Shown here: positions 1-34,258 of the stretch, in pieces
How the letters are laid out: each line of letters begins with the position of its first letter
How positions within the stretch are numbered: position 1 is the stretch's first letter
Source of the DNA: Nitrospirota bacterium
GTDB taxonomy: Bacteria > Nitrospirota > Thermodesulfovibrionia > Thermodesulfovibrionales > JdFR-88
Direction: 5' to 3'
Length of the DNA: 34,258 bases
Assembly: GCA_021789935.1 (NCBI GenBank)
Contig: JAJYIR010000018.1
Location: 14,538-48,795 of the forward strand
Position numbers and translations under genes: made by a program
Notes under the pieces: generated by a model
What the model saw: the letters and a program-made list of their open reading frames with translations, nothing else
Database searches by the model: none
What the model was told of the DNA's origin: nothing

Positions 1-1
1 T

Positions 2-67
2 GTCACCTTTTTCAAAGGGCTGAGGGACATAAAAGTAAAAATTAAAGAGAGAGTACGTCTGACTTGA
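2..67 (+). CDS. C-terminal tail of an upstream gene (partial)
   Basis: An open frame enters from the left edge and ends at TGA 65-67, giving about 21 residues (VTFFKGLRDI...RVRLT). The stop overlaps the TTG start of the next gene (TTGA at 64-67), a typical translational-coupling arrangement, which is the main reason to believe the frame is real. The tail is basic and too short to assign to a family. If the next gene is really dsrN, this could be another sulfur-metabolism gene, but nothing in the 21 residues shows that. Confidence 0.4.
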   Translation, partial: VTFFKGLRDIKVKIKERVRLT

Positions 68-1581
68 ATTCATTTCCAAGGGTAGTCATAGCCGGGCTGA
101 GCGGCGGTTCGGGTAAGACTACCCTTAGTCTTGGTCTGCTTCGGGCGTTCAGGAAGCGGGGGCTTTCGGCCGTTGCATTCAAGAAAGGCCCCGATTATAT
201 AGATGCAGGCTGGCTGGGGGCCGCATCCGGAGCACCCTGTTATAACCTGGACCCATTTCTGATAGGCCGCGAGAATATCCTGCCATCCTTCATCGGCCGC
301 GCATCGGGATTTGACATATCCCTGATAGAGGGCAACCGCGGTATCTTCGACGGCATGGACTTGAAAGGCTCACAGAGCACCGCAACTCTGGCCGGCATAC
401 TGAAATCCCCCATCGTGCTGATAATGGACACCTCCAAGATGACGCGCACGGCCGCGGCAATTGTTCTTGGGGTGAAGAATTTCGAGCCCGGGCTTAGATT
501 GGCGGGTGTGGTTTTAAACAGGGTGGCCGGCGCAAGGCACGAGGCCATGCTCAGGAAATCCATAGAAAGCTATACCGGGGTCCCCGTACTGGGAGCTCTG
601 CCAAAGCTGAAAGAGGCAAATGCTGTTATCTCGGAGAGGCACATGGGCCTTCTTGCCCACATGGAGCACCCGGAGGCCGAAGCGGCCCTGGAGAGGGCCC
701 GTGAGCTGATCGAAAGGTCCGTGGATGTGGAAGGCGTAATTGAGGCCTCCCGGAATGCTGTCCGATTAAGGCCGAGGGGCGCGCTGGCCGGTAAAGAGGC
801 CGGGAAAGACAAAGAAAACAAAGAAAACACAAAGGAAAAGTCAGGGGTGGTGATAGGCGTTGTCCGGGACCGTGCCTTTCAGTTTTACTATCCTGAAAAC
901 CTGGAGGCCCTTGAGCAAGCGGGCGCAACGATAGAGGCAATCAGCCCTCTTTCTGAAGAAGGCGGAAGATCAAAAATTTTGTCCCGTATACACGCCCTCT
1001 ACATAGGCGGCGGCTTCCCGGAGACCAACGCGCTGCCTTTATCCGAAAACCGGGGATTTATCCGTGCCCTGATTGAAAGGGTGGAACATGGGCTTCCGGT
1101 ATATGCAGAGTGCGGCGGGCTCATGTATCTGGCCTCCCATATTGAGCTAAACGGCTCCAGGCACCCGATGGCGGGTATCTTCCCGTTCGGAATGACGCTG
1201 GAAAAAAAACCGGTGGCCCACGGGTACAGCATCGCCAGGGTGCGGGGGAAAAACCCCTTCTATCCTGTCGGAACGGTCCTCAGGGGGCACGAGTTCCATT
1301 ACTCCAGGCCCGCAAGGCTGGGCCAGAAAGCGGACCCCGCAAAAAAAACCCCGAAAGGCGCCGGTTCAAAAGGGACAAGGACCAAAAACAAAAACATTCG
1401 AGAAGCCCGGTTGGTCCTTCAGATGGAGCGGGGGGCCGGAATTGAGGGCGGCATGGACGGACTGGTATATAAAAATGTCTTTGCGACCTATACTCACACC
1501 CATGCCCTCGGCACCCCGGAATGGGCGCAGGGAATGATAAAAGCGGCGCAAAAGTTCAGGAAGGAAACCGGGATTAAATAA
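64..1581 (+). CDS. cbiA: Cobyrinate/sirohaem a,c-diamide synthase (CbiA/CobB/DsrN family)
   Basis: ATP- and glutamine-dependent amidation of two tetrapyrrole carboxylates. The P-loop AGLSGGSGKTT is at residues 10-20, followed by the family signature FKKGPDYIDAGWLG. The C-terminal class I glutamine amidotransferase domain has its nucleophile Cys350 in YAECGGLMYL and the His pair THTH near 478-480. The motif IEGNRGIFDGMD and the GVVLNRVAGARHE stretch resemble DsrN proteins of sulfur-metabolising bacteria, thought to make sirohaem amide for dissimilatory sulfite reductase, more than classical CbiA. That is recollection of the family, not proof. Length is 505 residues against about 450 usual, because of two Lys-rich low-complexity inserts (about 238-263 and 421-445). 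The TTG start is chosen because it overlaps the upstream stop. No other cobalamin or dsr gene is visible. Confidence 0.9.
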   Translation: MNSFPRVVIAGLSGGSGKTTLSLGLLRAFRKRGLSAVAFKKGPDYIDAGWLGAASGAPCYNLDPFLIGRENILPSFIGRASGFDISLIEGNRGIFDGMDLKGSQSTATLAGILKSPIVLIMDTSKMTRTAAAIVLGVKNFEPGLRLAGVVLNRVAGARHEAMLRKSIESYTGVPVLGALPKLKEANAVISERHMGLLAHMEHPEAEAALERARELIERSVDVEGVIEASRNAVRLRPRGALAGKEAGKDKENKENTKEKSGVVIGVVRDRAFQFYYPENLEALEQAGATIEAISPLSEEGGRSKILSRIHALYIGGGFPETNALPLSENRGFIRALIERVEHGLPVYAECGGLMYLASHIELNGSRHPMAGIFPFGMTLEKKPVAHGYSIARVRGKNPFYPVGTVLRGHEFHYSRPARLGQKADPAKKTPKGAGSKGTRTKNKNIREARLVLQMERGAGIEGGMDGLVYKNVFATYTHTHALGTPEWAQGMIKAAQKFRKETGIK

Positions 1582-1744
1582 CCTCTCCTTAGGTCTTGAT
1601 TAAATCTTCTACGGCGACTTTGCTTCCCTGGGAAACCAGTAAAGCGGCCGCTGCCCATAATTTCCCGTTCTGCCAAAAAATTTGAATTCCCATTGACACT
1701 CCCTGGTTGTTTTGATAGAAGGAAAGTAAGGTTTTTTCCAGCCT

Positions 1745-1760
1745 TGGGCGGTTTTTTGCA
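1745..1760 (+). promoter_or_regulatory. Possible sigma54 promoter in the 1582-1881 gap
   Basis: TGG (1745-1747) and TTGCA (1756-1760) place the invariant GG and GC doublets 10 bases apart, as in -24/-12 promoters. The middle of the -24 element (GCG instead of CACG) fits poorly. Transcription would start near 1771 and give a leader of about 110 bases before the small secreted protein at 1882, including a 5-bp GCCGG/CCGGC hairpin near 1829-1846. The rest of the gap shows no gene and no clear RNA family. Confidence 0.3.
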
Positions 1761-1881
1761 AATGGCTCCCTTACAAAAATCCAATTCGGTGCGAATAAAA
1801 AGGCGTTTGTTGACTGGAGATTCGGGATGCCGGTTTAAACCCCGGCAAATCGTAGGAACTCAAATGTAAGGAGGAAAATCA

Positions 1882-2205
1882 ATGAGAACAAGATTTATCG
1901 TCGTAACGGCGCTTGTCTTCTCAATGGCCTTTTTGTTTGGTGCGGCGGCGAGCATGGCACAGAAAAACGTCCAGAACAGCACCGCCTCCGCCCAGTTTGC
2001 CCAAATGAACGGCGGGATGACGAATTCTTCCGGGGGCGGGACAAACCTCCCCACGTTAAGCGGAGACAAGACTGCGGAGTTTTCGGCCGGTTCACAGTCC
2101 GATGCGCAAAACATGTGCGACCAGGTGGCGTCTCAAAACGGCAAGAAAACATGCGTGGCCAACCATGGCTCAAACATGAACATGTGGTATTGCGCGTGCA
2201 TGTGA
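1882..2205 (+). CDS. Small secreted protein with a four-cysteine C-terminus, unknown function
   Basis: 107 residues with a classical Sec signal peptide: basic N-terminus (MRTR), hydrophobic core (FIVVTALVFSMAFLFGAAA) and a probable cleavage site after SMA, before QKN. The mature part is about 80 residues, rich in Asn, Gln, Ser, Gly and Met, with Cys in NMCDQ, KTCV and the terminal WYCACM, enough for two disulfides. A strong Shine-Dalgarno AGGAGG lies 7-8 bases before the ATG, predicting efficient translation. I do not recognise the family. It stands alone between the diamide synthase and an integrase remnant. Confidence 0.7.
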   Translation: MRTRFIVVTALVFSMAFLFGAAASMAQKNVQNSTASAQFAQMNGGMTNSSGGGTNLPTLSGDKTAEFSAGSQSDAQNMCDQVASQNGKKTCVANHGSNMNMWYCACM

Positions 2206-2237
2206 AGAGGTAACGCAAAAGCGGGCTTGAAAACGGT

Positions 2238-2259
2238 GCGGGCCCCTTGAAAGGCCCGC
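2238..2259 (+). terminator. Hairpin after the small secreted protein gene
   Basis: GCGGGCC (2238-2244) pairs perfectly with GGCCCGC (2253-2259) across an 8-base loop, 32 bases after the stop at 2205. There is no T-run after it, so it is a weak intrinsic terminator or an mRNA 3'-end stabiliser. Confidence 0.4.
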
Positions 2260-2273
2260 CCTGTTGAAATCCG

Positions 2274-2312
2274 GGGAAGGGGACATTCACTTGTCATAAA
2301 TGTCCCCTTCCC
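2274..2312. repeat. 14-bp perfect inverted repeat (GGGGACATT-type hairpin)
   Basis: GGGAAGGGGACATT (2274-2287) is matched exactly by AATGTCCCCTTCCC (2299-2312) with an 11-base loop. Only a short TTCTTG follows. Symmetric hairpins of this kind are often dispersed repeats near transposases. Here it sits 250 bases before an integrase remnant. The following stretch 2313-2499 shows no gene. Confidence 0.6.
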
Positions 2313-2499
2313 TTCTTGCACAAGAATTCGCGCGGAAACACTGCATCTTCGTCAAATTTGAGCCAGGCAAGATTTCGTCCAGGAGAACTAAACCGCTGCG
2401 CGGTAGATGTTGTGCCCTATGCCTGTCCTGATTAAGACAACGTTTTTTCCTGACCAATCCGAGTAAAGACATGCTTCAAGTCTCGCCGGTAGTTTTCAT

Positions 2500-2561
2500 A
2501 CAATCTCCTTTTGCTGTACCGCCCGCATAAGCTGGCGGATTTTTCTCACGAAGGAGATTGT
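2500..2561 (+). promoter_or_regulatory. Inverted repeat that hides the integrase ribosome binding site
   Basis: ACAATCTCCTT (2500-2510) and AAGGAGATTGT (2551-2561) are exact reverse complements. Between them lies a second hairpin, CCGCC (2519-2523) with GGCGG (2533-2537). The 3' arm contains the Shine-Dalgarno AAGGAG, 8 bases before ATG 2565. In RNA the fold would sequester the ribosome binding site; as DNA the arms could be an integrase or repressor binding site. Confidence 0.5.
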
Positions 2562-2564
2562 GTG

Positions 2565-2978
2565 ATGGGTGAATTGAGAGATCAGATGATCACGGAGCTT
2601 CAGTTGAGGGGGTTTCAAACGAGGACGCAGAGGACGTATCTGAGAGAAGTAAGGCGGCATTGCCGCCAGTATTCCCTCGGGCACTCAAGAGCCCTTTGTA
2701 TCCAGATGCTCCTGGGCCACAGCTCCCCGAAAACGGCAACCGTTTACCTGCATGTGAGCCAGGTTAATCTTTCGCAGGTAACAAGCCCAATCGATAAAAT
2801 TATCAGCCCTCGCGAAAAAAATAAAACAGTTCGCAAGGCTCTCCTATGGCCCGAAAAACACTCTTTGCGCTCGCTCCAATACGTTCCTGGAAGCCCAGCT
2901 CTCCATAAGGCCCTATCCGTAGCCCGGATTTGGCAAGATGGAGCATCGATAATGTCCCGACCGTTTCCGCTTTCGTAA
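2565..2978 (+). pseudogene. Internally deleted tyrosine recombinase/integrase
   Basis: From ATG 2565 the frame starts with a SAM-like core-binding N-terminus (MGELRDQMITELQLRGF then TQRTYLREV), typical of integron or phage-type integrases. It then jumps in the same frame to the very C-terminus, IQMLLGHSSPKTATVYLHVS, with the GH and the catalytic Tyr of the YLHVS box. The middle of the enzyme, including the first catalytic Arg and the HxxR box, is missing, about 200 residues compared with a normal 280-350. Recognisable homology ends near SPIDK (about 2800); the remaining codons to 2978 look like read-through. It cannot be a functional recombinase. Confidence 0.75.
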
Positions 2979-3038
2979 AAAAACAAGGCAGGCCGTAATC
3001 GAAATCCCATAGACCGGCGCAGCGGCAAAGTTCTTCTG

Positions 3039-3072
3039 GCTTCATTCCGCAACTTCACTGACGGAATGAAGC
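3039..3072. repeat. 11-bp inverted repeat between the integrase remnant and the exported-protein operon
   Basis: GCTTCATTCCG (3039-3049) and CGGAATGAAGC (3062-3072) pair exactly around a 12-base loop. No T-run flanks it on either strand, so an intrinsic terminator is unlikely. It lies in the gene-free 2979-3189 stretch downstream of the minus-strand operon ending at 3190, and may stabilise that mRNA or be a mobile-element scar. Confidence 0.45.
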
Positions 3073-3189
3073 TTACTCGTAATATGGGGCTCTATTTTTT
3101 GGCGATTCATGTTGCAGCCCTGGGACTCAATCTCCTGCCCTACCCCGAATTCAAGCTCATCCTAGAAAGCTGAATGAAAGCTCCGCTCT

Positions 3190-4728
3190 CTAAGGAAAGC
3201 ATTCCCGCACCGCAGAGGCAGTCTCGCCAATATGCAGTTGAAGTGACCTGGCCGCCTCCAGGACTTTCCCGTTGATCTTATTGGCCTCAGTTATCCGCTT
3301 GAAGCTCAACAGCCAGTCCAGAGCATTGTAGGATTGATTGATCGAAAGCTGCACCCCAGCGATGATGGGTACCTTTTCCGCCACCCATTTGCCAAAGACC
3401 TTATTGGCGGCGGCTATGGTGGAAATATCGAGAAGTGTGTTCAGCTCAGGGGATTCTGCCTCGAAATATTTCTGTATTTTGGGATCATCGAGCATTCCCC
3501 GGATGTCCTGGTTCGAGGAGGTCAATTGCGCCATCAGGGCGGACATCCCATCCTTGATGAAGGATTGCCAGTCCTTTATGTTGCCGGTAAGCTCGGATAA
3601 CTTGCCCGCGGAAGACATCATCTTCAATCGCTTTATCTTTGATTCTATTGCGGCAACATCAATGCCGTCCCTTGCCATCCGACCGGCATTCTTCTCATAA
3701 ATCTGCTGAAGGCGGTCCGCCGCCTTCCCTCTGTTGGCAAGCCCTTCAAGCAATTGCCCCGTAAAATACTCGATTCCATCCTTTGCGGCGTTCACCAGGG
3801 CATTGCGGTTCTCGGTTTCCCATTCGTCCAATTGCCCCTGCGCCAGGTTGATAGTCTTTTCGAACTTGCTCCGCTGGTTTAGATACCCATTCAGCCTCAG
3901 CTTAAGAGTTGCACACTCGGCTGGGGTGATCCTGGCCTCGCCGTTATCCCTTACGTCGGCCGATTTGCTTCCCGTAACAGGCTGCTCGCTGTCATTCTTA
4001 AAACTCTTTACCACATAAGCAGAGGCATTTCTCAGGTCCACAACCCTTGGATCGTTCTCAGGGTTGACTAGCAACTGAATGTCTTTCAGCTGCATGGTAT
4101 CTCCAAAGAATGGAGTGGCCTGCCCAGAAATCCCGGAAGCGGTGGAGGCCACATCTGACGGGGTGTCAAAAGGTTTTCGGGCATTGGCCTCAAGCGACTC
4201 TGCGTCACTGTCCAGGGCTTTGAATTGCAGGTTGGAATCGGACAAGGTTTTAAAGGCGACACCCTGACTGTCATCCAGTTGTTTATAGGATTTCATCATT
4301 TTTTCGTATGCGGCCTGCGCTGCCGCAGCCCTGGCCTTTTCGAATTCCGCCTGCCGAGCGGCAAGCGCTGCCGCCTTTTGCTGAGCGGCAAAGGCCTCCT
4401 TCTCGCTAGCCGTATTGTCGGTAAACAGAGAAGTCAGCAGACTCTCGAATATGGTCCCGACAATCTGCATCTTGATCTCTTGATTGAAGCCGTGGTTGTG
4501 GTGGAAATGCCCCCCCGATGATGACTTGCCGCAGACCGGTTGTCCATTGATGCATTGACAGTCGCCGGGATGATAGTAGCCGCCCGATACCCAGACATCA
4601 ATCGTTCCTTCACAATCAACCGCGGGGCCGGATGCTTCCGGGACAGACTGGGCCAGAACATAAGCCGGTCCGCATATCATGCTGGTCAGCAATATCGTGC
4701 ACAAGAGGATTCTGATAATGTGGCGCAT
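3190..4728 (-). CDS. Secreted 512-residue protein with Ala-rich coiled coil, unknown function
   Basis: The signal peptide is clear (MRHIIRILLCTILLTSMICG, cleavage after VLA about residue 26), so the protein is exported. The mature N-terminus carries a small cysteine cluster (Cys39, 57, 59, 66) in a Gly/Tyr/His-rich segment ending with GGHFHHNHG. An Ala/Lys/Gln-rich probable coiled coil follows (about 105-150), then a long mostly helical body. Two further Cys lie at PAEC (central) and at the extreme C-terminus (RECFP). No enzyme motif or lipobox is visible. The Shine-Dalgarno AGGAG is 8 bases before the ATG. It is the last gene of a three-gene unit, starting 10 bases after the upstream lipoprotein stop, so it probably works with the two lipoproteins at the envelope. 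Confidence 0.75.
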   Translation of the reverse strand: MRHIIRILLCTILLTSMICGPAYVLAQSVPEASGPAVDCEGTIDVWVSGGYYHPGDCQCINGQPVCGKSSSGGHFHHNHGFNQEIKMQIVGTIFESLLTSLFTDNTASEKEAFAAQQKAAALAARQAEFEKARAAAAQAAYEKMMKSYKQLDDSQGVAFKTLSDSNLQFKALDSDAESLEANARKPFDTPSDVASTASGISGQATPFFGDTMQLKDIQLLVNPENDPRVVDLRNASAYVVKSFKNDSEQPVTGSKSADVRDNGEARITPAECATLKLRLNGYLNQRSKFEKTINLAQGQLDEWETENRNALVNAAKDGIEYFTGQLLEGLANRGKAADRLQQIYEKNAGRMARDGIDVAAIESKIKRLKMMSSAGKLSELTGNIKDWQSFIKDGMSALMAQLTSSNQDIRGMLDDPKIQKYFEAESPELNTLLDISTIAAANKVFGKWVAEKVPIIAGVQLSINQSYNALDWLLSFKRITEANKINGKVLEAARSLQLHIGETASAVRECFP

Positions 4729-4738
4729 CGGTTCGCTC

Positions 4739-5677
4739 CTATTTTTTCATTATGATTTCCCACTCGTAGATCTTGTCCCGGGCGCTGCGGGCGTCCATGG
4801 CGTCGGATGCCAGCAGCAGGTATTGTTTCATATATCTGATAGCTGAGCCATAGCGCTTAATTTGCGCGTTGAGTAGAGCCAGATTGAAGTAGGCCCCGGG
4901 ATAGGAAACAGGGTTCACATCGATGGCTTTCAAATAGAGGGCAATGGCCCCGTAATAGTCTTTGAGTCGGTTCAACGCGTTGGCCTGAACAACGTATTTT
5001 CTCTGTTTCTCCGGCATGGTCGGCTTGACTGCAAGGCCCCGATATTGCGCCACAAGTGATGCGAAAAGGGCACGTCGATGTTCGTTCTCTTTTTTTAAAT
5101 TTTTAAAATCCTGCTGCATGAAAAAGAGGTCGTTGGCAATTCTATGAGCCGCTTCTTCATTCAGCCCGCCAATGGCTACCTGCCTATCACCTAAAAAAAC
5201 TGCTTCACCATTTTTGAACTTTTTAACAGTGATCGGCAAATCGGGCAAATCTTCGTAGCGGACAAAAAGCCGGGAGGTTTCTTTGAGCATGCCGTCTTGA
5301 ACAGAAATGGTTTTCGTCTCTATATCTATTTCACAGGGAAAGTTCCGAGGACAATACATATCGAATCTCCTTGCGCCTGCTACCACGCCTTTTTCGATTA
5401 CACTCCATTCCTCTGCGCGCATCAAATCTTCAAGACCATGCTGTGCACAGTATTTACTGAAGAAATAGAGATGAAGGTTGGACTCTCCGTTCTCCAGCAG
5501 TCCCGCAAGGTCTTTCCTCGCGGCGTCGAAGGTTTTGATACCGGCCGGAAGCTTCGGGTGGTACACTGCTTCGGGTGTGGTGCCTGCTTCCATATTTGGT
5601 CCGGCACACCCTGCAAATGCAACCACGATCAAAATGCAGGCAGTAAATACAGAAAAACGCTTTATAATAACTTTCGT
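4739..5677 (-). CDS. TPR lipoprotein with apparent ACG start codon
   Basis: The frame encodes a protein of about 312 residues closely related to its neighbour at 5733-6677. Both end with KQYLLLA.DA.DARSA.DKIYEWE and both carry TPR-like helices in the last 90 residues. The lipobox AFAGC predicts an outer- or inner-membrane lipoprotein. The first standard start (TTG 5632) would cut away most of the signal peptide. Reading upstream gives KVIIKRFSVFTACILIVVAF, a perfect signal sequence, whose only well-placed initiator is ACG at 5677-5675, 6 bases after AAGGAG (5689-5684). I therefore place the start there, as a mutated or non-canonical ATG. It lies between its paralogue and the secreted 512-residue protein. 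Confidence 0.75.
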   Translation of the reverse strand, partial: TKVIIKRFSVFTACILIVVAFAGCAGPNMEAGTTPEAVYHPKLPAGIKTFDAARKDLAGLLENGESNLHLYFFSKYCAQHGLEDLMRAEEWSVIEKGVVAGARRFDMYCPRNFPCEIDIETKTISVQDGMLKETSRLFVRYEDLPDLPITVKKFKNGEAVFLGDRQVAIGGLNEEAAHRIANDLFFMQQDFKNLKKENEHRRALFASLVAQYRGLAVKPTMPEKQRKYVVQANALNRLKDYYGAIALYLKAIDVNPVSYPGAYFNLALLNAQIKRYGSAIRYMKQYLLLASDAMDARSARDKIYEWEIIMKK

Positions 5678-5732
5678 GACCTGCTCCTTATTTTTGATTT
5701 ATTCTAAAAAACTCACGGCATTTCCTACTCAT

Positions 5733-6677
5733 TTATTTTCCCATCATGGCTTCCCATTCGTAGATCTTATCCTGAGCGCTGCGCGCGTCCTTTGCGTCGG
5801 GGGCCAGCAAAAGATACTGCTTCATACGAAAGATGGCGATAGAGAGGTGGTTCTCTTGAGCCGCGAGCAGGGCCATATTGAAGTAGGCTGCTGGATAGGA
5901 GACTGGATCAACGGCAATGGCTTGGTTGTAAAGATCGAGGGCCTTGCCGTATTCCTTTTGCCGACTGAAATAATTGGCCTGAACGATATATTTTCTTTGC
6001 TCCTCTGATACGAGCGGCTTAATGTCAAGGGCACGGTACTTGTCGGCTATCGTCTGGAAACGGGCGAGATCTTTATCAAGTTTATTTCGATTGTCTTTTT
6101 GTTCCCGCTGTAAAAAGTAAAGGGCATCGGCGATTGTCTCTGCACCCGCCAAGTCATCTTTATAGAACCGGAAGGTGATCATGCCTTTAAGAAAAATCAC
6201 GTAAGGGTAACTCCCTTTATTGCTTCTTTCAACCGCAATCGTGTACTTCAGCAAATTATCATTGGATAAACTTGCGTAGATAGATCCAAACGGCAGCCTA
6301 CTTTCTGAAAACTGGTAAGCCTTATTTGAAAGAAACTTATTTTCTTGATAAATACTGTCGTACTTCAGGAGCTCAATTGAATCATTATGAATGTTCATAT
6401 GAAGAATTGGATACCAATATCTATAGTGTGGGATGTCGTCGGAAACGAAGACGATCCAGCTTTTTGGTGCTCCTATTATGTCCAGTGTTTTCTGCACGGA
6501 AGCTATGGAGTCCCGCGGCTGAAGCTTCGGGTGATACACGACTTCATATCCCGGGTGTAGACTCTCGACCGTGCCATTGCCCGGATGCAGATTTGCCGGC
6601 GAGCCAGCACATCCTGCAAACGCGGCCATAATGAAAATGCATGCACTCAATACCGAAACATGCTTAAACTGGCTCAT
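5733..6677 (-). CDS. TPR lipoprotein, paralogue of the next gene downstream
   Basis: 314 residues with a lipoprotein signal peptide (MSQFKHVSVLSACIFIMAAFAG) and lipidation Cys23. The middle has no recognised domain. The last third has TPR-type helices (QANYFSRQKEYGKALDLYNQAI, then YPAAYFNMALLAAQENHLSIA). The same architecture and C-terminal sequence occur in the following gene, so this is a tandem duplication. Shine-Dalgarno GGGGGG sits 3 bases before the ATG. It is the first gene of the operon; the gap to its stop-proximal neighbour is about 55 bases. A role as a scaffold or assembly lipoprotein for the secreted third protein is inference. Confidence 0.8.
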   Translation of the reverse strand: MSQFKHVSVLSACIFIMAAFAGCAGSPANLHPGNGTVESLHPGYEVVYHPKLQPRDSIASVQKTLDIIGAPKSWIVFVSDDIPHYRYWYPILHMNIHNDSIELLKYDSIYQENKFLSNKAYQFSESRLPFGSIYASLSNDNLLKYTIAVERSNKGSYPYVIFLKGMITFRFYKDDLAGAETIADALYFLQREQKDNRNKLDKDLARFQTIADKYRALDIKPLVSEEQRKYIVQANYFSRQKEYGKALDLYNQAIAVDPVSYPAAYFNMALLAAQENHLSIAIFRMKQYLLLAPDAKDARSAQDKIYEWEAMMGK

Positions 6678-6720
6678 TGTCCCCCCATCGAAGTTTTTAA
6701 AGCATCTGCCGGCCGCGCGC

Positions 6721-7041
6721 CTATCGCGTGATGATAGACGCGGGATTCGACCCGGCCGCGACCGTTGCGGGGGTCATCGGCGTGAGCGCCCCGCCTGCCC
6801 CTATCGTGTACTGCGATACGGTGTTACCGCCATAATTCGCCACGTAGGCGTATTCAGTCCATAAGGCGTACAGGGTAACGTTCGCCGGGCCCATCTTGAA
6901 GGTCTGGCCCTGGGCATAAGTGGTCCCGCTGCCATCAGCCTTGGTGTTCCAGCCCGCAAAGGAATAGCCGGTCTTTACGTGATTATAACAATATTTTAAG
7001 ATGCGATGTACGGGGAGAATCTTAGCCTTTAAAGGAAGCAA
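6721..7041 (-). pseudogene. Fragment of an InlB-repeat/YVTN beta-propeller surface protein
   Basis: The 106-residue frame contains one nearly complete InlB B-repeat (KTGYSFAGWNTKADGSGTT then LYALWT) followed by one YVTN-type propeller blade (AYVANYGGNTVSQYTIG... AGSNPASI). Such modules occur in large multi-repeat exported proteins. Here the N-terminal 22 residues are unrelated and no signal peptide is present. The second blade stops abruptly at IITR. Both ends are therefore broken. It is best read as a remnant, not as a functional gene, at the right edge of the accessory island. Confidence 0.7.
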
Positions 7042-7201
7042 TGTACACCGCGGATAAGAAGAGGAACTCAGAATCGGTCCTCAGCCGGCAAGGGTGTTTC
7101 TTCCGGAAGAAATACTATACCTCGACCAAAAGACGGCAGCTAAAAAAAGAAGGCGCCCCATTTGATGTCGCGCTCCTCCGTAATTTCCCTATAGGTGAAT
7201 A

Positions 7202-8068
7202 TTAAAGATGCAGAAGCCTCTCTATCTTTACAAGTCCTCTGAAAGCCTCTCCGATTCCCAGAAGCTTCCCATTCGGCTCTTTTATCCTTATGCTTCCGGA
7301 AAGGGGGATGCGCGCCCTGAAAGGTGCCCCGTTTTGTATCCTTTTTAACTCCTGCCCCTCGATGGTCACCTCTTCAAGAAAACCCAGCGCCTCGTCTATC
7401 TCAAGAAACGCGGAGGCCTTAAGGCCGGGGCCTTCCGGCCCAAGCTCCTCCGGACGCACGGAGTCTTTTTCGTCGAACCGTCCGATCGCGGTCCTCCTCA
7501 GGCTTGTCACGTGGGCGAACGTCCCCAGGTTAGTGCCGATGTCGTCAGCAAGCGTCCTTATGTAAGTCCCTTTCGAGCAGGCCACGAGCAGCCTCGCACA
7601 GGGAGGCTCATAGCCAAGCAGTTGCAATTCTGAAATTTCCACCTCCCGCTCCTCCCTGGCAACCTCTATCCCCTGCCGCGCCAGCTCGTAAAGCGGCCTG
7701 CCCGCCATCTTCAGGGCGGAGTACATGGGCGGCAGCTGCCTGGTCTTTCCCAGGAACCGGGCCAGGACCTCTTCAAGGGCGTTTGGCTCTACGGACGCGC
7801 TGCCCGTTGCGGTAACAGTGCCGCAGGCATCAAAGGTGTCCGTCCTTTCGCCGAATTTTATGGTGGCCTCGTACTTTTTCGGCAGATCGGTCAGAAAGCG
7901 GCAGGCTTTCGTGGCCTCGCCGGTGCAGACGATAAGAAGCCCCGTCGCCAGGGGGTCCAGCGTGCCTGTGTGGCCCGCCTTTTTAATACCCAGGCGCCTT
8001 TTAACGAGGCTCACCGCCTGTTGTGAGGAAAGCCCCCCGGTTTTGTCCAGCAAGATTACTTTATTCAT
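7202..8068 (-). CDS. truB: tRNA pseudouridine(55) synthase TruB
   Basis: Converts U55 in the T-loop of tRNAs to pseudouridine. 288 residues from ATG 8068. The start is chosen for the typical TruB N-terminus (MNKVILLDKTGG) and an AAGAGG Shine-Dalgarno upstream; the longer frame to 8107 adds 13 unlike residues. The catalytic Asp38 is in GHTGTLDPLATG, with the downstream family motifs LPPMYSALKMAGRPLYELAR and CSKGTYIRTLADDIG. The C-terminal PUA-like part (KRIQNGAPF) is present, so the gene is full length. It is separated from the aldolase gene upstream by a strong hairpin. Confidence 0.97.
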   Translation of the reverse strand: MNKVILLDKTGGLSSQQAVSLVKRRLGIKKAGHTGTLDPLATGLLIVCTGEATKACRFLTDLPKKYEATIKFGERTDTFDACGTVTATGSASVEPNALEEVLARFLGKTRQLPPMYSALKMAGRPLYELARQGIEVAREEREVEISELQLLGYEPPCARLLVACSKGTYIRTLADDIGTNLGTFAHVTSLRRTAIGRFDEKDSVRPEELGPEGPGLKASAFLEIDEALGFLEEVTIEGQELKRIQNGAPFRARIPLSGSIRIKEPNGKLLGIGEAFRGLVKIERLLHL

Positions 8069-8133
8069 GGTATAGCCTCTTATTTTACACAAAAATAATG
8101 CCCACAAGAAACGGTCCGCAAGAAACGGAAAGA

Positions 8134-8161
8134 GATGAAGCCGCCAGGCGGCGGCTTCATC
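8134..8161. terminator. 12-bp perfect hairpin between the aldolase gene and truB
   Basis: GATGAAGCCGCC (8134-8145) and GGCGGCTTCATC (8150-8161) pair around a 4-base loop. On the minus strand it lies about 45 bases after the aldolase stop and is followed only by interrupted T residues (TCTTTCCGTTTC), so termination may be imperfect. Just beside it is a direct repeat of AAGAAACGG (near 8105 and 8120). Confidence 0.6.
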
Positions 8162-8203
8162 TATTAAACGGACAAAAAAATCGGCGTTCCCGACAGGTTT
8201 TTT

Positions 8204-8860
8204 TTACCCCTTTTTCTTTTTGGGCACCTTCTGCCAGTCTTTGAGGAATTTGTCCAATCCGGCGTCGGTGAGCGGGTGCTTCGTTAGCTGCTTGATCACG
8301 GAAAACGGAATGGTGGCAACGTGCGCGCCCATCCTTGCGGACTCGACTACGTGCATGGGGTTCCTGATGCTTGCCACGATCACCTGGGTATCGAACATGT
8401 AATTTTCCAGTATTATCATTATGTCCGAGATAAGGTCCATGCCGGTCTGGCTTATGTCGTCAAGCCTTCCCACAAACGGGCTTATATATGTGGCCCCCGC
8501 CTTTGCGGCAAGAAGGGCCTGGGTGGCGGAAAACACAAGCGTTACGTTTGTTTTTATGCCCAGGGAAGAGAGTTTTTTTACCGCCTTCAGCCCCTCTTCC
8601 GTCATGGGTATTTTAACCACGATGTTTTTTGCGATCCCGGAGAGGGATTTTGCCTCCCGGACCATGTCTTCCGCCTCAAGGGCCACGACCTCCGCGCTCA
8701 CCGGCCCCTTTGCCACCCGGCAAATCTCCTTAAGGAGCTCAAAAGGCTCCCGGTTTTCCTTGCTGATGAGGCTGGGGTTGGTTGTGACGCCGTCAACCAC
8801 CCCCATGCTCCATGCCTCTTTTATCTCGGCCACGTTGGCAGTATCTATAAATATCTTCAT
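8204..8860 (-). CDS. fsa: Fructose-6-phosphate aldolase/transaldolase, TalC/Fsa type
   Basis: 218-residue class I aldolase of the small transaldolase family, acting on dihydroxyacetone units and aldose phosphates in the cytosol. The N-terminus [16 protein letters not shown] and [11 protein letters not shown] are diagnostic. The Schiff-base Lys83 is in [16 protein letters not shown] and the C-terminal [15 protein letters not shown] are also typical. The tail ends in a Lys-rich KVPKKKKG. Sequence alone does not settle transaldolase versus Fsa activity. The start is 10 bases after the stop of the TPR gene, so the two may be co-transcribed. Confidence 0.93.
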
Positions 8861-8870
8861 TTCAGATCAT

Positions 8871-10886
8871 CTATCTCCTTGCGCGCCTTTTTTTTGCGTG
8901 CGGTTTTTTCATCCCCTCCATCTTTTGGAGTTCCAATTTTGCCGCATGATATTCCACATACCCCAGTTGCCCGGTTTTCATGCACTCCTTGAAGAGGTCC
9001 CGCGCCTTTGCCCTGTTTCCTTCCCAAAGCATCTCCTCGCCCTCATAGTAATACGCCTCGCACAGCCGCTCTGAGACCGCATTTTTGTCTTTCGCGTTGT
9101 TGGCCCCTTCAATGAGCCCTTTTTCAGTGACATCGCCAAGATAATATTGTGATATGCTCCTGGCCCAATCCGTGGCGGGATGCCCCTTAACGTAATCCCC
9201 TAGTTGCTTAAGGCCCTCTTTTCCCTTCTCCCGGGAGGTCTTCCTGAGGGCAACCAAAAGCCTTATCCTGGCCCTTTCGCCATCAGGGTCAATCCCGATT
9301 TCTTTTGTGAAATCCGCCGCCGCTTTGTCATATGATCCCTGGGCGAGATATACCATGCCCCGGTTGCCATAGGCCCGCTCATACGATGGATCGATCCCGA
9401 TTGCCTTGGTCATATCGTCTGCCGCGGGGCCGAACTGCCCTTTGTCATAATAGGCGACACCCTTGTTATTGTAGGCCCTGGTATAAGAGGGTTTCAGTGC
9501 TATGGCCTTCGTGTAATCTGCTATGGCAAGGTCGTATTGCCCCTTGTCGTCATAAGCGATGCCGCGGTTGTTAAGGGCGGAGGAAGATGAGGGGTCAATC
9601 CCGATCTCCTTCGTGAAATCGGCTATCGCCAGATCGTATTGCCCGTTGTCTATATAGGCAAGGCCCCGTTCACCTAATGAATAGGCATCAGAGGGTTTTA
9701 GCTCGAGTGCTTTTGTGAAATCGGCTATCGCCTTGTCATATTCATCCTGAAGGGAATAAACATAGCCCCGGTGCACGTATGCAAGGGCATAGGAAGGGTC
9801 AATCTCTATCGCCTTCGTGAAATCCGGAATGGCCTTGTCATATTGTCCGTTGGAGCGGTAGGCTATGCCCCGCCATACATACGCTTCGGTGTCCTGGGGC
9901 TGGAGCTCTATCGTTTTTGTAAAATCGGCAATGGCCTCCGTATATTTGCCCTGATTGTCATAGGCGATGCCGCGGTTATAGTATGCGAGATCGTAGGAGG
10001 GGGCCAGAGCGATGGCCTGCGTGTAATCGGCAATTGACAGGTCGTACTTTTTCTTGTGGTCGTAGACGAGTCCCCTGTTGTAAAAAGCGCGGTAATAGGA
10101 TGGGTTGGTCTCTATTGCCTTGGTATAGTCGGCTATAGCCAGGTCATACTGGCCGTTTTTGTCGTAGGCAATGCCCCGGCCGTTGTAAGCGTCGGTATAA
10201 GAGGGGTTTAACTGCAGGGCCTTAGTGTAATCGGCTATCGCATTGCCGAAATTTCCCTCTTTTTTATACGAATAACCGCGATTATAATAGGCGGTGGAGT
10301 CCGACGGATCAAGCTCCAGACACCGGGTGAACTCGGGGACCGCGAGGTCATACTGGCCCTTGTTTAAGTAGACCAGGCCGCGTCCGTCGTATCCCGAGGC
10401 GAAGGAAGGATTGAGTTCCACCACCTTGTTATAGTCGGCCAGAGCCAGGTCGTATTGTCCTTTGCCGAAATAGGAGTCTCCGCGGCCTAAATAAGCGTCG
10501 GCATTTGATGGTTCCAGCTCAATGTCTCGCGTGTAATCGGAAATGGCGGAATCGTAATCGCCCTTGTAATAGTACGCGTTGCCGCGTCCGTAAAAGGCCT
10601 TGTCGTATGATGGGTTAAGCTGCAAGGCCATTGAAAAATCAGAGACGGCTAAATCGTACTGGCCTTTGCCGGAATAGGCTATCCCGCGGTCCATATAGGA
10701 GATGGCCAGGTTGCTCCCGCTGTATCTGCCGGAAGTGATCTCCTGCGTGCATGCGGTTATGGCGTTGTCGTATTGTTTTGAATTGACATACTGGTAGCAC
10801 CAGTCCGTATCCGCCGATGCTATGCCAGCAAATAACAGGGGCAGAATCAGTGCAACTCCAGTTAAAAACTTCGGCTTGAAACTCAT
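8871..10886 (-). CDS. Secreted protein with 14 tandem TPR units
   Basis: 671 residues. The Sec signal peptide (MSFKPKFLTGVALILPLLFAGIASA) predicts export. Residues about 62-540 are 14 consecutive 34-residue TPR units with consensus AYxNRGIAYxxKGQYDxAIADYTKAIELNPSY, so similar that the DNA is a 102-bp tandem repeat. This should form one continuous superhelix for protein binding. The N-terminal part before the repeats has two Cys (WCYQYVNSKQYDNAITACTQEI). The C-terminal 120 residues resemble further helical repeats and end in a very basic tail (KKPHAKKRRARR). No catalytic domain is seen. It has its own promoter and may be co-transcribed with the aldolase gene, though the functions are not obviously linked. 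Confidence 0.85.
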   Translation of the reverse strand: MSFKPKFLTGVALILPLLFAGIASADTDWCYQYVNSKQYDNAITACTQEITSGRYSGSNLAISYMDRGIAYSGKGQYDLAVSDFSMALQLNPSYDKAFYGRGNAYYYKGDYDSAISDYTRDIELEPSNADAYLGRGDSYFGKGQYDLALADYNKVVELNPSFASGYDGRGLVYLNKGQYDLAVPEFTRCLELDPSDSTAYYNRGYSYKKEGNFGNAIADYTKALQLNPSYTDAYNGRGIAYDKNGQYDLAIADYTKAIETNPSYYRAFYNRGLVYDHKKKYDLSIADYTQAIALAPSYDLAYYNRGIAYDNQGKYTEAIADFTKTIELQPQDTEAYVWRGIAYRSNGQYDKAIPDFTKAIEIDPSYALAYVHRGYVYSLQDEYDKAIADFTKALELKPSDAYSLGERGLAYIDNGQYDLAIADFTKEIGIDPSSSSALNNRGIAYDDKGQYDLAIADYTKAIALKPSYTRAYNNKGVAYYDKGQFGPAADDMTKAIGIDPSYERAYGNRGMVYLAQGSYDKAAADFTKEIGIDPDGERARIRLLVALRKTSREKGKEGLKQLGDYVKGHPATDWARSISQYYLGDVTEKGLIEGANNAKDKNAVSERLCEAYYYEGEEMLWEGNRAKARDLFKECMKTGQLGYVEYHAAKLELQKMEGMKKPHAKKRRARR

Positions 10887-10959
10887 GTTACCCCCTCTTG
10901 GTGTTTTTAATTCAGAAACAGAAAACGCAGCCGGAAAGGACTGCGCAAATTGTGGACAT

Positions 10960-10965
10960 ATTATA
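10960..10965 (-). promoter_or_regulatory. Extended -10 promoter of the TPR gene
   Basis: On the minus strand the sequence TGCTATAAT gives a full-consensus -10 (TATAAT) with an extended TGn. No good -35 is visible. The transcript would start about 66 bases before the ATG at 10886. That leader contains a small CGCAG/CTGCG hairpin (10927-10946) followed by TTTT, which could act as a weak attenuator. Confidence 0.55.
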
Positions 10966-10982
10966 GCAATTTTCCTCTTTTT

Positions 10983-12311
10983 TTATCCCGCCAACTCCGT
11001 TCCGCTGTCCGTGCCGGGAAAGGCCTCTTCTATAACTTCCAGTATGTGCGCCGTCTTTATTCCGCCGCTTTCAAGCTGTATCCTGCAGCCCGGACAGGCG
11101 GTGACGACCATGTCCGCGCCCTCATAGGCGCTCAACCTCTTTGAAAGGAGTTCCCGTGAGGTATCCTTGTCCGTAAGGAAAGCCCCAAAACCGCAGCAGC
11201 CTTCCTCTTTTGGTTTTTCAATGTTTAAAAGCCCCAAAAACGGCTCCGCGTTGAACCCCAGTCCGTATTTGAGATGGCAGGGTTCGTGCCAGATAAGACG
11301 CAGGTCCGCTTTTTCTTTTTTCTTGATCGCCGGTCCCAGATCTAGCCTGCCCGGGGACAGCAAAAATTCTGTCGCGTCCATGGCGTTTTCCACGCTGCCG
11401 CCCACCAGCTCCGGGTAGCGCTTTTTTATCATATATACGCATGTGGAGCAGGGGCTTATCACCGCCTCCACGTTCAGCTTGCCGAAGATTTCCAGGTTTT
11501 TCATGGCGAACCTCCGGGCCTCATCCTCAAGGCCTAGGCCCCTCAGCGGCATCCCGCAGCAGACCTCGCCCCCGGGCATCACCACCTCGTATCCCGCCGC
11601 AACCAGCATGCCTATCAGGTCCTCGCCGGTCTCCGGCATCAGGTAATTGGCCGAGCATCCGGCAAAGACCGCCACCCTGCCCACGGCTTTTCTTGGGGTT
11701 ATTACCTGGTGTCCGTTTTTAAGCTGGCGCCTGGGGAAACTGATCCCCCTGGGCAGGCGGGACACCAGCCTTTTGAGCAGGCCGTGTTTCAGCCCGGTTA
11801 AGAACCTTGCGGCGCTCACGCCCGTGGCAGGCCTGTTCAAGCTCGCACGCAGCACGGTGCGCGTGAGCAGCCTTTTGGAATCAAACTTTCTTAAGGCATC
11901 GCGCCCCCTGTAGATGAACTCCGTGGGTTTAATGCCCACAGGGCAGGACGCGTCGCACCGGCCGCAAAGCGCGCAGGAAAAAATGCGGCCCAGGAGCCCG
12001 TCCGTGGGCGGAGGCCCGCCTCCCGCAAGCCCCTTCAGAAGCATGAGCCTTCCCCTTGGGGAAAAGGCCTCATTACCCGTCATTTCATAGGCAGGGCACC
12101 TGGCCTTGCAGCTGCCGCAGCGGGCGCAGTCCTCAAGCCCAGGGCCGTTAGCGCCTGCCCCAAGCAGCCGTTCCATGGCCCCGGGCTCCACCGCCTTGCC
12201 CATGGGATTGCCCTCAAGGAGCTTGCCCAATAGCCCTTCGCCTAAATCTTTAGCCGATGAGGCGAGCGCGCGGGCCCTTTCGCTTAAATTCTCATTGTTG
12301 TTTTTTTTCAT
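10983..12311 (-). CDS. glcF: GlcF/LutA-like Fe-S oxidoreductase subunit (two 4Fe-4S clusters, CCG domains)
   Basis: 442 residues. Two 4Fe-4S motifs lie at Cys62-65-68-72 (CARCGSCKARCP) and Cys113-116-119-123 (CALCGRCDASCP). The C-terminal half has two CCG modules (GCSANYL...CCGMPLRG; EPCHLKYG...GCCGFGAF) that bind further Fe-S or haem-like groups. This is the layout of glycolate oxidase iron-sulfur subunit GlcF, which passes electrons from a flavoprotein to the quinone pool. No flavin subunit (GlcD) is present in this window, so the donor is unknown; lactate, glycolate or another 2-hydroxyacid is possible. Its start overlaps larE by 20 bases, suggesting translational coupling. Confidence 0.85.
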   Translation of the reverse strand: MKKNNNENLSERARALASSAKDLGEGLLGKLLEGNPMGKAVEPGAMERLLGAGANGPGLEDCARCGSCKARCPAYEMTGNEAFSPRGRLMLLKGLAGGGPPPTDGLLGRIFSCALCGRCDASCPVGIKPTEFIYRGRDALRKFDSKRLLTRTVLRASLNRPATGVSAARFLTGLKHGLLKRLVSRLPRGISFPRRQLKNGHQVITPRKAVGRVAVFAGCSANYLMPETGEDLIGMLVAAGYEVVMPGGEVCCGMPLRGLGLEDEARRFAMKNLEIFGKLNVEAVISPCSTCVYMIKKRYPELVGGSVENAMDATEFLLSPGRLDLGPAIKKKEKADLRLIWHEPCHLKYGLGFNAEPFLGLLNIEKPKEEGCCGFGAFLTDKDTSRELLSKRLSAYEGADMVVTACPGCRIQLESGGIKTAHILEVIEEAFPGTDSGTELAG

Positions 12312-13095
12312 CTATTGTCCTGTTCAGACTCCCGCTTCTGAAACCCTCCAGATCCAGGCATACGAACCTGAAATGCCCTTTAAGCGCGGAAACGATCTCT
12401 TTTCTGGCCGCCAGCGCCAGATCAAAATCCTCCTGGCTTACCTCCACTCTTGCCACGTCCCCGTGGTCCCTTACGCGGAACTCCCTCAGCCCAAGCCCCC
12501 TTAAGGCGGCCTCGGAAAGGGCGAGCTTCCTGAGCCCGGCCTCGGTTACCGGCGTTCCGTAAGGCACCCTGGAGGCAAGACACGGAGAAGATGGCTTGTC
12601 CCAGGTGCAAAGCCCAAGCTCCCTGGAAAGGCGCCTTATATGGTCTTTTCCCAACCCGGCTTCCAGGAGGGGGCTTTTTACGCCGTACTGGCCCGCCGCC
12701 TTCATGCCTGGCCGGAAATCGTTAAGGTCATCAGCCGTGCTGCCGTCCATCACGCAGCCAAAACCCTCCTTGCGGGCTATGTCCGCCAAGGCGGAGAAAA
12801 GCTCTGATTTGCAATAGTAGCACCTGTCCGGAGAGTTTTCGGAGTAGCGGGGGTTTTCAAGCTCGAGGGTCTTGATGAGCCTGTGCGGCATTCCGATGGA
12901 GGAGGCCATCTCTATTGCCGTCTGCACATCCCACTGCGGATGCGATGGAGAAGCTGAGGTCACGGCAAGGGCCCTTATGCCTGAGATCTTCACGGCCTTT
13001 AACAGAAACGTGCTGTCCACCCCTCCGGAGAAGGCAACCACGGCGCTTTCAATGCCTTTGAGCAATTCAATCAAACGGTCTAAAAAACTGTCCAA
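12292..13095 (-). CDS. larE: LarE-type ATP-dependent sacrificial sulfur transferase
   Basis: 267 residues. The PP-loop SGGVDS is at 23-28. Cys172 in SSPCLASRVPYG corresponds to the Cys that LarE of Lactobacillus gives up as sulfur donor when building the nickel-pincer nucleotide of lactate racemase. A CxxC pair (Cys92, Cys95) in RCYYCK raises the alternative of the 4Fe-4S LarE type with three cysteines. LarB and LarC are not in the window. The start is TTG, chosen for the family N-terminus and an AAGGA upstream. It lies 27 bases after rng and overlaps glcF. Confidence 0.88.
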   Translation of the reverse strand: MDSFLDRLIELLKGIESAVVAFSGGVDSTFLLKAVKISGIRALAVTSASPSHPQWDVQTAIEMASSIGMPHRLIKTLELENPRYSENSPDRCYYCKSELFSALADIARKEGFGCVMDGSTADDLNDFRPGMKAAGQYGVKSPLLEAGLGKDHIRRLSRELGLCTWDKPSSPCLASRVPYGTPVTEAGLRKLALSEAALRGLGLREFRVRDHGDVARVEVSQEDFDLALAARKEIVSALKGHFRFVCLDLEGFRSGSLNRTIDEKKQQ

Positions 13096-13122
13096 AAAGA
13101 GAAAGTCCTTTTTTCTTTTTCC

Positions 13123-14631
13123 TCACAGCGCCGTGATCTCATAGTTTTCCTGGTGCAGCGCCGGGTTCTCGTTAATCGTCACTTCCATCCCGTAAGCGTT
13201 CTCTATCTCCTCCAGCTTCTGTCTCTCCTCATCCAGGAGTATCTCGGCCACCAGGGGATGGGCCGTAATAACTACGCGCTTTTGCCCGTGCCTTGCCATA
13301 CGCTCAGCCTTTCTGAATATCTCGTAGCATAGGGTGGTGACCGATTTTATGGTGCCTTTGCCCTCACAGTACGGGCATGGCTCAAGGAGTGTCCTGACAA
13401 GGCTTTCCCTTACGCGTTTTCTCGTCATCTGGATGAGGCCCAGTTCCGTTATTTGGGAGATGGTGCTCTTCGTCCGGTCTTTTTTCATCTCCTCCTGAAG
13501 CGCGCAGAAAACCTTCTGCCTGTTTTCGGCCAGTTCCATGTCTATGAAGTCCACGATTATTATCCCGCCAAGGTTCCTGAGCCTTATCTGGTAAGCTATT
13601 TCCTTTAAGGCCTCCAGGTTGGTGCGCAAAATGGTGTCTTCCAGGTCCTGCTTGCCCACATATTTCCCGGTGTTCACATCTATTACGGACATGGCCTCTG
13701 TCTGGTCTATCACGATATAGCCGCCGGATTTAAGCCATATCCTTCTGCCCAGCGCCCTTGAGATGTCCGTCTCTATGCCGTAGCTTTCAAACAGGGGCTC
13801 ATCCCCTTCATAAATGTCTATCTTGCTCAGGAGCTTGGGAAAATAGCTCTGGACGAACCATTTGACCTCAAGGTATTTTTTTTCGGAATCTATGATCATC
13901 TCGTCAACGCCGGAGCCCATCAGGTCGCGCACGCTCCGAAGCACCAGGTCCAGGTCTCCATGCACGAGCGCCGGCGAGCAGGCTTTCCCGTTTTTCAGGA
14001 CCACGCTTTCCCACAGGCTGACAAGAAAATCCAGGTCCCTCTGGAGCTCTTCCCTTCCCGCCCCCTCGCTTGCCGTCCGCACTATGAGGCCGAAGTTCTT
14101 TGGCCTTATCTCCTCCACTATCTCCCTCAGCCGTGCGCGCTCCTGCTCGTCCGCGATCCTCCTGGAGAGGCCTATGTGTTCCAGGTCGGGCATCAGCACC
14201 AGGTACCTGCCCGGCAGGGTCACGTAGGAGGTAACGCGCGCCCCTTTGCTGCCAATGGGGTTTTTCGAGACCTGCACCAGGATGTCCTGCCCCTCGTGAA
14301 GCAGTTCCTCTATATGGAGCTCATGCCGCTTGCCCTGCAGGAAATCGAGCCCGGAGAAGTTCTCGTCCTCGAACATGAGAGCATAGTCCTCAACAATATT
14401 CGAGCGTATGTCTGTCACGTAAAGGAAAGCGGCCTTCTCCAGCCCTATGTCCACAAAGGCGCTTCTCATGCCGGGCAGTATGCGGAGGACCTTTCCCTTG
14501 TAAATGTTCCCGGCCAGGCTTGCGTTTTTCCTGCGCTCCACATATACCTCCACGACTTGCCCGCCTTCTAGCAGCGCAAGACGCGTCTCATTGCCGGTCA
14601 CGTTCACAAGTATGCTGTTGAGTCCCGCCAT
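13123..14631 (-). CDS. rng: Ribonuclease E/G family endoribonuclease (RNase G)
   Basis: 502 residues, the length of RNase G, which matures 16S rRNA and cuts mRNAs. An N-terminal S1-like domain (GNIYKGKVLRILPGMRSAFVDIG, about 41-63) is followed by the 5'-sensor and DNase-I-like catalytic region. Metal-binding acids are visible in SVIDVNTG (Asp318) and IIIVDFIDME (Asp361, Asp364). The CPYCEGKG motif is the zinc-link CxxC. It lacks the long disordered C-terminus of RNase E. It sits 38 bases after the radical SAM gene, an association common in several phyla. Confidence 0.95.
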   Translation of the reverse strand: MAGLNSILVNVTGNETRLALLEGGQVVEVYVERRKNASLAGNIYKGKVLRILPGMRSAFVDIGLEKAAFLYVTDIRSNIVEDYALMFEDENFSGLDFLQGKRHELHIEELLHEGQDILVQVSKNPIGSKGARVTSYVTLPGRYLVLMPDLEHIGLSRRIADEQERARLREIVEEIRPKNFGLIVRTASEGAGREELQRDLDFLVSLWESVVLKNGKACSPALVHGDLDLVLRSVRDLMGSGVDEMIIDSEKKYLEVKWFVQSYFPKLLSKIDIYEGDEPLFESYGIETDISRALGRRIWLKSGGYIVIDQTEAMSVIDVNTGKYVGKQDLEDTILRTNLEALKEIAYQIRLRNLGGIIIVDFIDMELAENRQKVFCALQEEMKKDRTKSTISQITELGLIQMTRKRVRESLVRTLLEPCPYCEGKGTIKSVTTLCYEIFRKAERMARHGQKRVVITAHPLVAEILLDEERQKLEEIENAYGMEVTINENPALHQENYEITAL

Positions 14632-14669
14632 CAGTCCTTTTTTGTGGTCCGCTTTTTTATGGGTTTCAC

Positions 14670-17192
14670 TTAAAAATCCATGGGCGGCACAAGGTTTCCC
14701 TCCCTTTCGCCCAGCAGCTTTGTCCTGGTTGCCACAGCCCCGGAAATGCCTGCTCCGAACATCCCGGACAATACCTCTTCAAGACGCGCCTTCGGGCCCT
14801 CAGGGTCGTCCCTGAGCCATAGCTCGACGCCTTTTTCAGAGGCATCCGCCCGCTCCACCATGCGCCTGATGTCCACCTTTTTGCTTTCCTTCCCGGCTTC
14901 CTTCCTGTCTTCACGCTCAACAAAGAACTCGCTTTCGGCCATGAATTCGGCGGCCCTGGCGCTGTCAACGCCTATTATCTCATAAACATATACAGTTATG
15001 AAGCTCTGCAGAGAAGGCGCCTTTTCAGGAAGGGGCATGGCGGCTGCCGCTGTCAATCCCTTCGGAAGCTCCGTGTTAAGAAGCCCGGTTACCCTGTCCG
15101 GGGGGATGTAATGCTCAAGCGTCATGTCCAGATATTCCCTGGTCCCCTGGACGCCAACCCCAAGGGGCGGGCCGAAGGAAACCTTGGGGGCAGGGTGAAA
15201 CCCTTCAGAGTATTCCACCGGAAGTCCGGCACGCCTCATGGCGCGCGCCATCGCCGTTATCAGCTCCCGGTGAGAAAGACACCCAAGAGGGTCCGTCTTC
15301 GAAAACTCAAGTCTCAGCTTGAAAGGTTTTTTGATCTTTGGAACCCTGCCGGCGCCCAGTCTTGCAATATCCCCTGGAAGATCCCTGGCAATATCCGGCT
15401 CCGGCTCCGCCGGGACAACGCCGGCCGGACCGCAGGCAAGCCCGCAGGAGATGCATTTCCCCCTGCAGTCGGGCGTCTTTTCAGTTTCCGTGCTTGCGGT
15501 GGCCTTATGGTATTCGCTTAAAAAAAAGGACTCCTTAACACCTGTGTCTATATGGCCCCATGGCAGGGCCTCGCCCGGCTCACCTGCTTTGCCATCCTCC
15601 CCCGGAGTGAATCTCCTTTGGGCGAAGGAGGCTATATCTATGCCCGTCTCGTCCGCGGCGGCCAGCCAGGCGTCATAGTTAAAAACATCGCTCCATGCGT
15701 CCAGCCTTGCGCCGCGCCGGTGGGCCGCAAGCAGCAGGGCCGAGAGGCTTTCATCTCCCCTGGCAAAGGCCGCTTCAAGCAGGCTGAGGCGCTCATCATG
15801 TCCCTTCAGGTTCATCCTGCCCCCGCGGAAGGAGTTTCTTAAAAAGGCTTTTTTCCTTGCGAGCCCCTCCATGCTCTCCTGCCCGAACCACTGGAAAGGT
15901 GTGTGGGGTTTTGGCACGAAACTGGAGACGCTTACGGTTATGTTTACGCCCCGCTTCGCATGTTTTTTTGCGGCCCGCAGCGCCTTCATGGCCATCCCCG
16001 GAATGGCCTGCACGTCTTCATCGGTCTCCGTGGGAAGCCCTATCATGTAATAGAGTTTGAGGTTGAGCCACCCTTCCCTGAAAAGGGTGTCCACGGCCCG
16101 CTCATAATCCTCCTCCTCGAAATCCTTGTTTATGACCAGGCGGAGCCGGGCTGTTGCCGCTTCGGGGGCGATGGTAAAGCCTGTCTTCCTCACAGTCTTT
16201 ATCTCCCTTAACACATCCTGGTTTACCGCCTTTACGCGCAGCGACGGGAGAGAGACCGCGTATTTTTTGTCTGAAAAGCGCCTGTTGAACTCCCGCATAA
16301 GCGGAAGAAGCCCGCTGTAATCCCCCGCGCTAAGCGAAGTGAAAGAAACTTCCTCGTGCCCAGTGGCCTCAAGCGCCATGCCCGCCAGCCTGATCACGGT
16401 CTGAGGGGTCCTCTCCCTCAGGGGGCGGTATATCATGCCGGCCTGGCAAAACCTGCATCCCATTGTGCAGCCGCGCGACACCTCTACGTTTATCCGGTCA
16501 TGCACAAGCTGTGCGTAAGGGACAACCGGCTTTATGGGGTAGGGGGCCTCCTCCAGGGAGGATATTATCCTTCTTCTCGTCTTGCCCCCGGACACGGAGG
16601 GAACATATACCCCTTCAATCCCGGCAAGCATATTTAAAACGGTCGCTCTTTTCCCGTCCCCTTCCGTTTTCCATCTGAAGACGGCCTCCAGCATCTGGGG
16701 CACCGCCTCTTCGCCGTCCCCGATCAGAAAGGCATCGATAAACGGGACCATCGGGGCGGGGTTTACAGCGGACGGCCCGCCCGCCAAGACCAGGGGGTGG
16801 CTGTCCGTCCTCTCACCGCTTTTAAGCGGGACCCCTGCCAAAGAGAGCATGTTCAGCACCGAGGAATAGGAGAGTTCATACTGAAGGCTGAAACCTATGA
16901 CGTCAAAGCAGGCAAGCGGACTGCCGCTTTCAAGGGCCCAAAGCGGCAAGGAGTTTTCCCTGAGATATGCCTCAAGGTCCAGCCACGGGTGAAAAACCCT
17001 CTCCGCGGAGGCATACGGCAGGCGGTTTATTATGTCGTACAGCACTTTTAGTCCCAGATGGGACATGCCCACCTCGTAAACGTCGGGAAAGGCAAGGGCC
17101 ACCTTAAGCGGGGAGTCTTTCTCTTTCCGGGCCGCGTTGAATTCTTTTCCCAGGTACCTGGATGGTTTAAGGAATCTTTGAAGGTGCATCAT
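14670..17192 (-). CDS. B12-binding-type radical SAM protein fused to a DUF2344 domain
   Basis: 840 residues. The N-terminal part looks like the TIGR03960 family: a cobalamin-binding-like region, then the radical SAM CxxxCxxC at Cys242, 246, 249 (GCTMGCRFCQAG). A Cys-rich linker (CRGKCISCGLAC, about 590) leads into a C-terminal domain of the TIGR03936/DUF2344 family from about residue 625 (KLRLEFSKTDPLGCLSHREL; YSEGFHPAPKVSFGPPLGVG). In many genomes the two parts are separate adjacent genes next to rng; here they are one polypeptide. The substrate is not established; an RNA-related modification is a reasonable guess from the neighbourhood. The start is MM at 17192 with no obvious Shine-Dalgarno. 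Confidence 0.92.
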   Translation of the reverse strand: MMHLQRFLKPSRYLGKEFNAARKEKDSPLKVALAFPDVYEVGMSHLGLKVLYDIINRLPYASAERVFHPWLDLEAYLRENSLPLWALESGSPLACFDVIGFSLQYELSYSSVLNMLSLAGVPLKSGERTDSHPLVLAGGPSAVNPAPMVPFIDAFLIGDGEEAVPQMLEAVFRWKTEGDGKRATVLNMLAGIEGVYVPSVSGGKTRRRIISSLEEAPYPIKPVVPYAQLVHDRINVEVSRGCTMGCRFCQAGMIYRPLRERTPQTVIRLAGMALEATGHEEVSFTSLSAGDYSGLLPLMREFNRRFSDKKYAVSLPSLRVKAVNQDVLREIKTVRKTGFTIAPEAATARLRLVINKDFEEEDYERAVDTLFREGWLNLKLYYMIGLPTETDEDVQAIPGMAMKALRAAKKHAKRGVNITVSVSSFVPKPHTPFQWFGQESMEGLARKKAFLRNSFRGGRMNLKGHDERLSLLEAAFARGDESLSALLLAAHRRGARLDAWSDVFNYDAWLAAADETGIDIASFAQRRFTPGEDGKAGEPGEALPWGHIDTGVKESFFLSEYHKATASTETEKTPDCRGKCISCGLACGPAGVVPAEPEPDIARDLPGDIARLGAGRVPKIKKPFKLRLEFSKTDPLGCLSHRELITAMARAMRRAGLPVEYSEGFHPAPKVSFGPPLGVGVQGTREYLDMTLEHYIPPDRVTGLLNTELPKGLTAAAAMPLPEKAPSLQSFITVYVYEIIGVDSARAAEFMAESEFFVEREDRKEAGKESKKVDIRRMVERADASEKGVELWLRDDPEGPKARLEEVLSGMFGAGISGAVATRTKLLGEREGNLVPPMDF

Positions 17193-17200
17193 TTAGGATA

Positions 17201-17213
17201 TCAAACCGTTTGA
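17201..17213. promoter_or_regulatory. 13-bp palindrome in the divergent promoter region
   Basis: TCAAACCGTTTGA is a perfect palindrome (6-bp arms around one base) located 9 bases upstream of the radical SAM start and about 145 bases upstream of ugd. Its position suggests an operator for the minus-strand operon. A chance origin is possible. Confidence 0.35.
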
Positions 17214-17287
17214 ATATTTTGATAGGGCCGCTTGAGTACTTTGACAGGGCACACACTTATAAGCCAGCGGCGGAGTGTTTTTGTTTT

Positions 17288-17336
17288 TTGACAAGCGCAG
17301 GCATTTGTTATATTTTATTGCTGGCATTTATCTTGC
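17288..17336 (+). promoter_or_regulatory. Promoter region of ugd with overlapping sigma70 and sigma54-like elements
   Basis: TTGACA (17288-17293) and TATTTT (17311-17316) are 17 bases apart and give a start near 17323, leaving the AAGGAG at 17341-17346 inside the leader. Just downstream, TGGCA (17322-17326) and TTGCT (17333-17337) match a sigma54 promoter at correct spacing, but with TT instead of CG at the end of the -24 box. Use of the sigma54 element would start at about 17348, after the Shine-Dalgarno, so the sigma70 element is the more likely one. Confidence 0.5.
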
Positions 17337-17356
17337 TCAAAAGGAGTTTCCCCCCT

Positions 17357-18658
17357 ATGCATATAGGAATCATTGGCACAGGTTACGTTGGGCTGGTCAC
17401 GGGCGCATGCTTTGCCGAGTTCGGCGTAAACGTTGTGTGCGCCGACAAGGATGAAGAAAAGATAGGCGCTCTTAACGCGGGGAAAATACCATTTTATGAG
17501 CCGGGCCTTGAGGAGATCGTAGAGAAAAACGTAAAAAAGGGCTTTTTGCGGTTCACTACAAAATTATCGGAGGCTGTAAACCAGAGCCTTGTGATATTTA
17601 TCGCGGTCGGCACGCCCCCCAGGGGTGACGGATCGGCGGATTTGCGCTTTGTGGAGGAAGTGGCAAAGGAGATCGCCGTCAACCTGGACGGCTATAAAGT
17701 GATCGTCACCAAAAGCACCGTGCCCGTCGGCACCGGCAGGAAACTGAAGAAGCTCATAAAGGAAAACCTGAAAGGCGGCGGGGATTTCGACGTGGCCTCA
17801 AACCCGGAGTTCCTGAGGGAAGGCTCTGCCATCGAGGATTTCATGCGTCCAAACCGCGTGGTGATCGGCACCGAAAGCTCCCAGGCGGCGGCCATACTTA
17901 TGGATCTGTATAATCCCCTCTACCTCCTGGAGACGCCTTTTATCCTTACTGGCATCGAAACGGCCGAACTGATAAAGTACGCCTCCAACGCCTTCCTTGC
18001 CACGAAGATATCTTTTATAAACGAGCTCTCCAGGCTATGCGAAAAAGTGGGGGCGGATGTGGGCACTGTGGCAAAGGGGATGGGGCTGGACAGGAGGATC
18101 GGGTCTAAATTCCTGCACGCTGGCCCCGGTTTCGGGGGCTCGTGTTTTCCCAAGGACACCAGGGCCATCATAAACCTTGCCAGGGAAAACGGCATTGAAC
18201 TGAAGCTCATAGAATCCTCCGTGCTGGTAAACGAAGAGCAGAAAATATTGATGTCCAGGAAGATAAAAGACGCAATGGGCCCCCTCAAGGGGAAAACTCT
18301 TTCCGTCCTGGGGCTTTCCTTCAAGCCCAACACGGATGATATGCGTGAGGCCCCGGCCATAAGCATTATCGGCGAGCTCATAAAGGAGGGGGCCAGGATA
18401 AGGGCGTTCGATCCGGTGGCCACCGAGTCGGCAAAAAAGGTGCTGCCTCCCGAAGTCGAATATTTCAAAGACCCGTACGAGGCGGCAAGCGGGGCCGACG
18501 GCCTTGTCATCCTGACCGAATGGAATGAGCTCAGGAACCTGGACATGGGCAGGGTCCGGGAGGTCCTTGCGGGGAATTATTTCTTCGATCTCAGAAACAT
18601 ATACGACCCGGCCAGGCTGCGCGCGGCCGGATTCAAATACTTCTCGGTTGGCAGGTAA
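17357..18658 (+). CDS. ugd: UDP-glucose 6-dehydrogenase
   Basis: Oxidises UDP-glucose to UDP-glucuronate with two NAD, supplying capsule, exopolysaccharide or LPS sugars. 433 residues from ATG 17357, where the protein begins with the Rossmann motif MHIGIIGTGYVGLVTG; the open frame further upstream is not homologous. The catalytic Cys263 lies in FGGSCFPKDTRA. The C-terminal UDP-binding domain (VLGLSFKPNTDDMREAPA) is intact. AAGGAG lies 10 bases before the start. It is transcribed away from the radical SAM operon and converges on rarA with only 15 bases between stops. Confidence 0.96.
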   Translation: MHIGIIGTGYVGLVTGACFAEFGVNVVCADKDEEKIGALNAGKIPFYEPGLEEIVEKNVKKGFLRFTTKLSEAVNQSLVIFIAVGTPPRGDGSADLRFVEEVAKEIAVNLDGYKVIVTKSTVPVGTGRKLKKLIKENLKGGGDFDVASNPEFLREGSAIEDFMRPNRVVIGTESSQAAAILMDLYNPLYLLETPFILTGIETAELIKYASNAFLATKISFINELSRLCEKVGADVGTVAKGMGLDRRIGSKFLHAGPGFGGSCFPKDTRAIINLARENGIELKLIESSVLVNEEQKILMSRKIKDAMGPLKGKTLSVLGLSFKPNTDDMREAPAISIIGELIKEGARIRAFDPVATESAKKVLPPEVEYFKDPYEAASGADGLVILTEWNELRNLDMGRVREVLAGNYFFDLRNIYDPARLRAAGFKYFSVGR

Positions 18659-18673
18659 CTGAATTAAATTAAG

Positions 18674-19939
18674 TTAAAAGTACTTCTTTTTCGCCTTGAG
18701 GTATTCCTGCTCCACCTTGCTTCCCGGATAGTCGTGGGGATACTTGTATCCCTCGCCGTGGCCTAAAACCTCTGTGGCGCCCTTGAAATGGGTGTCTTTC
18801 AGGTGGTCCGGCACCTCAAGTGTCCTCTCTTCAGCAACATCCTTGAGCGCGCGTTCCAGGGCCATGTAGCTTGCGTTGCCCTTGGGTGCTTTTGAGGCGT
18901 AGGAGACGGCAAGGGCAAGGGGTATCCTGCCTTCCGGCATTCCCACAAACTCCACGGCGCGAAGCGCCGCCACGGCAAGCACCAGGGCCTGCGGGTCTGC
19001 AAGCCCTATGTCCTCGGCAGCAAAGATTATTATCCTTCTTGCTATGAAGCGGGGGTCTTCCCCGGCGTATATCATCTTTGCCAGATAATATATGGCCGCA
19101 TCGGGGTCCGAGCCCCTCATGCTTTTTATGAATGCCGATATGGTGTCATAGTGCTGGTCTCCGTCCTTGTCATAAACGACCGCCTTTTTCTGGATGGACT
19201 CTTCCGCGGCCTCCCTGGTAAGGTGTATTTTGCCGCCGGGGCCGGGCGGGGTGGTCAGGACCGACAGTTCCAGGGCCGAAAGCGCCTTCCTGGCGTCCCC
19301 ATCAGAGAGCTTTGCGAGATGCCGCAGCGCGTCCTCATCGGCCGAAACCTGCATGTGGCCGAGTCCCCTGTGCCCGTCCGCGATGGCCGTTTCCATTATT
19401 TTAAGCAGGTCTTCTTCAGTGAGGGGTTTTAGCTCGAATACCTGGCTTCTGGAAAGCAGGGCGGCATTGACATAGAAAAACGGGTTTTCCACCGTGGCCG
19501 CGATAAGGATCATGTTGCCCTCCTCAACGTCCGGCAGCAGCGCGTCCTGCTGCAGCTTGTTCAGGCGGTGTATCTCGTCCAGGAAAAGGATGGTTTTATA
19601 GCCGGCTTTTGCCTGGCTTCGGGCACCGGCAATTACCTTTCTTATGTCCGGGAGCCCGGCAGTGGCGGCATTCAGCCACTCAAACCTGGCCCTGGTGTGG
19701 TTGGCGATCACCCTAGCAAGCGCCGTTTTGCCGGTCCCGGGGGGACCGTAGAGGATAATGGAAGTTATCTTGTCGGCCTGGATGGCCCTTCTTAAAAGCT
19801 TGCCTTCCCCAATGATATGCCCCTGCCCCAGATATTCGTTCAGGTCCCGGGGGCACATCCGGTAGGCAAGAGGTTTTTGCTTGTCTGCCGTTCTGCCGGG
19901 CGGGTTGCCGGGCAGGTTTTCGGACTCGAACAGCTCCAT
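18674..19939 (-). CDS. rarA: Replication-associated recombination protein RarA (MgsA)
   Basis: AAA+ clamp-loader-like ATPase acting at stalled replication forks. 421 residues from ATG 19939. Walker [10 protein letters not shown] is at 64-72, Walker B ILFLDEIH around 118-124, and the sensor region [19 protein letters not shown] is clear. The C-terminal tetramerisation domain is present (SFMKS-like [30 protein letters not shown], and the final HDYPG). The 32 residues before this ATG in the longer frame are not family-like and would overlap the promoter described at 19945-19974. No Shine-Dalgarno is seen at normal distance. Confidence 0.95.
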
Positions 19940-19944
19940 TAGAA

Positions 19945-19974
19945 ATTCTAACCTTAAAAGCGGAGCATTGACAA
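19945..19974 (-). promoter_or_regulatory. rarA promoter predicting a leaderless mRNA
   Basis: On the minus strand TTGTCA (19974-19969) and TAGAAT (19950-19945) are each 5 of 6 to consensus, with an 18-base spacer. Only 5 bases (TTCTA) separate the -10 from the rarA ATG, so transcription should begin at about the A of the start codon. Confidence 0.55.
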
Positions 19975-20056
19975 TCCCGGCCTTTTTTAAGGCCGCTGCG
20001 GGGCACCTTCTGCAATTTTTTTGACTGTTGCACACGGCAGGCGTTCAATTTATCTC

Positions 20057-20086
20057 TTGACAACTCCCCCCTGTAACTGGTAATAA
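20057..20086 (+). promoter_or_regulatory. Probable promoter of the NtrC-like gene and U-rich leader
   Basis: TTGACA (20057-20062) is full consensus; the A/T-rich TAATAA (20081-20086) follows at 18 bases as a modest -10. The leader of about 70 bases contains an unusual run of T6-G-T7-GC-T6-G-T5 (20101-20128), then a GGGGAAA far from the ATG at 20161. The function of the U-rich tract is unknown. Confidence 0.45.
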
Positions 20087-20160
20087 TTTTCGTCCTTAGG
20101 TTTTTTGTTTTTTTGCTTTTTTGTTTTTAAGAACTCTCCGGGGAAACATTTTTTAGCAAC

Positions 20161-21534
20161 ATGGCCGACAGAACTATTCTTCTAATCAGCAGCGATGAAG
20201 CTTACGCGGGATTTTTAAAAAAAAACCTCGAACCGTCAGGCTACATCTTTGAATTGAGGGGGTCCCTTCCCGCCAATTTAAGGCGCCAGGGCTATGAGGC
20301 GCGTCCCCTGATGATAGACCTGGCAACGCCCCGTTCAGTTGAGATACTGTCTTCTTTCAGGGCCTATCATCCGGAGGCAAGCATCATTGCCGTATCGGAC
20401 GGCGATTTCAAGAAAATGGAAGAGGCCCTGAAGGCCGGAGCCTCATACGTGGTCTTCGAGAGAAACGGAGGAGACCCTCATACCCTTAAAGAGATCCTTC
20501 GCCACATCTATGAAGGCTTTTCGGCCAGGCAGGAACTGGAGGCACTGAAGGCCCTCACAGAGCCTAAAATAGTGGCGAAAAGCGCCAGGATGAAGACCTC
20601 CATGAAGCTGGCTGAGGACGCCGCGACCCTGCCTTTTCCGAATGCGGACAAGCCGGTGGTCCTTTTCGGGCGGCCTGGCTCCGGGCGGGAGCTTGTAGCA
20701 AGGTATATCCATTTGTGGAGCCACAGGGCCGGTATGCCGTTTGTGAAGGTGGAGGATGAAAGCGGGCTGGCGGAGGCGGTAATGGCGGCAAGAGGCGGCA
20801 CACTGTTCATAAAGGAACTGGGGGTGCTGGGCGAAGAGTCCATGGCCGGCATCAAAACCCTGATAGGCAAAAAAGAGTTTCTTTTTCTTTTTCCCCCACA
20901 TGACGGCTCCGGCCCGGCCAAGGCCGATGTGCGCGTCATGTCGGGCTGTTTTTGCCCCGAAGACGCCGCCCTGCTTCAGGGTGCCGACTACATGGGCATC
21001 GAGGTCCCTTCAATAGAGGAACGCAAGGAGGACATAGTCCCGCTCGCGAACCATTTTATGGAGGAGCTGTCTGCGTTCCTGAAGACAGGAAAGAAATATT
21101 TCACCAAAAGCGCCAGGGAGACGCTCGTGGGTCGGGAATATCCGGGAGGGGTGGCCGAACTCAAGAAGCTCGTGCACAGGGCCTACTTCCTCGGCACGAC
21201 GAGCGCGATAGGGGACAAGGACTTGCTTGGCTCCGAATTCCTTGGGAAATGCTCCTTTAAAAACTTCCTGGATGAAAGGCTCAGGCTTTATCTGAGGAAA
21301 ATGGCCCAGTTTGAACGCTCTAACCTTTATGACACCGTTGTGGGCGAGGTGGAGAAGGCCCTTATCGAGCTTGCCCTGAGCGAAATGAAAGGCAATAAGT
21401 TGAGGGCGGCAAAGGCCCTGGGCATGAACAGAAACACGTTCCGGGCGAAGATCAAGAGTTTGAAGATCAAGGGAGACGGAAAGAGCCCCGCTGCCGCCCC
21501 TGCGCAAAAACCATCCGCAAAAATAGAAATATAG
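20161..21534 (+). CDS. NtrC-family response regulator with degenerate AAA+ domain
   Basis: 457 residues in REC - AAA+ - Fis-type HTH order. The receiver-like domain (1-120) keeps a possible phospho-acceptor Asp53 (LMIDLAT) but lacks a clear acidic pocket. The AAA+ domain has Walker A GRPGSGRE (170-177) with Arg176 where Lys is needed. Walker B is GGTLFIKEL (212-220) with Lys218 for Asp. The 40-odd residues holding the GAFTGA sigma54-contact loop are absent. The sensor II motif reads PGGVAEL, not PGNVREL. The C-terminal HTH (about 396-435, GNKLRAAKALGMNRNTFRAKI) is intact. It should bind DNA but neither hydrolyse ATP nor open sigma54 promoters by the usual mechanism. Its targets are unknown. 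It is monocistronic with no sensor kinase nearby. Confidence 0.85.
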   Translation: MADRTILLISSDEAYAGFLKKNLEPSGYIFELRGSLPANLRRQGYEARPLMIDLATPRSVEILSSFRAYHPEASIIAVSDGDFKKMEEALKAGASYVVFERNGGDPHTLKEILRHIYEGFSARQELEALKALTEPKIVAKSARMKTSMKLAEDAATLPFPNADKPVVLFGRPGSGRELVARYIHLWSHRAGMPFVKVEDESGLAEAVMAARGGTLFIKELGVLGEESMAGIKTLIGKKEFLFLFPPHDGSGPAKADVRVMSGCFCPEDAALLQGADYMGIEVPSIEERKEDIVPLANHFMEELSAFLKTGKKYFTKSARETLVGREYPGGVAELKKLVHRAYFLGTTSAIGDKDLLGSEFLGKCSFKNFLDERLRLYLRKMAQFERSNLYDTVVGEVEKALIELALSEMKGNKLRAAKALGMNRNTFRAKIKSLKIKGDGKSPAAAPAQKPSAKIEI

Positions 21535-21546
21535 TAAAAATTTTTA

Positions 21547-22347
21547 TTACAGGCGGGTCCCGCTGAGTGCGTCCTTGCATGGACAGCTCCTTTGTTCAGG
21601 CATCAGGGAGAAGGCCTTTTTAAGGAGTGTCATTACGGCAGCGGTGCTTTTTGCCATCGTTTCCACCACCTCCGTGGTGGTCAGTTTGCCAGCCGATACG
21701 CCTGCCGCGAAGTTTGTGATCACGGAGACCGCGGCGTAACAGACCTGAAGCTCCCTGGCCAGCGCGGCCTCGGGCATCCCCGTCATGCCGACAATGTGCC
21801 CCCCGGCGCGCCTGAAAAATTCTATCTCCGCCCGGCTCTCAAGCCTCGGCCCGTTTGTGCAAACGTAAACCGCCCCCGTGGAAACCAAAAAAACTCCTTC
21901 CGCCTGGGCGGCCCTCATGATGACCTCCCTCATCTCCGGGCAGTAGGGGTCTGTAAAATCTATATGCACCACGTCCTGCCCGTCGTAAAAAGTGGATTCG
22001 CGCGCCCCCTGGGTGAAGTCAATTGCCTGGTCCGGCAGCACAATGCTTCCCGGGGGAAACCCAGGGTCTATCGCCCCTACTGCGTTTACCCCCACGATGC
22101 GCTCCACTCCCAGAGACCTCATTCCCCAGACGTTGGCCCTGTAGTTTACCTTGTGGGGGGGGATGGAATGTTTTGCTCCGTGGCGCGGCAGGAAAACCAC
22201 CTGGGGGCCGGCGCCGTCTTCAGGCCCGGCAATAATATAACGCGCGGAGGGCTCCCCGTAAGGAGTGCTTATGGACTCCTCTTTCAGGTGTATGAATCCG
22301 GGAACCTCGTAAAGGCCGCTTCCGCCTATAATGCCCAGTTTTGGCAT
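21547..22347 (-). CDS. mtnP: S-methyl-5'-thioadenosine phosphorylase / purine nucleoside phosphorylase family
   Basis: Phosphorolysis of 5'-methylthioadenosine (or a purine nucleoside) in methionine and purine salvage. 266 residues, typical size. Family motifs: MPKLGIIGGSGLY at the start, FLPRHGAKHSIPPHKVNYRANVW, YVCTNGPRLESRAEIEFFRRAGGHIVGMTGMPEAALARE, and VVETM near the end. The choice between MTAP and 6-oxopurine PNP rests on a few base-binding residues and is not certain. No Shine-Dalgarno precedes the ATG. A TATTAT lies 3 bases upstream on the same strand. It converges on the NtrC-like gene with 12 bases between stops. Confidence 0.88.
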   Translation of the reverse strand: MPKLGIIGGSGLYEVPGFIHLKEESISTPYGEPSARYIIAGPEDGAGPQVVFLPRHGAKHSIPPHKVNYRANVWGMRSLGVERIVGVNAVGAIDPGFPPGSIVLPDQAIDFTQGARESTFYDGQDVVHIDFTDPYCPEMREVIMRAAQAEGVFLVSTGAVYVCTNGPRLESRAEIEFFRRAGGHIVGMTGMPEAALARELQVCYAAVSVITNFAAGVSAGKLTTTEVVETMAKSTAAVMTLLKKAFSLMPEQRSCPCKDALSGTRL

Positions 22348-22349
22348 GC

Positions 22350-22355
22350 TATAAT
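22350..22355 (+). promoter_or_regulatory. Extended -10 promoter of tldD
   Basis: TGCTATAAT ends at 22355: a full-consensus -10 with extended TGn and no clear -35. It overlaps the divergent mtnP start. The leader to ATG 22459 is about 97 bases, A-rich, without an evident fold; the only Shine-Dalgarno-like GGAG is about 19 bases from the ATG. Confidence 0.5.
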
Positions 22356-22458
22356 ACTAACAAAAGAGCTGCCCGAAAAAGAATACGGAAAATCAAGAAA
22401 AATTCAGAAGATAAGAGAAAAATAAAATCCCTTCCCGGAGCAAAAAACTTAAAAAACC

Positions 22459-23844
22459 ATGACAGACACCGGACTCATGAAAGAGACACTCGAGGCGCTC
22501 CTCACCGCCCGGGGCATTGATTACGCGGATATTTATGTGGAGACCAGCAGGAGCACGAGCATCCAGATAGAGGACAGCAAGGTTGAAAAGCTCCTTGAAG
22601 GCACCGATTCAGGGGCGGGGCTCAGGCTTATCCGGGAAGGCAAGACTTCCTACGCATATACGAACGAGCTGACAAAAAAGGCCTTTCTCCAGATGGCCTC
22701 CGGGCTCAAGGCCGCGGCCGGCGAGGGGAATTCCTCAAAAGACCTCGATCTGACCAGAAGGGCCCCCACCAGTGAGTACACCATCAAGACAGACCCGGTC
22801 CTTATCCCGCTGGGGAAAAAGGTGAGCATGCTTAAGGAGGCCGAAAGGGCTGCGAGGGGCTACCACAGCAGCATAAAACAGGTGAGTGTGACCTACCGGG
22901 AGACCGCCCAGAGAGTCCAGATAGCCTCTTCTGAAGGTTTTCTGGCGGTAGACGACCGCATCCAGACCATTTTTCTGGTAAACGTTATAGCCCGCGACGG
23001 AGAGGTCGTGCAGACGGGATATGAGCCCATAGGCGGGGCTATGGGTTTTGAGATTTTCGATGAAGCCCCCGCGGTGGAGGCGGCCCTTAAGGCCGCAAAA
23101 AAAGCGGTAATGATGCTTAAGGCAAGAAGGGCCCCCGGCGGCAGAATGCCTGTCGTAATATCTTCCCAGGCCGGCGGCACGATGATACACGAGGCCGTAG
23201 GGCATGGCCTGGAGGCGGACCTTTCGCAACAAGGCCTTTCGATCTATTCGGACAAGCTGGGGCAGAAGATCGCCGCGGACATCATCTGCGTGGTCGATGA
23301 CGCGACCATCCCGGGGAAGCGCGGTTCTTTCAGGTTCGACGACGAGGGCACTCCGGCGAGGAGGAACGTCCTGGTAAAGGACGGCGTGCTCACCGGTTTC
23401 ATGTACGACAGGCTTTCAGCCATGAAGGCCGGGGCCAGCCCCACAGGAAACGGCCGGAGGCAGTCCTACCGGTACAGGCCCATCCCAAGGATGACAAATA
23501 CGATGATAAGCCCCGGGAACACTCCCGCCGATGAGATACTTAAAAACACGCCCAAAGGTCTTTTCGTAAAAAAGATGGGCGGCGGCCAGGTAAACACTCT
23601 GACGGGCGATTTTGTTTTCGATGTCCAGGAGGGGTACCTGATAGAAAACGGCCAGGCCGGCCCCCCCGTGCGCGGCGCCACGCTGGCCGGAAACGGCCCC
23701 CGCGTTCTCATGGATATAGACATGGTTGGGGCCGACCTCGGGTTTTCAATCGGAACTTGCGGCAAGGATTCCCAGGGTGTGCCTGTCTCCGACGCCCAGC
23801 CGACTATCAGGGTGCCGGAACTCGTGGTTGGCGGCGAATCCTAA
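22459..23844 (+). CDS. tldD: Metalloprotease TldD
   Basis: 461 residues. Zinc protease of the TldD/PmbA family, which with TldE degrades unfolded peptides and matures some ribosomally made peptides. The zinc site HEAVGH is at residues 244-249. The downstream motifs GSFRFDDEGTPARRNVLVKDGVL, MTNTMISPGN, and the C-terminal GTCGKDSQGVPVSDAQP with the conserved Cys are all present, so this is TldD, not the inactive TldE partner. A tldE (pmbA) gene is not in the window; the next gene is lpxC after a 184-base gap. Confidence 0.95.
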   Translation: MTDTGLMKETLEALLTARGIDYADIYVETSRSTSIQIEDSKVEKLLEGTDSGAGLRLIREGKTSYAYTNELTKKAFLQMASGLKAAAGEGNSSKDLDLTRRAPTSEYTIKTDPVLIPLGKKVSMLKEAERAARGYHSSIKQVSVTYRETAQRVQIASSEGFLAVDDRIQTIFLVNVIARDGEVVQTGYEPIGGAMGFEIFDEAPAVEAALKAAKKAVMMLKARRAPGGRMPVVISSQAGGTMIHEAVGHGLEADLSQQGLSIYSDKLGQKIAADIICVVDDATIPGKRGSFRFDDEGTPARRNVLVKDGVLTGFMYDRLSAMKAGASPTGNGRRQSYRYRPIPRMTNTMISPGNTPADEILKNTPKGLFVKKMGGGQVNTLTGDFVFDVQEGYLIENGQAGPPVRGATLAGNGPRVLMDIDMVGADLGFSIGTCGKDSQGVPVSDAQPTIRVPELVVGGES

Positions 23845-23999
23845 AAAATGCCCGCCGCGGCTCCGCGCCAGCGGACAGGTAAAGAATTCCTTGCGGTCAA
23901 AAATATCCCCAAAGCCGGAGTGTGTCTTTTTTGCAACGGGTGAGGAATATTGACAACATATGAGCATGGAGGAGTTCTTTATTTATAGCCATTTCTGTC

Positions 24000-24015
24000 T
24001 GGCACGCTCATTGCA
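24000..24015 (+). promoter_or_regulatory. Full-consensus sigma54 promoter immediately before lpxC
   Basis: TGGCACG (24000-24006), four free bases, then TTGCA (24011-24015): every specified position of the -24/-12 consensus TGGCACG-N4-TTGCA is matched. The predicted start is about 24026, three bases before the lpxC ATG at 24029. No good sigma70 -10 partner exists for the TTGACA at 23950-23955. The 23845-23999 stretch shows no gene. Confidence 0.7.
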
Positions 24016-24028
24016 AGAAAAAGAAGCG

Positions 24029-24910
24029 ATGAGAAACCAGCGGACTTTGGAAAAAGAGGTAGTAGTAGAAGGTGTAGGTTTGCACACCGGTGACCAGTCG
24101 GCCATCAGGCTCAAGCCCGCTCCCAAGGATACGGGCATTATCTTTTTTATAAAAGACGGGATGTCGCCCATAAACGCCACAGTAAACGCGGTCTGCGACA
24201 CTGCGTTTTCCACGACCCTGGGGGCGGGAGGGACCAGGGTAAAGACGGTGGAGCATCTGCTTGCGGCCCTTTCCGGGTTGGGTATAGACAACCTGCATAT
24301 AGAGATCGACGGCCCCGAAGTGCCGATTCTGGACGGCAGCTCCAAGCGCTTCGTGGATTCCATAATGGGGGCCGGCATTGTCAGCCAGCCGTCGAAAAGG
24401 CCTTATCTTAAAATAATAAAACCGTTTATATTCAAGGATGGCGACGCGGAGGTGTCCGCGGTCCCGTACGAGGGCAGGCGGATTTCCTACCGCATATTCT
24501 ATCCGCACAGGCTTCTGGGCCGGCAGGAGATGACATTCGAGTTCGAGGAGGGCCTCTTCATAAGGGAGATCGCGCCCGCCAGGACTTTCGGCTTTCTGAA
24601 AGACGTCCAGTACCTGAGGACGATCGGCCTTGCGAAGGGGGGCTCGCTTGAAAACGCGGTCATCCTTAATGACACCGAGGTTTTGAACTCCTCCGGGCTC
24701 AGGTTCAAGGATGAGTTTTTGCGTCATAAACTCCTCGATTTCATCGGGGACATGTCCCTGATGGGGTTCCCGGTACAGGGCCATATGAAGGCCAGCAGGA
24801 CCGGGCATACCAGCAACCTGAAATTCGCGAAGGCCTTGCTTGCCGCCACCGATTGCTGGCAGATAGCCTACGACGTGGAGCAGGGTTCCAGCAGCCTCAA
24901 ATACGCCTGA
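24029..24910 (+). CDS. lpxC: UDP-3-O-acyl-N-acetylglucosamine deacetylase LpxC
   Basis: Zinc deacetylase for the committed step of lipid A synthesis, showing a Gram-negative outer membrane. 293 residues from ATG 24029, where MRNQRTL matches the usual LpxC start (as MIKQRTL in E. coli) and VEGVGLHTG follows. Zinc ligands His76 (TVEHLLAAL), His233 and Asp237 (RHKLLDFIGD), and catalytic His260 (RTGHTSNL) are all visible. The in-frame ATG at 23966 and upstream frame add 23 non-family residues that would overlap the sigma54 site. The usual Shine-Dalgarno is weak (AAGAAG). Confidence 0.96.
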   Translation: MRNQRTLEKEVVVEGVGLHTGDQSAIRLKPAPKDTGIIFFIKDGMSPINATVNAVCDTAFSTTLGAGGTRVKTVEHLLAALSGLGIDNLHIEIDGPEVPILDGSSKRFVDSIMGAGIVSQPSKRPYLKIIKPFIFKDGDAEVSAVPYEGRRISYRIFYPHRLLGRQEMTFEFEEGLFIREIAPARTFGFLKDVQYLRTIGLAKGGSLENAVILNDTEVLNSSGLRFKDEFLRHKLLDFIGDMSLMGFPVQGHMKASRTGHTSNLKFAKALLAATDCWQIAYDVEQGSSSLKYA

Positions 24911-24952
24911 GTTTTTGTTTTTCCCCTCCACAAGTTCTTTTTAAATAAAAGA

Positions 24953-25004
24953 AGCTGGGAAGAGTTTTAAGAGCGTTTAAAAATCTTCCCAGCTCAGCTT
25001 TTTT
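24953..25004. terminator. Bidirectional terminator between lpxC and the H1-like gene
   Basis: AGCTGGGAAGA (24953-24963) and TCTTCCCAGCT (24984-24994) form an 11-bp perfect stem with a 20-base loop. T6 (24999-25004) follows on the plus strand, and a T-rich TTCTTTTATTT follows on the minus strand. It can serve both convergent genes. Confidence 0.8.
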
Positions 25005-25024
25005 CCTCAAATCAAAAACTTTCT

Positions 25025-25231
25025 TTACTTCTTTTTCGCTGCTGCCGTCTTTGCTGCCGGTTTCTTTGCAGCGGGTTTCTTTGCTGCTACTGCTGCCTTC
25101 GGTGCTGCCTTCTTCGGTGCCGCTGCCTTCTTGGTCACCGTGGTCTTGGCCGCTGCCTTCGGTGCTGCCTTCTTTGCAACGGGTTTTTTCGCTGCTGCTG
25201 CCTTTGCTGCCGGTTTCTTCGCTGTCGCCAT
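25025..25231 (-). CDS. Histone H1-like Lys/Ala/Pro-rich nucleoid protein
   Basis: 68 residues made almost only of Ala, Lys and Pro, with a few Thr and Val (MATAKKPAAKAAAAKKP... TAAAKKK). This resembles the C-terminal tail of eukaryotic H1 and bacterial H1-like proteins such as Hc1 and AlgP, which bind DNA non-specifically. The start at 25231 is fixed by AGGAGGTG 6 bases upstream; an ATG three codons earlier overlaps that Shine-Dalgarno. The GCT/GCC/AAG repeats make the DNA low-complexity and prone to slippage. It is transcribed in the same direction as the HTH gene, 57 bases downstream. Confidence 0.7.
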   Translation of the reverse strand: MATAKKPAAKAAAAKKPVAKKAAPKAAAKTTVTKKAAAPKKAAPKAAVAAKKPAAKKPAAKTAAAKKK

Positions 25232-25287
25232 CTGTTTCACCTCCTTTCATTGTGGCCCCGGCCCCCTAAGGCTGGCCGGAGCGGCGG

Positions 25288-25830
25288 TTAAGCTCTCCCT
25301 AAAAGAGGAATCCTCCTGTCAGAAAGTATTTTCTGAAGGGCGCTGTCTCGCGCTTTTTTCCTCTGGCGGTACTCCTGTTCGCTCATGCGAGTGAGCACCA
25401 CCCTGCATCCGAAATGCCTGGCAGTTTCCCTAACGGCCTTTTCGTCGATCTCGCCATCCGTAACTGCCAGGAGGTTCACGGTCTTGACGTCCCGTCCCTC
25501 CGCGTACGGCCCGTAGATGAAAGCGCACTTGGCGCCGCCCCTTAACAGGGCCTTAAGGCTGCCGGCAAGCCCCAGGGATTTCGTTATCAGATTTTTTAGT
25601 TCAGAATAAAGGGGAGAGTCCGCGTCCGCCTGGAAGTATTTCAGATTGGCGACTTTCTCACTCCTGACAACCCCGATCTTCTCAAGATTGTCCAACTCTC
25701 TTTTTACCGCCGAGGGGTTTTTCTCAAGGAGCCTCGATATTTCCCTCATATAAAACTTGTCCTCCGGGCTGTTCAACAGCAGCGAGAGGACCTCCGCTCT
25801 TATGGCCGATGAAAAAAGCTTTTTTAGCAT
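25288..25830 (-). CDS. Winged-helix regulator fused to a degenerate nucleotidyltransferase domain
   Basis: 180 residues. The N-terminal winged helix (about 5-65: AEVLSLLLNSPEDKFYMREISRLL, then NPSAVKRELDNLEKIGVVRSE) is like ArsR or MarR-type HTHs fused to MNT nucleotidyltransferases. The second half has the fold signature KCAFIYGPYAEG (101-112), where active enzymes have GSxAxG. The metal-binding DxD region reads KTVNLL, with Thr117 and Asn119 in place of Asp. It is therefore probably a catalytically dead nucleotide-sensing or structural domain. The gene starts directly after a promoter with no leader or Shine-Dalgarno. Partner genes of toxin-antitoxin type (HEPN) are not seen. Confidence 0.75.
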   Translation of the reverse strand: MLKKLFSSAIRAEVLSLLLNSPEDKFYMREISRLLEKNPSAVKRELDNLEKIGVVRSEKVANLKYFQADADSPLYSELKNLITKSLGLAGSLKALLRGGAKCAFIYGPYAEGRDVKTVNLLAVTDGEIDEKAVRETARHFGCRVVLTRMSEQEYRQRKKARDSALQKILSDRRIPLLGRA

Positions 25831-25838
25831 CTGGTTTT

Positions 25839-25867
25839 ATATAAAGATATTTTTCCTCAAATGTCAA
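25839..25867 (-). promoter_or_regulatory. Promoter of the HTH gene, predicting a leaderless mRNA
   Basis: On the minus strand TTGACA (25867-25862) is full consensus, the spacer is 17 and the -10 is TTATAT (25844-25839). Eight bases remain before the ATG at 25830, so the start of transcription should be at or within two bases of the ATG. An ATAT-N4-ATAT inverted repeat overlaps the -10 and could be an autoregulatory operator. Further upstream lies a 10-bp palindrome AACGATCGTT (25925-25934). Confidence 0.6.
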
Positions 25868-25947
25868 CAGGAAAATCACTTTCTTGAACATAAGGTGCCA
25901 AAAAGAGAACGATTCCTTTAAGTGAACGATCGTTGATTGAGGGGGAA

Positions 25948-26841
25948 CTAACTTCCGGAGGGTTTTTCCTGCACTTGCCTTTTCCCGCGTAGGAGCTCCC
26001 TCGCGGTCCTCATGTTCATGGGGTCGTCTTCCTCTTTTTTCTTTGGCGTCTCCATGATGACGGGGACGCCCCCGAAGGGCGGGCCGAAGGCAAGGAAGTT
26101 CCTGAACCCCTCCAGGCCTATGCCGCCTTTCCCGAGGTGCTCGTGCCTGTCCATGCCCGATCCGAGCCGTCCCCTGGAGTCGTTCATGTGGATGAGGCGC
26201 ACCTGCACATCCTGCGCCTGCAGGGCAAGCAGCTTCATCCCTTCCATGGACGCGATATCATAGCCCGAGGCAAAGCCGTGGCAGGTATCGAAGCAGATGC
26301 CCGCCGTCCCAGCCTCCAGGGCTGTCCGCGAGAGGGCCTCAATGGATGCGGGGGGCATCTGCGGGGCGGGCGCCGCCGCGGTGTTTTCAAGCAGAAGCCC
26401 GGCCTTGAACCGTTTCTTTCCCCTGCCTAGCACGCTTCTTACAGACTCTATGAAAAGTAGACGGGCACTGTCTTCTTCCCTGCCAGGCACAAGTTTTCCG
26501 TCGGAGACAGGGCGGCCGGAATGGACGACCACATAATCCGCCCCGATGGTGTCTGCCCTATTCAGCTCCTCTTTCAGCATCCAGACGGATTTTTCCCTGA
26601 GGGCCGTATTGGCGCTGGACAAGTTCAGCAGATAACAGGCATGGATGAATACAGGGTCCAGCGCGAGCTTTTCTCTTCCCGCCCTGAACAGGCGGGCTTC
26701 CTCCTCCGGGATACCGGCGAGCTGCCAGCTCCTGGGGCTGTGAGAGAATATCTGGAATGTGGTGCATTCAAGGGCCCGGGCGCGCTCCAGCGCCTTCGGA
26801 AAACCGCCGGCTATCGATACATGCACACCAAACCTTCTCAC
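25948..26841 (-). CDS. nfo: Endonuclease IV (Nfo), AP endonuclease
   Basis: Cuts abasic sites in base excision repair using three zinc ions in a TIM barrel. 297 residues; family size is 280-300. The start region RRFGVHVSIAGGFPKALERA is typical. The metal-ligand motifs FIHACYLLNLSS, VVVHSGR, LLLENTA, GICFDTCHGFASGYD, RLIHMNDSRG and RHEHLGKGGIG are all present in order. The start is GTG at 26841; an overlapping ATG at 26844 is out of frame. No Shine-Dalgarno is seen. It is divergent from rmuC, another DNA-maintenance gene. Confidence 0.95.
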   Translation of the reverse strand: MRRFGVHVSIAGGFPKALERARALECTTFQIFSHSPRSWQLAGIPEEEARLFRAGREKLALDPVFIHACYLLNLSSANTALREKSVWMLKEELNRADTIGADYVVVHSGRPVSDGKLVPGREEDSARLLFIESVRSVLGRGKKRFKAGLLLENTAAAPAPQMPPASIEALSRTALEAGTAGICFDTCHGFASGYDIASMEGMKLLALQAQDVQVRLIHMNDSRGRLGSGMDRHEHLGKGGIGLEGFRNFLAFGPPFGGVPVIMETPKKKEEDDPMNMRTARELLRGKRQVQEKPSGS

Positions 26842-26847
26842 ATATTA

Positions 26848-26853
26848 ATTATA
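26848..26853 (-). promoter_or_regulatory. -10 element directly before nfo (leaderless candidate)
   Basis: On the minus strand TATAAT is followed by only 6 bases (TAATAT) and then the GTG start of nfo. No good -35 is visible. A start of transcription at the GTG would give a leaderless message. Confidence 0.4.
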
Positions 26854-26893
26854 AACTCATTGTCCGCCGCGGAAAAAAATTGTTTCCGTCAGT

Positions 26894-26923
26894 TTGCTTT
26901 GGAAACGGCGTTATTGCTAAAAT
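26894..26923 (+). promoter_or_regulatory. rmuC promoter (leaderless candidate)
   Basis: TGCTAAAAT ends at 26923: -10 TAAAAT, 5 of 6, with an extended TGn. TTGCTT (26894-26899) lies 18 bases upstream as a modest -35. Eight bases separate the -10 from ATG 26932, which has no Shine-Dalgarno. Confidence 0.45.
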
Positions 26924-26931
26924 TCCTCATC

Positions 26932-28287
26932 ATGGTTACCCTGCTCCTCATATTAATAACCGTTCTTTTGCTCGTTAATATCCTTGTATCTTTAAGGCCT
27001 GGCGGCACGCAGCGGAACGAAGAGCTCAGAAACCAGGTTTCCTATATGGAAAAGGGCATCAGGGACGATCTGGTCCGTATGAGGGAGGAGCAACAGAGGA
27101 GCGCGAAAGAGGCCCGGGAGGAACAGGGCAACGGGCTCCGCAGCTTCGGAGATTCCGTGTCTGCGCGGATGGCCGAGATAGCCCATTTGCAAAAAAACCA
27201 GCTTGATGCCTTTTCCGGGCAGCTTGTGACCCTCACAAGGTCCACTGTCGAACAGCTTGAGAAGATGACCGGCAGGCACACGGAGCTTATCCAAACCATA
27301 GAAAAAAAACTGGAAGGAGTTCGGGAGGCGGTGGAGGCCAGGCTTAAATCCATCCAGGAGGACACAAGCCTGAAGCTGGAAAAGATGCGTGAGACCGTGG
27401 ACGAGAAGCTCCATAAGACGCTGGAACAGAGGCTTGGCGAGTCCTTCAGACTGGTAAGCGAACGCCTGGAGCAGGTGCACAAGGGGCTTGGCGACATGCA
27501 GAACCTCGCCGTTGGCGTAGGCGATCTGAAAAAAATGCTCTCTAATGTGAAGACGCGCGGAATCCATGGCGAGATACAGCTTGGAAATATCCTGGAGCAG
27601 ATACTCTGCCCCGAGCAGTATGAAAGGAACGTGGCCGTCAGGAAGGGCTCGAGGGAGAACGTGGAGTTTGCGATAAAGCTTCCCGGCAGGGACCAGGAAG
27701 GAAGCGCGGTATATCTGCCCATAGACTCCAAATTCCCTTTGGAGGTCTATTATTCCCTTGCCGAGGCCTATGATAAGGGCAACCCAGCGCTGGTCGAGGA
27801 GGCATCGAAGCTCCTGGAGCAGACAATAAAAAAATGCGCGAAGGACATCAGGGACAAGTACCTGGACCCTCCGGGCACAACCGATTTCGGTATAATGTTT
27901 CTGCCCATAGAGGGGCTTTACGCGGAGGTGGTCAGGAGGCCCGCGCTCTTCGAGGTGCTCCAGCGCGACTACCGCATCACCATAACGGGGCCCACTACGC
28001 TTGCGGCCTTCCTCAATAGCCTCCAGATGGGTTTTAGCACTTTGGCCATAGAAAAACGGTCCAGCGAGGTCTGGAAGATACTTGGCGCCGTAAAGACCGA
28101 ATTCGACCGGTTCGGCGACGTCCTGAAGCGGGCGCAGGACAAGCTCAGCCAGACCAGCAAGGAATTGGATACCCTGGTGGGGGTGAGGTCCAGGCAGATA
28201 CAGGTGAAACTGAGAAAAATCCAGCAAATACCCGAAGAGAAAGATCTCCTTGTCCATTCGGAAGAGGACGCCCCGGAAGAAAACTGA
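26932..28287 (+). CDS. rmuC: DNA recombination protein RmuC
   Basis: 451 residues from ATG 26932. The membrane segment VTLLLILITVLLLVNILVSL (2-21) anchors the protein. A long coiled coil follows (about 30-195, with repeated KMxETVDEKL-like heptads), then the RmuC nuclease-like domain (about 200-430: RGIHGEIQLGNILEQILCPEQYERN, LPIDSKFPLEVYYSL, FGIMFLPIEGLYAEV, TGPTTLAAFLNSLQMGF). RmuC limits recombination at repeats and stalled forks. A TTG at 26914 is an alternative start that would overlap the -10 element. The stop overlaps the next frame, so rmuC, the DUF167 gene and the pseudouridine synthase look like one operon. Confidence 0.93.
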   Translation: MVTLLLILITVLLLVNILVSLRPGGTQRNEELRNQVSYMEKGIRDDLVRMREEQQRSAKEAREEQGNGLRSFGDSVSARMAEIAHLQKNQLDAFSGQLVTLTRSTVEQLEKMTGRHTELIQTIEKKLEGVREAVEARLKSIQEDTSLKLEKMRETVDEKLHKTLEQRLGESFRLVSERLEQVHKGLGDMQNLAVGVGDLKKMLSNVKTRGIHGEIQLGNILEQILCPEQYERNVAVRKGSRENVEFAIKLPGRDQEGSAVYLPIDSKFPLEVYYSLAEAYDKGNPALVEEASKLLEQTIKKCAKDIRDKYLDPPGTTDFGIMFLPIEGLYAEVVRRPALFEVLQRDYRITITGPTTLAAFLNSLQMGFSTLAIEKRSSEVWKILGAVKTEFDRFGDVLKRAQDKLSQTSKELDTLVGVRSRQIQVKLRKIQQIPEEKDLLVHSEEDAPEEN

Positions 28288-28630
28288 TGAGCAAAAAAAG
28301 CCAAAGGGAAATAAAATAAAAATCAACAGCAACAGCAAAAGCAAAATAAAAATACCCGCCGGGAAAACAAAAAACCCTGACGGGGTCATTTTCAAGGTAA
28401 AGGTGGAGCCCCGCAGTTCCAAAAGACAGATTGCCGGGCTGCACGCCGGCGCCCTCAAGATAAAGCTTACCGGCCCTCCGGTGGAAGGCAAGGCAAACGA
28501 GGAATTGATAGAATTCCTCTCCGAGACGTTTGACGTAAGAAAGTCCGCCGTCAGGATACTTAAAGGAAGCTCCTCCAAACAGAAGCTTGTCTTTATCGAG
28601 GGGCTGAAGGAGCTGGAAATACCAGAATGA
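28250..28630 (+). CDS. yggU: DUF167/UPF0235 (YggU family) protein with uncertain start
   Basis: The last 75 residues are a complete DUF167 domain (VKVEPRSSKRQIAGLHAGALKIKLTGPP, EGKANEELIEFL, ILKGSSSKQKLVFIEG). The family role is unknown. Before it lies a Lys/Asn/Ser-rich low-complexity extension of about 45 residues. The only standard in-frame start is TTG 28250, inside the end of rmuC. A better-placed ATG at 28287 overlaps the rmuC stop (TGATG) but is one frame off and meets TAA after ten codons; an A7 tract (28293-28299) just after it could restore the frame by slippage. The stop overlaps the following ATG (ATGA at 28627), indicating coupling. Confidence 0.75.
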   Translation: MSIRKRTPRKKTDEQKKPKGNKIKINSNSKSKIKIPAGKTKNPDGVIFKVKVEPRSSKRQIAGLHAGALKIKLTGPPVEGKANEELIEFLSETFDVRKSAVRILKGSSSKQKLVFIEGLKELEIPE

Positions 28631-29631
28631 AATTCATCGCAGCAGCCGGAAACGAAAACAAAAAAACATTATTTCTATTGGACCTCCTGGCCGGGAAAAC
28701 CGGGGCATCGGCAACCAAAGTCCGGATGCTCATAAAAAAAGGGGCCGTGCTGGTGGAGGGCAGGCCCGCGCTTAGACCGGATGCGCAGGTCATGCCAGGA
28801 CAGAGCATCGAGATAACAGATAAAAAAAACAGGAAGCCAAAGACAAGGAAGATAAAAAAATCGGGCATCTTCGATGTCCTTTATGAGGATGAATACCTCC
28901 TGGCGGCGCAGAAACCGGCCGGGATGCTCTCCATAAGCACGGAAACGGAAAACATGCACACCTTCTACAGGACTGTTTCAGACTACGTAAAGGAGAATTC
29001 CGGGGGCAAGGGCAGGATATTCATAGTCCACAGGCTGGACCGGGACGTCTCCGGAGTCATGCTGTTTGCCAAAAACTATGAGGTCAAAAAAACCCTCCAG
29101 GACTCCTGGGAACAGACTGAAAAGGTCTATAATGCCCTCGTGGAGGGCCGCCCGGCCAGGGATGAAGGAACAATAACAGGCTGGCTTTGTGAAAGAGGTG
29201 AGAACCTGATGCGTTCCTGTGCGGCCCCCGCTCCCGATGCCAAGGCCTCGAAGGCCAAACGGGCTGTCACCCGGTACAGGCTCATCAAGGAAAACGCCGG
29301 CTTCAGCCTTCTGGAAGTCAGGCTTGAGACGGGGAGGAAACACCAGATACGCGTGCACCTGAAAGACCTGGGATGCCCCGTGATCGGGGACAAAAAATAC
29401 GGCTCCGTTTTGGATGTAAAGGCGGTCCCGGATTCAAGAACGGCAGGGAAAGGCCCTGTTGCAAAAGGCCCCATGTCCCGTTTTTATTCCAGTTTTAAAC
29501 GCATGGGGTTGCATGCGGTAAGCCTTTCATTTACCCACCCGGTGACCGGCCGTAAGGTCGTGGCCAGCTCTCCGATGCCAAAGAGTTTTCTGCTGCCTTT
29601 TAAAAACCGTAATAATAATCCGGCGAAATAG
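28627..29631 (+). CDS. RluA/RluD-family 23S rRNA or tRNA pseudouridine synthase
   Basis: 334 residues. An N-terminal S4 RNA-binding domain (about 12-60, LAGKTGASATKVRMLIKKGAVLVEG) is followed by a Lys-rich linker (about 65-80) and the pseudouridine synthase domain. The catalytic Asp138 lies in IVHRLDRDVSGV. LLEVRLETGRKHQIRVHLKDLGCPVIGDKKYG is the RluA-family signature. The specific uridine cannot be told from sequence. A short insertion rich in Ala and Lys (about 198-215) and a C-terminal insert (about 262-285) distinguish it from close RluD enzymes. It is the third gene of the rmuC operon. Confidence 0.93.
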   Translation: MKFIAAAGNENKKTLFLLDLLAGKTGASATKVRMLIKKGAVLVEGRPALRPDAQVMPGQSIEITDKKNRKPKTRKIKKSGIFDVLYEDEYLLAAQKPAGMLSISTETENMHTFYRTVSDYVKENSGGKGRIFIVHRLDRDVSGVMLFAKNYEVKKTLQDSWEQTEKVYNALVEGRPARDEGTITGWLCERGENLMRSCAAPAPDAKASKAKRAVTRYRLIKENAGFSLLEVRLETGRKHQIRVHLKDLGCPVIGDKKYGSVLDVKAVPDSRTAGKGPVAKGPMSRFYSSFKRMGLHAVSLSFTHPVTGRKVVASSPMPKSFLLPFKNRNNNPAK

Positions 29632-29653
29632 CCCTCCCGCACGGCAGCAAGAC

Positions 29654-29672
29654 GGCCCGGTTTGACCGGGCC
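29654..29672. terminator. 8-bp GC hairpin between convergent genes
   Basis: GGCCCGGT (29654-29661) and ACCGGGCC (29665-29672) pair around a 3-base loop in the 55-base gap between the convergent pseudouridine synthase and disulfide reductase genes. No proper T-run follows on either strand, so termination would be weak or factor-assisted. Confidence 0.5.
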
Positions 29673-29686
29673 AAAACGGAAGGAGG

Positions 29687-31102
29687 TCATTTCAGCCTGC
29701 TCAGCGCCTCGGGTATAAGCTCTGAGAGCTCCGGGAATATGTGCATGCTTTTTGTGATGTAATCCGCGTTCCCGCCGTTTGCGATGGTGTTGGCCGCTTC
29801 CTGTATAAGAATCGGGGCCATGGGGCCAAGTATGTGGAAACCAAGAAGCCTCTTTGTCTTTTTCTGTGCCACCGCCTTTGCAAAGCCGGCCTTCTCCTGC
29901 ATGGCTATCCCTTTGGCCACGTCCGAATAAGAGGCCCTGCCCACCAGCACGTCATCTCCGTAGCGATGCCTGGCCATTTTTTCGGTAAGCCCCACGCCGG
30001 CAATCTGGGGATGTGCAAAGATCGCGTGCGGCACTGAATCGAAATCCATACTCATCTTTTCATCATGGGTGGCGTTATGCCAGGCTATTTCGGACTCTTT
30101 GTCCCCGGCATGGGTGAACATCTGCCTGCCTATGGCGTCCCCAAAGGCCCATATGTTTCCAACATTTGTAAGCAGACCGTCATCCACTTTTATGTAATTT
30201 CTTTCATCCGTATGAATCCCGGCGACCGCGGCCCCTATGAGGTCCGCGTTCGACACCCTGCCGGCGGCCACCATAAGGCTTTCCGCCGTGAATCTTTTTT
30301 TCTCCCCGTTTTTGTTCTGTCCGGTCACAAATACTCCCGCCCCCTCCCGCCCGGCCTCGATCACTTTCAACCCCTTGTTTATCCATACGTACCTGGACAT
30401 CTCCGCTTCAAAGACATCGATGATCTCGGGCTCCTCCTGTGATATGAGGCTCTCCAGGGCCTCTATTATGGTGACCCTGGCGCCCATGGCCGAAAAGAAA
30501 TGGGCGTACTCCACGGCGATATACCCGCCGCCTATTATTATCAAGCTTTCAGGCGGCCTTTTAAGCTCCAGAACGGACTCATTTGTGAGATATCCGGTCT
30601 CCCCGATACCTTCTATCGGGGGTATCAGCGGACGGGAGCCCGAGGCGATAAAGACCTTTTTCCCCCTTATGAGCTGCCCCTGGAACTCCTCTCCCGGCTC
30701 CCCCTCCAGCTCCATTGTGTGCGGCCCGTTTAAATTTGCATCGGTAAAATGTGCCGGCACATGAAAGTAATCCAGGTTTTTCCCGGAGCTCTCTATTTCC
30801 TCTCTTAAGAAACTCCTCCCGTGGTCCCTGGCTTTGTTCATCCTGGCCATAATGGAAGCGAAGTCCACCTCCGTCACGCGCGCCGTTACCCCGATGCGCC
30901 CCGCCTCCTCGATCTCCCTTATCCTGTCCGCGGAGTAAATAAGGGTCTTTGAAGGCACGCACCCGAAATTGAGGCATGTCCCGCCCAGATAGTCCTTGCC
31001 AACCAGCGCCACTTTAAGGCCCGCCTCAAGCGCCTTGAACACGACATTCATCCCCACCCCGGTGCCTACTACAAGGACGTCATACTCCTTCACTTTTTCC
31101 AT
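29687..31102 (-). CDS. Class I flavoprotein disulfide reductase (dihydrolipoyl dehydrogenase-like), active-site His replaced
   Basis: 471 residues from ATG 31102 (GGGGGTGGG upstream). FAD-binding VLVVGTGVGMNVV, redox pair Cys43-Cys48 in GGTCLNFGCVPSKTL, NAD(P)-binding LIIIGGGYIAVEYAHFF, and FAD site GNIWAFGDAIG are all intact. In Lpd, mercuric reductase and glutathione reductase the C-terminus has HPTxSE, whose His-Glu pair acts as acid-base catalyst. Here it reads MHIFPELSE, with Phe456 in the His position and Glu461 kept; a His lies two residues earlier (454). No 2-oxoacid dehydrogenase genes are near. The substrate is therefore open: mycothione-, trypanothione- or CoA-disulfide-like reductases are alternatives. 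Confidence 0.85.
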   Translation of the reverse strand: MEKVKEYDVLVVGTGVGMNVVFKALEAGLKVALVGKDYLGGTCLNFGCVPSKTLIYSADRIREIEEAGRIGVTARVTEVDFASIMARMNKARDHGRSFLREEIESSGKNLDYFHVPAHFTDANLNGPHTMELEGEPGEEFQGQLIRGKKVFIASGSRPLIPPIEGIGETGYLTNESVLELKRPPESLIIIGGGYIAVEYAHFFSAMGARVTIIEALESLISQEEPEIIDVFEAEMSRYVWINKGLKVIEAGREGAGVFVTGQNKNGEKKRFTAESLMVAAGRVSNADLIGAAVAGIHTDERNYIKVDDGLLTNVGNIWAFGDAIGRQMFTHAGDKESEIAWHNATHDEKMSMDFDSVPHAIFAHPQIAGVGLTEKMARHRYGDDVLVGRASYSDVAKGIAMQEKAGFAKAVAQKKTKRLLGFHILGPMAPILIQEAANTIANGGNADYITKSMHIFPELSELIPEALSRLK

Positions 31103-31142
31103 TTGCCCACCCCCTTTTTTCAGGGACGCCCTGTTTTTAAAA

Positions 31143-31148
31143 ATCATA
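31143..31148 (-). promoter_or_regulatory. Extended -10 promoter of the disulfide reductase gene
   Basis: The minus strand reads TGCTATGAT: -10 TATGAT (5 of 6) with extended TGn. No clear -35. A transcript start near 31136 leaves about 34 bases of leader containing the GGGGGTGGG ribosome binding site. Confidence 0.4.
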
Positions 31149-31314
31149 GCACACACAAAAGCGGCGCATTTGGATTTGATTTATCCCGAGGCCGCCGGAA
31201 ATAGCTGAATGTTTTTCGAGCATGGTATTATAAAAAACTATTGCTTTAAAAAATAAAATCCTGTTTTTTTTAAAAAACATATTGACGACAGGCGATATGC
31301 AGGAGAGCCGCTAG

Positions 31315-32556
31315 ATGAATTTTTTTGCAAATTCTCACGGAGAGTCCGGCGGCACAGGATTCCGGGTGCTAGGGGCTATAAGCTTCTCGCATTTTTTGAA
31401 CGACACCATGCAGTCCCTGATCCTGGCGATCTATCCCCTGCTTAAAGACAGGTTCCATCTGAACTTCGCGCAGATCGGGCTGATAACTCTCAGCTATCAG
31501 CTCACGGCGTCCCTGCTTCAGCCCCTGGTGGGGCTCTATACAGATCACCATCCGAAACCATATTCGCTTGCCTTCGGCATGGGTTGCACGCTTATAGGCC
31601 TCCTGGCCCTGGGGATAGCTCCCAGCTACGGGTGGGTCCTTTTCGCCGCCGCTCTTGTGGGCATGGGGTCCTCCATATTCCATCCGGAGTCCTCGCGTGT
31701 GGCCCGAATGGCCTCCGGCGGACGGCACGGGCTGGCCCAATCTTTTTTTCAGGTGGGCGGCAATATGGGGACCGCCATGGGCCCCCTGGCTGCGGCTTGG
31801 ATTGTTATCCCCCACGGACAACGCAGTGTCGCCTGGTTCTCACTGGCCGCTTTCCTGGCCATCGTGGTGCTTTGGAATGTGGGAGGCTGGTACAAGCGGC
31901 ACCAAAGGCTTTCGGCCCACAGTTCCACCCGTTGGGGATTGCACCCGCAGTTGCCGGCACGCAGGGTGGTTTTTTCCATAGCGGTCCTTCTGATACTGGT
32001 CTTTTCCAAGTACTTCTACCTGGCCAGCTTCAGCAGTTATTTCATCTTTTACCTGATGCATAAGTTCCATCTGTCTGTGCGGTCCGCGCAGGTGCATCTC
32101 TTTTTGTTCCTGTTTGCGGTTGCCGCCGGCACTTTCCTGGGCGGCCCGATAGGCGACCGCATAGGCAGGAAAAGAGTTATCTGGATGTCTATCCTGGGCA
32201 CTGCCCCCTTCGCGCTGGCTCTTCCGTATGCAAACCTGGCGTGGACGGGCATTCTCGCCTTTATTGCCGGGTTCATACTCGCATCCGCATTTTCAGCCAT
32301 TATCGTTTTCGCGCAGGAGCTGATCCCGGGCAAGGTGGGGACCATCTCCGGCTTCTTCTTCGGCTTTGCCTTCGGCATGGGCGGCATCGGGGCTGCGGTG
32401 CTGGGCAAACTGGCCGACCATCACGGCATCGTATTCGTCTATCGCCTGTGCTCGTACCTGCCGCTGCTGGGGGGTCTTACGGCGTTTCTGCCTGATCTGC
32501 GGCGCGGAGTCCCCCGGACGGACAGCGGCCCCGGCGCTCTCCAAAAAATAAAATAA
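31315..32556 (+). CDS. fsr: MFS transporter, fosmidomycin-resistance (Fsr) family
   Basis: 413 residues, with about 12 hydrophobic segments and the Fsr signature at the start (ISFSHFLNDTMQSLILAIYPLLKDRF), then LTASLLQPLVGLYTDHHPKPYSL and GMGSSIFHPESSRVARMASGGRHGLAQSFFQVGGN. Family members export fosmidomycin and other small molecules by proton antiport; the natural substrate here is unknown. A second MFS motif A-like GPIGDRIGRKRV lies in the second half. AGGAGA lies 9 bases before the ATG. It is transcribed divergently from the disulfide reductase gene, from an A/T-rich region (31200-31314) with no clear promoter of its own. Confidence 0.9.
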   Translation: MNFFANSHGESGGTGFRVLGAISFSHFLNDTMQSLILAIYPLLKDRFHLNFAQIGLITLSYQLTASLLQPLVGLYTDHHPKPYSLAFGMGCTLIGLLALGIAPSYGWVLFAAALVGMGSSIFHPESSRVARMASGGRHGLAQSFFQVGGNMGTAMGPLAAAWIVIPHGQRSVAWFSLAAFLAIVVLWNVGGWYKRHQRLSAHSSTRWGLHPQLPARRVVFSIAVLLILVFSKYFYLASFSSYFIFYLMHKFHLSVRSAQVHLFLFLFAVAAGTFLGGPIGDRIGRKRVIWMSILGTAPFALALPYANLAWTGILAFIAGFILASAFSAIIVFAQELIPGKVGTISGFFFGFAFGMGGIGAAVLGKLADHHGIVFVYRLCSYLPLLGGLTAFLPDLRRGVPRTDSGPGALQKIK

Positions 32557-32652
32557 ATAAAAATAAAAAAAATGATTTCAGGCAAAAACGTGAATGACTT
32601 TCCCGTGCCCCCGCTGCGTTTCGGTCCGATCCGGGATTTATCCGGGGCCCAT

Positions 32653-32682
32653 TTGACATGAGCTTCCATGTAAACTGATAAT
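32653..32682 (+). promoter_or_regulatory. yhcC promoter predicting a leaderless mRNA
   Basis: TTGACA (32653-32658) and GATAAT (32677-32682) are separated by 18 bases. Five bases (TGAAT) then lead to ATG 32688, so transcription should begin at the start codon. The in-frame TTG at 32682 overlaps the -10 and cannot be the start if this promoter is used. Confidence 0.6.
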
Positions 32683-32687
32683 TGAAT

Positions 32688-33641
32688 ATGGCACCTGTCA
32701 GGCGTTTCAACTCTTTCGGGGCGTTCGCGAAGGCCACGTGGGACGGCAGAAAACTTCAGAAAGTGAATATTGACGCAGGTTTTACCTGCCCTAACCGGGA
32801 CGGCACCCTTGGGTACGGGGGCTGTGTCTACTGCAACAACAACAGCTTCAAGCCCGGTTCCTGCCGGTCCGTTCTGCCGGTTTCAAAACAGGTGTCTGAC
32901 GGGATCGGTTACCTGGAGCGCCGGTACAAAGCGGACCTTTTTCTTGCATATTTTCAGTCCTACACCAACACATACGCGCCCGTGGAAGAGCTGGAGAGGC
33001 TTTATCTGGAGGCCCTGGCCCATCCGCAGGTTGCGGGCCTTGCGATAGGGACAAGACCCGATTGCGTGGATGAACAGAAAATCGCCCTGCTTGAAAGCCT
33101 GGCCAGGAAATACTTTGTACTGGTTGAATACGGGATCCAGTCCATCTATGAAAAATCTCTGCATTTCATCGAACGAGGGCATGGTTTAGAGTCGTTCCTG
33201 CAGGCGGTGGAACTCACCTCCGGAAGAGGCATCCATATAGGGGCCCACATCATAGCGGGCATTCCAACCGAGACCCGGGAGGAAACCCTGCTTATGGCGG
33301 ACAGGATGTCGGAACTGGACATCGGGTTTTTAAAACTGCACCAGTTGCAGGTGGTAAAGGACACAAAGCTTGCCCATTCCTATGAGGAGGCCCCGTTCCC
33401 CGTCTTCGGGTACGAGGAGTATATCGATTTCGCCGTCGATTTCCTGGAGCGCCTGCGGGCGGACATCGTAATCCAGAGGCTGTTTGCAACGGCCCCCGAT
33501 GAGCTGCTTATCGCGCCCAGATGGGGATGGGACAGGCACCGGACCCTCATCGACATCGAGAAAAGGCTTGCCGCGCGGGACACCTTCCAGGGTAAAAAAA
33601 CAAAAAAGAAAAAAGCAGCGGATAATCTTATGCAGAAATAG
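32688..33641 (+). CDS. yhcC: YhcC-type radical SAM protein (TIGR01212 family)
   Basis: 317 residues. The N-terminus (VRRFNSFGAFAKATWDGRKLQKVNIDAG) and the unusual cluster motif CPNRDGTLGYGGCVYC (Cys34, 46, 49) are diagnostic of the YhcC/TIGR01212 family, related to HemN and Elp3-like radical SAM proteins. Further motifs: IGTRPDCVDEQK, VEYGIQSIYEKSL, HIIAGIPTETREETL. The reaction is not known to me. The tail is Lys-rich (GKKTKKKKAADN). The start at 32688 is preferred over TTG 32682 because of the promoter position; no Shine-Dalgarno is present. Confidence 0.9.
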   Translation: MAPVRRFNSFGAFAKATWDGRKLQKVNIDAGFTCPNRDGTLGYGGCVYCNNNSFKPGSCRSVLPVSKQVSDGIGYLERRYKADLFLAYFQSYTNTYAPVEELERLYLEALAHPQVAGLAIGTRPDCVDEQKIALLESLARKYFVLVEYGIQSIYEKSLHFIERGHGLESFLQAVELTSGRGIHIGAHIIAGIPTETREETLLMADRMSELDIGFLKLHQLQVVKDTKLAHSYEEAPFPVFGYEEYIDFAVDFLERLRADIVIQRLFATAPDELLIAPRWGWDRHRTLIDIEKRLAARDTFQGKKTKKKKAADNLMQK

Positions 33642-33651
33642 GCAGGCTGGC

Positions 33652-33698
33652 GCGGAAGCAGGCGCGGGTTTCTCATGGAAATAAACGCGCGCCTCCGC
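33652..33698 (+). terminator. GC-rich hairpin after yhcC
   Basis: GCGGA (33652-33656) plus GGCGCG (33661-33666) pair with CGCGCC (33688-33693) plus TCCGC (33694-33698), leaving a 4-base bulge and a 21-base loop. It begins 11 bases after the yhcC stop. No T-run follows. The stretch 33699-33862 is A/T-rich and contains no gene; it may act as an upstream activating element for the promoter at 33863. Confidence 0.45.
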
Positions 33699-33862
33699 TG
33701 AGCCCCGGTGCGGTTTTCCCCTTCAAGTATAGCCTCCTGAGTTAATACCAGGGATAACAGAGTTTGCCCTAAAATCTGCATAATTAGACTCCCTTAAAAA
33801 TGTGAAGGTTTCCAATAAAAATTTAGTAAGAAATTTGTTTGTAAAATTTGCGAAAAAAATTC

Positions 33863-33891
33863 TTGACATCCTCAAAACGATTGTGCTTAAT
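33863..33891 (+). promoter_or_regulatory. Promoter of the riboswitch RNA
   Basis: TTGACA (33863-33868) is full consensus, with a 17-base spacer and -10 CTTAAT (33886-33891, 4 of 6). It lies about 28 bases before the aptamer and is preceded by A/T-rich sequence resembling an UP element. Confidence 0.75.
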
Positions 33892-33918
33892 AGGAGCAGC
33901 TTGCAATTTTTAATTGCA

Positions 33919-34005
33919 GAGCCAGCGAAAAGGCAAACCCCGGGTAACCGGGCGACGCAAAGCTACCTGCCCTGAATAAGGGTAGAGGGGCCGCCGAAAT
34001 GGCTG
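33919..34005 (+). ncRNA. Cyclic-di-GMP-I riboswitch aptamer (GEMM-I)
   Basis: The aptamer shows the conserved GEMM-I blocks in order: GCGAAAAGGCAAACC (33924-33938), GACGCAAAGC (33954-33963), and GCCGCCGAAATGGC (33990-34003) closing the three-way junction. The outer helix is AGCCA (33920-33924) with TGGCT (34000-34004); GGTT-type tetraloop and receptor details are partly degenerate. The GG before CAAACC fits the c-di-GMP-binding class; the cGAMP-selective variants (GEMM-Ib) differ at one purine here and cannot be wholly excluded by eye. It controls the terminator right after it. Confidence 0.85.
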
Positions 34006-34017
34006 AAGCTGTTTTGG

Positions 34018-34046
34018 AAGCCCACCTTTTCGAAGGCGGGCTTTTT
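34018..34046 (+). terminator. Intrinsic terminator, expression platform of the riboswitch
   Basis: AAGCCC-a-CCTT (34018-34028) pairs with AAGG-c-GGGCTT (34033-34043), with a TTCG tetraloop and one A/C mismatch, followed by T5 (34042-34046). Its position 13 bases after the aptamer is that of a ligand-controlled terminator. Confidence 0.85.
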
Positions 34047-34131
34047 GCGTTTATGGAGGGATATGATTTAAAACGAATTACGATTGAGAAGGGTTAAAAA
34101 ACAATATTGCTTTTTTAAACAGAAGTTTTTA

Positions 34132-34258
34132 GGCTCTTCAGGGTTCTGTGTGGGTACAAAGGGGTTGAAATGAGGATCTGATATCCGTCAATCTATCCTT
34201 CAAACGATTTTTTGGAGGGATGGCGGATGCAGGACAAAGAGCTTTACCGGCAGTTGTT
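34132..34258 (+). mobile_element. Left end of an ISL3-family insertion sequence (cut by the window edge)
   Basis: GGCTCTTCAGGGTTCTGTG (from 34132) has the GGCTCTT-type terminus of ISL3-family inverted repeats, and about 95 bases inside it begins a transposase reading frame typical of that family. The right end and the flanking 8-bp target duplication lie outside the window. The element is inserted about 85 bases downstream of the riboswitch terminator; 34047-34131 contains only a GGAGGG and very short frames. Confidence 0.7.
34227..34258 (+). CDS. ISL3-family transposase, N-terminus only
   Basis: Ten codons, MQDKELYRQL, run into the window edge. This matches the typical start of ISL3-family transposases (MxDxELYxxLL), DDE enzymes with an N-terminal zinc finger. 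GGAGGG lies 9 bases upstream. Identification rests on these ten residues plus the neighbouring terminal repeat. Confidence 0.65.
   Translation, partial: MQDKELYRQL

Follow-up and report, generated by a model that had tools for sequence, protein, structure and literature searches.

The window analysed here, a stretch of 34,258 nucleotides from a Nitrospirota bacterium, raises the question which role is left for a regulator of the NtrC family once the residues of activator chemistry have disappeared. A preliminary description of this DNA had suggested a new role on the grounds of the clean loss of all activator functions, and clade-wide loss together with a retained and constrained DNA-binding domain bears this out. 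Based on our data, we consider it likely that the gene is an orthologue of an NtrB-partnered NtrC-type activator which has lost its activator functions and that purifying selection maintains it as a DNA-binding protein working without ATPase.

Results

Domain architecture and lost motifs

In the 457-aa protein (Table 1), HTH_8 (residues 395-432) and AAA_lid_14 exceed the Pfam cut-offs, the sigma54-activator domain is matched as fragments only, and Pfam finds no receiver domain. All five hallmarks of a sigma54 activator are absent, namely the Walker A Lys, the Walker B Asp, GAFTGA, the Arg fingers and the sensor II Arg. The preliminary description had correctly read the three substitutions, the GAFTGA deletion and the open frame, and even understated the loss, as the missing Arg-finger segment had escaped it. 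Among 15 aligned orthologues, D12 of the receiver is invariant and the phospho-acceptor Asp53 is retained and nearly invariant, while the conserved Lys is substituted. The R-N-T of the recognition helix and the subsequent K are invariant in 24 of 24 aligned domains, including those of HTH-only proteins.

According to an AF2 model (mean pLDDT 83.8), the NtrC architecture of REC, AAA+, lid and Fis-type HTH is predicted to be kept with the catalytic residues gone. Residues 3-129 align to the CheY-like receiver 3crn (Z 16.3, 2.4 A), the AAA+ part to FlrC 6luf (Z 22.7, 2.5 A over 214 residues), and the best full-length structural match is NtrX of Brucella abortus (5m7p, Z 23.1). The structure prediction thus supports the earlier statement that receiver-like and Fis-type HTH domains persist, the former in spite of being invisible to Pfam.

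The leaders of several orthologues (upstream regions of L010 and L012-L014) carry a conserved GC-rich block, CCTCCGGGGGGAGG, which may be an operator, a leader hairpin or a ribosome-binding element. In the window gene the block, which separates the promoter from the start codon (approximately 20134-20145), is weaker than in the relatives, and the window shows no clear enrichment of it.

Table 1. Coordinates of the regulator gene, its domains and its motif remnants within the window.
Feature	Position	Strand	Evidence or remark
ATPase-dead NtrC-family regulator	20161..21534	+	ATG start, 457 aa, no internal stops
Degenerate receiver domain, aa 1-118	20161..20514	+	Alignment of 15 orthologues, 3crn fold match, dN/dS
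Degenerate AAA+ core, aa 137-282, predicted fold intact	20569..21006	+	Pfam fragments, AF2 model, least constrained domain
Walker A remnant GRPGSGRE, aa 170-177	20668..20691	+	Lys replaced by Arg176
Site of deleted L1 loop including GAFTGA	20734..20799	+	GAFTGA and flanks missing between about aa 197 and 210
Walker B remnant GGTLFIKE, aa 212-219	20794..20817	+	Asp replaced by Lys218; Glu219 retained
Sensor I to lid, without Arg-finger segment FREDLYYRF	20923..21036	+	Comparison with intact orthologues
AAA+ lid, aa 283-356, conserved	21007..21228	+	Pfam AAA_lid_14 at 287-355; dN/dS 0.05-0.14 (within f1 genera)
Sensor II remnant YPGGVAEL	21139..21162	+	Arg replaced by Ala332
C-terminal dimerisation and Fis-type HTH, aa 367-436, best conserved part	21259..21468	+	Pfam HTH_8, C-terminal profile, dN/dS
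Sigma70-type promoter of the NtrC-like gene, TTGACA-N18-TAATAA(T)	20057..20087	+	Family-conserved (upstream-region alignment)

Conservation and constraint within the family

The family of the source genome (f1) comprises 12 genomes from six genera, the close ones apparently metagenome-assembled. All five motifs are absent and the frame is open in 12 of 12, and the other 11 orthologues share 41-85% identity with the window protein. The recurrence of the same losses in every member excludes chance. Within the genera, whole-gene dN/dS is about 0.13-0.22, the near-identical pair G008/G010 being uninformative. Values are mostly 0.03-0.11 for the HTH (0.03-0.04 in genus g1, up to 0.11 in g5), low for the lid (Table 1), mostly 0.07-0.20 for the receiver and 0.19-0.39 for the AAA core, which is the least constrained domain. 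Constraint is therefore inverted between intact and degenerate families: in the former the AAA core is among the best-conserved parts (identity 0.80-0.85), whereas in the latter its identity of 0.29-0.49 falls clearly below that of the lid and the HTH (0.55-0.83 for the HTH).

The sister family f8 (grouping on the RpoB tree, support 96*) is nearly as degenerate, with none or one of the five motifs, so that the motif loss probably predates the split of f1 and f8. Neither intact relatives at this locus, which would have indicated recent decay, nor frequent disruption of the gene was found in the two families. The NtrC-like gene is neither a pseudogene nor a recent decay product.

Orthology across the order

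A profile of the C-terminal domain (66 positions) was run against 176 genomes of the order and found a strong match in 157, one per genome except for two in each of three genomes; 19 genomes had no strong match. In a tree of lid and HTH, intact and degenerate proteins cluster together and are separated from eight further activators encoded in the same genome (96*). In addition, the degenerate gene of family f9 lies in the same setting as the intact gene, proA-nadD ... rpsF-ssb-rpsR (gene names assigned by reading the sequences). By this sequence evidence, the window gene is the single-copy orthologue of the NtrB-linked NtrC-like activator of the order. With NCBIfam TIGR01818 (NtrC) the window protein scores 110.2 bits, below the cut-off of 558.6, but this is not decisive for its identity, since the intact orthologues miss the cut-off as well (473-525 bits). 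As no genome exceeds it, TIGR01818 was dropped as a marker of true NtrC versus other activators. Besides the window protein, the source genome encodes 19 proteins whose sigma54-activator domains are strong.

Loss of the kinase and stepwise erosion

An NtrB-like kinase is present in 77 genomes, and intact orthologues are encoded directly downstream of its gene. In the kinase-positive genomes, all 70 classified orthologues retain four or five of the five motifs. In contrast, the activator is degenerate in 66 of the 67 genomes lacking the kinase: no motif remains in 41, one in 13, two in 11, three in one and four in one, the single motif of two HTH-only proteins being a chance match. These counts, as well as those for glnBA below, are not phylogenetically independent. 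On the RpoB tree, the kinase state needs eight changes and the motif state seven; an independent-pairs association test reaches only 5 to 0 (p 0.06) because few starred branches lie between the states. Outgroups of class and phylum carry the intact kinase-activator pair, which makes the intact state most likely ancestral. A distant genome of the phylum (L271, G212) has an intact NtrB-NtrC-like pair near nifH.

The degenerate proteins occur as full-length forms (f1, f8), forms of about 300-350 aa (f9, f10, part of f3), forms of about 205 aa consisting of receiver and HTH (f6, G121) and HTH-only forms of 71-107 aa (f7, four f10 genera, G113). Within f10, some HTH-only forms and the longer forms share tgt and CDF as neighbours.

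The kinase beside the f8 gene in G018 was considered as the cognate partner, still present in f1 but no longer linked to the gene, and this candidate was dropped: it is linked to pilD and distinct from the NtrB-like kinase, with which it shares about 30% identity. The pilD-linked kinase is conserved (L189 3063-5893, from source-genome contig C13, and L190-L197), and in most cases its neighbours are a prepilin peptidase and a short protein with a membrane anchor; in G018 (L072) the kinase and the membrane-anchored protein adjoin the degenerate NtrC gene.

The probable ancestral target glnBA

Kinase-positive genomes have a (GATase)-glnB-glnA operon with a sigma54-type promoter and, about 66-112 bp upstream of this promoter, the palindrome TGCCT-N7-AGGCA. 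Box and promoter are present in 13 of 14 testable kinase-positive genomes (the exception is G063) and in none of 19 kinase-negative genomes at glnA or P-II loci, although this type of glnA is itself missing from some of the latter. Hence, glnBA was probably the ancestral target, and from the co-occurrence we infer that the intact protein binds the box. Genome-wide, the box does not separate intact from degenerate lineages (1.57 versus 1.35 per genome). For the degenerate protein, the analysis yielded neither a binding site nor a target. P-II genes showed no match to the E. coli NtrC box. The source genome contains two P-II genes in tandem (C45:5653-6359) that may be of the nifI1-nifI2 type, and given these genes the organism may fix nitrogen despite its dead NtrC.

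Gene neighbourhood

Downstream of the gene, mtnP-tldD is found in the majority of f1 loci and in several loci of f8, followed by lpxC where the contig extends. Upstream of lpxC lie a conserved promoter, TGGCAY-N5-TTGCW, and a conserved block. In the window this is the sigma54-type promoter TGGCACGCTCATTGCA at 24000-24015 (+), ahead of the true lpxC start at about 24029, with the block TGTGTCTTTTTTGCAAC...ACAACA upstream of it; promoter and block are kept in f1 and f8. Judging from this promoter, sigma54 appears to control lpxC, a gene of lipid A synthesis. The divergent neighbour rarA is not conserved even within f1, being non-adjacent in several members, and two f1 members (genus g6) carry the gene at a different locus.

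Discussion

Sequence comparison across the order establishes that the proteins are orthologous, which motifs were lost and how old these losses are, that the kinase has disappeared, that the HTH is constrained and that other lineages have been reduced to HTH-only forms. As the residues of activator chemistry are gone, constraint is strongest on the HTH and HTH-only forms exist, the selected function would lie in DNA binding free of ATP and sigma54. Most likely, the protein is an ATPase- and sigma54-independent regulator, Fis-like in action, whose selected function is carried by the DNA-binding domain; the action itself is most likely that of a Fis-like architectural protein or a repressor. In this scenario, an NtrB-partnered NtrC-type activator would have lost the capacity to bind and hydrolyse ATP, the contact with sigma54 and the kinase that partnered it, while a second function, DNA binding without ATPase, may already have been present in the ancestral protein. 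The C-terminal domain would bind palindromic sites as a dimer and act at promoters in a Fis-like or repressor-like manner independent of an activator ring, and the receiver and AAA+ folds would stay in f1 as scaffold or input modules.

With its retained Asp53, the f1 protein could also serve as a phospho-controlled regulator of the sigma70 type, in which phosphorylation of the receiver by another kinase controls either binding to DNA or interaction with sigma70 RNA polymerase, with no ATP used by the regulator itself. We regard this as possible, though less probable than a Fis-like or repressor action: the near-invariant aspartates, the constrained receiver and the precedent of the sigma54-independent relatives TyrR and HupR, which work with sigma70 (PMC3162934), fit such a role, but the conserved Lys of the receiver is substituted, the domain is not recognised by Pfam, the cognate kinase is missing and some orthologues have no receiver at all. 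It is unlikely that the protein acts locally on its neighbours, either rarA or lpxC with its sigma54 promoter. The recurrent mtnP-tldD(-lpxC) arrangement and the conserved lpxC promoter and upstream block would suit this role; however, orthologues elsewhere have different neighbours, the g6 pair lies at another locus, and the divergent rarA region, named in the preliminary description, is not constant in its adjacency, which makes a specific link to this gene unlikely.

The same description had proposed a dominant partner that mixes with active enhancer-binding proteins. Entry into hexamers of active activators, as a dominant-negative or tuning subunit, has an AAA+ fold predicted intact (Z 22.7 to FlrC) and 19 potential partners in its favour, but seems quite improbable, because the Arg fingers needed to form the inter-subunit site are missing, no domain is less constrained than the AAA core and orthologues of other families that lack the AAA+ ring domain have been retained with the HTH only. 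Least probable is a decaying gene, a pseudogene in waiting. Shorter forms in several lineages and the 19 of 176 genomes without a strong match might be taken as signs of decay; against it stand dN/dS far below 1 for every domain, the open frame in all 12 f1 genomes, the conserved promoter and the nearly identical state of f8, which points to a loss older than the f1/f8 split.

We give about even chances to a repeated stepwise conversion within this one order, from a kinase-driven ATPase activator via an ATPase-dead regulator to a free-standing Fis-like DNA-binding protein. If this reading is correct, intact NtrC would have a second, ATPase-independent function in DNA binding that outlasts the loss of sigma54 control of glnBA, and the order would harbour living intermediates for the proposed transition from NtrC to Fis. 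Our literature searches found no paper on such a series from intact to dead to HTH-only. NtrC-family proteins devoid of sigma54 contact are known, but those cited here were characterised singly, whereas a single orthologue can be traced in this order as intact, partly eroded, fully dead and HTH-only, its erosion going along with a missing kinase and, in the loci tested, with a missing sigma54 promoter and box at glnBA. This opens up two testable questions, whether selection acts on an ATPase-independent role of NtrC and how an activator can give rise to a small nucleoid-type protein such as Fis, and calls for caution in annotation pipelines that label such genes as sigma54 activators.

Compared with its closest counterpart, the intact NtrC-like (NR-I type) orthologue of the same order, the window protein shares domain order and fold and has a very similar HTH, but lacks the five motifs together with the NtrB-like kinase and the glnBA sigma54 promoter and box. 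The structural neighbour NtrX of Brucella abortus is a different orthologue (22% identity over the structural alignment). NtrC of Caulobacter and of Rhodobacter capsulatus are GAFTGA-less as well; they have likewise lost the sigma54 contact loop and yet retain action on DNA (PMC10274813). However, in NtrC of Caulobacter the Walker A Lys and the Walker B Asp are still present, and both are required for growth in defined medium (PMC10274813), whereas the window protein has lost both, and its kinase too. TyrR, DhaR and HupR are known to combine loss of GAFTGA with a sigma70 role, and the same was argued for VpsR and YplP; like the window protein, these activator-family members have lost, or are believed to have lost, the interaction with sigma54 (PMC3162934). 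The window protein shows the hallmark of the TyrR/HupR type, GAFTGA being lost and the HTH retained; in that source these proteins are grouped by the GAFTGA change, while complete loss of the ATPase motifs and stepwise shortening are features of the present case. Finally, Fis itself was proposed to derive from the C-terminal domain of NtrC (Morett and Bork 1998, as cited in PMC7166090). Against NCBIfam PRK00430 (Fis, cut-off 99), the window protein, which in contrast to Fis is full length, scores 44.7 bits and an HTH-only orthologue 71.1, both below the cut-off, and Fis is the best match of those HTH-only and receiver-HTH proteins for which scores were obtained.
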